NCBI GenBank assembly: GCA_003246205.1
Contig: QKBC01000004.1
Coordinates: 62,001 to 126,000 of the forward strand
From: Flavobacterium haoranii
GTDB taxonomy: Bacteria > Bacteroidota > Bacteroidia > Flavobacteriales > Flavobacteriaceae
Length of the DNA stretch: 64,000 nucleotides
Direction of reading: 5' to 3'
The translations under genes and the position numbers were made by a program. This document shows, one piece after another, positions 1-64,000 of this stretch. Positions within the stretch are counted from its first letter, which is position 1. Every line of letters starts with the position of its first letter. Under the pieces are notes generated by a model. It was not told the DNA's origin. It ran no database searches and saw nothing but the letters and a program-made list of their open reading frames with translations.

Positions 1-103
1 TGTCTATCAAACTAAAAACGGAAATACCTATTATTTTTTGTATGATCAAGGATATATGGCTATTGAGAATGACCAATATGTTTTAGTAAAAAAAGATTCG
101 TAA
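1..103 (+). CDS. 3' end of an unidentified CDS truncated by the window edge
   Basis: Frame from base 2 reads VYQTKNGNTYYFLYDQGYMAIENDQYVLVKKDS-stop; TAA at 101-103 overlaps the next ATG at 103. Confidence 0.6.
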   Translation, partial: VYQTKNGNTYYFLYDQGYMAIENDQYVLVKKDS

Positions 104-921
104 TGGCAGAATTACAAAAACAGATTTCTATATTAGGCTGCGGTTGGCTTGGATTACCGTTAGCTGAACAATTTCTGGAACGCGGTTATATCGTTAAAGG
201 TTCCACAACTTCTGTTGCCAATCATGGCCTTTTAAAAAGCAAAAACATTATTCCTTATTTAGTAGAACTGAAAGAAAATGAGGTTTTTGGCAATTTTGAT
301 CATTTCTTAGACGGCAGCCAGATTTTGATCATTAACTTTCCTCCTCGCTTTAAAGCTGACCCACCTGAAAGTTTAGTCAAAAAAATAGAAAATTGTATCC
401 CGATAATCGAGAACTCCACAATTGAAAATGTTATTTTTATTAGTTCAACTGCTGTATTTCCGGATAGTTTTCCTATGCCAACCATTTATGAGGACACACC
501 ACCTCATCCTAATAATGAAAGAGGGAAACAGCTCTTAGAAGCAGAGAATCGATTGCGCTACAATACTAGTTTTGAATCTACCATTCTTCGATTTGGCGGA
601 TTAATAGGCGGTGACAGACACCCTATTTATCACATCGCAGGAAAAAGCAACATTGATAATCCAGAAGCTCCGGTTAATTTAATTCACCAACAAGATTGTA
701 TCAACTTTATATTTCATATCATCAATAACAATCTCTGGAATAAAGCTTTAAATGTTGTTTATCCGAAACACCCTAAACGAAAAGATTACTATCTGGAAAA
801 AGCTTTAGAGTTAAATCTGGACACTCCGACTTTTAAAGAAAATTCTATTTCAAAAGGCAAATATATTAGTTGTAAATATTTGCGGGAAAAGTATAACTTT
901 ACTTTTCAGTTTATGATCTAG
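103..921 (+). CDS. NAD(P)-binding SDR / NAD-dependent epimerase-like protein
   Basis: N-terminal Rossmann motif ISILGCGWLGLPLAEQFLERG; FISSTAVFP segment. Confidence 0.8.
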   Translation: MAELQKQISILGCGWLGLPLAEQFLERGYIVKGSTTSVANHGLLKSKNIIPYLVELKENEVFGNFDHFLDGSQILIINFPPRFKADPPESLVKKIENCIPIIENSTIENVIFISSTAVFPDSFPMPTIYEDTPPHPNNERGKQLLEAENRLRYNTSFESTILRFGGLIGGDRHPIYHIAGKSNIDNPEAPVNLIHQQDCINFIFHIINNNLWNKALNVVYPKHPKRKDYYLEKALELNLDTPTFKENSISKGKYISCKYLREKYNFTFQFMI

Positions 922-925
922 TTTT

Positions 926-1849
926 ATGGCATATTTTAGTGTGTTCCACGATTACATCCGAAAGAAAAAAGAAGCTTTCGGATTGCCTTTTTTAGCACTT
1001 TGTTGGGTTAGCTTTTTTTGGGGAACCACTTGGATCGCCTCAAAAGAAGGTGTTAAATATATGCCTGCTTTACAGTTGGTCGCACTCAGACAATTATTGA
1101 GTGGCAGTCTTTATCTGATTTACTTTATCATAAAAAAAGCCCCATGGCCCACTCAGCGGCAATGGCGTAACATTTTGGTTTTAAGTATTCTCAACTTTAT
1201 GTTAAGCAACGGCTTGAGTACTTGGGGTGTTAAATATATTTCTAGTGGATTAGGCGCAATTATTGGTTCCATTTTCCCTCTATGGATTGTTATCATCAGC
1301 TATTTCAAGGGTGAAAAAGTTTCCTGGAAAACGACTCTTGGCTTGGTTATCGCTTTTGGCGGTGTTTGTATCATTTTTTATGATTACCTACATGACTTTT
1401 TAAACCCTGAATTTTTATTCGGTATAATTCTATCCGTCATTGCTACTTTTACTTGGGCCCTCTCAACTATATATATCAAAGAGAACCGCACTAATTTTAA
1501 TCCTTATTTTAGTTTAGGGTTACAAATGATTATTTCCGGCATTGTAATTAATACAGTTACACAATTTAATGGTACAGCAGTCCCTCTAAGTGAAATCCCC
1601 GCGCTATCATGGTGGTCTATTGCTTACTTAATTATTTTTGGTTCTGTTTTCACATTCATTGCTTTTGTATATACTTTAGAACATTTGCCTAAAGAAATCA
1701 GCAGTTTATATGCTTACATAAACCCTATTGTGGCTTTACTTTTCGGTTATATTCTATTTGATGAACCTTTTACCCCGGCTATCATTATAGGTGGAATTAT
1801 TACTGTTTTCGGGATTTTTACGGTAAATAAAACATTTCGAAAAAATTAA
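926..1849 (+). CDS. EamA/DMT family transporter
   Basis: About 10 hydrophobic segments; WVSFFWGTTWIASKEGVKYMP and the second EamA repeat. Confidence 0.85.
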   Translation: MAYFSVFHDYIRKKKEAFGLPFLALCWVSFFWGTTWIASKEGVKYMPALQLVALRQLLSGSLYLIYFIIKKAPWPTQRQWRNILVLSILNFMLSNGLSTWGVKYISSGLGAIIGSIFPLWIVIISYFKGEKVSWKTTLGLVIAFGGVCIIFYDYLHDFLNPEFLFGIILSVIATFTWALSTIYIKENRTNFNPYFSLGLQMIISGIVINTVTQFNGTAVPLSEIPALSWWSIAYLIIFGSVFTFIAFVYTLEHLPKEISSLYAYINPIVALLFGYILFDEPFTPAIIIGGIITVFGIFTVNKTFRKN

Positions 1850-1860
1850 ATAAACGTCTG

Positions 1861-1891
1861 AAAACAAAAAGTCCCGAAAGGATTTCGGGAC
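1861..1891 (-). terminator. Rho-independent terminator at the end of element copy 1
   Basis: GTCCCGAAA/TTTCGGGAC stem followed by a T-rich tract on the minus strand. Confidence 0.7.
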
Positions 1892-1997
1892 AAAATGTTC
1901 TTGATAAGAAATAAAATTACTGCTATTAACCGTAACAAATATACGACTGATACAGCCTAACTCGGATACAGAAAAAATGTATATTTTGTTAAAGTTT
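1863..1997 (-). repeat. Copy 1 of a conserved two-copy intergenic element, putative sRNA gene
   Basis: About 135 bp closely matches 23774-23909. On the minus strand it contains TATATTTG, an invariant block GGTTAATAGCAGTAATTTTATTTCTTATCAAGAACATTT, then hairpin GTCCCGAAA-TCC-TTTCGGGAC and TTTTTGTTTT. Confidence 0.75.
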
Positions 1998-2094
1998 TAA
2001 AACAAATGTATATCCTAGTTTCTCTAAAATACCTTTTAAAAATAAAAAACCAACCTATAAGCGGTTGGTTCTTACTTTTATTATGAAATTGATA

Positions 2095-4182
2095 TTACCA
2101 AATCTTTACACGATTTTCCGGTGCCACATACATTCCATTACCAGGTTGTACATTAAAAGCACCATAAAAAGCATCCACATTTTGTAATGGCACTGATGCA
2201 CGATACATTCCCGGTGAGTGTGGATCTGTTTTTACTTGATTTTTAATTGCTTCATCACGCATTTTAGTTCTCCAGATAGTTGCCCAAGAAATAAAGAAAC
2301 GTTGTTCCGGAGTAAAACCATCAATTAATCCAGGATTGCCGTTTTCTTTCAAATAAATTTGTAAACCATCAAAAGCAGCATTTACACCTCCTAAATCTCC
2401 GATATTTTCACCTAAAGTAAACTTACCGTCAACATAAATTCCCGGTAGCGGTTGTAAAGCCGAATATTGGTCTGCTAAAGCACCTCCAAGTCCTGTAAAT
2501 TGTTTCAAATCTTCATCACTCCACCAATTTACTAAATTACCGTTAGAATCATAACGTGAACCGGAATCATCAAATCCATGTGAAATTTCATGTCCGATTA
2601 CTGCTCCAATTCCTCCATAATTCACCGCTTCATCTGCTTTGTAATCATAAAATGGCGGTTGTAAGATAGCTGCAGGGAACACAATTTCATTGTTAGAAGG
2701 ATTAAAATACGCATTAACTGTTTGAGGCGACATTCCCCATTCTGTTTTATCAACCGGTTTTCCTAATTTCTCAATATTTTTTTGGTGTGACCAATGTTTG
2801 TACTGTATTGTGTTTTCGAAATAAGTTCCTCCGTTTTCAGGACTGGTTACTACTAATTTTGAATAATCTTTCCATTTATCAGGATAACCGATTTTAACCG
2901 TCAGCTTATTTAATTTTAGCTTAGCATTTTCTTTTGTTTCCTTTGTCATCCAAGGTAAACGGTCGATTCTGTTCTCAAATGCTTTCATCACGTTAGCAAT
3001 CATTGCTTGCGCTTTTGCTTTTGCTTCCGGCGGGAATTTTTTAGCCACATATAATTTTCCTAAAGCTTCCCCTAATCTTCCGTTAACAGTCGCTAAAGCT
3101 CTTTCGTCAGCCGGGCGTTGTTTTACGGCTCCTGTTAATGTTTTTCCATAAAAATCCCAATTTGCATCTGCAACTTCAGTTGATAACAATCCTGCATTGT
3201 CATTTAATAACGTCCAACGCAAATAGGCTTTCCAAGAATCGATATCAGCTTCTTTGAAGATTGTTTCCACTTCTTCCATGTATTTAGGCTGCGAAACTAC
3301 CACTGAATCAATTGTTCCGATTCCTATAGATTCAAAATAATTATTCCAATCTACCGCAGGAACAATATTTTGTAATTCGGAAACTTTCATCGGGTTATAG
3401 GTATTTCTTCTATCTCTTCGGGCTACTCTGTCTAAAGAGGCTGTCGCCATTTTAGTTTCCAATGCTAATACTTTTTCTGCCGAATTTTTAGCTGATGTTT
3501 CACTATCTCCTAAGTATTGTAACATACGTGCAATATGGGCAACATATTTTTCACGTTTCTCTTTTGTATCAGCTGCGTCTGAAACATAATAATCTCTATC
3601 CGGCAAACCTAGACTTCCGGTTCCCACATATACTACATTGCGATTACTATCTTTAGCATCCGTATACACATAACTACCAAAAAATCCAATACCTCCTTCC
3701 GGCTCCATTTCAGTAATTAAAGCAACCAAATCCTTAGTATTTTGAACCTTATCAATTTTAGCCAAATACGGTCTTAAAGGTTCCACTCCCATCTTATTAC
3801 GGGTAATAGTATCTAATACGGATTTATAAAGACTTAAAGCTTTCCCTTGATCTGAGTTAGGATCAATTGACTTATCAGCTAAAGCTTCTTTTAGAATAGC
3901 CATTACATCATCATCTGTATTCTTACGCAATTCATCAAAACTTCCCCAACGTGTTCTATCCGCAGGAATTTCGGTTTTGTCTAACCATTTACCATTTACA
4001 TAACGAAAGAAATCATCTGCCGGATTTACCGAAGTATCCATATAGTCGGTATTAATACCAATCTTAGGCTGAGCCTGTTTCTCTGTCGCTGCCACTGATG
4101 ATCCTTGTGATGACTTACAAGAATTTAACACTGAAGCTAAAAAAAGGAAGCCTAAGCTTCCTCTAATAATATAATTTTTCAT
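2095..4182 (-). CDS. M13 family metallopeptidase (neprilysin/PepO-like), lipoprotein
   Basis: HEISHGFDDSGSRYD zinc motif, NAYFNPSNNEIVFPAAILQPPFY, signal plus lipobox LNSC. Confidence 0.95.
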   Translation of the reverse strand: MKNYIIRGSLGFLFLASVLNSCKSSQGSSVAATEKQAQPKIGINTDYMDTSVNPADDFFRYVNGKWLDKTEIPADRTRWGSFDELRKNTDDDVMAILKEALADKSIDPNSDQGKALSLYKSVLDTITRNKMGVEPLRPYLAKIDKVQNTKDLVALITEMEPEGGIGFFGSYVYTDAKDSNRNVVYVGTGSLGLPDRDYYVSDAADTKEKREKYVAHIARMLQYLGDSETSAKNSAEKVLALETKMATASLDRVARRDRRNTYNPMKVSELQNIVPAVDWNNYFESIGIGTIDSVVVSQPKYMEEVETIFKEADIDSWKAYLRWTLLNDNAGLLSTEVADANWDFYGKTLTGAVKQRPADERALATVNGRLGEALGKLYVAKKFPPEAKAKAQAMIANVMKAFENRIDRLPWMTKETKENAKLKLNKLTVKIGYPDKWKDYSKLVVTSPENGGTYFENTIQYKHWSHQKNIEKLGKPVDKTEWGMSPQTVNAYFNPSNNEIVFPAAILQPPFYDYKADEAVNYGGIGAVIGHEISHGFDDSGSRYDSNGNLVNWWSDEDLKQFTGLGGALADQYSALQPLPGIYVDGKFTLGENIGDLGGVNAAFDGLQIYLKENGNPGLIDGFTPEQRFFISWATIWRTKMRDEAIKNQVKTDPHSPGMYRASVPLQNVDAFYGAFNVQPGNGMYVAPENRVKIW

Positions 4183-4246
4183 TTATCGAATTAAAGAAAG
4201 TTAAAAAGCAAATATAAGTTTTTGTTTTTTAACTCTCTAAAATCAA

Positions 4247-7069
4247 TTATTCTTTAACAATTCGTTTTACAACTGTTTGTGAATCTGTATTGATTTTCAC
4301 AAAATAAATTCCTTGAGCTGCTGACGTTAAGTCTAAAGTAGTCTCAACTGCAGAAATACCTTCTTCAGCCAACACTTTTTTACCTGAAATATCATATACC
4401 TCAAGGCTTTTTGCTTCTAACTCTCCAAAGTTTACAGTGAAAATTCCTTTTGACGGATTCGGATAAACAACAATTTCATTATTTAGCATAAAGCTATCCG
4501 CTGCCAAAGTTCCGTTAACCACAAAATTATCGATATTTACACCCAACTGACTAACTGCTTCATCTGAATGGAATACAATTCTAAAAATCACATTAGTTTC
4601 ACTGTTCAATGATGTTAAAGGATAAGAATAATTTGTATTTGTTGTATTTGTTCCTGTCCATTGTGCACCCGGACAATTATAACAATCACTACCTCCTGAT
4701 GATGCCAGAGTTCTATCGCTGTTATACCATCCGGCAGTTTTTGTTCCCAGTACATTCCAATTAGCTCCGAAATCGGTTGTGTATTCTACATAAAGAACGT
4801 CCCAGTTCTCTTCCAAATCATACTTCATATCGAAACTAATTGTCGGTCCGCTAATATTAGATAGATTATAACATTGAGAAATCAGATACTTTTTAGTCAT
4901 ATTAGTATAATTTCCACTTAGGTTAACTGCATACACATAATTTCCTGTTCCACTAGCCATTGCTCCTGTTGTTCTTACTCCTCTAATCCATGGTATCGCT
5001 GCATTATCTTCATTATATGTCACCAAAGCATCTGTTGATGCTGTAAAAGGATTAACCACTCCAATTGTTCCTTGGTCATCTACTAATAAAATTGCAGAAC
5101 GTGTATTATTTTCGCTTCTGCCATCGTTAGTTACGGTTGTTGTAATCTCAATTTCATGAGTTCCTCTTGTTAAACCACTTATCGGGAAAGAATAATTCTC
5201 TTCTCCACATGGTGAAATCAATCCATTCCAAGTTATATTTGTTGCAGCTCCTCCATCTATACTATATGAAATGGCAACAGCTGTAATATCATTTGTTCCT
5301 TGATTTTTCATCGTGATTTCAGGATTTACCGCTACTGTACCATCACAACTAACTAAATTAGCATTTTGGATTGCTCGTAACGCCACGTCATCAGGTTCAT
5401 TAACATAAGCTTCTCCAACATTTACTGCATACCATGCATCTGTTACTGTTATTACTTCCTGGCTATTTCCACAATATAAATTATTAGCTACTTCAATTGA
5501 AGCTGTTCTTGCATCAGCATAAGTAGCATTAGATGTTAAATAATCTCTTTCTGTAAAATAAGCTATTTCTGCCGCTTTCAACAAGCCAATACCTGTTACA
5601 TTATAAGTATCCGGCACCGGAGCATTGTTTGTACCAGACTCTCCGGCTGCTAAAATATAAAACCAATGATTCAATACTCCTGAATTAGTATGAACACCTC
5701 CACTATCTGCTGTACCGGTATACCAATTAGTTCCTTGATAAGTATCCGGATCACCTTTAGAATTCGGATTTTGCATAGAACGCAAATAAGTAGAAGTAAT
5801 ATCTTCTCCTATAAGCCAAACATTGCCGTCTATTGCTGCTGACATATTTCCTGTTCTTCCATAATGTTCAATACAAGCTCCCCAGATGTCTGAGAAACCT
5901 TCATTCATTGCTCCGGATTCGTTCTGATATACCAAGTCTGCTGTATAAGAACAGATTGCATGACCAATCTCATGGCCACATACATCAATTGCTGTAAAAA
6001 TATCCATTCCGCTTCCATCTCCATAAGTCATTACTGAACCATTCCAAAAAGCATTGTTATAACCGGAATCATAATGAACATAACTTCTGATAGCTGCACC
6101 ATTATCATCGTAACTGTTTCTTCCAAAAATATTCTCCCAGAAATCAAAGGTCATTTCTGCTCCCCAATGTGCATCAAGTGCTCCATCATCTTTAGCTGCA
6201 TTGTTGTATTCCAACGCAGTCCAGTCATTATCATTATCCGTAAAATCGGTATTTTGATATGTAGTCGTTGTTTGACAATTATATGTAAAAACTCCATTTC
6301 CTCTGGAATTATCTCTCAATCTATAATTAATTCCGGTGAAATCGGTTTCAATATTTCTGGATCCACTATATCTGGTAGCAGCAGTTCCTGTAATAAGAGG
6401 ATTTATATCCTTTTTCTCAAAATCATCTTTAGTTCCATGAGTATGCTCTCCTAAATGTTTTATAACAGCATTTTTATAAAGAATTGTTCCATTATTTGCA
6501 TCTACATAAATAATCTGTCTTGATATTGGCTGTATAGCATATACATCCAATTTGTAAGCCAAATGAACCGTATTGTTTTTTAGATCAGGAAAAATAACTA
6601 ATTCACCTTCCGGTTTTTGATAATTTAGTAATTGAGCTTGTTGTTCATCTTCCCATAAATACTGAGACGCATTAATGTTTTGTTTTGCTTTCTCTAGAGC
6701 CTCTTGTACTGTCAACTGTGGAGAAAAGCTTACATTTTGTGCATTATACAACTCTCCGTTTACAATAGTAACATTACCATACTGACCATGGGTAATAGCA
6801 ACACCATATTCTACTTTAAAGTTATTATAATATTGTTGGAATCTTTGGTGTAGGTTTCCTCTACTATCTTTAGAAGTGGAAATTAGCCTAAACTGGTTTT
6901 GATCATTTAATCCATATTCTTTTGAAAATTGATTCAATGCTTGCTGAGCGGAGACATTAGTTCCATCAATCCTCACAAACTTCTGATGCGTAACAGGTGT
7001 TTCTTTTTGCTGAGCATAGCTTGCTGAAAAAAACAGCGCTGTCATTGCCATTATTATTGAGGTTCTCAT
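4247..7069 (-). CDS. M4 family metallopeptidase (thermolysin-like) with C-terminal T9SS type A sorting domain
   Basis: HEIGHAICSYTADLVYQNESGAMNEGFSDIWG; N-terminal propeptide; C-terminal VYPNPSKGIFTVNF...VKRIVKE. Confidence 0.95.
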   Translation of the reverse strand: MRTSIIMAMTALFFSASYAQQKETPVTHQKFVRIDGTNVSAQQALNQFSKEYGLNDQNQFRLISTSKDSRGNLHQRFQQYYNNFKVEYGVAITHGQYGNVTIVNGELYNAQNVSFSPQLTVQEALEKAKQNINASQYLWEDEQQAQLLNYQKPEGELVIFPDLKNNTVHLAYKLDVYAIQPISRQIIYVDANNGTILYKNAVIKHLGEHTHGTKDDFEKKDINPLITGTAATRYSGSRNIETDFTGINYRLRDNSRGNGVFTYNCQTTTTYQNTDFTDNDNDWTALEYNNAAKDDGALDAHWGAEMTFDFWENIFGRNSYDDNGAAIRSYVHYDSGYNNAFWNGSVMTYGDGSGMDIFTAIDVCGHEIGHAICSYTADLVYQNESGAMNEGFSDIWGACIEHYGRTGNMSAAIDGNVWLIGEDITSTYLRSMQNPNSKGDPDTYQGTNWYTGTADSGGVHTNSGVLNHWFYILAAGESGTNNAPVPDTYNVTGIGLLKAAEIAYFTERDYLTSNATYADARTASIEVANNLYCGNSQEVITVTDAWYAVNVGEAYVNEPDDVALRAIQNANLVSCDGTVAVNPEITMKNQGTNDITAVAISYSIDGGAATNITWNGLISPCGEENYSFPISGLTRGTHEIEITTTVTNDGRSENNTRSAILLVDDQGTIGVVNPFTASTDALVTYNEDNAAIPWIRGVRTTGAMASGTGNYVYAVNLSGNYTNMTKKYLISQCYNLSNISGPTISFDMKYDLEENWDVLYVEYTTDFGANWNVLGTKTAGWYNSDRTLASSGGSDCYNCPGAQWTGTNTTNTNYSYPLTSLNSETNVIFRIVFHSDEAVSQLGVNIDNFVVNGTLAADSFMLNNEIVVYPNPSKGIFTVNFGELEAKSLEVYDISGKKVLAEEGISAVETTLDLTSAAQGIYFVKINTDSQTVVKRIVKE

Positions 7070-7284
7070 AATAGTTTAGGGTCTTTTAAGTTTTGTTATT
7101 AAAATTCAATTTATTTAATATACAAATTTATTTGTTTTCAATTTTCAATTCAAAAACCAACATAATATTAAATATTTTTAACAAAAATATATAAATATGT
7201 AATATCTACGACTAAATATTCCTTGTTTAATCTCTAAAATAATTTTAATCTACTACGTATCCTTTGTACTTTTGCAAAAAAAAG

Positions 7285-7950
7285 ATGTTATCAGGCTTTA
7301 AAAAATACAGAAACTTCATTATTCTTTTTGGTTTCCTTTCTATAATTATATTTGTCGGAATATATAAACTTTCTATCCCTAAAAAAACACTCCCGATTTT
7401 TACACCAAGAGATGTCAATCCGGAACTAGTCGATTCCACTGTACAACATATCGGTTATAATCATATTATTGCTGATTTTGCTTTTACAAACCAAAATGGA
7501 AAAACCATTACTCAAAAAGATTATGAGGGCAAAGTTTATGTTGCAGATTTCTTCTTTACTACTTGCCAAACTATTTGTCCTAAGATGACAGATAATATGG
7601 TTTGGTTACAAGACAAAATTAAAGACAATTCAAAAGTTAAACTACTTTCATTCTCCGTTACACCAGATATTGACAGTGTTCCTGTTTTAAAACAATATGC
7701 TTTAGATAAAGGCGTAATAGATGATAAATGGAATTTAGTTACCGGGGACAAAAAAGACATTTATTACTTAGCAAGAAAATCATATTTAGTGGTTAAGACA
7801 GGTAAACCGGAAGATTTGTATGATATGGTTCATACAGAGAATTTTGTTTTGGTTGATCAAAAAAAGAGAATCCGTGGGTTTTATGACGGAACCAATAAAC
7901 AAGATATGGAAAAACTTTTAGACGATATTAACTTTTTATGCAACGAATAA
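7285..7950 (+). CDS. SCO1/SenC family protein
   Basis: FFFTTCQTICPKMTDNM copper motif and thioredoxin-like fold. The track start at 7264 overlaps a TACTTTTG -7 motif, so ATG 7285 is preferred. Confidence 0.88.
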   Translation: MLSGFKKYRNFIILFGFLSIIIFVGIYKLSIPKKTLPIFTPRDVNPELVDSTVQHIGYNHIIADFAFTNQNGKTITQKDYEGKVYVADFFFTTCQTICPKMTDNMVWLQDKIKDNSKVKLLSFSVTPDIDSVPVLKQYALDKGVIDDKWNLVTGDKKDIYYLARKSYLVVKTGKPEDLYDMVHTENFVLVDQKKRIRGFYDGTNKQDMEKLLDDINFLCNE

Positions 7951-7969
7951 ATTTAATGACAAATATCAT

Positions 7970-7983
7970 TTTGGTTAACCAAA
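7970..7983. promoter_or_regulatory. Perfect 14-bp palindrome upstream of feoA, candidate metalloregulator operator
   Basis: TTTGGTTAACCAAA; overlaps the TTG (7971-7973) of a TTG-N17-TATATTTG promoter. Confidence 0.55.
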
Positions 7984-7998
7984 TATACGCTATATTTG
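7971..7998 (+). promoter_or_regulatory. Bacteroidota-type promoter for feoAB
   Basis: TTG, 17-nt spacer, TATATTTG (7991-7998), matching the TTG-N17-19-TAnnTTTG consensus. Confidence 0.6.
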
Positions 7999-8022
7999 TA
8001 TTTTAATTCAATCTAAATAAGA

Positions 8023-8274
8023 ATGTCGGTTTTCCTTTCGGAATTAAAAATAGGTGAAAAAGCTATAATTGTTGATGTAAATATCGATGAAATTCCACTG
8101 AAACTTTTAGAAATGGGATGTTTGCCCGGAAATGAAGTTGCTTTGGTACAAATTGCCCCATTTGGCGATCCGTACTATTTTAACATCAATGATTCTCATG
8201 TTGCGATCAGAAAGGAAATTGCCCATGAAGTAACCGTCGTTCTGGAAAATTCGCTAAATATAGATGCAAAATAA
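8023..8274 (+). CDS. feoA: FeoA family ferrous iron transport protein
   Basis: 83-aa SH3-like sequence (LLEMGCLPGNEVALVQIAPFGDP); overlaps the feoB start. Confidence 0.9.
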   Translation: MSVFLSELKIGEKAIIVDVNIDEIPLKLLEMGCLPGNEVALVQIAPFGDPYYFNINDSHVAIRKEIAHEVTVVLENSLNIDAK

Positions 8275-10360
8275 AGTTTTAAAAGTTGCTCTTATTGGAA
8301 ACCCCAATGTAGGTAAAACTTCCGTCTTTAATCAATTAACAGGATTAAACCAGCAAGTGGGCAACTATCCGGGAATTACCGTTGAAAAAAAACAAGGTTA
8401 CAGCAAATTATCTGAAAACGTAAAAGCTAAAATCATTGACCTTCCCGGAACTTACAGTTTAAATGCCAGTTCTATAGACGAAAATGTTGTTATCGAACTG
8501 CTTTTAAATAAAAATGATGAAGATTTTCCTGATGTTGCAGTTGTCGTTTCTGAAGTTGAAAATCTAAAACGAAATCTCCTTTTATTTACTCAAATCAAAG
8601 ATCTGGAAATTCCCACTATTTTGGTCATCAACATGTCAGACCGAATGAAATTGAAAGGGATTGAATTAGATATTCCTGTTCTGGAACAACAACTAAAAAC
8701 CAAAATAGCTTTAATCAGTTCCCGAAAAAAAATAGGAATCGATTATTTAAAAGAACTCATCTTAAATTACGAAAATCTACCGACTGAACCTTGTTTAAAT
8801 GCCTCTAGTATTGATCCGGAGTATTTTGATAAACTTCGAAAAGCTTTTCCGAATCAGTTATTGTATAAACTTTGGCTTGTCATTACACAAGATGTGAACT
8901 TCTTAAATTTAGAACGAAATGAAATCAAAAATTCGTTTACTAAATCGCATTCTGAATTAAAACGATTGCAGCAAAAAGAAACTATAAAACGGTATCAGTT
9001 TATTAATGACACCTTAAAATTAGGTCAAAAAATTGACCTTACAAAAGCGACTGATCTAAGAGCCAGATTAGATCGTATATTAACACATAAGGTGTTTGGT
9101 TATGTGATTTTCTTTGGCATTCTATTGTTAATCTTCCAATCTATTTTTGATTGGAGTAGTGTTCCGATGGATTTTATAGACGAGCTTTTTGCTAATTTAA
9201 GTTCATACACTAAAACGCATCTGCCTCCGGGAGAATTTACCGATTTAATTAGTGAAGGATTGATTCCGGGTATAGGCGGAATCGTCATCTTTATTCCGCA
9301 AATTGCCTTTTTATTTTTATTCATCTCCATCTTAGAAGAAAGTGGTTATATGAGTCGGGTAGTATTCCTCATGGATAAAATTATGAGGAAATTCGGTTTA
9401 TCCGGAAAGAGCATTGTTCCTTTAATTTCCGGTACAGCCTGTGCCATTCCTGCTATTATGGGAACCCGAAATATAGAGAATTGGAAAGAGCGATTGATTA
9501 CAATTTTAGTCACTCCTTTCACCACTTGTTCTGCAAGACTTCCTGTTTACGCCATTTTAATTGCTTTAATCATACCCGAAAAAAGGGTTTTCGGATTCTT
9601 AAATCTTCAGGGATTGACCTTAATGGGATTGTATCTTGCCGGATTCGGGATGGCTATTTTATCTGCATACATTTTAAATAAAGTCTTGAAATTAAATTGT
9701 AAGTCTTATTTTGTTGTAGAAATGCCTTCATACAAAATTCCGATGTTCCGAAATGTAACAATCAATGTAGTTGAAAAGACTAAATCATTCGTTACCGGTG
9801 CCGGAAAAATCATCTTAGCATTATCTGTTATCCTATGGTTTTTGGGTTCTCACGGACCAAAAGAACGATTTGATAATGCTGAAGCTATTGTAAGTGCCCA
9901 ACATCAGAATAAAGCTAACTTTGAGTTAGAAGATGAGATCAACGCTTATAAATTAGAAAATTCGTATATCGGTATTGCCGGAAAATTGATAGAGCCTGTA
10001 ATCAAACCTTTAGGATACGATTGGAAAATCGGTGTAGCTGTAGTAAGCTCATTTGCGGCTCGTGAAGTTTTTGTCGGAACATTAGCAACTATTTATAGTG
10101 TAGGAAGCCATAGTGAAGAAGAAGTAACAATCAAGAACAGAATGGCGGCAGAAGTCAATCCGGTAACCGGAAACAAGATTTTTAATTTTGCCACCGGAAT
10201 TTCTTTACTATTATTTTATGCTTTTGCTATGCAATGTATCTCTACTCTAGCCATTGTTAAAAAAGAAACTAATTCATGGAAATGGCCGGTTATACAGCTA
10301 GTTTTTATGAGTGGATTTGCTTATATGGTTGCTCTAATTGCCTATCAAGTTCTAAAATAG
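8264..10360 (+). CDS. feoB: Ferrous iron transporter B
   Basis: G domain GNPNVGKTSVFN, DLPGTYSL; gate motifs GTACAIPAIMGTR and FTTCSARLPVY. Confidence 0.96.
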   Translation: MQNKVLKVALIGNPNVGKTSVFNQLTGLNQQVGNYPGITVEKKQGYSKLSENVKAKIIDLPGTYSLNASSIDENVVIELLLNKNDEDFPDVAVVVSEVENLKRNLLLFTQIKDLEIPTILVINMSDRMKLKGIELDIPVLEQQLKTKIALISSRKKIGIDYLKELILNYENLPTEPCLNASSIDPEYFDKLRKAFPNQLLYKLWLVITQDVNFLNLERNEIKNSFTKSHSELKRLQQKETIKRYQFINDTLKLGQKIDLTKATDLRARLDRILTHKVFGYVIFFGILLLIFQSIFDWSSVPMDFIDELFANLSSYTKTHLPPGEFTDLISEGLIPGIGGIVIFIPQIAFLFLFISILEESGYMSRVVFLMDKIMRKFGLSGKSIVPLISGTACAIPAIMGTRNIENWKERLITILVTPFTTCSARLPVYAILIALIIPEKRVFGFLNLQGLTLMGLYLAGFGMAILSAYILNKVLKLNCKSYFVVEMPSYKIPMFRNVTINVVEKTKSFVTGAGKIILALSVILWFLGSHGPKERFDNAEAIVSAQHQNKANFELEDEINAYKLENSYIGIAGKLIEPVIKPLGYDWKIGVAVVSSFAAREVFVGTLATIYSVGSHSEEEVTIKNRMAAEVNPVTGNKIFNFATGISLLLFYAFAMQCISTLAIVKKETNSWKWPVIQLVFMSGFAYMVALIAYQVLK

Positions 10361-10363
10361 TTT

Positions 10364-11170
10364 ATGAAAAAAGTTTTTTCTATTTGTTTAATTTCACTCC
10401 TTTTTTTCTCATCTCAATTAAGTCTTAGTCAAAACAAAATTGATCAATCAAAAAAAGAGTTAAAAGCTGAGAAAAAAGAACCTAAAAAAGAAAAAAATAC
10501 TACTGATAATCATAAAGAAACTCCTTTGGTTGGTAAAATATTTATGTATATGACTTGGGGTGTTTTTAAATATGGTATTATAGGCGACTATAGAAATGAA
10601 GAACATTTTGAAAATTATGTTAACCGACATCCTTTTCAGGAGCAAACACTAGGTAATTATAGTGCTTTAAAAAAAGAACATAATTTTCAATTTCTGGCAA
10701 ATGAAAACCTTTTATATAGTAATTCAAATTTGTTTGCCAATCATCTTGAACTACAATACAGACCTTTCAGCCTTTTTTATTTGAAAACTGATTTTTACCA
10801 ATTATTCGAACGAAATCCTATTTATCATACTCGAGATCAATTAGGATTATTTCAGTTTAACCTGATGTATGACCGAATCCGCTTTCAGGAATTCAATTTC
10901 GGGTGGAACATCGGCATAACCTATATTGGTAATGACATCAAACAAGCAGGATTGAATTTAGGAATTCATTTTGATGCATTCTTAATAAAAAATATCAGTT
11001 TTTCAGGAGATTTGAACTGGAGTTCTATGAATACAGTTCCTGTAAACACATATACTTTTAAAGGAAACTATCATTTCAGAAAAAACTTCTGTTCATTTGG
11101 TTTTGAACATCTTAAAATTGGGACACCTCAATATAATTTTGTAACTTTAGGAATCGGACATTATTTTTAA
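10364..11170 (+). CDS. Hypothetical secreted, probably outer-membrane beta-barrel protein
   Basis: Signal peptide; alternating aromatic strands; C-terminal GIGHYF; 3 bp after feoB. Confidence 0.6.
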   Translation: MKKVFSICLISLLFFSSQLSLSQNKIDQSKKELKAEKKEPKKEKNTTDNHKETPLVGKIFMYMTWGVFKYGIIGDYRNEEHFENYVNRHPFQEQTLGNYSALKKEHNFQFLANENLLYSNSNLFANHLELQYRPFSLFYLKTDFYQLFERNPIYHTRDQLGLFQFNLMYDRIRFQEFNFGWNIGITYIGNDIKQAGLNLGIHFDAFLIKNISFSGDLNWSSMNTVPVNTYTFKGNYHFRKNFCSFGFEHLKIGTPQYNFVTLGIGHYF

Positions 11171-11182
11171 TTTTTCAGAAAA

Positions 11183-11305
11183 ATGCAACAAATTTTAGTT
11201 TATATAACAGTAACCATTGCCATAGCTTTTTTAATTTATAAATTCTTTTGGCGAAAAAAAGCAAAGAAATCCAATTCTTGCGGAGAGGATTGTAATTGCC
11301 ATTAA
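11183..11305 (+). CDS. FeoB-associated Cys-rich small membrane protein (40 aa, absent from the ORF track)
   Basis: MQQILVYITVTIAIAFLIYKFFWRKKAKKSNSCGEDCNCH: one TM helix plus a CxxxCxC tail; same strand as feoAB. Confidence 0.75.
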   Translation: MQQILVYITVTIAIAFLIYKFFWRKKAKKSNSCGEDCNCH

Positions 11306-11718
11306 TTCTTTTTCTCCAAAACAATTTTCAATAAATAATCTTGTGGTTTTATAGTTTGCCCTGCTATTTTTTCAGGATAAATCTGAATAGTAGAAATCAT
11401 TTGATTATTTAACTTAATGTAATTTTCCAGGAATTTTTTATTCGATTCAAAATTAAGATGATCTATCGTCAGTGAAACTTCTGATCGATCAACTTGTTCA
11501 TAAACTCCTAAAATCAATTTTACTTCTCCTGCTCTTACACAATTAACATCTTTCGGACAACGACTATCTGAAACAATCTTTTCTATTTTCAGAAATGTTG
11601 TTTCACTAACTTGTACTTTCTTCAGACTGGAAATTTCCAGTACTCCATCCTTTGTAAAATCTTTAATGCTATTACAACTTACTAAAATAAGCGTTACTAC
11701 TATTATGAGCTTTTTCAT
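11302..11718 (-). CDS. Hypothetical lipoprotein
   Basis: Signal peptide with lipobox ILVSC. Confidence 0.6.
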   Translation of the reverse strand: MKKLIIVVTLILVSCNSIKDFTKDGVLEISSLKKVQVSETTFLKIEKIVSDSRCPKDVNCVRAGEVKLILGVYEQVDRSEVSLTIDHLNFESNKKFLENYIKLNNQMISTIQIYPEKIAGQTIKPQDYLLKIVLEKKN

Positions 11719-11720
11719 TT

Positions 11721-13595
11721 TTAAACTGTAATTAAAACCGGAATATTTATTTTGTGACGAACAGCTCCGACCGTTGTTCCGAAAAGTAAATCTTTAATCC
11801 AATTATGGCCATGAGCTCCCATAATTAAAATATCAAATTGTCCTTCATTGATTACTTCCGGAATACCTGTCTTTGGATTTCCGAAACCTAACCTCACTTC
11901 TACTTCATAACCAAAGGCCTCCATTTTCTTTTTATATTCTTCTAAATATTTAGCATCACTCATGGTTTCAAAATCATGAGCTTTATCTCCGTATACAAAT
12001 GCTCCAACGGTTTCCACAATATGAATCAAAACATATTTGGCTTCTTTTCCTCCTAACTGAAAAGCACTTTCAATACTTTTTCTATCAATTTCAGAGAAAT
12101 CTAATGCAATAGCAATATTAGCATACGAAATAGAACGATTGTTTTCAGAAACAATGATTTTATCAATATGAGGTACCAGTTTAGGATGTCTTTTCGCTTT
12201 TTCTAAAACAGGTTTAATCATAATATAGATTAAAAGGAATAAGAAAAAAATAGCTATAGGCACTACAAAAATCCAAATATAAATAGGATTTTCAGATGAA
12301 ATAATCCAAGAATGAATTTCATCATATACTAATTTTACGTTTAATGAAACTATAATTAAAGTAACAAGCCAAGACAGTATTTTTGTCGGAAAAGAAATAG
12401 CAAATCCTTGCATTTTCTCTTTATCACTTACAAAATGAATCAGAGGAATTATAGCAAATCCCAGTTGCATACTCAATACTACTTGACTTAAAATCAGAAG
12501 TTTTCCTGTAGAAGCTTCTCCAAAATAATAAATAGCTAAAAAAGCCGGAATTATAGCTACTAAACGCGTTAAAATTCGGCGTACCCAAGGCTGAATTCTC
12601 AGATTCAAATAACCTTCCATTACAATTTGCCCTGCTAAAGTTCCTGTAATTGTTGAACTTTGTCCGGCTGCGATTAAAGCTAAAGCAAACAAAATAGAAG
12701 CCCATTGTGTCCCTAAAAGAGGTTCTAATAATTTGTGTGCATCTTGGATTTCCGCAACCTCAAACATGCCATTTTTATGAAACACAGCCGCTGCTAATAT
12801 TAAAATGGCTGCATTGACAAAAAAAGCTAAATTTAAAGCAATTAAGGAATCTAAAAAGTTATACTTAATCGCTTGTTTTATTCCTTTTTTAGTATGATCG
12901 AACTTTCGTGTTTGCACTAAAGATGAATGCAGATACAAATTATGTGGCATCACTGTTGCTCCTATAATTCCGATAGCAATATACAACGCTGTACTATTAG
13001 GAATAGACGGGATTAAACCTTTTGCCATTTCAGTCATTTCAGGCTGAGCAAAAAATATTTCGATCAGGAAAGAAAAACCAATAATCGCAATTAAGGAAAT
13101 GATAAAAGCCTCCATTTTTTTAATGCCTTTATTCATTAAAAACAACAAAAGAAACGTATCCAAAAGCGTTATACTAACGCCCCACAAAAGTGGAATGTCA
13201 AACAACAATTCCAGACCTATTGCCATTCCTAAAACTTCAGCCAAATCACAGGCTGCAATAGCTATTTCTGCTAAAAAATACAATATAAAGTTAACCGGCC
13301 TTGAATAGGTATCACGAGAAGCTTGTGCCAAATCTCTTTGCCTAACAATCCCCAATCGGGCACTTAAACTTTGTAAAAGCAATGCCATTAAGTTAGACAT
13401 TAATAACACCCAAAGTAATTTATAACCAAATTGACTTCCTCCTGCCAGATCTGTAGCCCAGTTTCCGGGATCCATATAGCCTACACTAACCAGATATGCC
13501 GGTCCGAAAAAGGCTAATATTTTTTTAAAAACTGAAGTTTTTGCTCCTACATCTACCGAATTATGAACTTCTTCCAATGAATTATTCTTTTTCAT
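11721..13595 (-). CDS. Nramp family divalent metal transporter with C-terminal UspA domain
   Basis: GYMDPGNWATDLAGG, IGATVMPHNLYLHSSLV; C-terminal IAIALDFSEIDRKSIE...ILIMGAHGHNWIKDLLFGTTVGAVRHKINIPVLIT. Confidence 0.93.
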   Translation of the reverse strand: MKKNNSLEEVHNSVDVGAKTSVFKKILAFFGPAYLVSVGYMDPGNWATDLAGGSQFGYKLLWVLLMSNLMALLLQSLSARLGIVRQRDLAQASRDTYSRPVNFILYFLAEIAIAACDLAEVLGMAIGLELLFDIPLLWGVSITLLDTFLLLFLMNKGIKKMEAFIISLIAIIGFSFLIEIFFAQPEMTEMAKGLIPSIPNSTALYIAIGIIGATVMPHNLYLHSSLVQTRKFDHTKKGIKQAIKYNFLDSLIALNLAFFVNAAILILAAAVFHKNGMFEVAEIQDAHKLLEPLLGTQWASILFALALIAAGQSSTITGTLAGQIVMEGYLNLRIQPWVRRILTRLVAIIPAFLAIYYFGEASTGKLLILSQVVLSMQLGFAIIPLIHFVSDKEKMQGFAISFPTKILSWLVTLIIVSLNVKLVYDEIHSWIISSENPIYIWIFVVPIAIFFLFLLIYIMIKPVLEKAKRHPKLVPHIDKIIVSENNRSISYANIAIALDFSEIDRKSIESAFQLGGKEAKYVLIHIVETVGAFVYGDKAHDFETMSDAKYLEEYKKKMEAFGYEVEVRLGFGNPKTGIPEVINEGQFDILIMGAHGHNWIKDLLFGTTVGAVRHKINIPVLITV

Positions 13596-13598
13596 AAA

Positions 13599-14252
13599 CT
13601 ACTGTTTTTTTATATATAAATTCCCGGCAATCTTAGTCGAGATCACAGACCTGATTCCGTTTACCTCGATTTTCAATAAATCATCAAAATCATCTTTTTC
13701 TAAAATAGTGATTACCGAACCTAATGCTATTTTCTGTTTGTCTAAATATCGTAAAAAATCTGATGATGTATCTTTCACTCCTATACAAACGTAAGATGTT
13801 TGCAACATGCCTTCTATCAACAACAACTTATTTATTTTCTTAATTTCACCATTTGTATTCGGAATCGGGTCTCCGTGCGGGTCAAAATCCGGAAAATCTA
13901 AAAATTCATCCAAACGATTAATTAGTTTTTCAGACTTTATATGTTCAAGTTCTTCAGCAATCTCATGAACTTCATCCCAAGAAAATCGCAATTTTTCTAC
14001 TAAAAAAACTTCCCATAAACGATGCTTTCTCACAATCATCTTAGCTGAGTAAGAACCTTTTTCTGTTAAAGAAACACCTTGGTACTTAATATAACTCACT
14101 AACTCTTTATCTGCCAATTTTTTAATCATATCCGTTACAGAAGAAGCTTTTGCATCCAACATCCCTGCAATAGCATTAGTATTAACACCCTTTGGCGAAA
14201 CTAAAGACAAGTGGTAAATTACCTTTAAATAGTTTTCTTCAGAAATAGTCAT
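13599..14252 (-). CDS. DtxR/MntR family metal-dependent transcriptional regulator
   Basis: MTISEENYLKVIYHL...ASSVTDMIKKLADKELVSY...RKHRLWEVFL; ATG at 14252 preferred over the longer track start. Confidence 0.92.
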   Translation of the reverse strand: MTISEENYLKVIYHLSLVSPKGVNTNAIAGMLDAKASSVTDMIKKLADKELVSYIKYQGVSLTEKGSYSAKMIVRKHRLWEVFLVEKLRFSWDEVHEIAEELEHIKSEKLINRLDEFLDFPDFDPHGDPIPNTNGEIKKINKLLLIEGMLQTSYVCIGVKDTSSDFLRYLDKQKIALGSVITILEKDDFDDLLKIEVNGIRSVISTKIAGNLYIKKQ

Positions 14253-14305
14253 GATAATCAAATTATTTAGCAAATTTAAAAACATATTTTGTATAACCAA
14301 ATTTA

Positions 14306-14327
14306 ATTTTTAGGTTTGTCTAAAAAT
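14306..14327. promoter_or_regulatory. 22-bp inverted repeat between the divergent DtxR gene and the porin-like gene, candidate DtxR/MntR box
   Basis: ATTTTTAG-GTTTGT-CTAAAAAT, perfect 8-bp arms with a 6-bp spacer. Confidence 0.5.
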
Positions 14328-14338
14328 AAATTTAAAAT

Positions 14339-15085
14339 ATGATTAAAAAACACTTCTATTTAATTCTTTTCAACTGCTTTCTACAGGCACAGGAATCCGC
14401 AGAAACAGCTATTAATACTGACAGACCTGACCAGACAGAAACAGCCTTTTTAGTTCCTAAAGGGAAATTTCAAATGGAAAATGGATTTAGCTACACAAAA
14501 CATAGTAGTAAAAGCTATAGTATTAATTTTGTTGAGAATTTATGGAAATATGGCTTTTCAGAACAAATTGAATTCCGAATGATAACTCAATTAACAAAAG
14601 AAAAAGATGGAGTTCAGGAAATAAGTGGTTTCCGCCCTATAGCATTCGGAGCCAAAATAAAACTTATTGACGAAAACGGATTGTTTCCCAAAATTTCACT
14701 CATTGCCCATGCTCACTTAATTAAAAGTGTTTCAAAAACATTCCATAATGAAAAATGGGCTCCTGAATTCCGATTTACGTTTTTACATAAGTTAGCAAAT
14801 AATCAAACACTCAGCTATAACTTGGGGACAGAATGGGATGCTAAAGAATTATTTCCTATTTATATTTATACCGTTTCTTATGGTTTTTCTATTACGGATA
14901 CTTTAGGAATGTATGTTGAAATTTTTGGTGATCTTCCAAAGAAAGAATCAGCTCAGCATCTTTTTGACAGTGGATTTACCTATTTAATATCTCCAAATTT
15001 TATGCTGGATTGTTCGGTAGGTTTTGGTCTAAATTCATCCGCTCCGAAATATTATTGGTCTACAGGCTTTTCGTTTCGTCTTTAA
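14339..15085 (+). CDS. Porin-like outer membrane protein (putative transporter)
   Basis: INTDRPDQTETAFLVPKGKFQMENGFSY, beta-strand pattern, C-terminal aromatic GFSFRL. Confidence 0.65.
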   Translation: MIKKHFYLILFNCFLQAQESAETAINTDRPDQTETAFLVPKGKFQMENGFSYTKHSSKSYSINFVENLWKYGFSEQIEFRMITQLTKEKDGVQEISGFRPIAFGAKIKLIDENGLFPKISLIAHAHLIKSVSKTFHNEKWAPEFRFTFLHKLANNQTLSYNLGTEWDAKELFPIYIYTVSYGFSITDTLGMYVEIFGDLPKKESAQHLFDSGFTYLISPNFMLDCSVGFGLNSSAPKYYWSTGFSFRL

Positions 15086-15159
15086 GAAGACTTTAATATT
15101 TTTATTGATTCTCAATAAACTTTTATTCGTAAATTTGCGTATAATTTAAAAAAAAGACT

Positions 15160-15570
15160 ATGTATCCAGAAGAGATGGTAAGACCAATGAAAGCCGAGCT
15201 AACAGATGCTGGTTTTCAGGAATTATATACAGAACAAGATGTGGAAAATGCTTTAGCTAAAGAAGGAACAACTTTAGTAGTAATCAATTCTGTTTGTGGT
15301 TGTGCTGCGCGCAATGCAAGACCAGGTGCAAAAATGAGTTTAGATAATACTAAAAAGCCAACTAACTTAGTAACAGCATTTGCAGGAGTAGATAAAGAAG
15401 CGGTAACGAAGGCCAGAGAACACATGTTTCCATTCCCTCCTTCTTCACCAAGTATTGCTTTATTTAAAAACGGAGAATTGGTTCACATGCTAGAGCGACA
15501 TCACATTGAAGGCCGACCTGCTGAATTAATTGCAGAAAACCTAAAAGATGCTTTTGACGAGTATTGTTAA
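15160..15570 (+). CDS. BrxA/BrxB family bacilliredoxin (YphP/YqiW-like)
   Basis: MYPEEMVRPM...VVINSVCGCAARNARP with the CGC motif. Confidence 0.93.
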   Translation: MYPEEMVRPMKAELTDAGFQELYTEQDVENALAKEGTTLVVINSVCGCAARNARPGAKMSLDNTKKPTNLVTAFAGVDKEAVTKAREHMFPFPPSSPSIALFKNGELVHMLERHHIEGRPAELIAENLKDAFDEYC

Positions 15571-15603
15571 ACTAAAACTTACAGTATATAGTATTCTAGC
15601 AAA

Positions 15604-15636
15604 AAACCATCAAAAAATTGATGGTTTTTTGTTTTT
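15604..15636 (+). terminator. Rho-independent terminator
   Basis: ACCATCAAAAAATTGATGGTTTTTTGTTTTT. Confidence 0.8.
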
Positions 15637-15669
15637 AAAGTTACTTTTGTAAAATACAAACTATACCCA

Positions 15670-16401
15670 ATGCAAAAGATTATTTCCATACCGTTGTCCA
15701 TCATTTTTTATGTGCTATTTTTTTTATGGCTTGTAATATTTGATCCTATTCAACGTTTTTGTTATAATTTTTTGGGTTATAATGTGCATCGCCGAAGTGT
15801 AGCAATACTAAACTGGTTTTTAGTCAGAACCACTCATGTTTTAGGAACAACCTATTCGTTTACCGGAAGGGAAAAATTACCTAAAAATGCTCCTTTGATC
15901 ATCATTGCCAATCATCAAAGTTTGTATGACATCCCGCCGATTATTTGGTTTATGCGTCATTGGCATCCTAAATTCATCAGTAAAAAAGAATTAGGGAAAG
16001 GAATTCCGAGTATTTCTTATAATCTAAAACATGGAGGATCGGCACTTATTGACCGTAAAGATCCGAAACAAGCTTTGCCGGCTATAAAAAAAGTGGGGGA
16101 ATATATCAATAAAAACAACTATTCTGTCGTTATATTTCCGGAAGGAACCCGCAGCAAAACCGGAAAGCCAAAAGCTTTTTCTGTTAACGGGTTAAAAATG
16201 CTCTACAAGTTTGCTCCTGATGCTTATTTTGTTCCTATCAGCATCAGTAATTCTTGGAAAATGACTAGATTCGGACAATTCCCGTTAGGACTCGGGAATC
16301 GTTTATATTTTGACATTCATGAACCTTTAAAAATTTCGGATTATACTTTTGAAGAAATCTTCGAAAAAACCGAAAAAGTTATTATCAATAATCTTAAATA
16401 A
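15670..16401 (+). CDS. Lysophospholipid acyltransferase (PlsC-like)
   Basis: ANHQSLYDIP and FPEGTRSKTGKP motifs. Confidence 0.92.
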   Translation: MQKIISIPLSIIFYVLFFLWLVIFDPIQRFCYNFLGYNVHRRSVAILNWFLVRTTHVLGTTYSFTGREKLPKNAPLIIIANHQSLYDIPPIIWFMRHWHPKFISKKELGKGIPSISYNLKHGGSALIDRKDPKQALPAIKKVGEYINKNNYSVVIFPEGTRSKTGKPKAFSVNGLKMLYKFAPDAYFVPISISNSWKMTRFGQFPLGLGNRLYFDIHEPLKISDYTFEEIFEKTEKVIINNLK

Positions 16402-16409
16402 AAAATATT

Positions 16410-17396
16410 ATGTCTATTCAAAACATTCGATTAGAAGTAATGCAATTTTTGGAAAAAAAAATTGACAGCTTCGTGGAAGAATTTTTAATTCCGGTCGAAA
16501 AAATTTGGCAACCATCAGACTTACTTCCTGATTCTGAAAATGAAAACTTTTTGGAAAACGTTAAAGAACTACGTGAAATAGCAAAAGATTTACCGTATGA
16601 TTTTTGGGTAGTTTTAGTTGGTGATACTATTACAGAAGAAGCTCTTCCTACTTACGAATCTTGGTTAATGAGTGTTGAAGGTATTGATCAAGAAGAAAGA
16701 AACGGCTGGAGCAAATGGATTCGTCAATGGACTGGTGAAGAAAACCGTCACGGAGATGTTTTAAATAAATATTTGTACTTATCCGGACGTGTTAATATGA
16801 GAGAAGTAGAACAAACTACTCATCACTTAATTAATGATGGTTTCGATATTGGAACCGGAACTGATCCTTATAAAAACTTTGTGTATACAAGTTTTCAGGA
16901 ATTAGCCACTTATATTTCTCACAACAGAGTAGCACAATTAGCTAAAAAATATGGTGATGTTAAACTATCAAAAATGTGTAAACTGATTGCGGGAGACGAA
17001 ATGCGTCACCACTTAGCTTACAGTACTTTTGTGAAAAATATTTTTGAAGTTGATCCAAGCCAAATGATGTTGGCTTTCCAACACATGATGAAGCATAAAA
17101 TTACTATGCCGGCTCATTTTTTACGAGAATCAGGAGAAAAGATCAGTACTGCTTTTGAACAGTTTTCTGATTCAGCACAACGCATCGGTGTATATACTGC
17201 TCAGGATTATGTTGAAATCCTCCAAAAATTGATTGACAAATGGGAAATTGACAAAATGACCAATTTGACTGATGAAGCTGAAAAGGCAAGAGATTTTCTA
17301 ATGAAATTACCGCAAAGAATGGCAAAAATTTCGGAACGTTTGGTAATTCCGGAAACAAGCCATATCTTTAAATGGGTTCAACCAGCAACTGTTTAA
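16410..17396 (+). CDS. Acyl-ACP desaturase
   Basis: Di-iron ferritin-like motifs EENRHGD and DEMRHHLAY. Confidence 0.9.
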   Translation: MSIQNIRLEVMQFLEKKIDSFVEEFLIPVEKIWQPSDLLPDSENENFLENVKELREIAKDLPYDFWVVLVGDTITEEALPTYESWLMSVEGIDQEERNGWSKWIRQWTGEENRHGDVLNKYLYLSGRVNMREVEQTTHHLINDGFDIGTGTDPYKNFVYTSFQELATYISHNRVAQLAKKYGDVKLSKMCKLIAGDEMRHHLAYSTFVKNIFEVDPSQMMLAFQHMMKHKITMPAHFLRESGEKISTAFEQFSDSAQRIGVYTAQDYVEILQKLIDKWEIDKMTNLTDEAEKARDFLMKLPQRMAKISERLVIPETSHIFKWVQPATV

Positions 17397-17404
17397 ATCT
17401 AAAT

Positions 17405-18058
17405 ATGGGTAAAGCAATTATTGACAACACTATAGGTTTTGTAAAAAAACAATTGGCAAATGTCGAAGGCGGCCATGATTGGTTTCACATCCAACGTGTA
17501 TTTCAAAATTCTGTACGAATAGCAGAAAATGAAACCGATTGTAATATAGAGATTGTCCAATTAGCAGCTTTACTTCATGACATAGCTGATTCAAAATTTC
17601 ACAACGGAGATGAAACCGTAGGACCAAAAACAGCTCGCGAATTTCTTTTAAAACAAGAAATCGATGAAGAAATTGTTCGTCACGTTGTTTCTATAATTGA
17701 GAATATTTCGTTCAAGGGAGGGAATTTTAATCCTAACTTTTCTTCCCTTGAACTTCAAATTGTTCAGGATGCAGATCGCTTAGATGCTATCGGAGCCATT
17801 GGCATAGCCCGAACTTTTAATTACGGTGGATTTAAAAACCGTCCGATGTACGATCCTGCAATTGCTCCTAAAATGAATATGTCTAAAGAAGAATATAAAA
17901 AGAATGAGGCTCCTACGCTAAATCACTTTTATGAAAAACTCTTACTTCTTCAGGATAAAATGAATACGGAAACAGGTAAAAAAATGGCAAAAGAAAGACA
18001 TCAGTTCATGGAGCTTTTTTTATCCCAATTTTACTCAGAATGGGACGGTTTACTTTAA
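17405..18058 (+). CDS. HD domain phosphohydrolase
   Basis: HDWFHIQRV...LLHDIADSKFH...VQDADRLDAIGAIGIAR; ATG 17405 chosen over the overlapping 17372 start. Confidence 0.88.
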   Translation: MGKAIIDNTIGFVKKQLANVEGGHDWFHIQRVFQNSVRIAENETDCNIEIVQLAALLHDIADSKFHNGDETVGPKTAREFLLKQEIDEEIVRHVVSIIENISFKGGNFNPNFSSLELQIVQDADRLDAIGAIGIARTFNYGGFKNRPMYDPAIAPKMNMSKEEYKKNEAPTLNHFYEKLLLLQDKMNTETGKKMAKERHQFMELFLSQFYSEWDGLL

Positions 18059-18209
18059 AAAACTAATTTTTTACGTAAAGTTTTACAAAATGTTAACAAA
18101 CGGGTAGATTTATTGCGTTCATTATTTTTCCTTAATGAAGTTTTAATACTGCCTTTAAGCCTTTTAAAAAATAGAATTAGAATTTTGATTCATTCAAAAA
18201 AACAATAAA

Positions 18210-19931
18210 ATGAATCAAAACTCTCTTTCCAGAAGACGCTTTTTAATCAATTCTGTTCTTACAACAGGCGGATTATTATTAGCTCCTAATTTTATTAGTT
18301 GTAGCGACGATGATACTGTTTATAACATCCCAAAAGATTATACCTCTAATAATTTTCCACATGGTGTTGCCAGTTTTGACCCCACTCATGATCAAGTCAT
18401 AATTTGGACTCGCTACAATACCACTGAATCTTCGGTTTCAATTATTTGGCAGGTAGCCTATGACTCTAATTTCGAAACGGTTTTCAGATCCGGTGAAGTT
18501 ACAACTGATGCTTCAAGAGATTATACTGTTGCCATTGAATTACAAAATTTGGAAGCAGATAAAAAATTATACTATCGATTTTTCAATATGGTAGAAAGAA
18601 GTGCTTCTGTTGTAGGAGAAACGATTACTTTGCCTTTAGATGTTAATGAAATTAAACTGGCTGTTTGCTCTTGCTCTAACTATCCGGCAGGTTTATTTAA
18701 TGTTTACAATGCTATGGCTAACTCTGATGCGGATATTATTGTTCATTTAGGTGATTATATTTATGAATACGGACAAAATCAATATGGAACAAATGACTAT
18801 ACCGAAACCTTAGGAAGAGCTCACCAACCTACTAATGAAATCATAAGCTTAAACGACTATAGAACACGCTATAAACAATATCGATCTGATAAGAACTTAC
18901 AACTGGCTCACCAGAAAAAACCATTCATCTGTGTGTGGGACGATCACGAAATTGCCAATGACGCTTATAAAGACGGAGCCGAAAACCATCAAGTAAGTGA
19001 AGGTAGTTTTGAAGCCCGAAAAGAAGCAGCCATCAAAGCTTATAGCGAATTTCTACCTATGAAAACCAACGATATCAATTTGATATACAGAAGTTTTAAA
19101 ATTGGCAACCTTGTTAATTTGATCATGTTAGATACTCGTATCATAGGAAGAGATCAACAATTGAATTATGCCAATTACTATGACACATCCGGAAACTTTA
19201 ATGCTGTTTCATTTCAAACAGATTGGTTGAACCCTAACCGCTCTATTTTAGGTTCCACACAAAGAAACTGGTTAATCTCCGAAGTAACCGGAAGCTCTGC
19301 ACATTGGCAGGTTTTAGGACAACAAGTTTTAATGGGGAAAATGATGATCCCGGCTGAATTATTAGGAACTTTAGCAGCTATTCAGTCTGAAGGATCTGCA
19401 TCACCAGCCACATTACAATATTTTCAACAACAGATTACCGAATTAGTCACTATAAAATTGCGCTTTGCAAACGGTGACCCGACTCTTACTTTAGAAGAAT
19501 TAGCCCGAATAAATACTGTTTTGCCTTATAATTTAGATGCTTGGGACGGCTATCCTATGGAACGGGAAATGCTATATGCCGGATTTGCCGGAAAAAAGGT
19601 CATTTCTCTTGCCGGAGACACACACAATGCCTGGTACAATAAACTGACTGATAATTCTACTAATGAAAAAGGTAAAGAATTTGCTACCTCATCCATCAGT
19701 TCTCCCGGACTGGAAGTTTATTTAGGAATAGATGCTACCAGTATTTCCAGCTTTGAAGATGCTTTACAAATCTTAATTGATGATATGGATTATTTAAACG
19801 CATCTGACAGAGGTTACTTAACCGTAAGATTTACGCCTAGTATTGTTGACGCTCAATGGAATTTTGTTTCTTCTGTATTCGCCGAAAATTATACTGAAAT
19901 TACAGAAAGAACAGAATCTTATTCTTTATAA
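18210..19931 (+). CDS. Alkaline phosphatase D family protein (PhoD-like)
   Basis: Tat-like SRRRFLINS, lipobox-like ISC; HLGDYIYEYGQ, VWDDHEIANDAYKDGAENH, LAGDTHNAWY. Confidence 0.92.
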   Translation: MNQNSLSRRRFLINSVLTTGGLLLAPNFISCSDDDTVYNIPKDYTSNNFPHGVASFDPTHDQVIIWTRYNTTESSVSIIWQVAYDSNFETVFRSGEVTTDASRDYTVAIELQNLEADKKLYYRFFNMVERSASVVGETITLPLDVNEIKLAVCSCSNYPAGLFNVYNAMANSDADIIVHLGDYIYEYGQNQYGTNDYTETLGRAHQPTNEIISLNDYRTRYKQYRSDKNLQLAHQKKPFICVWDDHEIANDAYKDGAENHQVSEGSFEARKEAAIKAYSEFLPMKTNDINLIYRSFKIGNLVNLIMLDTRIIGRDQQLNYANYYDTSGNFNAVSFQTDWLNPNRSILGSTQRNWLISEVTGSSAHWQVLGQQVLMGKMMIPAELLGTLAAIQSEGSASPATLQYFQQQITELVTIKLRFANGDPTLTLEELARINTVLPYNLDAWDGYPMEREMLYAGFAGKKVISLAGDTHNAWYNKLTDNSTNEKGKEFATSSISSPGLEVYLGIDATSISSFEDALQILIDDMDYLNASDRGYLTVRFTPSIVDAQWNFVSSVFAENYTEITERTESYSL

Positions 19932-19940
19932 TAGCCAATA

Positions 19941-19980
19941 AAAAACAGAGGCAGTTAAAAATAACTACCTCTGTTTTTTT
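19941..19980. terminator. Bidirectional terminator between phoD-like and ppc
   Basis: AAAAACAGAGGCAGTTAAAAATAACTACCTCTGTTTTTTT. Confidence 0.8.
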
Positions 19981-19996
19981 ATTTAATTTTTATCCT

Positions 19997-22624
19997 TTAT
20001 GCTGAGTTTCTGCTCGCATTGATATTTCCAAATAGCGACCGTGTTACGATTTTTTCATATATCGCTATCTTATCCGCATTTTCTTCCGGAGATTCTTTTA
20101 ATTCCTTAATTTTTAATAGGGCAAACTGCTGGATCGTTAGCAATGGCAATACAATTTTTTCCCGCATTGCAACAGAAGCTTTACTATCCGGATAATTTTC
20201 CATTAATTCTTTAAAGCCGGATAATTTCAACAATAGACGTTGCGTTTCTAAGAACTCATCATGGATCAACTGCCAGAAATCACCAAACTCAGGGTCTTTT
20301 CGCATATAAGCTGTTAACGGAAAAAAAGATTTACTTAAAGCCATCATACTATTCTCTATCAAAGTTCTGAAAAACAATGAAGAATGATACAATTGTTCTA
20401 CTTCTTCCCATCGATTGCTATTTTCAAAATGTCCTAAAGCAGTCCCCACTCCAAAGAAACCAGGAACATTTTGTTTCAATTGGCTCCAAGAACCTACAAA
20501 AGGAATCGCTCTCAGATCATCTAAATTCAACTGAGCTGACTGTTTTCTTTTCGACGGGCGACTTCCGATATTGGTTTTAGCATAATAATTCAACGTACTC
20601 ATTTGCTCCAGATAAGGAACAAATTTAGGATGCTTTTTAAAATCAATATATTTTTGATAGCTCACTTCTGAAAGTTCCTGAAGTACATTTTCTTGTTCTG
20701 CTGTCAACTCATTTTCATCACTATGGAATACTTGATTATTAGCTCCGGCACTCAAAAGATTTTCCATATTATAACGACTAGAATCCAATGTGCCGAAATT
20801 AGCACTAATGGTTTGTCCCTGCACTGTAAGTTGGATTTGTTTATTCTCAATTTTAGGTCCTAAAGAGGCATAGAACTGATGTGTTTTTCCTCCTCCGCGA
20901 GCAGGTGGCCCACCTCGTCCATCAAAGAAAACAACTTTTATATCATATTTTCTGGAAATAGCTGTCAATGCCATTTTAGCTTTATAGATGCTCCAGTTGG
21001 CCATTAAATATCCTCCGTCCTTTGTTCCGTCTGAGAAACCAAGCATAATGCTTTGCTGGCTTCCTCTTTTTGCCAAATGTTCCGAATACACTGAATTTGT
21101 ATACAAACGTTCCATTACCTTATCTGCATTAATCAAATCTTCCACTGATTCAAATAAAGGTACTATATCAACAGAAGGCGCTTCCCATCCGGTCAAATGG
21201 AACATAGCAAGTGTTTCTATTACATTCAATGCACTTTCATTATTGCTGATAATATAACGGTTACAACCTAATTCCCCGTTCTTATCTTGAATAACCTTAA
21301 CAGCTTTTATAGAACTGATGGTTGCTTTGGTCATTTCATTATCAAAATCATATTCCTGTAAATTAGCCGTGACGTTTGCTAAAATTTCAATTTTTTCAAC
21401 TTCATCTAATTCTTCATAGTTTTCAGGAAAAATTTCAGGAACATGGGAAATAATGTCTTGAAAAACCTGTTTGTGGATCTTGCTGTTCTGACGAATGTCT
21501 AAGGTTGCAAAATGGAATCCGAAAACATTATATCTGTTTATGAGCAAATCAATTTCATCTACATAAAGTGATTGATGTTTCTCAACCACCAATTTTCTAA
21601 TTTGTTGTAATGAATCTAAAAATTCTTCTTTTGTGATATAAATATTTCCACTTGAATAAAACACAGAGCGATATAGTTTATTTTCCAGCTCCGCCACTAA
21701 AATATCAACTCCTGAAAAGGTTAATTTTCTTTTTAGCTTTCTAATGTCCAGATAGTAACACTTCAAAATAGATGTCCGCAATCTATCGGCAACTTTTAAC
21801 GTGATCTCTGTTGTTACAAAGGGGTTTCCATCACGGTCTCCACCCGGCCAAAAACCTAAATTCAGCAAATCATTTGACAAACCTTTCCCTTTAGTGATAT
21901 TCTTTTGAATGTATTGCATCATTTCACCAATAGTCTCATAAAATACGTTCTCCAAATACCAGATCAAACTTACCGCTTCATCAAAAGGGGTTGGCTTTTC
22001 CTTTTTTATGAAAGGAGTTTTACCTAACTGAGCTAACAGTTCTTTTATTTTATTGAGATCATTTACTTTAACAGCCTCAGTTAAATCTGTTATGATTCCT
22101 AAAACCGAGCCCGGATAAAACTGTGTAGGATGAGCTGTTAACACGACTCTTACTTTAAAATCTTCCAGAAAATCATTCAAGTCCTGAAGCTTAGAACGTT
22201 GGTCTGCATTTTCTTTCATATCGCGAAGCGATCCTCTTCCTTCGAGATTATTTACTACAGAAAAGGCAGCATCTTCAATAGCGTCGAACAGCACAACTTG
22301 GCGCTCAACATACTGAATAAATCGCAGCATCAAGCTTATTTTTTGTCCTTCGGTCGGGTTGTCTAAATACTTACTTACGAAAGTGTTAAAAATTTCATCA
22401 GGACTCATATTATTCTTGAATCCTTGCTCACATACTTCCGAAAACAATGGTAATAAAACTCCGGTATTATTAATTTCATCAAATGGTAGCGTAATAAATA
22501 TACTATTGTAAATGTTGTATTTAGAAGCCACGTTTTGATTAAAACGCTCTATCTTAGGTAAGGAATACATAGTTTTCTTTTTTGAAAAATCATTTAAAGG
22601 TAACGAAATTTTAAATGGCTTCAA
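19997..22624 (-). CDS. ppc: Phosphoenolpyruvate carboxylase
   Basis: VVLTAHPTQFYPGSV, GFWPGGDRDGNPFVT, MLGFSDGTKDGGYLMANW, FFDGRGGPPARGGGKTH. Confidence 0.96.
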   Translation of the reverse strand: MKPFKISLPLNDFSKKKTMYSLPKIERFNQNVASKYNIYNSIFITLPFDEINNTGVLLPLFSEVCEQGFKNNMSPDEIFNTFVSKYLDNPTEGQKISLMLRFIQYVERQVVLFDAIEDAAFSVVNNLEGRGSLRDMKENADQRSKLQDLNDFLEDFKVRVVLTAHPTQFYPGSVLGIITDLTEAVKVNDLNKIKELLAQLGKTPFIKKEKPTPFDEAVSLIWYLENVFYETIGEMMQYIQKNITKGKGLSNDLLNLGFWPGGDRDGNPFVTTEITLKVADRLRTSILKCYYLDIRKLKRKLTFSGVDILVAELENKLYRSVFYSSGNIYITKEEFLDSLQQIRKLVVEKHQSLYVDEIDLLINRYNVFGFHFATLDIRQNSKIHKQVFQDIISHVPEIFPENYEELDEVEKIEILANVTANLQEYDFDNEMTKATISSIKAVKVIQDKNGELGCNRYIISNNESALNVIETLAMFHLTGWEAPSVDIVPLFESVEDLINADKVMERLYTNSVYSEHLAKRGSQQSIMLGFSDGTKDGGYLMANWSIYKAKMALTAISRKYDIKVVFFDGRGGPPARGGGKTHQFYASLGPKIENKQIQLTVQGQTISANFGTLDSSRYNMENLLSAGANNQVFHSDENELTAEQENVLQELSEVSYQKYIDFKKHPKFVPYLEQMSTLNYYAKTNIGSRPSKRKQSAQLNLDDLRAIPFVGSWSQLKQNVPGFFGVGTALGHFENSNRWEEVEQLYHSSLFFRTLIENSMMALSKSFFPLTAYMRKDPEFGDFWQLIHDEFLETQRLLLKLSGFKELMENYPDSKASVAMREKIVLPLLTIQQFALLKIKELKESPEENADKIAIYEKIVTRSLFGNINASRNSA

Positions 22625-23714
22625 AGTACTTTCCCGGTAAAGGTTTTACCATGCCTTTCAACTCCATATTTAATAAAATTCCGGACAGCTTAAAAACTGG
22701 AAAATCACACGCTATTGCAATAAAATCTAGATGCTCTTTTTCTTTGTTGAACAGAAAATCATAGATCTTTTGTTCTTCTTCTGTCAGGGAAACAAATAAT
22801 TGCTTTTGGATTGGTTTAGTCTCTTTCTTTTTTATTTCCCAATTAAGCATATATACCAGATCTGCTGCTGATGTCAGTAATTGTGCTCTTTGTGTTTTAA
22901 TCAAATAATTACTGCCCTGACTATACTTATCTGTTGCTTTACCGGGAACAGCAAAAACTTCTCTGTTATAATCATTGGCAATTTGTGCTGTAATTAAAGA
23001 ACCTCCTTTTTCAGCACTTTCAATAACAATAGTAGCTTCACTAATTCCGGCAACAATACGATTTCGTTTGACAAAATTTTCCTTATCGGGTTGAGAATGT
23101 GTCCAAAACTCGGTTAAAAAACCGCCGTTTTGTTCCATTTTTGCTATATATTTTTTATGGTTTTTAGGATAAATTTGATTTAAACCATGAGCTAAAACCC
23201 CTATAGTTTGCAAACCGTTATCCATCGCTACCTGATGAGAAACAATATCCACTCCATAAGCAAATCCACTAACTATAATTGGATTTAACGGAGCCAATTC
23301 TTCTATAAATTTCTTGGTAAATTCGGAACCATAAGTTGTCATATTTCGTGTTCCAACAATACTGATTATTTTTTGCTCTTCCAACCTTACATTTCCGGCC
23401 TGAAATAAAATAACCGGAGCATCAAAACAATGTTTCAGCCGTTCAGGATAATTCTCATCTTGATAGAATAAAGCCTTGATATTTTGCTGTTCAATAAAAA
23501 GTAATTCTTTTTCGGCCTTTTGAAAAACTACGGAGTTCTTTAAATTTTCAATAAGTAGTTTTCCTACCCCGTCTATTTTTGCCAATGTTGTTTTTTTGGC
23601 TTTAAAAACTTCTTCGGCTGTACTGAAGTTTTGCAGTAGTCTTTTGGAGATAATATCTCCTATCCCTTCCACTTGCAATAAAGCAAGCGTGAAGAACAAA
23701 TCGTTCTGTTGCAT
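22611..23714 (-). CDS. dprA: DNA-processing protein DprA
   Basis: IVGTRNMTTYGSEFTKKF, IVSGFAYGVDIVSHQ, RNRIVAGISEATIVIESAEKGGSLITAQIANDYNREVFAVPG. Confidence 0.96.
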   Translation of the reverse strand: MQQNDLFFTLALLQVEGIGDIISKRLLQNFSTAEEVFKAKKTTLAKIDGVGKLLIENLKNSVVFQKAEKELLFIEQQNIKALFYQDENYPERLKHCFDAPVILFQAGNVRLEEQKIISIVGTRNMTTYGSEFTKKFIEELAPLNPIIVSGFAYGVDIVSHQVAMDNGLQTIGVLAHGLNQIYPKNHKKYIAKMEQNGGFLTEFWTHSQPDKENFVKRNRIVAGISEATIVIESAEKGGSLITAQIANDYNREVFAVPGKATDKYSQGSNYLIKTQRAQLLTSAADLVYMLNWEIKKKETKPIQKQLFVSLTEEEQKIYDFLFNKEKEHLDFIAIACDFPVFKLSGILLNMELKGMVKPLPGKYFEAI

Positions 23715-23771
23715 GGCGTATATTAATTAATTGGCTTATAATGATACAAATATAGAATTAAAATTCTATAA

Positions 23772-23802
23772 TAAACAAAAAGTCCCGAGTAGAGTTCGGG
23801 AC
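23772..23802 (-). terminator. Rho-independent terminator at the end of element copy 2
   Basis: GTCCCGA-ACTCTAC-TCGGGAC followed by TTTTTGTTT on the minus strand. Confidence 0.7.
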
Positions 23803-23909
23803 TAAATGTTCTTGATAAGAAATAAAATTACTGCTATTAACCTGTAACAAATATACAATCTATAAAGTCTAAGTCGGATACAGGAAAAATGTACATTTTG
23901 TTAAAGTTT
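23774..23909 (-). repeat. Copy 2 of the conserved intergenic element, putative sRNA gene
   Basis: Same architecture as 1863-1997: minus-strand TATATTTG, the same invariant 39-nt block, hairpin GTCCCGA/TCGGGAC then T-tract; hairpin arms kept while the loop differs. Confidence 0.75.
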
Positions 23910-23922
23910 CTCTTAAGCATTA

Positions 23923-24921
23923 TTATTTTGAATTCAACAAAATGGCTGCTTCCTTAGCAAAATAAGTTGAAATTAAACTGGCTCCGGCTCGTTTAATACA
24001 CATTAATTGTTCCATCATAATTTTATCATGATCTAACCAACCTCTCTCAGACGCTGCTTTAATCATCGCATATTCGCCAGAAACATGATATACGGTTACC
24101 GGAACATTCACTGTGTTTTTTACTTCTCTAACAATATCTAAATATGCCATTCCTGGTTTTACCATAACCATATCGGCTCCTTCTTCTACATCCCAAAGCG
24201 CTTCTTTTATCGCTTCAATTCGGTTTGCATAATCCATTTGATAGGTTTTCTTGTCTTTCGGAACTTTGATCGTTGCTTCTTTCGGAGCACTGTCTAAAGC
24301 ATCGCGAAATGGTCCGTAAAATGCTGAAGCGTATTTTGCCGAATAGCTCATAATTCCCACATTTTGGAAACCGGCAGCATCTAACCCTTCGCGTAAACGC
24401 AACACACGACCATCCATCATGTCGCTTGGCGCTACAAAATCGGCTCCGGCTTCGGCATGAGAAACCGCCATTTTAACTAAGGCTTCAACGGTTTCATCAT
24501 TGGCAATATCGCCGTCTTTAATAATTCCGTCATGGCCATAAATAGAATATGGATCTAAAGCTACATCCGGCATAACAACCATTTCCGGACAAGTTGCTTT
24601 GATTGCTCTGATAGTATTTTGCATTAGTCCGTTAGGATTCCATGCTTCTTTTCCGGTATTGTCTTTTAAGTCTTCACTGACTTTTACATAAATATTGACT
24701 GCTCTAATTCCTAAAGCAAATAATTCTTTAACTTCTTCAACGGTTAAGTCGATCGATCTTCTATAAATTCCGGGCATTGACGGAATTTCGACTTTTACAT
24801 TTTCGCCTTCGGCAATAAACATCGGAAACATAAAATCGCTCGGACTTAATGTTGTTTCACGAACTAAACTGCGAATGCTTTCGTTTATTCTTAATCTTCT
24901 GCCTCTTTGTAATGGAAACAT
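23923..24921 (-). CDS. hemB: Delta-aminolevulinic acid dehydratase (porphobilinogen synthase)
   Basis: FIAEGENVKVEIPSMPGIYR, GADFVAPSDMMDGRV, MVKPGMAYLDIV, YHVSGEYAMIKAA. Confidence 0.97.
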   Translation of the reverse strand: MFPLQRGRRLRINESIRSLVRETTLSPSDFMFPMFIAEGENVKVEIPSMPGIYRRSIDLTVEEVKELFALGIRAVNIYVKVSEDLKDNTGKEAWNPNGLMQNTIRAIKATCPEMVVMPDVALDPYSIYGHDGIIKDGDIANDETVEALVKMAVSHAEAGADFVAPSDMMDGRVLRLREGLDAAGFQNVGIMSYSAKYASAFYGPFRDALDSAPKEATIKVPKDKKTYQMDYANRIEAIKEALWDVEEGADMVMVKPGMAYLDIVREVKNTVNVPVTVYHVSGEYAMIKAASERGWLDHDKIMMEQLMCIKRAGASLISTYFAKEAAILLNSK

Positions 24922-25012
24922 AATTTTCTTTTCAAAATTTGATTTAGCAAAATTACCACTTTTTAAACTCTTGTTTTGTTTAAAAACGCTATAATTTTCT
25001 TAAAAATACTCC

Positions 25013-25020
25013 TATTTTTG
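25013..25020 (+). promoter_or_regulatory. Promoter -7 motif TATTTTTG, 5 nt before an ATG
   Basis: TATTTTTGTGGCTATG; matches TAnnTTTG. Confidence 0.35.
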
Positions 25021-25025
25021 TGGCT

Positions 25026-25661
25026 ATGAAAAAAATAATCACTCTTTGTTTGTGCTTGCTATTAACAGGTTGTTTTCAAATTACAGAAAAGATCAACCAC
25101 AATAGTGACCAAAGTGGTGATTATAGTTTAGTTGTTGATTTTTCAGATTCTTGGCTTAAAACAAAATCCGCTATTTTTTTAAAAGAAGTTGATGGCGTTA
25201 GTATTCCCAGCGAAGAAGAAATCAAAGAAAGACTGACTCAGTTTAGAACAGATGCTTCAAAAATAAAAGGCATTTCAAAAGTGAAAACGTCTTATGATTT
25301 TAGTAATTACATTTTCAAAATCCAATTTTCTTATGCTACTGTTGAATCATTAAACATGGTTTTGAATTCCATTGATAAAACGCACAAAGGATTTACTCAT
25401 TTTAAAAACAATAAAGACGTTTTTGAACGTATTGCCTCTTATCCTATTCCTAAAAGTCTTATAGAGAAAGAAGACAAAAAAGAAGATCTTTTGAAAGCTA
25501 ATATCATCGCTGTTTACACATTTGATGAAAATGTTACTTCGGTTCAAAATACAAACGCCAAATTATCTAAAACTAAAAAAACCGTTTTTTTAAAACACAA
25601 CATTTGGGATGTCTTAAAAAACAACAAACTCATGAACAATACTATTCGTTTTACACCTTAA
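25026..25661 (+). CDS. Hypothetical lipoprotein
   Basis: MKKIITLCLCLLLTGC lipobox; ATG 25026 preferred over GTG 25020. Confidence 0.65.
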   Translation: MKKIITLCLCLLLTGCFQITEKINHNSDQSGDYSLVVDFSDSWLKTKSAIFLKEVDGVSIPSEEEIKERLTQFRTDASKIKGISKVKTSYDFSNYIFKIQFSYATVESLNMVLNSIDKTHKGFTHFKNNKDVFERIASYPIPKSLIEKEDKKEDLLKANIIAVYTFDENVTSVQNTNAKLSKTKKTVFLKHNIWDVLKNNKLMNNTIRFTP

Positions 25662-25667
25662 TTTTAT

Positions 25668-27542
25668 ATGAAAAAGTTATTTTATTTACTACTCGCACTT
25701 CCTGTTATCAGTTTTAGCCAGACGAAAAAAGAGAATTACGATTATTTTGTGCAATTCAACACGCCTCAATTTGCTAAAAAAGTGAATCTTGACAGCTTAT
25801 TCAATCACAAAGCTTTTAAAGAATTCAACAGAGAAAGTGCCGACTTTAAACTAAAAGATTTCATTTCTTTTATAGACCGAAACAGAGCTATCAGCATACA
25901 TGGTAATTTCACCGATAGTATTCCATTTTATCAGTTGACTATTCCATTAGCAAAAGCTGATACATTTGAACAATTTTTACAAGACAGAATCAGCAAACAA
26001 GAAGATTCTATTCCGGATAACATTCAAAAAATGTCGGGATACAATCTTTTTTCTTCAAAACATGACGATTTTACCATTGCCTGGAATGCAAAAGATTTGG
26101 TAATATTCGGATTATTGGAAGACCAAAATTATGATTCTTCTTTATACGGTTACAACTATGATGATTATGATGATAGTGTCGTTGTAGAAGAAGTCGAAGA
26201 ATATGATGAGGAATATAATGAAGAATACGAAGAAGGAGAAGTTGTAGCGGTAGAAACTGTAGAAGTATTACCACCGCCACCTACAGAACAAGAAATTGAA
26301 GCTGCTTACGAATGGGAGCAAGAAGAAGAATACGAAGAAGAACCTGTAGTTTATGATGAAAACTATTATCAGCAATTAGACGAAGAATACAGAAAAGCAG
26401 CTGAACAAGCCCGAAAAGAAAAACATGCAAAACAGGAAGCTTTACTAGCTCAACTATTTGAAAAAGGTTTTACAGCTCCTACTTTTAGCAAAGTAAATAC
26501 AAAAGCTGATATTTCTTCATGGGTTGATTACCAATCGGTCTATAGTAAAATGAGCAACTTTTATTATCTTTTCAGAACATTTACTCCAAGAGTTACTACT
26601 CCGACTAACTATGCTATTGAAGGTATGGGAGCCGATTTCTTTTTTGAAAACGGCAAAGCCAGAATGGAACAAACAGTTGAATATTCGCCAGATCTAGCGA
26701 AAATCATGAGAAAAGTTGTCAATAGAAAACCTAATAAAAATGCTTTCAATCACTTCCCGAAAACCGAACCGTTAGCGTATTTAACTTATCATATTAGTAC
26801 TGCTGAAGTTTTAAAGAATTATCCTAAAATTGCCGAACAAATGTTGGCTAATTTGCCCATTGAGAAACAAGATACTGAAATTGTAACCGATTTAATTAGC
26901 ACATTGATTGACGAAGAAGCAACCGCAACTTTATTTGATGGGGATTTTACCATCTTCTTTCACAATATGGAACAATACGAGTACACGTATACAGGAATAG
27001 AATATGATGACGATTATGAACAAATAGAAGTTGAAAAAACGATTACCAAAAACAAACCCGTTTTTACCGTAATGTTTACTTCAACTCACCCAACTATAGG
27101 ACAAAAATTAATCAATCTTGGCATGCGTAAAAATCTTCTTATTCAAGAAAATGGTTATTACAGTATTAAAGGAACCGATGATTTAGGTGATATTGCACTA
27201 ATTAAAGACCAAGACGTAATTATCTTTACCAACGGATTAGATTATTTGAATACCAATTCTCAATCTGATTTTGCTAAAAAAGTGAAAAAGAATTTATCTT
27301 CTAACTATTCTTTAGGAAATCTAGATATTAATGGCTTTGTAAAAAGCTATATGATGAATGAAGATTTTGGAAGAGACACCGAATCTATTTTGAAACTTAG
27401 CAATCAATTCAAAAATATTCGGTTTAATGCTTCTAAAAAGATAAAAAATAACACAATGAAATTAGAAGCTGAATTTAATGCTACTTCTACTGAAAAGAAC
27501 ATTATTATTCAAACACTAGACTTAGTAGAATATCTGAAATAA
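25668..27542 (+). CDS. Secreted DUF4836-like protein with an acidic, Tyr/Glu-rich central segment
   Basis: Signal peptide MKKLFYLLLALPVISFSQ; segment DDYDDSVVVEEVEEYDEEYNEEYEEGEV...QEEEYEEEPVVYDENYY. The family assignment is a guess from overall layout. Confidence 0.6.
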   Translation: MKKLFYLLLALPVISFSQTKKENYDYFVQFNTPQFAKKVNLDSLFNHKAFKEFNRESADFKLKDFISFIDRNRAISIHGNFTDSIPFYQLTIPLAKADTFEQFLQDRISKQEDSIPDNIQKMSGYNLFSSKHDDFTIAWNAKDLVIFGLLEDQNYDSSLYGYNYDDYDDSVVVEEVEEYDEEYNEEYEEGEVVAVETVEVLPPPPTEQEIEAAYEWEQEEEYEEEPVVYDENYYQQLDEEYRKAAEQARKEKHAKQEALLAQLFEKGFTAPTFSKVNTKADISSWVDYQSVYSKMSNFYYLFRTFTPRVTTPTNYAIEGMGADFFFENGKARMEQTVEYSPDLAKIMRKVVNRKPNKNAFNHFPKTEPLAYLTYHISTAEVLKNYPKIAEQMLANLPIEKQDTEIVTDLISTLIDEEATATLFDGDFTIFFHNMEQYEYTYTGIEYDDDYEQIEVEKTITKNKPVFTVMFTSTHPTIGQKLINLGMRKNLLIQENGYYSIKGTDDLGDIALIKDQDVIIFTNGLDYLNTNSQSDFAKKVKKNLSSNYSLGNLDINGFVKSYMMNEDFGRDTESILKLSNQFKNIRFNASKKIKNNTMKLEAEFNATSTEKNIIIQTLDLVEYLK

Positions 27543-27558
27543 GATAAATAGTAAAAGC

Positions 27559-27589
27559 AAAAAAGAGCCGTTTAAACGGCTCTTTTTTA
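27559..27589. terminator. Bidirectional terminator
   Basis: AAAAAAGAGCCGTTTAAACGGCTCTTTTTT. Confidence 0.8.
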
Positions 27590-28489
27590 TACCCAATCAA
27601 TAGGATTGGCTACTATTTTTAAAAGTTTTTCTTCTTCACTTCCGGCTTCCGGATGATGATTGTACACCCATTGAACGTGTGGCGGCAGACTCATCAAGAT
27701 ACTTTCAATTCGTCCGTTGGTTTTTAAACCAAATAAAGTGCCTTTGTCGTGAACCAAGTTGAATTCTACATAACGACCACGACGAATTTCCTGCCAAGTT
27801 CTGTTAGCTTCCGAATACGATAAATCTTTTCTTCGTTCAACTATTGGCAAATACGCTTCAAGAAAACTGTTCCCCACTTCGGTTACAAAGTTGTACCAAT
27901 CTTCCATTTGCATGGTATCCGTTTGCTTTAAATAATCAAAGAATAATCCGCCTATTCCACGAGCTTCGTTTCTGTGTGCATTCCAAAAATAGTCATCACA
28001 CTTCTTTTTATACAAAGGATAAAACTCCGGATTGTGTTTATCGCAAGCCGTTTTACACGTTTGGTGAAAATGTCGGGCATCTTCTTCAAACAAATAATAA
28101 GGTGTTAAATCTTGTCCGCCACCAAACCATTGGTTGATGATTTCGCCTTTTTCATCATACATTTCAAAGTAACGCCAATTGGCATGAACCGTTGGCACCA
28201 TCGGACTTTTAGGATGAATGACCAAACTCAATCCGCAGGCAAAAAAATCAGCTTCACCCACACCAAACATTTTTTGCATAGTATCGGGTAATTTTCCGTG
28301 AACTGCCGAAATATTCACGCCGCCTTTTTCAAAAACGTCTCCGTTTTCAATAACACGCGTTCTTCCTCCACCGCCTTCCGATCGTCCCCAAAGATCTTCC
28401 TGAAATTTGGCTTTACCATCAATATCTTCTAATCCTTTACAGATTTGATCTTGTAATTGTTGTATATAGGTGTAAAATTGGTCTTTCAT
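27587..28489 (-). CDS. hemF: Oxygen-dependent coproporphyrinogen III oxidase
   Basis: WGRSEGGGGRTRVIENGDVFEKGGVN, NWRYFEMYDEKGEIINQWFGGGQDLTPYY, RGIGGLFFDYL. Confidence 0.97.
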   Translation of the reverse strand: MKDQFYTYIQQLQDQICKGLEDIDGKAKFQEDLWGRSEGGGGRTRVIENGDVFEKGGVNISAVHGKLPDTMQKMFGVGEADFFACGLSLVIHPKSPMVPTVHANWRYFEMYDEKGEIINQWFGGGQDLTPYYLFEEDARHFHQTCKTACDKHNPEFYPLYKKKCDDYFWNAHRNEARGIGGLFFDYLKQTDTMQMEDWYNFVTEVGNSFLEAYLPIVERRKDLSYSEANRTWQEIRRGRYVEFNLVHDKGTLFGLKTNGRIESILMSLPPHVQWVYNHHPEAGSEEEKLLKIVANPIDWV

Positions 28490-28533
28490 TTGTTACTTTA
28501 GGCTTTATGTAGTTAGCAATAAGCTTAATTTGT

Positions 28534-28812
28534 TTAAATTGTTATCACTATATTTATAAGAAATAAAATTCCTAAAATTTGAAAATCAGTGCTAAATGGT
28601 AGTTTTTTAATTTTATTTAAAATTGACATTATTATTATAGTTAAAAGACTAAGCATTATTGAAAAAATTGGAATAGCAATCATTAAATAACCAGCTCCAC
28701 AAGGCATCTCTTTTTCAAAATTATCTAGCTTAAAATAAAAATAATAGTATAAATATAAAACCCAGACTAAATAGAGAAATAAAGGAATGCTGTTTATTTT
28801 ATTTTTAACCAT
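28534..28812 (-). CDS. Hypothetical small membrane protein
   Basis: 92 aa with about 3 hydrophobic segments; lies between hemE and hemF. Confidence 0.5.
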   Translation of the reverse strand: MVKNKINSIPLFLYLVWVLYLYYYFYFKLDNFEKEMPCGAGYLMIAIPIFSIMLSLLTIIIMSILNKIKKLPFSTDFQILGILFLINIVITI

Positions 28813-28839
28813 ATTATGCTTTTGTCAACTGAACACTGC

Positions 28840-29865
28840 TTACTTTTTATATTCCTTCACTGCTTCAATAAATGCTTTCGCATGATCAACAGGAATGTTT
28901 GGTAAAATTCCGTGACCTAGATTTACGATGTAATTATCTTTTCCGAATTCGTCAATCATTTCATGAACCATTTTCTTGATCGTTGGAATTGGCGACAATA
29001 AACGGCTCGGATCAAAATTACCTTGCAACGTAATGTTTCCACCTGTTAAATAACGTGCATTTTTAGGCGAACAAGTCCAATCTACTCCTAATGCAGAAGC
29101 TTTTGATTTTGCCATTTCGTTTAACGCAAACCAACACCCTTTACCAAAAACAATAACTTTAGTTTCTGGCGCTAAAGCCTCTACAATTTGGTTAATGTAT
29201 TGCCAAGAAAACTCTTGATAATCGGTTGGTGATAGCATGCCGCCCCAAGAATCAAAAATCTGAATGGCATTAACACCGTGTTTTACTTTTTCTTTTAGGT
29301 ATAAAATAGTTGTATCGGTTATTTTTTGCAATAACGCATGTGCAGCTTCCGGCTCTGAAAAACAAAATCCCTTTGCTTTATCATAACTTTTTGAACCTTT
29401 CCCTTCTACAGCATAACAAAAGATGGTCCAAGGTGAACCCGCAAAACCAATTAATGGCACTTCGTTATTCAACATTTCTTTTGTTAAATCAATAGCGTCC
29501 ATTACATATCCTAAACTTTCATTGATATCCGGAATACGAACTTGTTCCACATCTTTCATTGAACGAATAGGATTCGGGATAATTGGTCCAATTCCATCTT
29601 CTAATTCCACATCGATTCCCATTGCTTGCGGAACTACTAAAATATCTGAAAATAAAATAGCGGCATCAGGTTTTACAATACGTATAGGCTGCACCGTAAT
29701 TTCTGCTGCTAATTCAGGCGTTTTACAACGCGTAAAGAAATCGTATTTTTCACGTAGCGCTCTGAATTCAGGTAAATATCTTCCTGCCTGACGCATCATC
29801 CAAACCGGCGGACGTTCTACCGTTTCGTTATTTAAGGCTTTTAAGAATAAATCGTTTTTTATCAT
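28840..29865 (-). CDS. hemE: Uroporphyrinogen decarboxylase
   Basis: [52 protein letters not shown]; internal ATG 29865 preferred. Confidence 0.97.
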
Positions 29866-29910
29866 CTTTTTATATCTGTTGGCACTCACATTAGCGTAAG
29901 TCGCACTATT

Positions 29911-30570
29911 TTAATTATAATATTTGATTACTGTTTCTATTACCACTTCTACAGATGGTTGTGGGGCAACAATACAGTTTTTACTTTTATCTTCTAAGGC
30001 TTTTGCAGTGGTTTTTCCAATACAAAAACAGTCTTGTTCTTCCAATTCGTTTTCTTTTAGAAAACTTTGCACTCCCGACGGACTAAAAAACAGAATAGCA
30101 TCTGTTTTTACATTTATTTTATACGGTTTTAATACCGTTTCGTACACTTCAATTTCGTTAAAAACTATTTGATGTTCAATCAATAATTGAGGCAATTCGT
30201 TTCGTCTTAAAGAACCTGAAAAGAATGTAAATTTTCTATTGTTATAATCTTTGATTATTAATTCTCCCAATTCTTTTGCATTTTCGGCTTGTGCCAAAAC
30301 TTTAAAACCTTTTTTCTTTAGGAATTTTCTAGTTTGTTTGCCTACACACAAACATTCTTTTTCTTTAATTCGGGAAAGTACTTTTTTATTCTTTAAAACA
30401 CTTTTTATCGCATTTCTACTGGTGAACAATAGTAAATCATAGCATGTATCAAGCTCAAAACGTACGGGTTTTACTTTAATAAAATTTCTTTCCATGATTA
30501 AGAAACCGGAGTCTTCCAGTCTAATCTTATTCTTTTCGGAAAGTTTTTTTGTTGATAAAACCGTTTTCAT
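29911..30570 (-). CDS. hemD: Uroporphyrinogen-III synthase
   Basis: LLFTSRNAIKSV, CVGKQTRKFLKKKGF, ILFFSPSGVQSFL, CIGKTTAKAL; heme cluster context. Confidence 0.9.
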   Translation of the reverse strand: MKTVLSTKKLSEKNKIRLEDSGFLIMERNFIKVKPVRFELDTCYDLLLFTSRNAIKSVLKNKKVLSRIKEKECLCVGKQTRKFLKKKGFKVLAQAENAKELGELIIKDYNNRKFTFFSGSLRRNELPQLLIEHQIVFNEIEVYETVLKPYKINVKTDAILFFSPSGVQSFLKENELEEQDCFCIGKTTAKALEDKSKNCIVAPQPSVEVVIETVIKYYN

Positions 30571-31278
30571 TTATTTTCTAATCTCATGCTCTTCCTGACC
30601 TAAACAATAATGTTCGATATCTTTATTATTACCATACACTACTAAAATATCCCCAGGTTCTATTTTAGTATCTAAATTAGGTCTGCCAATAGATTCTTTT
30701 ATAATGTTTTTCTTTCCAATCAAATTTCGTTTTTCTCTTTTGCGAATGATTGTAATTAAAGTGAGATGGTATTTATCAATGGTATCTAATTCCTCAACTG
30801 TTCTATTGAAAAACTCAGGTTTTGCCAACACTTCTGAAATGGTAAAATTATCATCGAGCTGATAGTTTTCCAATGTTGATTTAAAATTGATCTGCTTCGT
30901 TAATCGGTCAGCACTGTCTTGTTCCGGATGAATAATATTTTGAATCCCCATAGCTTCCAAAACGGTATCGTGAATAGGTGACAGTGCCCGGCTTATAATC
31001 TTAACATCACTCAGTTTTTTAATGATTGCTGTTGTAATAATTGCCGCACCTTCGTTTTCACCAATTGCAACTACTACTTTGTCTGAATCTTTTAAAGGAA
31101 CTGCTTCATAAGCTAATTCGTTGGTAGAGTCCATACAAATAGCATGAGAAATTTTATCTTTTACAAGATTTACTTTTTCCATGTTTTTGTCTATCCCGAT
31201 CACTTCATTTCCGGTTTCTGTCAAACTCAATGATAATGACATTCCGAAATTTCCTAAACCAAAAACAATGATTTTCAT
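30571..31278 (-). CDS. TrkA/KtrA family potassium uptake regulatory protein
   Basis: RCK-N MKIIVFGLGNFGMSLSLSLTETGNEVIGIDKN; C-terminal TrkA-C region. Confidence 0.92.
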   Translation of the reverse strand: MKIIVFGLGNFGMSLSLSLTETGNEVIGIDKNMEKVNLVKDKISHAICMDSTNELAYEAVPLKDSDKVVVAIGENEGAAIITTAIIKKLSDVKIISRALSPIHDTVLEAMGIQNIIHPEQDSADRLTKQINFKSTLENYQLDDNFTISEVLAKPEFFNRTVEELDTIDKYHLTLITIIRKREKRNLIGKKNIIKESIGRPNLDTKIEPGDILVVYGNNKDIEHYCLGQEEHEIRK

Positions 31279-31290
31279 ATCTATTTCATA

Positions 31291-33033
31291 TTAGTTAATC
31301 AAAATATTTTCTTTTGGATATTGATAAAATTGATGGTTGATCTGACGTAAGATACCGATCATTAAGTTCAGCATACCAATTCTACCAATAAACATAACTG
31401 CAATAATTACATATTTACTTGGCTCTGATAAAGTAGGTGTAAAGCCTAAACTTAGCCCTACTGTACTATAAGCCGAAAAACATTCAAAAGCAACTGTTAA
31501 CAATGGTGTTCCCTGTGGTTCTAAAATTAAAAGCGCCATAATAGCAAGCCCTATTACAATTAAGGAAATACACAAAATAGCAAAAGCCCTGGAAGTGGAT
31601 TCACTTGATATTCTTCTTCCAAAGATCTGGATGCGTTCTTTTCCTTTAGCAATAGCAATTATATTTAAGGTTGCTAAGGCAAAAGTACTGGTTTTGATAC
31701 CACCTCCTGTTGAAGCAGGAGACGCTCCAATCCACATTAAAAATATAACAAACAGTAAGGAAGGAACCGTCATCTGACTAAAATCGATCACGTTAAATCC
31801 GGCTGTCCTTGGTGTTACGGAATTAAATGCTGCCGTTGTTATTTTTCCGAAGATCGTATGATGCATCTGCATTGTATTGTGGTATTCGGAAATAAATAAA
31901 AATATCCATCCGGAAACTAACAATACTATGGTGGTATAAATTACAATTTTAGAATTTAATGTAATGATTTTGACATCTTTATGGATAATTTTTTTATCGA
32001 AAAACTCTACTACATGAGTTTTGATATATTGATAAAAATTAAAAATAATATTATGTCCTAAACCTCCAAATACAATTAATATCATTATTATCCATTGAAA
32101 ATAATAATTGAATCGAATGTTTTCATCATATAATCCGGATGATAAGATTGAAAATCCGGCATTACAAAATGCGGATATTGAATGAAAAATTGAAAAATAC
32201 AATTTGTTCTCTATTGAAGATGTATTTAAAATGGATGTGTAGATAAATACGGCTCCTATTATTTCAACAGATAATGTAAAAATTACCACATTCAAAGCGG
32301 CTCTAAAAACATCTTTTAATCCTTCATGAGCAATAAAATCTCGTGTATTTAAACCCTCCCTAAAAGAAGAGCTACCTCTAAAAAAGAAGGCAAAAAATGA
32401 AGTAAAGGTTAAGATCCCGATTCCTCCTAACTGAATTAGGACTAGTATTATTGACTGCCCGACAATTGTAAAATCATTTGCGGTATCTACTACTGCTAAT
32501 CCGGTTACGCAAACTGCACTAGTTGCTGTAAACAACGCATTTGTAAAAGTAATTCCGTTTGTTGTAGCACTGGGCAACATCATTAAAAAAGCTCCGCTTA
32601 ACGCCAAAATGATAAAACTTCCCACAAATACAATTGCCGGATTAAAGTAAATATCATAGATATGGCGTACAAAAACCATTAAACGCAAGAGAAAATAAAA
32701 AATCAAACCGCCTTCTAAAACCGGTTTTATCTTTTGCAAAATGTAGTGCGTACTAAAATCGTTATTAACAATGGCTAAAAATCCGGAGATAATAAGTAAA
32801 GAAGCTAAGATTACAATATTAACCAGTGCTAATTTAATATTGCTTTTATAATTGTATCGGTAAAATTTAAAAACGTTAAAGGCTAAAAGACCAAAAGTCA
32901 GTATAATAAGACCTATAACATGCGGTGTATTAAAGTTTTCTTCAAAATCATAACCAAAATCAAACACTATGAATAAGAGAACGATGATATCAAAAAATCG
33001 ATATATATAGTTGAGTAAAGATTCTCTTTCCAT
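31291..33033 (-). CDS. TrkH/KtrB family potassium uptake transmembrane protein
   Basis: FTATSAVCVTGLAVVDTANDFT, FHSISAFCNAGFSIL, FNSVTPRTAGFNVID, FECFSAYSTVGLSLG pore loops. Confidence 0.94.
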   Translation of the reverse strand: MERESLLNYIYRFFDIIVLLFIVFDFGYDFEENFNTPHVIGLIILTFGLLAFNVFKFYRYNYKSNIKLALVNIVILASLLIISGFLAIVNNDFSTHYILQKIKPVLEGGLIFYFLLRLMVFVRHIYDIYFNPAIVFVGSFIILALSGAFLMMLPSATTNGITFTNALFTATSAVCVTGLAVVDTANDFTIVGQSIILVLIQLGGIGILTFTSFFAFFFRGSSSFREGLNTRDFIAHEGLKDVFRAALNVVIFTLSVEIIGAVFIYTSILNTSSIENKLYFSIFHSISAFCNAGFSILSSGLYDENIRFNYYFQWIIMILIVFGGLGHNIIFNFYQYIKTHVVEFFDKKIIHKDVKIITLNSKIVIYTTIVLLVSGWIFLFISEYHNTMQMHHTIFGKITTAAFNSVTPRTAGFNVIDFSQMTVPSLLFVIFLMWIGASPASTGGGIKTSTFALATLNIIAIAKGKERIQIFGRRISSESTSRAFAILCISLIVIGLAIMALLILEPQGTPLLTVAFECFSAYSTVGLSLGFTPTLSEPSKYVIIAVMFIGRIGMLNLMIGILRQINHQFYQYPKENILIN

Positions 33034-33043
33034 TTCTAGTGTT

Positions 33044-33967
33044 CTAATTTTGTTTGGTCTTCAGCACTTCTCTCAATTGTTGCATTAATTGACCTCCTCC
33101 TTTTGCTAAAATTTCTTTTGCGCAATTTTCGCCAAAAGTATTATAATTATCAAAATTACAACTTTTTTCTATAAAATATTTTTCTTTCCCATCTAATGAA
33201 AACAGAACTCCTGTAAAAGAAATAAGTTCGTCTTCTATTTTAGCTAAAGCTCCTATTGGTGCTGTACAACCACCTTCCAAAGTTTTCAGGAACTGACGTT
33301 CAATATAGGTGCAAATCTCAGTTTCCTTATCATTTAGTTTTGAAGTTGCTTCTATTACAAAAGGATCATTTTCTAATGCAACAACTAGCATGGCTCCCTG
33401 TGCCGGTGCCGGAATCATCCAATCGAGCTCAATAACATTTTCGGGCTTTAAATTGATACGCTCTAAACCAGCTGCTGCAAAAATAGCTCCGTTCCAATCA
33501 TTATCATGGAGCTTTTGCATACGTGTATTAACATTCCCTCTCAAATCTACAACTGAATGTTTCGGATAATGATGCAACCATTGCGCTTTTCGTCTTAAAC
33601 TTCCGGTTGCAATTGTAGCATTTGTATCTGACAAATCAGGATTTCCTTTGTGAACTAAAATATCAGAAACATTGGCTCTTTTTAAAACTGCTGTTTGTAC
33701 AATTCCTTTCGGCAAACTTGTTGGCACATCTTTCATAGAATGAACAGCAATATCAACCTGACCGGTCAGCATTGCAATATCCAACGTTTTGGTAAAGATT
33801 CCGGTAATACCCAATTCATAAAGGGGTTTGTCTAAAATAATGTCTCCTTGCGATTTTACAGCTATGATCTCTGTTTTATAACCTAGCTCATTTAATTGCT
33901 TTTCGACTGTGTGGGCTTGCCAAAGTGCCAATTCACTATCACGTGTTCCTATTCGAATTGTTTTCAA
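33044..33967 (-). CDS. hemC: Hydroxymethylbilane synthase (porphobilinogen deaminase)
   Basis: IRIGTRDSELALWQA, HSMKDVPTSLP, DLRGNVNTRMQKL, FLKTLEGGCTAPIGA. Confidence 0.97.
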   Translation of the reverse strand: MKTIRIGTRDSELALWQAHTVEKQLNELGYKTEIIAVKSQGDIILDKPLYELGITGIFTKTLDIAMLTGQVDIAVHSMKDVPTSLPKGIVQTAVLKRANVSDILVHKGNPDLSDTNATIATGSLRRKAQWLHHYPKHSVVDLRGNVNTRMQKLHDNDWNGAIFAAAGLERINLKPENVIELDWMIPAPAQGAMLVVALENDPFVIEATSKLNDKETEICTYIERQFLKTLEGGCTAPIGALAKIEDELISFTGVLFSLDGKEKYFIEKSCNFDNYNTFGENCAKEILAKGGGQLMQQLREVLKTKQN

Positions 33968-33977
33968 GGGAAGAGTA

Positions 33978-35228
33978 TTAATTGTTATTTAACCGAAAGA
34001 CTTTTTCTATCCACTGTATACTCTCATCAACCATTGTATCTTCATCTTTTAGATGGTTGGCAAAATGTGTAGTTATCTTTTGGATAATTCGATCACTGAT
34101 AATTTCTGCCTGTTCTTCGTTGAAGTTATCCAGTTTTTTTCTTTGATAGTTTAGTTCTGCCTTTTTTATATCGGCTAGTTTTTCTTTTAAAGAATGAATT
34201 GTCGGAGCAAATTTTCTAGCTTTAGTCCAACCTACGAACTCGTCGGCAACTTCATCAATTATTTTTTCGGCCGCCGGAACATGTTGTTTTCTTTTTTCTA
34301 AGGTTTCATCTGTAATTTGAGAAAGATGATCCATGTGTACTAGAGTCACTCCTTCTACATTTCGAACATCTTCGTTTACATTTTTAGGAATAGATAAATC
34401 CAAAATCAGCAACGGTTTCTTTACATTTAAAATTGCGGCATCAACTGTCGGATTCTGTGCTCCCGTTGCCACAACTAATACGTCTGCATTTTGAATTTCG
34501 ACCTGTAGATCTGCATAATCTTTTACGACTAAATTAAACTTTCCGGCAATTTTCTCGGCTTTTTCTTTAGTTCGATTAATTAGTACAATATGGTCATTTT
34601 TAGTATGCTTTACTAAGTTTTCACAAGTATTACGTCCAATTTTTCCCGTACCGAAAAGCAAAATTCTTTTGTTTCCGATATCCGGAATATTATTCATAAT
34701 ATATTGAACTGCGGCAAAAGATACTGATGTTGCTCCTGAACTGATCTCGGTTTCATTCTTTACTCTTTTACTAGCCTGAATAACAGCATTTGTCAATCGT
34801 TCTAAATAAGCATTAGCTAAGTTTTGCTTTTTACTGTCAACAAAACCTTGCTTGATTTGCGAAATAATTTCAAAATCTCCCAGAATCTGGCTATCCAGTC
34901 CGGTTCCTACTTTAAAAATATGCTCTATTGCTTCTTTGTTTTTATAAACATAAGCTACTTGTTGAAAATCTTCAACCGAACCCTGACTGTTGTCACAAAG
35001 CAATTTGATTAATTGAAACGGGTGTTGTGCAAAACCGTAAATTTCAGTACGATTGCAGGTAGATATAGTTACTAAACTATCTATATGTTCTGTTTTTGCT
35101 TGCTGTAATAAGTTTTCTTTAGCTTTGTCATCTAAGCTAAATTTCCCCCTCATTTCAGCGTCTGCCTTTTTATAACTTAGTCCTACTACATAAAAGCTCA
35201 GGGGCTTATTCGTATTACTATTATTCAT
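33978..35228 (-). CDS. hemA: Glutamyl-tRNA reductase
   Basis: STCNRTEIYGF, GLDSQILGDFEIISQIKQGF, LLFGTGKIGRNTCENL. Confidence 0.96.
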   Translation of the reverse strand: MNNSNTNKPLSFYVVGLSYKKADAEMRGKFSLDDKAKENLLQQAKTEHIDSLVTISTCNRTEIYGFAQHPFQLIKLLCDNSQGSVEDFQQVAYVYKNKEAIEHIFKVGTGLDSQILGDFEIISQIKQGFVDSKKQNLANAYLERLTNAVIQASKRVKNETEISSGATSVSFAAVQYIMNNIPDIGNKRILLFGTGKIGRNTCENLVKHTKNDHIVLINRTKEKAEKIAGKFNLVVKDYADLQVEIQNADVLVVATGAQNPTVDAAILNVKKPLLILDLSIPKNVNEDVRNVEGVTLVHMDHLSQITDETLEKRKQHVPAAEKIIDEVADEFVGWTKARKFAPTIHSLKEKLADIKKAELNYQRKKLDNFNEEQAEIISDRIIQKITTHFANHLKDEDTMVDESIQWIEKVFRLNNN

Positions 35229-35256
35229 AATTATACTCTATACCTTAAAAGTATAA

Positions 35257-35264
35257 CAAATGTA
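35257..35264 (-). promoter_or_regulatory. Candidate hemA promoter -7 element TACATTTG
   Basis: CAAATGTA on plus, TACATTTG on minus, 29 nt before the hemA ATG. Confidence 0.4.
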
Positions 35265-35442
35265 TAACTATGATTTCTATAAAAATAACGCTAAAAGGAC
35301 TTTTTGTATCGTTATTGGTTTTTTTGGTCTGAAAATAGTTTTCTAACGAACTTTATTTTAAATTTGTAGTAAAACCAACGCTTTTAAAAGCTTTTATATA
35401 GAACGATTCTAAATAGACAAAGAGGAGAATTGGTTTTATTAT

Positions 35443-35470
35443 CATAAAAAAATATCGCTATGAGTTCATT
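35443..35470. repeat. Direct repeat copy A, carrying a duplicated araC start region
   Basis: CATAAAAAAATATCGCTATGAGTTCATT, matching 38045-38071 apart from one A. Confidence 0.85.
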
Positions 35471-35485
35471 TATTAAAAATATAAT

Positions 35486-37945
35486 TTGAAAAATATCAGC
35501 TATATCCTATTTGTATTTTTGCCTTATTGTGCAACAATTTTTGCGCAAGGAGAATCTAACATTTGGTATTTTGGTAGAGATGCAGGGCTTGATTTTAATT
35601 TTGATCCTCCAATTCCTCTTTTAAATTTACCAACAACTGGTTTTTTTTCATCTGAAGGTTGTTCAACTATAAGTGATAGTGAAGGAAATTTGTTGTTTTA
35701 TACTAGTGGTGAAAAAGTTTGGAACAAAGATTTTCAAATTATGTTTAACGGTGATAATTTAGCAGGGCATAATTCTTCATCGCAATCATCAGCTATTATC
35801 CCTTTTCCAGGAACCTATAATTATGCAGAAAATAGATTTGATAAATATTTTTTAGTGACTTTAGATGATTATGTCGTTGATGCTCCTATTTTAGAAGACA
35901 AAGGAGTAAGGTTTTCAGAAGTTGACATGACAATGGACAATAATCGTGGTGGGGTTACAACAAATAAAAATATTCATCTTTTTGGAACTACAACTACTGA
36001 AAAAGTTTGCGTAGTACCTCACAGTAATGGTTGTGACTATTGGGTAATTTGCAAAGTTGTTGACAGTAATGATTTTTATAGTTACCATATTTCAAGTAGC
36101 GGTTTTAATACCGTACCTATTGTAAGTACAACTACTAGTTTTTTTGTAGATGCCAGACCAGGGCAGATGAAAGTTTCGCCAAATCATAAACTTCTTTCCT
36201 ATGTTGTTCCTTCGAACAGTGCTTATACTGGTTTTTATGTTTTTAATTTTGATAATACTACAGGAATAATTACTGAAAAATTTGCTGATTTAAGTAGTGA
36301 TACTCAATATGGGACAGCTTTTTCACCAAATAGTAAAATCTTGTATAAAAGTGGCGGTTCTAAGGTTTATCAATATGATGTTTCAGTTGCTTCAAATGCA
36401 GATTTTGTTGCATCTAAAACAGTATTTACTTCTCCTTTAATTACAGGATTACTATCTATGCAACTAGGGCCTGATGGTAAAATTTATATAGGAAGACCTA
36501 TTATAGGTTCAATTCCAAATTATTTAAGTGTTATTAACAATCCCGATGTTTTAGGTATAGGATGTAATTATGTGCCTTTACAACAACATTTAGGAGGGCG
36601 TAGTTGTTTAGGAGGTTTACCAAATCAGTTAAATAATTTAATTCCCTATAATGACATTATTATTGAAAATGAAAATTGTAATAGTTTGGAATTAGCACTT
36701 GAAAACAACAATAATATTAACAGTTATAATTGGGGGTTAGCTTATGCAAATACTCCTGAAGTCTTGATTAGTTCATCAACAGAATCAAATCCTACTTTTC
36801 AATTTCCAATGCCCAATGAAGAATATATAATTACTTGTAGTTTAACTTCTGACTGTTATAGTAATACTTATCAACTATCTTTTTTTCATGATAGTTCAAA
36901 TTATACAGCACCAATTTTTGATCTTTTCAAAACATCTTATTGTCAAAACCAAATACCAGAAACTTTACCATCAACTTCAACTGATGAAATATCTGGGACT
37001 TGGTTACCTAATTCAATTGACACTTCAAACCTTGGCACTACTTCTTATACATTCACCCCTAATCAAGGACAGTGTGCTAATCCAATTACAATTGATATTA
37101 CAATAAACCCGGTTAGCAATATTAATTTTACTGATATTAGTATTTGTGAAGATGATATAGTTAGTTTCCCAAGTACTAATAATGTTAATGGGATTTGGAT
37201 TCCTGATAGTATTAGCAACATAAATAGTAATACATATACTTTTGTTCCAGATGATGAATGTATTACTCCAGCTCAATGGACAGTGACAGTAAACCAAAAC
37301 AATAGCATTACTTTTGAAGAGACGTTAGTGTGTCATGGAACCCCAATAACCTTCCCAAACACAAACGGAATTGGTGGAACATGGTATCCCACAAGTGTTA
37401 GTGATACTCAAAGTACTATTTATACTTTTACCCCGAATGATACCTGTAGTCAACCATCAACCTGGCAAGTTCTAATTATAGAAAACTTTACCAATTTAAA
37501 TATATCTACAAATAATAATACTTTAATCGCTAATGTTGATAATGCTAACGATTTCCTTTTGTATCAATTAGATAATGATAATTTTCAACAATCAAATGTT
37601 TTTGAAAACATAACCCCTGGCTGTCATACGATAAATGTTACTGATTTAAACGGTTGCAATACTATTTCATCTGCAGTTTTTATTTTTGATTATCCAAAAT
37701 TTTTTACTCCAAATAATGACGGATATAATGATTTTTGGAATATCTTTTTAGAAAATACAGATACTAATTTATGTATTTTTGATCGTTATGGAAAGTTCTT
37801 GAAAAAAATTCACCAAAATGAAATAGGTTGGGACGGGACATATAATGGAAAAAAACTCCCTTCTACAGATTATTGGTTTGTATTAGAATATGAAGAATGT
37901 GGCATTCAAAGAATATTTAAATCACATTTTAGTTTAATACGATAA
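35486..37945 (+). CDS. Secreted T9SS type B sorting domain protein (gliding-motility/CHU_C-type C-terminus)
   Basis: TTG start, signal peptide; C-terminal FFTPNNDGYNDFWNIFLENTDTNLCIFDRYGKFLKKIHQNEIGWDGTYNGKKLPSTDYWF. Confidence 0.9.
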   Translation: MKNISYILFVFLPYCATIFAQGESNIWYFGRDAGLDFNFDPPIPLLNLPTTGFFSSEGCSTISDSEGNLLFYTSGEKVWNKDFQIMFNGDNLAGHNSSSQSSAIIPFPGTYNYAENRFDKYFLVTLDDYVVDAPILEDKGVRFSEVDMTMDNNRGGVTTNKNIHLFGTTTTEKVCVVPHSNGCDYWVICKVVDSNDFYSYHISSSGFNTVPIVSTTTSFFVDARPGQMKVSPNHKLLSYVVPSNSAYTGFYVFNFDNTTGIITEKFADLSSDTQYGTAFSPNSKILYKSGGSKVYQYDVSVASNADFVASKTVFTSPLITGLLSMQLGPDGKIYIGRPIIGSIPNYLSVINNPDVLGIGCNYVPLQQHLGGRSCLGGLPNQLNNLIPYNDIIIENENCNSLELALENNNNINSYNWGLAYANTPEVLISSSTESNPTFQFPMPNEEYIITCSLTSDCYSNTYQLSFFHDSSNYTAPIFDLFKTSYCQNQIPETLPSTSTDEISGTWLPNSIDTSNLGTTSYTFTPNQGQCANPITIDITINPVSNINFTDISICEDDIVSFPSTNNVNGIWIPDSISNINSNTYTFVPDDECITPAQWTVTVNQNNSITFEETLVCHGTPITFPNTNGIGGTWYPTSVSDTQSTIYTFTPNDTCSQPSTWQVLIIENFTNLNISTNNNTLIANVDNANDFLLYQLDNDNFQQSNVFENITPGCHTINVTDLNGCNTISSAVFIFDYPKFFTPNNDGYNDFWNIFLENTDTNLCIFDRYGKFLKKIHQNEIGWDGTYNGKKLPSTDYWFVLEYEECGIQRIFKSHFSLIR
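36940..37480 (+). repeat. Three imperfect protein repeats within the T9SS type B protein
   Basis: ISGTWLPNSIDTSNLGTTSYTFTPNQGQC / VNGIWIPDSISNINSNTYTFVPDDEC / IGGTWYPTSVSDTQSTIYTFTPNDTC. Confidence 0.75.
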
Positions 37946-38044
37946 TATTTAAAAATAACAAATGAGCATTTTAGTTTTTCTTTGAGTTATTATAAACTAA
38001 AGCCTTTTGTTATTTTATAAATCAAAATAGTTTTAAAAAATAGA

Positions 38045-38071
38045 CATAAAAAATATCGCTATGAGTTCATT
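38045..38071. repeat. Direct repeat copy B at the intact araC start
   Basis: CATAAAAAATATCGCTATGAGTTCATT. Confidence 0.85.
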
Positions 38072-38924
38072 CGAAGAAATAAAAATAGAACCTGATCTAA
38101 CGATGTTGCGGTTTCAAAATGACACCGATTTTAAAGAGCATTTTGAAAAACAGGTAAAAATAGGATTCATTCAATTTCACTTTAATATAAAAGGAAAAGG
38201 AAAATTTATTTTCAACCAAGGCACTTATGCTTTAGACTTAAAAGAAGAAAAATCGCTATTACTCTATAACCCTCAAAAAGAACTGCCGTTGCACTTAGAA
38301 CTGGCACCGAAATCGTGGGCTATTTCCGTTTTAATTTCTATAAAGCGTTTCCATACTTTATTTTCATCTGATGCTGAAAAGATACCATTCTTAAGTTCTG
38401 ACAATTTAGAAAAAAAATATTATGGCGAAGAAGATATTAGCCCTTCGATGGCAATTGTTTTAAACCAAATCTTCAATTATAATCAAAACTCATCGCTCAA
38501 GAACTTGTATTTAAAAGGAAAATGTTATGAATTGATGAGTTTGTATTTTAACAGAAATGAAGATCCATCGGCTGAAAATTGCCCTTTTCTAATAGACGAA
38601 GAGAATGTTTTGAAAATCAAAAAAGCTAAAGAAATTGTCATTAATCGTCTGGCTGAACCGCCAGGGCTCCAAGAACTGGCAGATGAAGTGGGACTATCAT
38701 TAAAAAAGCTCAAAGTTGGTTTTAAACAAATTTACGGAGATAGTGTTTTTAACTTCTTATTTGATTACAAAATGGAAGTTGCCCGTAAAATGCTTGATTC
38801 CGGTTCTTATAACGTAAATGAAGTGGGATTAAAAGTTGGCTACAGCACATCGAGTCATTTTATTACTGCATTCAAGAAAAAATTCGGGGTAACCCCTAAA
38901 AAATATTTGTTAAATAAAATGTAA
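38061..38924 (+). CDS. AraC family transcriptional regulator
   Basis: C-terminal HTH: LQELADEVGLSLKKLKVGFKQIYGDSVFNFLFDYKMEVARKML...EVGLKVGYSTSSHFITAFKKKFGVTPKKYL. Confidence 0.94.
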   Translation: MSSFEEIKIEPDLTMLRFQNDTDFKEHFEKQVKIGFIQFHFNIKGKGKFIFNQGTYALDLKEEKSLLLYNPQKELPLHLELAPKSWAISVLISIKRFHTLFSSDAEKIPFLSSDNLEKKYYGEEDISPSMAIVLNQIFNYNQNSSLKNLYLKGKCYELMSLYFNRNEDPSAENCPFLIDEENVLKIKKAKEIVINRLAEPPGLQELADEVGLSLKKLKVGFKQIYGDSVFNFLFDYKMEVARKMLDSGSYNVNEVGLKVGYSTSSHFITAFKKKFGVTPKKYLLNKM

Positions 38925-38931
38925 ATCAATA

Positions 38932-38963
38932 AAAAAAGAGCACTTTAACAGTGCTCTTTTTTA
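38932..38963. terminator. Bidirectional terminator after the araC-family gene
   Basis: AAAAAGAGCACTTTAACAGTGCTCTTTTTTA. Confidence 0.8.
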
Positions 38964-38989
38964 TAACCATATTATCAAAATTCTAGTTT

Positions 38990-39826
38990 TTAATTGAAGT
39001 AATAAGCAATAATTTGTAATTCATCGGCACCTACTCCAACATACATTTTAACAGCTCCTGTTCCGGATGTATCTCGAACGGCTAACTGCGCCACAAACAT
39101 AGGAGTATATGTTCCCGGTCCAAGGATTACAAAATCTGAAGCAGTATTTCTAAAATTCTGCCATTCTCCTTCTCTCAAATTATTATTATTATAAAACTGG
39201 CCATTAATAGCGATAACTCCTGCTTGTTCACTACAAGTGGAAGTTATACAAAGAGGCACTCCGTTAATCGGATTACCATAATAGTCGGTTACAACTGTTG
39301 GTCCTAAATAATTACCTTGTCTAAAATATATCCCTGTTTGAACAATTCTTGCTCTATAATCTTCAATTCTAGATCTATCTGTAGCATTTTTACCAATATT
39401 CCAACTCACTGAATAATTAACCTCAACGATTGCCGGTCGTGTTAATGTAAATGAAGTTGCTGTTCCTCCAACAGGAATACCTACTTCACTAAATCCTGAT
39501 CCTTCTCCTGTTTGATTAATCAATGAAGTAGGGTTTTGGACATCTTCTAAATAATTTTCCGAATCAAAGATAACGTCAACATTATCTGCCAACGTTCCTA
39601 AAACTAAATCGCCATTTGCATCAGCATATACTTTAGTTGTTAAACCTGTTCCTAAATTATTTGGATTATAAAACTGTCCCAAACCCTCTATTCGAATATT
39701 TGAGTCCGCTCCCGCTATGTGTAATTCTTCTTCCGGTGTATATGTTTTAATTCCCACTTGAGAATTAGCCATAAAAGCATTTAAAATAATATATATATAT
39801 GTAACTTTTTTCATAACCTTAACCAT
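38990..39826 (-). CDS. Secreted hypothetical protein, tandem paralog 1
   Basis: Signal peptide then VGIKTYTPEEELHIAGADSNIRIEGL...VYADANGDLVLG, shared with the next two ORFs. Confidence 0.65.
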   Translation of the reverse strand: MVKVMKKVTYIYIILNAFMANSQVGIKTYTPEEELHIAGADSNIRIEGLGQFYNPNNLGTGLTTKVYADANGDLVLGTLADNVDVIFDSENYLEDVQNPTSLINQTGEGSGFSEVGIPVGGTATSFTLTRPAIVEVNYSVSWNIGKNATDRSRIEDYRARIVQTGIYFRQGNYLGPTVVTDYYGNPINGVPLCITSTCSEQAGVIAINGQFYNNNNLREGEWQNFRNTASDFVILGPGTYTPMFVAQLAVRDTSGTGAVKMYVGVGADELQIIAYYFN

Positions 39827-40615
39827 TTAGTTGTACACTCTAACCTTTAAATAATCACTTGCTCCTCCAAAACCAACGTATGTTTCAACATTTGGATTGT
39901 CTAATACTACTCCAAAGAAGTATAGTGCATGAGTCCCCGGCGGTAAAGAAGCAAAACCTTGCCCATTCATATAAGAATATCCTAAAGCCCCTCCCGCATC
40001 ACTACTATAAGACTGTCCATTAAAACCATACTTATTAGCATATTCAGCTGGTGACAATCCGTCATTATTAATATCTATACAAAAAAACGTTTGAATAACT
40101 CTTGTTTTAAAATCACTTATACTTGTTGGGGGAACTGTTGTCAAGTCAAGAGAAGACATCAAAAATGTCAGGCCATACTTAACTTCAATAGTACAATATT
40201 GAGGAGCTGTAAAAGGCACACTATAAATAAATTGCTCTGCATAAGTAACTCCGGAAGGGTTGTTTATCACTCTTCCAAGCTTATCATAAGGAGGAGCCAA
40301 CATCAAAAGATTATCAGGAACAAAGTTAGGTACATCAATCAGAAAATTTATCGGAAGTCCCATACCTAAACTATAGCTAGGAGGTGTTAAGGTTAAATTT
40401 CCTTTGTTATCTACATAAACAGGAGCTAGATCTACTCCGTTATTTAAAGGATTGTTAGCAGTGCTAAAGCTTTCTACTCTTATTGTATTAGGTCCTGCAA
40501 TATGTAAAGTTTCTTGCGGATTTTCAGTTCCTATACCGACATCTTGGGCATTACCCGTATAAAAGCTAAACATTACCCCTAACAGTAATATTTTTGAAAA
40601 ATAATTGTGTTTCAT
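39827..40615 (-). CDS. Secreted hypothetical protein, tandem paralog 2
   Basis: Signal peptide then VGIGTENPQETLHIAGPNTIRVESF...VYVDNKGNLTLT. Confidence 0.65.
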   Translation of the reverse strand: MKHNYFSKILLLGVMFSFYTGNAQDVGIGTENPQETLHIAGPNTIRVESFSTANNPLNNGVDLAPVYVDNKGNLTLTPPSYSLGMGLPINFLIDVPNFVPDNLLMLAPPYDKLGRVINNPSGVTYAEQFIYSVPFTAPQYCTIEVKYGLTFLMSSLDLTTVPPTSISDFKTRVIQTFFCIDINNDGLSPAEYANKYGFNGQSYSSDAGGALGYSYMNGQGFASLPPGTHALYFFGVVLDNPNVETYVGFGGASDYLKVRVYN

Positions 40616-40635
40616 AGTAAAGTAGTATTATAGGG

Positions 40636-41367
40636 TTAGTGCAATCTGAACAATAAAGAGTCATTACCTCGTGCAAACTTTACACAAGTTTCTTTTGCCG
40701 TAAAAGCTGTACTTGCTGTAATTCCTGACGAAACCTCACCAAAAAAGCGAATGATATAGCTGCCGGCTGCCGGCAAAGTAATGTAAGTTGTTGATGCGTT
40801 ATAGATCAAACCTGTTTTACTATCCAAAGATCCTCCTGTATAACATTTAGATGCGTGTCCGAACTGTCTGGTTAAACCATCCAGCATAAAATAGGTATTA
40901 ACCCTTCTTGCAGCTTTATCCGTTAAAACATCTTCTGCTAAATTTTCAAAAACTTCAAAACTAATACTGTATTTTACTTCTAACAAAGCTAAACTATTAG
41001 TATTGATTGTAAAGCTGAAAAGTTCGGCCATCTCAACTCCGTCTTCGTCACCAGAAGGCAAATAGACTATAGACTCGGGTAGTGTTTCGTGGTTTAAAGC
41101 ATCTGATCCTTCACTGTTATAAAGCGATCTGAACTCAAGTGTTAAGCTTCCTTGATCATCGACAAACAACGGATATGTATTAGTACCTCCTCCGTTATAC
41201 TCGTTATTCGTTTCATTTAAACCTTCAACACGAATAGTACCTGTTGGTGAACCCAGATGCAAAGCTTGCTCTGGCACCGTTTCATTAATGCCTACACCAC
41301 TCACTTGCGCATGCACACAAGTAAAACCAGTAAGGCAAATTACTGATAATAAGTAGTTTTTACTCAT
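40636..41367 (-). CDS. Secreted hypothetical protein, tandem paralog 3
   Basis: MSKNYLLSVICLTGFTCVHAQ signal; VGINETVPEQALHLGSPTGTIRVEGL...LFVDDQGSLTLE; internal ATG 41367 preferred. Confidence 0.65.
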   Translation of the reverse strand: MSKNYLLSVICLTGFTCVHAQVSGVGINETVPEQALHLGSPTGTIRVEGLNETNNEYNGGGTNTYPLFVDDQGSLTLEFRSLYNSEGSDALNHETLPESIVYLPSGDEDGVEMAELFSFTINTNSLALLEVKYSISFEVFENLAEDVLTDKAARRVNTYFMLDGLTRQFGHASKCYTGGSLDSKTGLIYNASTTYITLPAAGSYIIRFFGEVSSGITASTAFTAKETCVKFARGNDSLLFRLH

Positions 41368-41610
41368 AGAATTGGTTTTATGTATAGATTTGATTTTCAG
41401 CAATGAAGATATCATTTTTTTTTTAAAACGCGGTAACTTATTTTAACAAAAACCTAAAAAAATGTTGTACTTATGTTAATTGTTACAGAATTGTGTTAAA
41501 CAACAAAATTATGTTATGTGAGAAACATTTTTTTGTTAATTTAAGGGTGTTATTTTTAAATCTTAAAAAATTTAAATCCTAAAAATTTAGCCTTACATTT
41601 GAAGAAAAAA

Positions 41611-42630
41611 ATGAAAAAAGGAGTTTTATTGGTAAATTTAGGGTCGCCAGATAGTACTTCCGTCAAGGATGTAAAAAAATATCTGGATGAATTCTTAATG
41701 GATGAAAGAGTTATTGATGTTCCATATTTAGTAAGGGCTTTTTTAGTCAAAGGGATTATTTTAAATACAAGACCTAAAAAATCTGCTGAAGCTTACAAGA
41801 AAATATGGTGGGAAGAAGGTTCTCCGTTAATCGTTCTTTCGGAAAGATTACAAAATAAAATCCAAAAAAATGTCAGTGTTCCCGTTTCTTTAGCCATGCG
41901 TTATGGCAATCCTAGCATTGAAAAGGGATTACAAGAACTACACAATAAAGGAGTAGATGAAGTATTACTACTCCCTTTATACCCGCAGTTTGCCATGGCT
42001 ACTACCGAAACCATATTAGTCTTGGCTGAAAAAATTCGTAAAAAGAATTTTCCGAATATGGAATTTACAATTTTACCGGCTTTTTACAACCAAAAAGACT
42101 ATATAAGAGATTTATCTAACGCTATAAAGAGATCTCTTGAAAACTTTGATCAGGATTATTTATTATTTTCCTATCACGGTGTACCCGAACGCCATATTAG
42201 AAAATCAGATGTTACTCAATCGCATTGTAAAATAGATGGCACTTGCTGTAACACACCTTCAAAAGCGCATGAATTTTGTTATCGCCATCAATGCTATGAA
42301 ACAACTAAACAGGTTGCCGAATTCTTAGACTTAAAAGAAGGAACATATAGCACCTCTTTCCAATCTCGTTTAGGAAAAGATCCTTGGTTACAACCTTATA
42401 CAGATGCCACAATTGACGGACTGGCACAAAAAGGCACTAAAAATCTAGCTGTAGTAACACCAGCTTTCGTTTCTGACTGTTTAGAAACTTTAGAAGAAAT
42501 AGGAATGGAAGCTGCCCATAGTTTTAAAGAAAACGGAGGCGAAAACTTTTTAGCAATTCCATGTCTTAATGATAATGAAGATTGGGTAAAAACTTTAAGC
42601 CGATGGATTGACCAGTGGACTTTAGCATAA
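41611..42630 (+). CDS. hemH: Ferrochelatase
   Basis: KGVLLVNLGSPDSTSVKDVKKYLDEFL, LLFSYHGVPERHIRKSD, TSFQSRLGKDPWLQPYTD; ATG 41611 preferred because the TTG 41599 start overlaps TACATTTG at 41594-41601. Confidence 0.96.
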   Translation: MKKGVLLVNLGSPDSTSVKDVKKYLDEFLMDERVIDVPYLVRAFLVKGIILNTRPKKSAEAYKKIWWEEGSPLIVLSERLQNKIQKNVSVPVSLAMRYGNPSIEKGLQELHNKGVDEVLLLPLYPQFAMATTETILVLAEKIRKKNFPNMEFTILPAFYNQKDYIRDLSNAIKRSLENFDQDYLLFSYHGVPERHIRKSDVTQSHCKIDGTCCNTPSKAHEFCYRHQCYETTKQVAEFLDLKEGTYSTSFQSRLGKDPWLQPYTDATIDGLAQKGTKNLAVVTPAFVSDCLETLEEIGMEAAHSFKENGGENFLAIPCLNDNEDWVKTLSRWIDQWTLA

Positions 42631-42646
42631 ATCAATTACATATTAA

Positions 42647-43984
42647 ATGGCAATAACTTCTGACGAATTAGGCGAATTAGATATCAAGAAACTCTTGTTG
42701 AAGCAATCCATTCCGGCATCAATAGGAATTTTATTTATGTCATTAAACATCTTAATTGACACAATCTTTGTTGGGCAATGGATAGGTTCTTTGGCTATTG
42801 CTGCCGTTTCTGTTGTTTTACCATTTACCTTTTTAATTTCATCTTTAGGAATGGCTATCGGTGTAGGCGGTAGCTCTATTATTTCCAGAGCTCTGGGCGC
42901 AAAAGAACCGGAAAAAGCTGAATTTACTTTTGGAAACCAAATTACAATGACACTTATATTGGCTTTGGTTTCAGTTGGTATTGGTTATTTCTTTTCTGAT
43001 AAAGTTTTAGTTTTATTCGGAGCCAATGGTGCCATTTTACAACCCGCTAGAGAATTTTATTTTCCTGTTTTACTCGGAGTTCCTTTTCTGGCACTTTGTA
43101 TGACCGGAAATACTGTTATACGGGCAGAAGGAAAACCTAAATTTGCTATGTATGCCATGTTAATTCCTGCTTTCGGCAATCTTTTATTAGACATTCTTTT
43201 TATAAAGGTTTGGGAAATGGGAATTTTCGGAGCAGCCTTGGCTACCTCTATTTCTTATTTTTTGTGCTTTATATTTATCCTTTGGTTTTTTATTACTAAA
43301 TCTGAAATCAGAATTTCTTTTGAACATCTTGTTTTAAAAGAAAAAATAGTACAAGAAATATCTTCTTTAGGTTTTGTCACTTTTGCTCGCCAAGGTGTGG
43401 TAAGTCTTTTAGCTATTATTATCAACACCACACTTTTTGTACATTCAGGAGAAGCCGGCGTTACTATTTATGGTATCATCAACCGAATGCTCATGTTTGC
43501 TTTGTTTCCTATTTTGGGAATTACCCAAGGTTTTTTACCTGTTGCAGGCTATAACTTTGGCGCCCAACAATTCAACAGAGTTAAACAATCCATTTATTAC
43601 TCTATAATCTCTGCTTCTGTTTTAGCTACCATAATATTCTTAGGTATTTTTATTTTTTCTGAGTCTATCATTCGAATATTTACGACAGATGAAGCAATTA
43701 TACATAGTTCTTCTGATGCTTTACGATGGGTTTTTGCGGTTACACCTATTATTGCTATCCAGTTAATTGGTGCTGCATACTTTCAAGCCATCGGTAAAGC
43801 TATTCCCGCTTTATTGTTGACTTTGACCAAACAAGGTTTTTTCTTAATCCCTTTAGTTTTAATTTTGCCGAAATATTTCGATACTTTTGGGGTATGGCTT
43901 GCTTTTCCGATATCTGATTTATTAGCAACCTTAGTGACCGGATATTTTCTACGAAAAGAAATTAAAGCTACTTTAAAAGAGTAA
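42647..43984 (+). CDS. MATE family efflux transporter
   Basis: 12-TM pattern; MAIGVGGSSIISRALGAKEPEKAE, QGFLPVAGYNFGAQQFNRV. Confidence 0.94.
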   Translation: MAITSDELGELDIKKLLLKQSIPASIGILFMSLNILIDTIFVGQWIGSLAIAAVSVVLPFTFLISSLGMAIGVGGSSIISRALGAKEPEKAEFTFGNQITMTLILALVSVGIGYFFSDKVLVLFGANGAILQPAREFYFPVLLGVPFLALCMTGNTVIRAEGKPKFAMYAMLIPAFGNLLLDILFIKVWEMGIFGAALATSISYFLCFIFILWFFITKSEIRISFEHLVLKEKIVQEISSLGFVTFARQGVVSLLAIIINTTLFVHSGEAGVTIYGIINRMLMFALFPILGITQGFLPVAGYNFGAQQFNRVKQSIYYSIISASVLATIIFLGIFIFSESIIRIFTTDEAIIHSSSDALRWVFAVTPIIAIQLIGAAYFQAIGKAIPALLLTLTKQGFFLIPLVLILPKYFDTFGVWLAFPISDLLATLVTGYFLRKEIKATLKE

Positions 43985-43987
43985 AAA

Positions 43988-44542
43988 ATGGAATATAATT
44001 ATATAAAAGCGCTGCACTTAATTTTTGTAGTTACTTGGTTTGCCGGATTATTCTACATTGTCAGACTATTTGTATATCATGCCGAAGCAAAAGACAAACC
44101 GCAACCGGAACAAGATATTCTAATGAAACAATACCAATTAATGGAATATCGTTTGTGGTATATCATTACTTGGCCTAGTGCTGTTTTGGCAAGTATTTTT
44201 GCTTTTTGGATGTTGTTTTTTACAGAACCGGGAAAAGTTTGGTTACAAATGCCTTGGATGCATGTTAAATTATTCTTTGTATTCCTACTTTACTTATATC
44301 ATTTAAAGTGCCATCAAATTTTTCTTCAATTGCAAAAAAACGAAGTCAAACATTCTTCTTCATTTTTCAGACTATGGAATGAAGGAGCAACTATTATCTT
44401 ATTTGCAGTAGTTTTTTTAGTAATTTTAAAAAACGCTATCAATTGGATTTTTGGAGTAATTGGTATTATCCTCTTTTCCGTTTTATTGATGGTCGGATTT
44501 AAATTCTATAAAAAGATAAGAGAGCGCAACGAAAAAAAATAA
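43988..44542 (+). CDS. hemJ: HemJ-like protoporphyrinogen oxidase (UPF0093/CopD-like)
   Basis: YIKALHLIFVVTWFAGLFYIVRLFVYHAEA; WMHVKLFFVFLLYLYHLKCH; near hemH. Confidence 0.85.
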   Translation: MEYNYIKALHLIFVVTWFAGLFYIVRLFVYHAEAKDKPQPEQDILMKQYQLMEYRLWYIITWPSAVLASIFAFWMLFFTEPGKVWLQMPWMHVKLFFVFLLYLYHLKCHQIFLQLQKNEVKHSSSFFRLWNEGATIILFAVVFLVILKNAINWIFGVIGIILFSVLLMVGFKFYKKIRERNEKK

Positions 44543-46011
44543 TGGCTGATTGGTTTAGTATAAAAAGATTATCATTACGCACGAGAATTTTTTTCTCCAT
44601 GATCTTGTTGACTTTAATTGCTTCGGTCTTAATTGCCGGGGTTTCTATTTACCAATTTCGAAAAGAGGCCAAAGTTTACCACCAGGATCGATTAGAACGG
44701 AAAGAAAATGCAATTTTAGAACACATTAACTATGTACTGCAAACTACAACCTATCCGCTGACTACTGAAAACATTCCTTATATTTTTAAAGAAAAGATCT
44801 TTGAACTATCTGATATCCATAGCATGGAAATCAATTTTTACGATTTGGAAGGCAATCTTTTAATCTCTTCAAAAGCTGTTTTTAAACTAGATAGTGTTCA
44901 ACCTAAGATCAATAAAGCGACACTACAAATTTTACGAAATTCATTAGAAAAACGTTATATAGAATTTACAACCAGAGACGGACAACAATATCGTTCTTCT
45001 TATTCTTATATTAAAGACACTAAATTTAAACCTCTTGCCATTTTAAATCTTCCCTACGAAGAAGACACTACTTTTTATGACAATGAAATTAAAAACTTTT
45101 TGATTCGGTTTGGTCAGGTTTATATTTTAATGCTCCTAATTGCCATTATTTTATCTTATTTCTTATCTAGCTATATCACACAATCCCTAAAAATTATCAG
45201 TGATAAAATCAGGGAAACTAATTTCAACCAATTGAATCAAAAAATCGAACTGGAAGCCGGAAGTAAAGAAATTAACTTATTGATTCAATCCTACAACAAC
45301 ATGGTAGACCAATTAGAAGCCAGTGCCACAAAATTGGCTCAAAGCCAAAGGGAACAAGCTTGGCGTGAAATGGCAAAACAAGTAGCACACGAAATCAAAA
45401 ACCCGCTTACACCAATGCGTTTAACGGTTCAGAATTTTCAACGCAAGTTTGATGAGAACGATCCTAATATCAAGCAAAAGTTAGACGATTTTACCAAAAC
45501 ACTTATCCAGCAAATAGATACTATGAGTTCGGTTGCCAATGCCTTTTCTAATTTTGCTTCTATGCCGGCACAACAAAATGAGACGCTAGATGTTGTTAAA
45601 GTAATTAGACTGGCCTTGGAAATTTTCAACGAAGATTATATTGAGTTCCAATCTTCTAAAGAAAAAATCGTCACCAAATTAGACAGAACGCAGCTTATTC
45701 GTATTATAACGAATTTAGTTAAAAACGGTATTCAAGCTATTCCTGAAGAACAAGTAAACAAACAAGTAAAAGTTTCTGTTACACAAGAAAACAAGCAAGT
45801 TATAATATCGGTTCAAGACAATGGTAAAGGCATTACGGAAGAAAACAAATCACATATCTTCGAACCTAAATTCACTACAAAATCCAGCGGAATGGGTCTA
45901 GGATTAGCTATTATTAAAAACATTATTGAAAATTATAACGGAACTATTACCTTTGAAAGTGTACCAGACCAAGGAACAACATTTTATGTTCATTTACCTA
46001 TAACTGAATAA
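44542..46011 (+). CDS. Sensor histidine kinase
   Basis: HAMP region, H-box AKQVAHEIKNPLTPMRLTVQ, N-box NLVKNGIQAI, GMGLGLAIIKNI. Confidence 0.94.
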   Translation: MADWFSIKRLSLRTRIFFSMILLTLIASVLIAGVSIYQFRKEAKVYHQDRLERKENAILEHINYVLQTTTYPLTTENIPYIFKEKIFELSDIHSMEINFYDLEGNLLISSKAVFKLDSVQPKINKATLQILRNSLEKRYIEFTTRDGQQYRSSYSYIKDTKFKPLAILNLPYEEDTTFYDNEIKNFLIRFGQVYILMLLIAIILSYFLSSYITQSLKIISDKIRETNFNQLNQKIELEAGSKEINLLIQSYNNMVDQLEASATKLAQSQREQAWREMAKQVAHEIKNPLTPMRLTVQNFQRKFDENDPNIKQKLDDFTKTLIQQIDTMSSVANAFSNFASMPAQQNETLDVVKVIRLALEIFNEDYIEFQSSKEKIVTKLDRTQLIRIITNLVKNGIQAIPEEQVNKQVKVSVTQENKQVIISVQDNGKGITEENKSHIFEPKFTTKSSGMGLGLAIIKNIIENYNGTITFESVPDQGTTFYVHLPITE

Positions 46012-46023
46012 ATTTAAAAACAA

Positions 46024-46800
46024 ATGGAAAATATTTTAATTGACATTCAAGATCCTGTAGCGGTTATTACTATTAATCGTCCAACCAAACTTAATGCTCT
46101 TAACAAAAGTACTATTGAAGAATTACACCAGGCTTTTAGCAGCTTATCTACTAACAATGATGTGAAAGTAGTTATTGTAACCGGAAGCGGTGAAAAAGCT
46201 TTTGTTGCCGGAGCTGATATTTCGGAATTTGCTAACTTTAGCGTAGAAGAAGGTGGAAAATTAGCAGCTAAAGGTCAAGAAATACTTTTTGATTATGTTC
46301 AAAATTTTAATAAACCGGTTATTGCTGCAGTAAATGGTTTTGCTCTTGGTGGCGGATTAGAACTAGCTATGGCTTGTCATTTCCGTGTAGCTTCTGATAA
46401 TGCCAAAATGGGCTTGCCGGAAGTGACTTTAGGCGTAATTCCAGGTTATGGAGGAACGCAACGTTTAGCACAATTAGTCGGAAAAGGAAGAGCAATGGAA
46501 ATGATCATAACCGCTGGAATGATTGATGCTAATACTGCTCTAAATTATGGATTGGTTAACCATGTTGTAGAACAAACAGAATTATTGAATTTAGCCAAAG
46601 GAATCGCTGAAAAAATTACTAAAAATTCAAGTGTAGCTATTGCTAAAGCTATCGAATCTATTAACGCCGGTTTTGAAGATGGTGTTAATGGTTATACAGT
46701 AGAAATCAACAACTTCGGCGCTTGTTTTGGCACTGAAGATTTTAAAGAAGGTACAACTGCTTTCTTAGAAAAACGCAAAGCAAATTTCCCAGGGAAATAA
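46024..46800 (+). CDS. Enoyl-CoA hydratase/isomerase family protein
   Basis: GSGEKAFVAGADISEF, AVNGFALGGGLELAMACHFRVAS, LPEVTLGVIPGYGGTQRL. Confidence 0.95.
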   Translation: MENILIDIQDPVAVITINRPTKLNALNKSTIEELHQAFSSLSTNNDVKVVIVTGSGEKAFVAGADISEFANFSVEEGGKLAAKGQEILFDYVQNFNKPVIAAVNGFALGGGLELAMACHFRVASDNAKMGLPEVTLGVIPGYGGTQRLAQLVGKGRAMEMIITAGMIDANTALNYGLVNHVVEQTELLNLAKGIAEKITKNSSVAIAKAIESINAGFEDGVNGYTVEINNFGACFGTEDFKEGTTAFLEKRKANFPGK

Positions 46801-46818
46801 TTTAATCTTAAATAATAC

Positions 46819-48417
46819 ATGAAATTTAAACACCTCTTTTTTATCGTTTTATTTGCAGCTCTGACTGCAAACTTTGTTAACTCCCAATCTACAAATTTCA
46901 AAGTAATCAAAAGTGAGATCTTTAAGGACAAAAACACTAATTCAGAACTGATCTTTTCCGCAAGTGATGACGAAGGCGGTTTAGTACTCCTTAGACAATT
47001 ATTCAGTGCTTTAGGCAGAAATTCAAGAGGGTATATTTTAGAATATTATGACAAAAAATTAAACCTTATCAATCATAAAGAATTTGAAGATAAAAAAACT
47101 GTATTTAAAGGAATGTTTGTTAAAGACAACACATTAAACCTAATTGAATGTGTCATAAACAGCAAAGAAGAAACCCTTGATTATAATGTAATTAAAGGAA
47201 ATTTAAATGATTTCAATTTCTCAAAAGAAAATATTTTTTCTATAGGAAAAGATAATGTTAAAAGTCCTTTTGCAATGGGTGTTGGCTTATTCTTTTTCTC
47301 TAATCTTAATCAAATTGACCACGATCCAACAGGAGAGGTAAAAATTTCTGCATCAGGTAATTTTATTGCGTTCAATTTTGACATTAAGAACAAAGAGCAA
47401 GAAACACATAGGGTTTTAGTTTACAACAATACTCTTAATAAAGTATATGACCAAGAATTTTCAGAAAACATAAAAGATAAATATTTTAAATATAATTCTT
47501 TCGAGGTAAGCGATGAAGATGGAACTATATATTTTTTAGGAAAAGCTTATAAAAATGAAAGTTTTAAAGAAAGAGTTAATGATGAAATAAACTATTACTA
47601 TATGTTATATCGTATTAATGCTGAATCCATTAATTCAAAATCTTTTGACACTAATGATACTTATATAAGTTCACTGGAAGTTTTGTTAACCCCAAAAGGT
47701 CTTTTCTGCATTGGAATGTATTCTGAAAAAAACTCAAATGATTTTAGAGGATTTGCTTACTATAAACTCGACAAAAATGTATTAACTGTTGAAAAAGCAA
47801 AAATGAATCCTTTTACTGAACAATTTATGATCGATAAATACGGTGAGAAAAAAGGAAAAAAGAAATCAGGTAAAGAAAAAGAATTAAGCAACATAGTATA
47901 CCGTAGTTTTTTCATATCTGAAAATAATGAAATTTATTTTAATGCAGAAGAATTTTATATTTCAACCTATACTACGTTCGGTGCTAATGGTACAACATCA
48001 ACAAGAACAGCTTATCACTATAATGACATCTATTCTTGTAAGCTTAACTTCGATGGTGACTTGATTTGGATGCGCACAATCAACAAAGGACAATCGACTT
48101 CAGGTATAGTTGATTATTTATCATTTACCTCTGGAGTTAAGAATAGTAAAATGTATTTATTCTTAAACGGTGCTGACGAAGTAAAAAAATTAAAAGATAA
48201 TCGTATTTCTTTTGCTCAAAGTAAAATCAAGAAAATGAATTTGTACGTTATTGAAATTGAGCCAAATGGGAATTTCAACTATAAAATTCTAATCAACGAT
48301 AAAGATTCAAAGGTTACTTATAAAACATATGGAGGTCTTTTTTCAAATAATTCTTCTGCCATCTTTTTAGAAGGAAATAAAGGAAGAGATAAACGAATCG
48401 CTAAAATTGAATTATAA
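46819..48417 (+). CDS. Secreted hypothetical protein
   Basis: Signal peptide MKFKHLFFIVLFAALTANFVNSQ; no recognised domain. Confidence 0.55.
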   Translation: MKFKHLFFIVLFAALTANFVNSQSTNFKVIKSEIFKDKNTNSELIFSASDDEGGLVLLRQLFSALGRNSRGYILEYYDKKLNLINHKEFEDKKTVFKGMFVKDNTLNLIECVINSKEETLDYNVIKGNLNDFNFSKENIFSIGKDNVKSPFAMGVGLFFFSNLNQIDHDPTGEVKISASGNFIAFNFDIKNKEQETHRVLVYNNTLNKVYDQEFSENIKDKYFKYNSFEVSDEDGTIYFLGKAYKNESFKERVNDEINYYYMLYRINAESINSKSFDTNDTYISSLEVLLTPKGLFCIGMYSEKNSNDFRGFAYYKLDKNVLTVEKAKMNPFTEQFMIDKYGEKKGKKKSGKEKELSNIVYRSFFISENNEIYFNAEEFYISTYTTFGANGTTSTRTAYHYNDIYSCKLNFDGDLIWMRTINKGQSTSGIVDYLSFTSGVKNSKMYLFLNGADEVKKLKDNRISFAQSKIKKMNLYVIEIEPNGNFNYKILINDKDSKVTYKTYGGLFSNNSSAIFLEGNKGRDKRIAKIEL

Positions 48418-48452
48418 AAAACCTAGCTAATATAAATTATACTATAAAAATA

Positions 48453-48496
48453 TTCAAACAAATAAGCGCAATAAAAACTGAGCTTATTTGTTTGAA
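48453..48496. repeat. Long perfect inverted repeat (15-bp arms, 14-nt loop) between convergent genes
   Basis: TTCAAACAAATAAGC-GCAATAAAAACTGA-GCTTATTTGTTTGAA. Confidence 0.8.
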
Positions 48497-48583
48497 CTAA
48501 TTTAGACTTATAACTTTTATTTAATATTTTATTTTTTAAATCTATCTTACAATCTCAACTAGCAGTTCTAAGACAATTTATTA

Positions 48584-49552
48584 TTAATACCCTAATTTTT
48601 CTCTAACGCGTTTTAACACTATACTACCAATAGTACTTGCTTTTTGTGCACCAGCCAACAACAATCGGTCTACTTCTTCCAAGTTATTGATATAGTAGTT
48701 GTATTTTTCTCTTTCGATTGCAAATTTTTCTACGATCAACTCAAACAAAGCTTGTTTTGCATGTCCGTATCCATAACCACCTGCTAAATAATTTTTACGC
48801 ATTTCCTCAGTTTGTTCAGGAGTAGCTAATAATTTATAAATGGCAAAACAGTTACACGTATCCGGATTTTTAGGCTCTTCTAACGGTGTGCTATCTGTTT
48901 GAATATTCATAATTTGTTTGCGTAATTTTTTATCGTCTTCAAAAATATTGATAAAGTTATTGCGCGATTTACTCATTTTTTCTCCATCAGTTCCCGGGAT
49001 AATCATAATGGTTTCATCAATCTTTGCTTCCGGAAGTACAAAAGTATCTCCCATTTGATGATTGAATCGAGAAGCAACATCACGAGTAATTTCCAAATGC
49101 TGTAATTGGTCCTTACCTACCGGAACGAACTCGGCATCATACAATAAAATATCGGCAGCCATAAGCATAGGATATGTGAACAATCCGGCATTTACATCGT
49201 CTAAACGATCGGCTTTATCTTTAAAAGAATGTGCCAATGTTAAACGTTGGTAAGGAAAAAAACAACTCAAATACCATGAAAGTTCTGTAACCTGCGGAAC
49301 ATCGCTTTGACGGTAGAAGACAACTTTTTCAGTATCTAATCCGCATGCCAGCCATGTAGCCGCAACACTATAGGTATTGGCGCGTAATAATTCGCCATCT
49401 TTAATTTGTGTAATGGAATGCAAGTCTGCAATAAATAGGAACGATTCGTTCTCCGGCTTTTTAGTCATTTCAATGGCCGGAAGAATAGCTCCTAACAAAT
49501 TTCCTAAGTGTGGCGTTCCTGTACTTTGAACTCCTGTAAGTATTTTTGCCAT
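48584..49552 (-). CDS. trpS: Tryptophan--tRNA ligase
   Basis: GVQSTGTPHLGNLLGAI (HIGH-like), PGTDGEKMSKSRNN (KMSKS). Confidence 0.97.
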   Translation of the reverse strand: MAKILTGVQSTGTPHLGNLLGAILPAIEMTKKPENESFLFIADLHSITQIKDGELLRANTYSVAATWLACGLDTEKVVFYRQSDVPQVTELSWYLSCFFPYQRLTLAHSFKDKADRLDDVNAGLFTYPMLMAADILLYDAEFVPVGKDQLQHLEITRDVASRFNHQMGDTFVLPEAKIDETIMIIPGTDGEKMSKSRNNFINIFEDDKKLRKQIMNIQTDSTPLEEPKNPDTCNCFAIYKLLATPEQTEEMRKNYLAGGYGYGHAKQALFELIVEKFAIEREKYNYYINNLEEVDRLLLAGAQKASTIGSIVLKRVREKLGY

Positions 49553-49748
49553 TTTATATAATTTTTTGCAAAATTAGAACATTTCAATGTAAGGAGAAAG
49601 GAAAAAACAATAGAGTTCTTCTCATTTTTATAAAGAAACAAACAACTTATCTGTTTAACGCCAAATATTCTTATTTTTGACATTGAGAAGTTCTTATTTC
49701 GATACAAATAGAATAAATTAAATAAAAAACACCTACAGACAATTCTTA

Positions 49749-50483
49749 ATGAAAATTCTACATTATATTTTTTGGTTTTTCTGGCGCATTTGGTTTTACA
49801 TCTTAGTAATGATCCCGATCATTATACTTTCTCCTGTTTTATTGATATTGGTAAGTTCGGAAAGCACCTATAAACTTTTCTTTAGAGTAGCCCGGTTTTG
49901 GGGAAAATTTGTGCTTTTTGGCATGGGTTTTTACCTTAAAGTTAAAATAGATGAACCTTTAGAAAAAGGTAAAAGTTATATGCTGGTTGCCAATCATACC
50001 TCGATGACTGATATCATGTTAATGTTGGTTGTTGTTAAAAATAATCCTTTTGTTTTTGTTGGAAAAAAGGAACTTTCTAAATTCCCTATTTTCGGATTTT
50101 TCTATAAAAGAGTTTGTATCATGGTTGACAGAAACAGCAGCAAAAGTCGTTACCAAGTTTTTGAAAGAGCCCAAAAAAGACTACAACAAGGTTTGAGCAT
50201 TTGTATTTTTCCGGAAGGTGGCGTGCCAGATGATGAGAGTATTATTTTAGATGAATTTAAAGATGGTGCTTTTCGTTTAGCTATTGAACATCAAATACCG
50301 GTAGTTCCTATGAGTTTTATTGATAACAAAAAACGTTTCCCTTTTCGGTTTTTTAGTGGAAAACCCGGAAGGATGCGTGTTAAAATTCATAAACCAATTG
50401 AAACTACAGGCATGACTCTTGATAACAAAACTCATTTAAAAAATGAAGTCAGAGCCATTATTTTAAAAGATTTAAAACATTAA
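49749..50483 (+). CDS. 1-acyl-sn-glycerol-3-phosphate acyltransferase
   Basis: ANHTSMTDIM, FPEGGVPDDE motifs. Confidence 0.92.
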   Translation: MKILHYIFWFFWRIWFYILVMIPIIILSPVLLILVSSESTYKLFFRVARFWGKFVLFGMGFYLKVKIDEPLEKGKSYMLVANHTSMTDIMLMLVVVKNNPFVFVGKKELSKFPIFGFFYKRVCIMVDRNSSKSRYQVFERAQKRLQQGLSICIFPEGGVPDDESIILDEFKDGAFRLAIEHQIPVVPMSFIDNKKRFPFRFFSGKPGRMRVKIHKPIETTGMTLDNKTHLKNEVRAIILKDLKH

Positions 50484-50510
50484 AAAAGCCCTTTAAAAAG
50501 GGCTTTTTTA
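50482..50510 (+). terminator. Rho-independent terminator
   Basis: AAAAAAGCCCTTTAAAAAGGGCTTTTTTA. Confidence 0.8.
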
Positions 50511-50570
50511 GTTTCATACTTATAAGCAGAAACACTTAACTAAAAATTTAAGCTAACCAACTAAAGCTTA

Positions 50571-52484
50571 TTAAAAATGGTAACTTATACCGGTATATAA
50601 ACCTATAACATACGGTTTAAAGTTTCCGGCATTTTCACTAAACGTATTGATCTGGTATTTAAACATAGGCTGAAGATTCGCTTGAAACGATTTCAAAAAC
50701 ATATATTTAAAACCCAAACCGACATTACTACTAAAATGTATACTGTTTAAATTATTGGCTTTACCAATATTCATTTCCATTCCTTCAGAAAGTAATTTTA
50801 CTTCATTTTGCTGTAGAAATAAAGTACTCATTCCTCCTATTACTTCTATTCCGAACTTTTTATCTAAGAGTTTATAACTTAACTCAAACGGAACTTCAAC
50901 ATATCCGATTTGTTGATTTAGGTTTCCAACTTCATCTTGTGAAAAATTTTCCACATCACCATAAACATCTACTTTCTTGTTGTATAACATAATATTTTTA
51001 GCGGCTTCTGTTCTGTCTACATGTAATGTGTTTTCTGCCAGCCGCGTTGTGCTACTTAACTTCAATACAGAAGAATGATATACATTTTGTGTATCATAAC
51101 TAAATGCTAAACTGTTAACTCCTGCTCGAAGTGCCAGTTTTGGTGTTACTTGATATTCTACACCAACACCGTAACTTAATGAGGTTTGATAGCTTTTTGA
51201 ATTGGAAGTAAATTGTTCGTCTAAAGGAGATCCTTCTGCTAAAGAATTAAAATAAACGGGCGCCGCATTAGTACTGACAGCCCATTTATTTCTCTTCTCT
51301 TCTTTTTCTTTTTCATCAGCATTCTTTCCCTCTTCTTTTTCTTTAAGCAATTTTTCAAGTGCATTTTCTTCTTTTAATACTTCTGCAACTTGAGTACTAT
51401 CTTGAACAATTTGTTTCTCTAGATCCGTCAAAACCTTATTTGATAATAAGGTGCTGTCAATAATCCCGGGATTATTGTTAAATTCAGTTAATTCTTCAAT
51501 TTTATTTTTGTTAAAATCGAGTATACCTGCTGCAAGGCTTTCATTATCCATTTTTTGATTTAACAATAAATCTTCATTAGCATTTCCTTTTTCAGTATTG
51601 TCATTCTGAACAACAGTATTGTTTGCTTTGCCTGCTGCCTGAATGAGCCCATTATTTTCTTTTTCAATAGCAATTTTTCCCTTCTGAGAATCTGTTTTAT
51701 TTGTCTTTGCATCACCAAAATCTTGTGCTGTTTGTTGCTGCTTTTTCAATTCATTCGCCAAATCAGTTTGATAATTCTCATCTTCTGAAATTAAATTTCC
51801 TCTTTGTTTTTCTTTATACTTATTTGACGAATTGGAAGTGTTGTTTGTTAAAGATTCACTTTCAACCCACTTTACAATATTTTTATCTGATTCTTTTTGG
51901 TTTGTACTATTCTTTTTACTTTTAGTATTATTAACTAATGCTTCTCTCGATTTCTGAGTTAATGGCTCCGACAATTGCTTTTTTTCTAACCTATTTCCTT
52001 TTTCAGAACGTTTTTTATTTTGTTCTTCAGAACCAACAAATTGGCTTTCATTATAAGAATCCTGTGTTTTATTTAACTCTTCTCTTTCTTCAACACTAGT
52101 TACTATTTCTCCAGGCTGTACTAAAACTCCTTTTCCATTTTGATAATCTTCTTCGAAATTTAATTTTTTATCCTGTTTCATTTCTCCTGAATTTGGTTTT
52201 CCATTTACCAAATCAGGTGCTTCATTTGTTATTTCTCCATTAGGATTATTATCATTTACAATACCCGAAGAAAAAGAATCTTTAGCAAGATAGAACAAGA
52301 AAAAACCTAAAACTAAAGAAGCTGCAATGCCGGATGCTTTAAACCAAAAAGGAATAACGCGTCTTTTCTTTTTCTTTTCATTTAGTCTCTTTTCAATATT
52401 GTCCCAAGCATCTTGAGGCGGTTGTACCTCAAAATCTTTAAACTTTTCTTGAAATAATCTTTCTATGTTTTTATTTTCTTTCAT
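50571..52484 (-). CDS. Protein with N-terminal cytoplasmic segment, TM helix, long low-complexity region and C-terminal outer-membrane beta-barrel-like domain
   Basis: PFWFKASGIAASLVLGFFLFYLA TM; Asn/Lys/Glu-rich linker; C-terminal LALRAGVNSLAFSY...PYVIGLYTGISYHF. Confidence 0.7.
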   Translation of the reverse strand: MKENKNIERLFQEKFKDFEVQPPQDAWDNIEKRLNEKKKKRRVIPFWFKASGIAASLVLGFFLFYLAKDSFSSGIVNDNNPNGEITNEAPDLVNGKPNSGEMKQDKKLNFEEDYQNGKGVLVQPGEIVTSVEEREELNKTQDSYNESQFVGSEEQNKKRSEKGNRLEKKQLSEPLTQKSREALVNNTKSKKNSTNQKESDKNIVKWVESESLTNNTSNSSNKYKEKQRGNLISEDENYQTDLANELKKQQQTAQDFGDAKTNKTDSQKGKIAIEKENNGLIQAAGKANNTVVQNDNTEKGNANEDLLLNQKMDNESLAAGILDFNKNKIEELTEFNNNPGIIDSTLLSNKVLTDLEKQIVQDSTQVAEVLKEENALEKLLKEKEEGKNADEKEKEEKRNKWAVSTNAAPVYFNSLAEGSPLDEQFTSNSKSYQTSLSYGVGVEYQVTPKLALRAGVNSLAFSYDTQNVYHSSVLKLSSTTRLAENTLHVDRTEAAKNIMLYNKKVDVYGDVENFSQDEVGNLNQQIGYVEVPFELSYKLLDKKFGIEVIGGMSTLFLQQNEVKLLSEGMEMNIGKANNLNSIHFSSNVGLGFKYMFLKSFQANLQPMFKYQINTFSENAGNFKPYVIGLYTGISYHF

Positions 52485-52502
52485 TACACTATTTGTCAAA
52501 CA

Positions 52503-53045
52503 TCATTTTACATTGGGCCAGATAGATTGATTATGTTTTTCAATACGTTCTTTTAAAATCCCTTTGGCTCTTGCCAAATTAGACTTTGATGTCCCAATAT
52601 TAATATCTAGCATTTCTGCAATTTCTTTATGTGAATACCCGTCAATCACATACAGATTAAAGACTAATCTATAGCGATCCGGCAGTTCCTGTATAATTTG
52701 AGTCAGAAATTCTAATGAAATATTCTCATCTTCTATTTCCACTTCATCTTGTTCAGGAATATTCTCGCTTATGATCTCAAAAATTCCTTTTGTCCTATAC
52801 TGTTGTAAAACATAGTTAATAACTACTCGTTTAGCCCAACCTTCAAAAGAACCTTTAAACTGATAATGATTTATTTTTTCAAAGAGCAATAAAAAACCTT
52901 CTTGTAAATTATCTTGAGCTTCCTCATAACTTCTCGAATACTTAAGACAAACTGCAAATATTTTAGGACTTAAAAGTCTATATATTTGCTCTTGAGCCTT
53001 AGTATTTCCTTTCTTACAATCATGTATAAGTTGCTCTACTATCAA
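52503..53045 (-). CDS. ECF-type RNA polymerase sigma-70 factor
   Basis: Region 2 YRLLSPKIFAVCLKYSRSYEEAQDNLQEGFLLLFEKI; region 4 LPDRYRLVFNLYVIDGYSHKEIAEMLDINIGTSKSNLARAK. Confidence 0.94.
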   Translation of the reverse strand: MIVEQLIHDCKKGNTKAQEQIYRLLSPKIFAVCLKYSRSYEEAQDNLQEGFLLLFEKINHYQFKGSFEGWAKRVVINYVLQQYRTKGIFEIISENIPEQDEVEIEDENISLEFLTQIIQELPDRYRLVFNLYVIDGYSHKEIAEMLDINIGTSKSNLARAKGILKERIEKHNQSIWPNVK

Positions 53046-53057
53046 AATTCATTTTAA

Positions 53058-53471
53058 TTATTCTACTACAGGAACTTCTACTTCATAAAAGACGTCTTCA
53101 CCATTATCGTCAACACCCTGCCAAAATTTAAAAATATAAGATCCGTTACTTGTTACATAAAATTCCAATGTTGCTGATTCTAAATCATCCGTATATACTT
53201 CACAATTATTTGATTCTTGAACAATATTTTGAACTGCAACAATTCTTTCATTTAAGTTTTTTTCATAATAAAAACCACTAAATGAGTGACAGGCTGATGG
53301 TCTATAATACCAAACTTTAATCTGATATGTTTGTCCTATTACAAATTCCGAAGGCATCTCAACTTCCTGAACAGGTAACAGCTCATAATGGAAATTTGTC
53401 CCGTCATCATTATTAAGACTACAGGCAGACACAATAAAGACCAAACTTAATAACAGAAATATTTTTTTCAT
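53058..53471 (-). CDS. Hypothetical lipoprotein
   Basis: MKKIFLLLSLVFIVSACS lipobox. Confidence 0.65.
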   Translation of the reverse strand: MKKIFLLLSLVFIVSACSLNNDDGTNFHYELLPVQEVEMPSEFVIGQTYQIKVWYYRPSACHSFSGFYYEKNLNERIVAVQNIVQESNNCEVYTDDLESATLEFYVTSNGSYIFKFWQGVDDNGEDVFYEVEVPVVE

Positions 53472-53543
53472 TATTATTATTTTAATTGAATAGGGGCATT
53501 TATTTTAATAGATGCTTTTTAAATAAAAAGGTTGCGTTGAATT

Positions 53544-53572
53544 TAAAAAAAATCCCGAAATATTTCGGGATT
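53544..53572 (-). terminator. Rho-independent terminator after recA
   Basis: Minus strand AATCCCGAAATATTTCGGGATT followed by TTTTTT. Confidence 0.75.
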
Positions 53573-53578
53573 CTATTT

Positions 53579-54580
53579 TTAGTGTTGATTTTTAATGGTC
53601 TCTTTGATTTTTTCCTCCAGTTCCTCCATTAGTTCCGGATTGTCTTTAATAAGCGTTTTAACGGCATCTCTACCTTGTCCTAACTTCGTTTCTCCGTAAC
53701 TGAACCAAGAACCGCTTTTCTTAATAATTTCAAAGTCTACGGCTAAATCTAATATTTCACCTACTTTAGAAATTCCCTCACCATACATAATGTCAAACTC
53801 TGCAGTTCTAAAAGGTGGTGCCACTTTATTCTTTACAATTTTTACTTTAGCACGGTTACCGATTACATTCTCACCATCTTTAATTTGAGATGATTTGCGA
53901 ATATCTACACGAACCGAAGCATAGAATTTTAAGGCATTACCTCCTGTTGTTGTTTCCGGGTTTCCAAACATTACTCCGATTTTGTCACGCAACTGATTAA
54001 TGAAGAAAACGGTACAATTTGTTTTGTGAATTGTTCCTGTTAATTTACGCAATGCCTGTGACATTAAACGAGCATGTAATCCCATTTTACTGTCTCCCAT
54101 ATCGCCTTCAATTTCGCTTTTAGGCGTTAAAGCAGCAACTGAGTCAATTACCACAATATCAACCGCACCTGAACGAATTAAACTTTCTGCAATTTCTAAC
54201 GCTTGCTCTCCGTTATCAGGTTGAGAAATAATCAAATTATCGATATCTACACCTAATTTTTCGGCATAAAAACGATCAAATGCATGTTCTGCATCAATAA
54301 AAGCAGCAATTCCTCCTGCTTTTTGAGCTTCTGCAATGGCGTGTAATGTTAACGTTGTTTTACCAGAAGATTCGGGTCCGTAGATTTCTATTATCCTTCC
54401 TCTTGGATAACCATTTACACCTAAAGCAAGGTCAAGTCCTAATGATCCTGAAGAGATAGCTTCTACTTCTTCAACAGCAGAATCTCCCATTTTCATTACA
54501 GTTCCTTTACCATAAGCTTTATCCAGCTTGTCTAACGTTAATTGAAGGGCTTTTAATTTGGCTTCTTTATCTGAACTCAT
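53579..54580 (-). CDS. recA: Recombinase RecA
   Basis: [85 protein letters not shown]. Confidence 0.98.
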
Positions 54581-54613
54581 ACATCAATTTATTTTGTGTA
54601 AAAATACAATTTT

Positions 54614-56665
54614 TTATTTTCGTAAAATCTTGGGTATTAAAAATAAAAGTTCATTTTCATAAAAAAACTGAAAAATATCATTATGTACTAACTCTTCCAT
54701 GGCATGAATCGGTTTTTTAAGTAATCCTGACACATAGTTTCTCATCTCTTCGTTTTGAAACTCAAGTAAAACTTCATTTTCTCTCCACTTTACAATACAA
54801 TCCTTTTCGGTTAAATCGTATTCTAAAACAGGGTTTAAAAAAACATCAACGTTTTCTGCATCATAGGTTTTCTGCAACAACTTAAGCAATGCTTCCATAA
54901 TTTTCACAACAGAAATTGACGACAAGCAAACCCTGTCCTTACAGTTAATGATAACATCATAATTACATTTCAACGTACAATTTCCGGGTTTTCCCCATAC
55001 AATCTCATTTTGCTCCGAAAAACTTCCCCAAGAACCCGGACCTGTTGGTCCGTAAATCCCAACTGTTGGCACATTAAAAGCACCAGCCACATGGGTAATA
55101 CCCGCATCATTTCCAATATGGAAAACAGCACTAGCCATAGCTTCTCCTACTTCATGTAAATCACCGGTTACTAAATCGATATGCGAATATTCCTTTGATA
55201 AAAACTGCTGTGGATTAGGATCATCTTTCCCTAAAATAATTTTACATCTTAATTTTGGAAAAGCAGCATGTATCTCTTCTATTAACTTAGCATAATTCTC
55301 TGTAGGCCAAATTTTTAATAAAAATCCGGCTCCGGGATGTAAGGTATAGTGAAGATTTTCGAAATTAGTCTTGCGGTCAAAATATGGAAATCCTTCATTT
55401 CTATTTGATAAATCTTTATGAAAACGACAAACCGCATCAATATAATGTTGAATAGAATGTTGTTTTACTTTTTTACTCGTAACATATTCTATTTGTTCAA
55501 TACTTCGATCAAAAATGGGATAGTTACCGAATTCAATTACCGTATCAAATTCAGCATGGTCTATTTGAGTAGCATCTACAACTTGAATCCCTTTTAAATA
55601 TCTTTGAAAAAAACTCACTAACCGTGGACTCAAACCATACGTAATCGATTCTGACACTTCTTTTAATTTGTAAACCGCAGGAAGTGTAAAAAAGATATCG
55701 CCTAAGCCTCCATAACTTTTCAGTACTAAAACTTTACCTAACGATTTTGAAGTTGAAATAGGTCTAAAAATTTCATTTATTTTACCCCAAAATTCCGGAA
55801 TAGTAGATTGCATCTCTTCTTTTGCCCGTTCTTTATCATTTGGATAAAAATCAAAAGACCATGTTCCTACTCTGTCATTGGTTATCAATTCACAACCCGA
55901 CAAAAATGCTTCAGCGGCCAATCTTCCCGATGGTTCCGGCCAAACCGGTTTTATAATAATTTCTTTGGTTTTACCCAATATTTTTAAAACTTCTGTATTA
56001 TCAATCGGCTCTCTGAATTCTATATTTTCAGGGATTTCTCTTCTAAGTTTGTTACTTCCATAAACCACAAAACTCTTACTAGGATGCTCCAATGCATAAT
56101 CTACAAAAGCATCTCCTCCTTTTAAGTAGCTTAACTCACTAAAAAATGGAATTTCATCAACTTTTTCATTTGAATTTGAGATATTTTCAACATCCACAGT
56201 CGGCGGCATAATTAAATAATTATGAGAAACGGCTTCGCCATAGAACTCAACATGAGCCTCGAAATGTTTAGGTGATTGAAAAATATTAAGCTGAGAATTC
56301 GCAAAAAGAGTACGATACAAATGAAATTTATCAGTGTTACAACAATTCCTGATATTTCTGTCTAACGTACATAAAATATTTCTTCGAATACAAAAATTAT
56401 AATCAAATTCTATCTTACAAAACAAAATTTTAGATTCCAAAACAAAATTCAGAACATCATATTCAAATCTACATCTTGATGTATTGCAAATAACGATTAA
56501 ATCTTGTGATAAGACATGTGTTTTAGTTTCATCAAAATTTTGAAGTAAATCGACTTCAACAAGAAAACCCAACTCATTTCCTTTTGAAATCAGTTGGGCA
56601 ATCGTTATCTCAGCTCCTCTTTTTAAAGTAAGAACTGTATCATGTAAAAAAAGAATTTTTTTCAA
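54614..56665 (-). CDS. Two-part glycosyltransferase: N-terminal GT4-like half, C-terminal GT9 (heptosyltransferase-like) half
   Basis: N-terminal KEIIIKPVWPEPSGRLAAEAFLSGCELITND; C-terminal LVLKSYGGLGDIFFTLPAVYKLKE and HIGNDAGITHVAGAFNVPTVGIYGPTGPGSW. Start codon is TTG. Confidence 0.82.
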   Translation of the reverse strand: MKKILFLHDTVLTLKRGAEITIAQLISKGNELGFLVEVDLLQNFDETKTHVLSQDLIVICNTSRCRFEYDVLNFVLESKILFCKIEFDYNFCIRRNILCTLDRNIRNCCNTDKFHLYRTLFANSQLNIFQSPKHFEAHVEFYGEAVSHNYLIMPPTVDVENISNSNEKVDEIPFFSELSYLKGGDAFVDYALEHPSKSFVVYGSNKLRREIPENIEFREPIDNTEVLKILGKTKEIIIKPVWPEPSGRLAAEAFLSGCELITNDRVGTWSFDFYPNDKERAKEEMQSTIPEFWGKINEIFRPISTSKSLGKVLVLKSYGGLGDIFFTLPAVYKLKEVSESITYGLSPRLVSFFQRYLKGIQVVDATQIDHAEFDTVIEFGNYPIFDRSIEQIEYVTSKKVKQHSIQHYIDAVCRFHKDLSNRNEGFPYFDRKTNFENLHYTLHPGAGFLLKIWPTENYAKLIEEIHAAFPKLRCKIILGKDDPNPQQFLSKEYSHIDLVTGDLHEVGEAMASAVFHIGNDAGITHVAGAFNVPTVGIYGPTGPGSWGSFSEQNEIVWGKPGNCTLKCNYDVIINCKDRVCLSSISVVKIMEALLKLLQKTYDAENVDVFLNPVLEYDLTEKDCIVKWRENEVLLEFQNEEMRNYVSGLLKKPIHAMEELVHNDIFQFFYENELLFLIPKILRK

Positions 56666-56668
56666 ACC

Positions 56669-56911
56669 TTATCCTCCGTAATAACCATCGTCATAGTATC
56701 CGTCATCATAATAGCCATCATCGTAGTAACCATCATCGTAGTAACCATCGTCATAATAACCGTCATCGTAATAGCCATCATCATAATAACCGTTACTGAA
56801 ACTATCCTCATCATCAGATGAACATGATGCCATTAAATTACCCGTAATTACAACAGCTGAAGTCGCTAAAAGTACTTTTCCCGAATTTTTTAAAAAATTA
56901 CGTCTATTCAT
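56669..56911 (-). CDS. Small twin-arginine/lipoprotein-type protein with eight GYYDD-type pentapeptide repeats
   Basis: MNRRNFLKNSGKVLLATSAVVITGNLMASCSSDDEDSFSN + (GYYDD)x7 + GYYGG; ATG 56911 preferred. Confidence 0.8.
   Translation of the reverse strand: MNRRNFLKNSGKVLLATSAVVITGNLMASCSSDDEDSFSNGYYDDGYYDDGYYDDGYYDDGYYDDGYYDDGYYDDGYYGG
56672..56791 (-). repeat. Eight tandem 15-bp units encoding GYYDD
   Basis: Plus-strand units such as ccatcatcgtagtaa / ccatcgtcataataa / ccgtcatcgtaatag; synonymous third-position variation. Confidence 0.85.
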
Positions 56912-57002
56912 AGCTCTCAAAATTTTATGTTGCAATATAAAATATTTTTCTAAAAATTTGCTAAAAAAAAGTTTTTAGTCATTTTTAATCGATTATTGTT
57001 AC

Positions 57003-57042
57003 CTTTGCCACTGAATTCTTCCATTTAGAATTCAAGGCAAAG
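57003..57042. promoter_or_regulatory. Extended inverted repeat upstream of trhO, overlapping a TACCTTTG -7-like motif
   Basis: CTTTGCC-AC-TGAATTCT-TCCATTT-AGAATTCA-A-GGCAAAG. Confidence 0.5.
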
Positions 57043-57098
57043 CCAAACAGGGTTGAGCCAATTTAAAAAATTATTATTTCTCACTTAAATGTTATAGC

Positions 57099-58466
57099 AT
57101 GCAACTGTACAACACTTTAAGCGCAGAAGAACGTGCCCGTTTAATCGATGAAGCGGGAAAAGAAAGAATCACGCTTTCGTTCTATGCGTATGCCAAAATT
57201 GAAAATCCACAACAATTTCGCGACGAGTTATTCTTAGCTTGGAACCCTTTAGAAGCTCTAGGTCGTATTTATGTTGCTCACGAAGGAATTAATGCCCAAA
57301 TGAGTGTTCCGGCCGACCAATTTGAAGCGTTCAGAACCACTTTAGAAGAATACGATTTTATGCGCGGCATTCGTTTGAATGTTGCTCGCGAGCAAGACGA
57401 TCATTCTTTTTTAAAATTAACCATAAAAGTGCGTCACAAAATCGTTGCCGATGGATTAGACGATGCTACTTTTGATGTTACCAATAAAGGAATTCACTTA
57501 AAAGCGAATGAATTCAACCAATTATTAGACGATCCAAATACTATTGTAGTCGATTTTCGTAACCATTACGAAAGTGAAGTCGGTCATTTTAAAGGCGCCA
57601 TAACACCCGATGTAGATACATTCCGCGAAAGTTTGCCTATTATTAACGACCAACTAAAAGATTACAAAGAATCTAAAAACTTGTTGATGTATTGCACCGG
57701 AGGAATTCGTTGCGAAAAAGCTTCAGCTTACTTCAAACATCAAGGATTTAAAAATGTTTACCAATTAGAAGGCGGTGTTATTGAATATGCACGTCAGGTA
57801 AAAGCGGAAAACTTAGAAAGCAAATTCATTGGTAAAAATTTCGTTTTCGACAATCGTTTAGGCGAAAGAATTACTAACGACATTATTTCGCAATGTCACC
57901 AATGTGGAAAGCCTTGCGATACACATACCAATTGTGCCAACGACGGATGTCACTTGTTATTTATTCAGTGTGACGAATGTGCTGCCAAAATGGATCATTG
58001 TTGTTCTACCGAATGTCAAGAAATCATTCATTTGCCTTTGGTGGAACAAATTAACTTAAGAAAAGGACAAAGCAACAGCAATAAAATTTTCAAAAAAGGA
58101 AAATCTGACGCTTTAAAATTCAAACATTCAGGTACTTTATCTGATGTTTCTTTAGCCAAAGCAAAACTGGAAAACGATTTACCAATTCGCCAAAAAATTG
58201 CCACTAAAAAAGTTTTGGTAGGTAATGGCGAACATTATTATTCTAAATCGCAAGTCGCTTTATTTACACTTACGAATAAAGAAATCAATATAGGCGATTT
58301 ACTTCTAATTTCAGGACCAACGACAGGTGAAGTTGAATTTACCTTGGAAAAAATGTTGGTCAACGGAGTTGAAAATACATTGGCGACAGCCGGCGATAAA
58401 ATTACTATCGAATTGCCTTTTAAAATTAGAAAATCAGACAAACTATTCAAAATCACTAAGAAATAA
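57099..58466 (+). CDS. trhO: tRNA uridine(34) hydroxylase TrhO (rhodanese-related) with extra C-terminal domain
   Basis: N-terminal ...AHEGINAQMSVP; rhodanese MYCTGGIRCEKASAYFKHQGF; Cys-rich CHQCGKPCDTHTNCANDGCHLLF; C-terminal about 86 aa homologous to the TrhP C-terminus. Confidence 0.92.
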   Translation: MQLYNTLSAEERARLIDEAGKERITLSFYAYAKIENPQQFRDELFLAWNPLEALGRIYVAHEGINAQMSVPADQFEAFRTTLEEYDFMRGIRLNVAREQDDHSFLKLTIKVRHKIVADGLDDATFDVTNKGIHLKANEFNQLLDDPNTIVVDFRNHYESEVGHFKGAITPDVDTFRESLPIINDQLKDYKESKNLLMYCTGGIRCEKASAYFKHQGFKNVYQLEGGVIEYARQVKAENLESKFIGKNFVFDNRLGERITNDIISQCHQCGKPCDTHTNCANDGCHLLFIQCDECAAKMDHCCSTECQEIIHLPLVEQINLRKGQSNSNKIFKKGKSDALKFKHSGTLSDVSLAKAKLENDLPIRQKIATKKVLVGNGEHYYSKSQVALFTLTNKEINIGDLLLISGPTTGEVEFTLEKMLVNGVENTLATAGDKITIELPFKIRKSDKLFKITKK

Positions 58467-59707
58467 TGACTTCTACAGGAAAAATAGAATTAATGGCGCC
58501 TGCTGGTAATTTTGAATCCTTACAAGCAGCTTTAGACAACGGATGTGATTCGGTATATTTTGGTGTAGAGCAATTGAACATGCGCGCTCGAGCATCCATC
58601 AATTTTGTCTTAGACGATTTACCCGAAATAGCGCGTCGTTGCCAAGAAAAAAACGTTAGAACTTATCTAACTTTAAATACGATTGTTTACGATCACGATT
58701 TGTCGATTGTAAAAACACTTTTAAACAAAGCAAAAGAAGCTAATATTACTGCCGTTATTGCATCGGATCAGGCAGTAATTATGACGGCTAGAAGTATTGG
58801 TATGGAAGTTCATATTTCAACCCAAGTAAATGTAACCAACATTGAAACGGTGAAATTTTATGCCATGTTTGCCGATACAATTGTACTTTCTCGTGAATTG
58901 AGTTTGCGTCAAGTAAAGAAAATTACCGAACAAATAGAGAAAGAGCAAGTCAAAGGACCAAGTGGCAATTTAGTGGAAATCGAAATTTTCGGTCACGGCG
59001 CTTTATGTATGGCAGTTTCCGGAAAATGCTATTTGAGTTTACATTCACACAACTCATCTGCAAACCGTGGTGCTTGTAAACAAAACTGCCGTAAAAAATA
59101 TACCGTTATCGACCAAGAAACAGGTTTCGAAATCGAAATCGATAACGAATATATGATGTCACCAAAAGATTTATGTACAATTGATTTTCTAGACCAAGTA
59201 ATTGATTCAGGCATCAAAGTGCTAAAAATTGAAGGTCGTGGCCGCGCTCCGGAATATGTGGCTACAGTTATCAAAACCTATAGAGAGGCTATTGATTCGT
59301 ATTATGACGGAACATTTTCGCAAGAAAAAGTAACCGAATGGATGGAAGCCCTAAACACCGTTTACAACAGAGGGTTTTGGAGCGGTTATTATTTAGGTCA
59401 GAAATTAGGCGAATGGAGTAAAGAATCCGGAAGCAGTGCTACACAAAAGAAAGTGTATATTGGTAAAGGGATGCACTATTTCCCTAAAGCCAGCATTGCT
59501 GAATTCAAAATTGAAGCCTACGATATTAAAAAAGGTGACAAAGTTTTAATTACCGGACCTACAACAGGTGTTCAAGAATTAGTTATTGAAGATATGATGG
59601 TAAACGACGAAAATTCTGAAAAAGCTACTAAAGGTGACAGCTTAACATTAAAACTTCCATTCAGAATCCGATTGTCTGACAAATTGTATAAAATTGTAGA
59701 AGCATAA
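58466..59707 (+). CDS. trhP: Peptidase U32 family protein, TrhP-like tRNA 5-hydroxyuridine synthesis
   Basis: ELMAPAGNFESLQAALDNGCDSVYFG, FGHGALCMAVSGKCYLSLHSHNSSANRGACKQNCRKKY, U32 C-terminal domain. Confidence 0.92.
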   Translation: MTSTGKIELMAPAGNFESLQAALDNGCDSVYFGVEQLNMRARASINFVLDDLPEIARRCQEKNVRTYLTLNTIVYDHDLSIVKTLLNKAKEANITAVIASDQAVIMTARSIGMEVHISTQVNVTNIETVKFYAMFADTIVLSRELSLRQVKKITEQIEKEQVKGPSGNLVEIEIFGHGALCMAVSGKCYLSLHSHNSSANRGACKQNCRKKYTVIDQETGFEIEIDNEYMMSPKDLCTIDFLDQVIDSGIKVLKIEGRGRAPEYVATVIKTYREAIDSYYDGTFSQEKVTEWMEALNTVYNRGFWSGYYLGQKLGEWSKESGSSATQKKVYIGKGMHYFPKASIAEFKIEAYDIKKGDKVLITGPTTGVQELVIEDMMVNDENSEKATKGDSLTLKLPFRIRLSDKLYKIVEA

Positions 59708-59937
59708 TGGTAATTGTTACGCTACAAAGAGACAAATGTATTGGATGCAATTATTGTGTTGAATTTGCTCCCAAGCAATTCCAGATGTCTAAAAAAGACG
59801 GAAAAACCGTTCTGATAAAATCAGTAAACAATAAAGGCTTTCATACACTAAAATCTCACGATCATACTATTGTCGAAGCTTGTGAACAAGCCGAAAAAGC
59901 CTGTCCGGTTCATATTATTTCCGTCAAAGAAATATAA
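59707..59937 (+). CDS. 4Fe-4S ferredoxin
   Basis: CIGCNYC...CPVH, 76 aa, single cluster; ATG overlaps the trhP stop region. Confidence 0.9.
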   Translation: MVIVTLQRDKCIGCNYCVEFAPKQFQMSKKDGKTVLIKSVNNKGFHTLKSHDHTIVEACEQAEKACPVHIISVKEI

Positions 59938-60091
59938 AATCATCATTAATAATACTTTTTTTAAGCCTGTTTTCGTTATATATGAAAGCAGGCTTTTCTT
60001 TTTGAAACCATTCATAAATTTGTATTATCTTTACACACTAAATACACTTTTGACAAGTAGTTCCATTAAGGAACGATCAATATATAAAACT

Positions 60092-61285
60092 ATGGCATGT
60101 AACAATTGTTCCACAGGAACCAAAGACGGTGTTCCTAAAGGATGTAATAATAACGGTTCATGCGGCACCGGAAGCTGCAACAAATTAACAGTATTTGACT
60201 GGTTATCTAACATGAGTTTGCCTCAGGGACAAGAACCATTCGATGTAGTAGAAATACGTTTTAAAAACGGAAGAAAAGATTTCTTCAGAAATCCTGAAAA
60301 ATTATCGCTTTCCATAGGTGATATTGTAGCTACTGAAGCTTCACCGGGACATGATGTCGGCATTGTTTCTCTTGCAGGCGAACTAGTAAAAGTTCAAATG
60401 AAAAAGAAAAATGTAGCTTTAGACACTGAACTACCGAAAGTTTACCGAAAAGCATCTCAAAAAGATATCGATATATGGAGTGAAGCCAGAAATCGTGAAG
60501 AACCAGTGCGAATGCGTGCTCGCGAATTGGCTATTGCTCTGAATTTGGAAATGAAAATTTCTGACGTAGAATTCCAAGGCGATGGCTCAAAAGCAACATT
60601 TTACTATACAGCAAATGACCGCGTGGATTTTCGCCAACTCATTAAAGATTTTGCCAGAGAGTTCAGCATTCGTATTGAAATGAAGCAAGTTGGATTCCGT
60701 CAGGAAGCTTCCCGTTTAGGAGGTATTGGTTCTTGTGGTAGAGAACTCTGCTGTTCTACTTGGTTAACCGACTTTAGAAGTGTTAACACTTCTGCTGCAC
60801 GTTATCAGCAATTATCGCTAAATCCTCAAAAACTAGCCGGTCAATGTGGTAAGTTAAAATGCTGCCTGAATTATGAATTAGACACTTACTTAGATGCACT
60901 TAAGAGTTTTCCGGATTTAGACACCAAACTAATTACGGAAAAAGGAAATGCTAATTGTCAGAAAGTTGATATTTTTAAAGAATTAATGTGGTTCTGTTAT
61001 GAAAATAATCCTGCTCATTGGCATGTTCTAACTGTTGAGCAAGTAAAAGAGATCTTAGCTGTCAATGCTAAAAATCAGAAAGTTGCTGCCTTAGAAGATT
61101 TTGTAGTGGAAGATACTAAAGCAATTGAGAATAATTTCCAAAATGTTGTAGGACAAGATTCTCTTAATCGCTTTGATAAACCTAAAAAAAGACCCAACAA
61201 AAACAAAAAAAGAAGAAATACCAGCAATAATAAACCACAACAGCAAAAACCTGCAAATAAGAAAAATGCGCCTAAGAAAAACTAA
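60092..61285 (+). CDS. PSP1 domain (RicT/YaaT-like) protein
   Basis: MACNNCSTGTKDGVPKGC...GIGSCGRELCCSTWLTDF...LAGQCGKLKCCLNYE; ATG 60092 preferred over 59870, which overlaps the ferredoxin gene. Confidence 0.9.
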   Translation: MACNNCSTGTKDGVPKGCNNNGSCGTGSCNKLTVFDWLSNMSLPQGQEPFDVVEIRFKNGRKDFFRNPEKLSLSIGDIVATEASPGHDVGIVSLAGELVKVQMKKKNVALDTELPKVYRKASQKDIDIWSEARNREEPVRMRARELAIALNLEMKISDVEFQGDGSKATFYYTANDRVDFRQLIKDFAREFSIRIEMKQVGFRQEASRLGGIGSCGRELCCSTWLTDFRSVNTSAARYQQLSLNPQKLAGQCGKLKCCLNYELDTYLDALKSFPDLDTKLITEKGNANCQKVDIFKELMWFCYENNPAHWHVLTVEQVKEILAVNAKNQKVAALEDFVVEDTKAIENNFQNVVGQDSLNRFDKPKKRPNKNKKRRNTSNNKPQQQKPANKKNAPKKN

Positions 61286-61757
61286 ATACATCCTTTTACT
61301 AGGTTTTGTATCTTTTTTCTTGTCTTGTGACAAAAAAAGGGTGTTTGACCAATATGCTAAATTGGACGGTACTTGGAGCCATAAAGATACCGTGTCTTTC
61401 TCATTTGAACAAAAAGACACAGTTTCTCCCTATAATTTATTTTTAAACATAAGGGACAATGCTGATTATCCGTTTAATAATTTATTCGTTATCGTTACCA
61501 TGAAAAATCCGGATAACGAAATAAAAACAGACACTTTGGAATATGCTATGGCAAACCCGGACGGTTCGCTTTTAGGAGAAGGCTTTACCGATATCAAAGA
61601 AAATAAGTTGTGGTATCAAGAAAATTTTGTATTCAAAAAAGCCGGAAACTATAAAGTTTCCATTACACATGCGCTTCGGGAAACAGGAAGCATCACAGGA
61701 TTAGAAAATCTACCAGGTATTACAGATATAGGATTCAGAATTGAAAAAACCAATTAA
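61266..61757 (+). CDS. gldH: Gliding motility lipoprotein GldH
   Basis: MRLRKTKYILLLGFVSFFLSCDKKRVFDQYAKLDGTW lipobox; position between the PSP1 gene and PBP1A. Confidence 0.85.
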   Translation: MRLRKTKYILLLGFVSFFLSCDKKRVFDQYAKLDGTWSHKDTVSFSFEQKDTVSPYNLFLNIRDNADYPFNNLFVIVTMKNPDNEIKTDTLEYAMANPDGSLLGEGFTDIKENKLWYQENFVFKKAGNYKVSITHALRETGSITGLENLPGITDIGFRIEKTN

Positions 61758-61759
61758 AT

Positions 61760-64000
61760 ATGGCAACAAAAAAAACAAATACAAATGAGTTTTCCGTTTA
61801 CATAAAATGGTTCTGGAAAATCTTTATACTGGGAATTGCTTTTGTTGTACTTCTATTTCTTTTTGCCTCTTGGGGGCTTTTAGGAGAAATGCCAAGTTTT
61901 GAAAAACTTGAAAATCCTGATTCAAATATCGCAACAGAAATTATCTCTTCAGACGGAGAAGTAATTGGAAAATACTATGCCCAAAATCGTGTTCCTGTAA
62001 AATTTGAAGACTTACCTCCGCATTTAGTGAATGCTTTAATTGCAACGGAAGACGAACGCTTTTATGAACATTCCGGTATTGATGTACGCGGAACCATAAG
62101 AGCTGTTGTAAAATTAGGAACTGATGGCGGTGCCAGTACTATAACCCAACAATTAGCCAAGTTATTATTTCATGGTGAAGGTTCTAAAAATATCATCATG
62201 CGACTTATCCAAAAAATCAAAGAATGGGTAATTGCAGTACGGTTAGAACGTCAATATACCAAAAAAGAAATCTTGTCAATGTACTTAAACGAGGTCGATT
62301 TTCTTTATAACGCAGTAGGTATTCGATCAGCAGCTAAAATTTACTTTAATAAAGAGCCAAAAGATCTAACCGTAGAAGAAGGAGCTCTTTTTGTAGGAAT
62401 GTTAAAAAACCCTGCTTTATATAATCCGACAAAAGAAAAGAGAAAAAAATTAGTCTTTGACCGTAGAAATACTGTTTTAGGCCAAATGGTAAGAAGCGGA
62501 TTCTTATCAGATGCTGAAAAAAACAAATTAGCAAAAGACTCTATTGTTCTCAATTTCAAGCCAGAAAGCCATAATGAAGGTTATGCTACTTACTTCAGAG
62601 AATTCCTTCGTGATTATATGAAGAAATGGATAAAAGACCACCCAAAAGAAGATGGTACGGAATACGATCTTTACAGAGATGGTTTAAAAATCTATGTAAC
62701 ATTAGATTCCAAAATGCAAAAATATGCTGAGGAGGCCGTTGCAGAACATTTACCAAACCTTCAGGCAGAATTTTTCAAATTAGCCAAAAACAACAAGAAT
62801 GCACCTTTCTTAAACATTTCGAAGGAAGAAACGGAAAAGATTATGATGCGTGCTATCAAATCATCCGAAAGATGGCGCGTTATGAAAGAAGAAGGAAAAT
62901 CGGAAGACCAGATTTTAAAATCTTTTGACATCAAAGCAAAAATGAAAATATTCTCTTGGAAAGGAGAAAAAGATACAATTATGACGCCTAGAGATTCTAT
63001 TCGCTATTATAAACATTTCCTTCAAACAGGAATGATGGCAATGGAACCTCAAACCGGATATATTAAAGCTTGGGTAGGCGGTATCAATTACAAATATTTC
63101 CAATATGACCATGTGGGACAAGGAGCTCGTCAGGTAGGTTCTACCTTTAAACCTTTTGTTTACGCCACAGCAATAGAACAATTAGGAATGTCACCTTGTG
63201 ATTCCATAATTGACGGTCCTTTCACCATGCCTAAAGGCAGATGGGGAATTGAAAAAGATTGGTCTCCATCCAACTCAGACGGTAAATACAAAGGAATGAT
63301 CACCTTAAAACAAGCCTTAGCCAATTCCATCAATACTGTTTCGGCTAAATTAATTGACAGAGTCGGGCCACAAGCAGTAGTCGACATGGCTCATGATTTA
63401 GGTGTTACTTCAGACATTCCCGCCCAACCTGCTATTGCTTTAGGAGCACCGGAAATAACCGTTAGAGAAATGGTCGGAGCCTTCAGCACGTATGCCAATC
63501 AAGGTGTTTATATAAAACCTACTTTCATTACCAGAATAGAAGATAAAAACGGAATCGTTTTAGATCAAATAATTCCGGAGAGCAAAGACGTTATGAACAA
63601 AGATGTGGCCTACACTATCATCAAACTACTTGAAGGAGTAACAGAAGATGGTACCGGAAAAAGACTTCGTTGGGGAGGAGCCGGATTTAGAAATTATGAC
63701 TATCGATTCAACAATCCTATAGCCGGAAAAACAGGTACTTCTCAAAATAATTCCGATGGTTGGTTTATGGGAGTTGTTCCCAATTTAGCTGCCGGTGTTT
63801 GGGTAGGAAATGAAGACAGAGCCGCGCATTTTAGAAGAACTTTTTATGGTCAAGGTGCTACTATGGCGTTACCTATCTGGGGGTTATTTATGAAAAAATG
63901 TTACGAGGACAAAGACTTAAATATCTCTAAAGAAGATTTTGAACGACCAAAAGATTTATCAATTAAAGTAGATTGTTGGAAAAAAGAAGTAGATTCTACA
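61760..64000 (+). CDS. Penicillin-binding protein 1A (transglycosylase/transpeptidase), truncated by the window edge and absent from the ORF track
   Basis: MATKKTNTNEFSVYIKWFWKIF; EDERFYEHSGIDVRGT, GGASTITQQLAKLLF, RQVGSTFKPFVYATAIEQ, KTGTSQNNSDGWFMG. Confidence 0.95.
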   Translation, partial: MATKKTNTNEFSVYIKWFWKIFILGIAFVVLLFLFASWGLLGEMPSFEKLENPDSNIATEIISSDGEVIGKYYAQNRVPVKFEDLPPHLVNALIATEDERFYEHSGIDVRGTIRAVVKLGTDGGASTITQQLAKLLFHGEGSKNIIMRLIQKIKEWVIAVRLERQYTKKEILSMYLNEVDFLYNAVGIRSAAKIYFNKEPKDLTVEEGALFVGMLKNPALYNPTKEKRKKLVFDRRNTVLGQMVRSGFLSDAEKNKLAKDSIVLNFKPESHNEGYATYFREFLRDYMKKWIKDHPKEDGTEYDLYRDGLKIYVTLDSKMQKYAEEAVAEHLPNLQAEFFKLAKNNKNAPFLNISKEETEKIMMRAIKSSERWRVMKEEGKSEDQILKSFDIKAKMKIFSWKGEKDTIMTPRDSIRYYKHFLQTGMMAMEPQTGYIKAWVGGINYKYFQYDHVGQGARQVGSTFKPFVYATAIEQLGMSPCDSIIDGPFTMPKGRWGIEKDWSPSNSDGKYKGMITLKQALANSINTVSAKLIDRVGPQAVVDMAHDLGVTSDIPAQPAIALGAPEITVREMVGAFSTYANQGVYIKPTFITRIEDKNGIVLDQIIPESKDVMNKDVAYTIIKLLEGVTEDGTGKRLRWGGAGFRNYDYRFNNPIAGKTGTSQNNSDGWFMGVVPNLAAGVWVGNEDRAAHFRRTFYGQGATMALPIWGLFMKKCYEDKDLNISKEDFERPKDLSIKVDCWKKEVDST

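Follow-up and report, generated by a model that had tools for sequence, protein, structure and literature searches.

We conclude that the 135-bp element present twice in the 64,000 nucleotides of Flavobacterium haoranii DNA analyzed here (the window) very probably belongs to a real family of small RNAs (sRNAs). The family and its common promoter are well supported by sequence comparison: approximately 40 units in ten species keep the same 5' seed, promoter spacing, hairpin, and terminator, in line with the original prediction of sRNA genes that each carry a promoter and a terminator. The control box in front of the sRNA genes also precedes an operon encoding a histidine kinase, a response regulator, and small precursor proteins. 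On balance, we favor a reading in which this two-component system drives a multicopy family of trans-acting sRNAs resembling Qrr and FopS, with the peptides as probable ligands and an mRNA encoded next to recX among the targets.

Anatomy of the two copies in the window

The two copies are at positions 1863-1997 and 23774-23909, both on the minus strand as predicted, and are 89% identical across the full 135 nt. Copy 1 is flanked by the gene for an M13 peptidase and, in convergent orientation, that for an EamA transporter; copy 2 is flanked by hemB and dprA. The core pattern matches twice in the window, and shuffled sequences give an expectation of 0. Read along the minus strand, each copy consists of TTTAACAAAATRTACA-N7-TGTATC, a C plus 20 nt, TATATTTG, 4-5 nt, GGTTAATAGCAGTAATTTTATTTCTTATCAAGAACA, and a terminator. 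The assembly from which the window comes is 2.42 Mb and 75% complete, and another copy is found in the MAG "Flavobacteriaceae bacterium MY14.004".

Each putative promoter combines a regulator-like box with a -7 box. In copy 1, the regulator-like box TTTAACAAAATATACATTTTTTCTGTATC (1965..1993), an inverted repeat TACA-N7-TGTA plus TTTAACAA, matches the regulon box exactly. It is followed after 21 nt by TATATTTG (1936..1943), which fits TAnnTTTG as originally proposed. In copy 2, the regulator-like box TTTAACAAAATGTACATTTTTCCTGTATC (23877..23905) is likewise an exact match, and TATATTTG (23848..23855) matches the promoter pattern. The absence of a TTG at -33 was noted correctly; TGTATCC is there instead. 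The upstream block had also been called a conserved part of the RNA element. It is conserved ("TGTATCCGA" is the right half of the control box), but it is not specific to the RNA, since the 29-nt box recurs elsewhere.

In F. psychrophilum, the TAnnTTTG box sits at -12 to -5 (PMC9723704). This spacing places the predicted +1 of copy 1 at the first G of GGTTAAT (1931) and that of copy 2 one base earlier (23843 or 23842). With such a start, the GG-starting stretch becomes the 5' end of an RNA of approximately 66 nt, counted to the end of the T-tract, and not of the 75-85 nt first suggested. The RNA would begin with the seed (GGTTAATAGCAGTAATTTT at 1913..1931 in copy 1; 23824..23842 in copy 2), which is invariant across the copies of the closest genomes and exact in further relatives. 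A small hairpin, UUCUU-AUC-AAGAA, follows in both copies (1898..1910 and 23809..23821). The terminator of copy 1 (1866..1891) is a hairpin at 1871-1891 (z -3.6) with a T-tract at 1866-1870; that of copy 2, again a hairpin plus T-tract, is at 23777..23802, and pairing is kept where the stem varies. The predicted fold leaves the 5' end mostly unpaired, followed by the weak, U-rich hairpin and the strong terminator. Core, hairpin, and T-tract were found as first described, although invariance of the whole 39-nt core did not hold up: the 5' 15-19 nt are the most constrained, and the 3' half, including the small hairpin stem, is replaced in distant members.

A multicopy family and its control box in Flavobacterium

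The exact 19-nt seed is present in 10 of 394 Flavobacterium genomes, and a reversed control is near zero. A search with the 27-nt core (up to 3 mismatches) found matches in four of the 397 genus members and, among 300 genomes sampled from the family, in the window's own genome and no other. The four closest genomes, whose 15 copies all have the seed unchanged, contain two units (G000), ten (G470), two in tandem (G433), and one (G420). The G470 genome is a single complete contig, and its ten copies include two with a one-base insertion and one that is divergent; the other seed-bearing genomes have mostly 2-7 copies. The extent of two copies given in the original prediction holds for the window, and relatives carry many more. 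An independent promoter, a short non-coding unit, and an intrinsic terminator were found in approximately 40 units, and several copies with the invariant seed occur in one genome, as in a paralogous multicopy family.

A covariance model search led to tandem arrays in distant species (G577, G614, G532, G688, and G448), with a unit period of mostly 150-165 bp. The five arrays adjoin a gene for an EnvC-like M23 peptidase, with mfd on the opposite side where the contig extends that far. Copies in G470 are also at the envC-like–mfd site, and mfd adjoins the copies in G433. Each unit of an array is complete in itself, with box, spacing, TAnnTTTG, seed, hairpin, and terminator. Different seeds in some of these units were considered and mostly rejected: (A/G)GTTAATAGCAGTAA, or a variant that differs from it by one or two bases, is retained in nearly all of them. 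Across the family, the small hairpin appears as UUCUU/AAGAA, UUUUCU/AGAAAA, or UUUCC/GGAAA. Terminator stems differ between members with pairing kept, although such covariation is expected of any terminator and alone is no proof of function. We discarded many covariance model hits at E values of 1e-5 to 1e-2, which were plain terminators lacking the seed. Rfam gave no match for the window, and copy 1 on its own had none even with E values up to 1; an array gave sub-threshold hits only, the best being anti-hemB (29.4 vs 49.5 bits). The seed is absent from IMG/VR, which was searched as a test of phage carriage, and the open-licence literature yielded no description of the sRNA family, the ..KKD precursors, or the TPR kinase system.

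Gene order around the copies varies between genomes. The 22-kb block that runs from the M13 peptidase gene to dprA also has sRNA copies at both ends in G470, where it is located elsewhere. In the same genome, hemB and a 272-aa gene, which is near copy 1 in the window, lie on either side of a lipoprotein/DUF6705 operon that has sRNA copies at its borders. The rearrangement breakpoints coincide with sRNA genes.

We interpret the conserved upstream block as a regulon site of the kind that transcription factors bind. Its consensus is TTTAACAA-N6-CA-N7-TGTATC, 20-21 nt before TAnnTTTG. The window's genome contains eight sites for the 29-nt box with up to 3 mismatches, five of them exact (reversed control, 0), and the 64-kb window contains two exact sites (0 in shuffles); G470 has 18 sites. 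Among 29 distinct sites from four genomes, 24 have TAnnTTTG 20 or 21 nt beyond the box, in front of RNA and protein genes alike; one of the remaining sites has it at 6 nt, and four are without a perfect -7 box. Behind the box are protein genes for lipoproteins and for a reprolysin-type protease with a T9SS tail, as well as operons that combine a 532-aa lipoprotein with DUF6705-like proteins, and G532 has two sites (2 mismatches) ahead of grasp-with-spasm ATP-grasp graspetide (RiPP) operons. The promoter pattern (up to 1 mismatch) is restricted to seed-bearing genomes (9 of 9 sampled). G661 has two exact boxes, no seed, and a regulator of only 45% identity; one of its boxes precedes an operon that starts with iron-type ABC permease-like and ATPase-like genes. 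G470 also has repeated operons of a lipoprotein of approximately 530 aa (no Pfam match) and DUF6705-like proteins, each with a box, beside sRNA copies.

The kinase/regulator operon, its precursors, and a candidate target

In the four closest species, the box lies before or inside an operon for small precursors, a TPR histidine kinase, a NarL/RcsB-type regulator, and a membrane protein of approximately 75 aa. From its N-terminus, the kinase has a lipobox-like segment and TPR repeats, and a single transmembrane segment then leads to the cytoplasmic HisKA_3/HATPase part, an order that predicts a TPR part outside the cytoplasm. The box is upstream of the operon in 8 of 8 seed-bearing genomes tested and in G331, which has no seed, and is absent in G311 and G365. 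With up to 3 mismatches, it is within 300 bp upstream of precursor genes in 9 of 11 operons (shuffled mean 0.14, maximum 2). Among regulator relatives in 80 genomes, the ten closest (63-95% identity) are exactly those of the 10 seed-bearing genomes. Regulators without seed or box occur in G311 (67%) and G365 (62%), and thus the association of the top ten may partly reflect kinship. The pattern of boxes fits autoregulation, with the sRNAs recruited into the regulon in part of the genus. Operon position and co-occurrence point to this regulator, and we think it likely that the TPR kinase/NarL-type two-component system controls the sRNAs.

The operons encode 2 to 8 small precursors, most with a lipoprotein-type signal (..SCTTD..). 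Nearly all precursor C-termini are ..DPIIIPKKD, ..DPIVKPKRD, or ..PIIIIKRD-like, with ends common as P..K.D or ..PII.KKD. For example, G577 has seven near-identical copies of a 57-aa precursor, plus a 60-aa relative. Searches of Pfam and NCBIfam gave nothing above cut-off for the precursors tested. Flavobacterium genomes that lack the sRNA also have pairs or tandem arrays of 53-88-aa precursors with ..PII.KKD/KRD ends ahead of a TPR kinase. Such precursors, amplified and with constant ends next to a sensor, look like those of pheromones, and they would presumably be secreted, cut, and sensed. The gene arrangement, with precursor genes beside a sensor and a regulator and with the box upstream, would suit peptide quorum sensing. 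We put forward peptide signaling, with the peptides as the signals, tentatively. It is an equally tentative suggestion that this could be a form of peptide quorum sensing in Bacteroidota, in which secreted ..PII.KKD arrays are sensed by an extracytoplasmic TPR kinase and the NarL-type regulator activates tandem Qrr-like sRNAs, secreted proteases, and graspetide operons.

We postulate that the element is the gene for an sRNA of approximately 66 nt that acts in trans, one of a multicopy, partly tandem paralogous family. Each sRNA promoter would be activated by the NarL-type regulator bound to TTTAACAA-N6-CA-N7-TGTATC just upstream of TAnnTTTG. The kinase and regulator, encoded together with small, presumably secreted precursors (..PII.KKD C-terminus) that are probably the kinase's ligands, would also activate their own operon. 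The 5' end of the RNA (GGUUAAUAGCAGUAAUUUU) would be the seed; it may pair with translation start regions and block initiation, most likely including that of the giant secreted-protein mRNA adjacent to recX.

The most consistent match to the seed complement is at the start codon of this recX-adjacent gene, which encodes a secreted protein of 1350-1590 aa (with LTD and Ig-like domains in G000). Hybrid energies of the 36-nt core with this start are -32.5 kcal/mol in G420, -30.3 in G433, -16.5 in G000, and -15.9 in G470. The pairing ranks 1-2 of 327 starts in G420 and G433 and 14 of 327 in the window's own genome, and no shuffled core was as good (0 of 100 in each of four genomes). Because the gene was picked by its complementarity to the seed, the excess in G000 and G470 carries little weight; the extension of the pairing into the 5' UTR seen in G420 and G433 counts for more. 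We regard the recX-adjacent mRNA, a candidate from the comparison of the four closest species, as a possible target, with the odds somewhat against it. The DNA for the signal peptide of this gene is very similar in the four species, and the mature N-terminus appears unrelated. A search of the four genomes for long complements of either half of the core gave scattered, near-control matches except for the recX-adjacent gene. Two broader ideas were rejected. The antisense of the seed reads as K-L-L-L-L-T codons, yet Sec-type starts were not bound significantly better (p 0.25; 3 of 40 shuffles), and most mRNAs of the regulon did no better as targets than shuffled controls.

Could the repeat be, in place of a functional RNA gene, a mobile or recombinational unit such as a MITE-like element or the boundary of a cassette? 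In favor of this reading, directly oriented copies bracket lipoprotein/DUF6705 operons in G470, and the DNA next to both copies in the window is rearranged, with the breaks at the copies. We consider such an element very improbable. Each unit keeps promoter spacing, seed, and terminator in ten species while the spacers change, the arrays occupy one conserved genomic site, and the box alone, at the same spacing, precedes unrelated protein genes. The original prediction named random flanks and terminal repeats as signs of a MITE-like repeat; we found orthologous flanks in two species, a fixed promoter architecture, and, when looked for, no terminal inverted repeats. A functional RNA could instead titrate a protein without base pairing, as its multiple copies and strongly conserved, unpaired 5' end would allow; no long complementary target is common to all genomes. 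We view titration as unlikely, given the long pairing that spans a start codon in two species and the pairing of the Bacteroides FopS family via its 5' end (PMC11697453).

A closer competitor to our preferred reading keeps the same sRNAs and box and assigns them to another transcription factor. The kinase/regulator operon would then be one more target, and the precursors would be ordinary envelope proteins. Regulators of 62-67% identity do occur without the box, and the box also precedes reprolysin, DUF6705-type, lipoprotein, and graspetide operons. Against this, the box precedes the kinase/regulator operon in every seed-bearing genome tested and in G331, and autoregulation is typical of a cognate regulator. 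We judge this alternative to be the less probable one, although it deserves more weight than titration does.

Relation to known systems

To our knowledge, there are few descriptions of peptide-based cell-cell signaling in Bacteroidota, and most sRNA circuits known from that phylum are those of Bacteroides. The nearest circuit is that of the Qrr sRNAs of Vibrio, which are multicopy and near-identical and whose promoters answer to one response regulator with cell-cell signaling. Qrr promoters depend on sigma-54 and LuxO, and Qrr RNAs are bound by Hfq. In contrast, the Flavobacterium family has a primary-sigma TAnnTTTG box, probably a NarL-type regulator, and only presumptive signaling. The small, presumably secreted precursors with conserved C-termini beside a TPR-containing sensor are reminiscent of the RRNPP systems of Gram-positive bacteria. 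However, RRNPP sensors are cytoplasmic, whereas the TPR part in Flavobacterium is predicted to be outside the cytoplasm and is fused to a histidine kinase.

Compared by function and architecture only, the nearest described family is FopS/GibS, also from Bacteroidota and also composed of paralogous short RNAs with a 5' seed. In Bacteroides thetaiotaomicron, it has 14 paralogous copies of approximately 65-70 nt with a conserved 5' seed and a variable downstream part, and FopS blocks translation by pairing near the start codons of outer-membrane protein mRNAs (PMC11697453). FopS/GibS was described in Bacteroidaceae, and FopS RNAs are transcribed from the canonical promoter with no described activator box (PMC11697453), whereas the Flavobacterium family has an activator-like box common to its copies, tandem arrays, and a kinase/regulator/peptide operon with the same box. 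Rfp18 of F. psychrophilum is an sRNA linked to the expression of secreted proteins (proteases); it is reported to be widely conserved in the genus, to be strongly folded, and to pair via its third stem-loop (PMC9723704). By these descriptions, the present family, found in approximately 2.5% of genomes and with a candidate seed at the 5' end, differs from Rfp18.

An sRNA family and a kinase with pheromone-like peptides, joined by a common box, suggest a cell-signaling circuit not previously described in Flavobacterium. Sequence alone ties the sRNA family, the control box, a specific kinase/regulator pair, and amplified candidate peptides to one another within one genus, and this link makes each step of the proposed circuit directly testable in culturable Flavobacterium.
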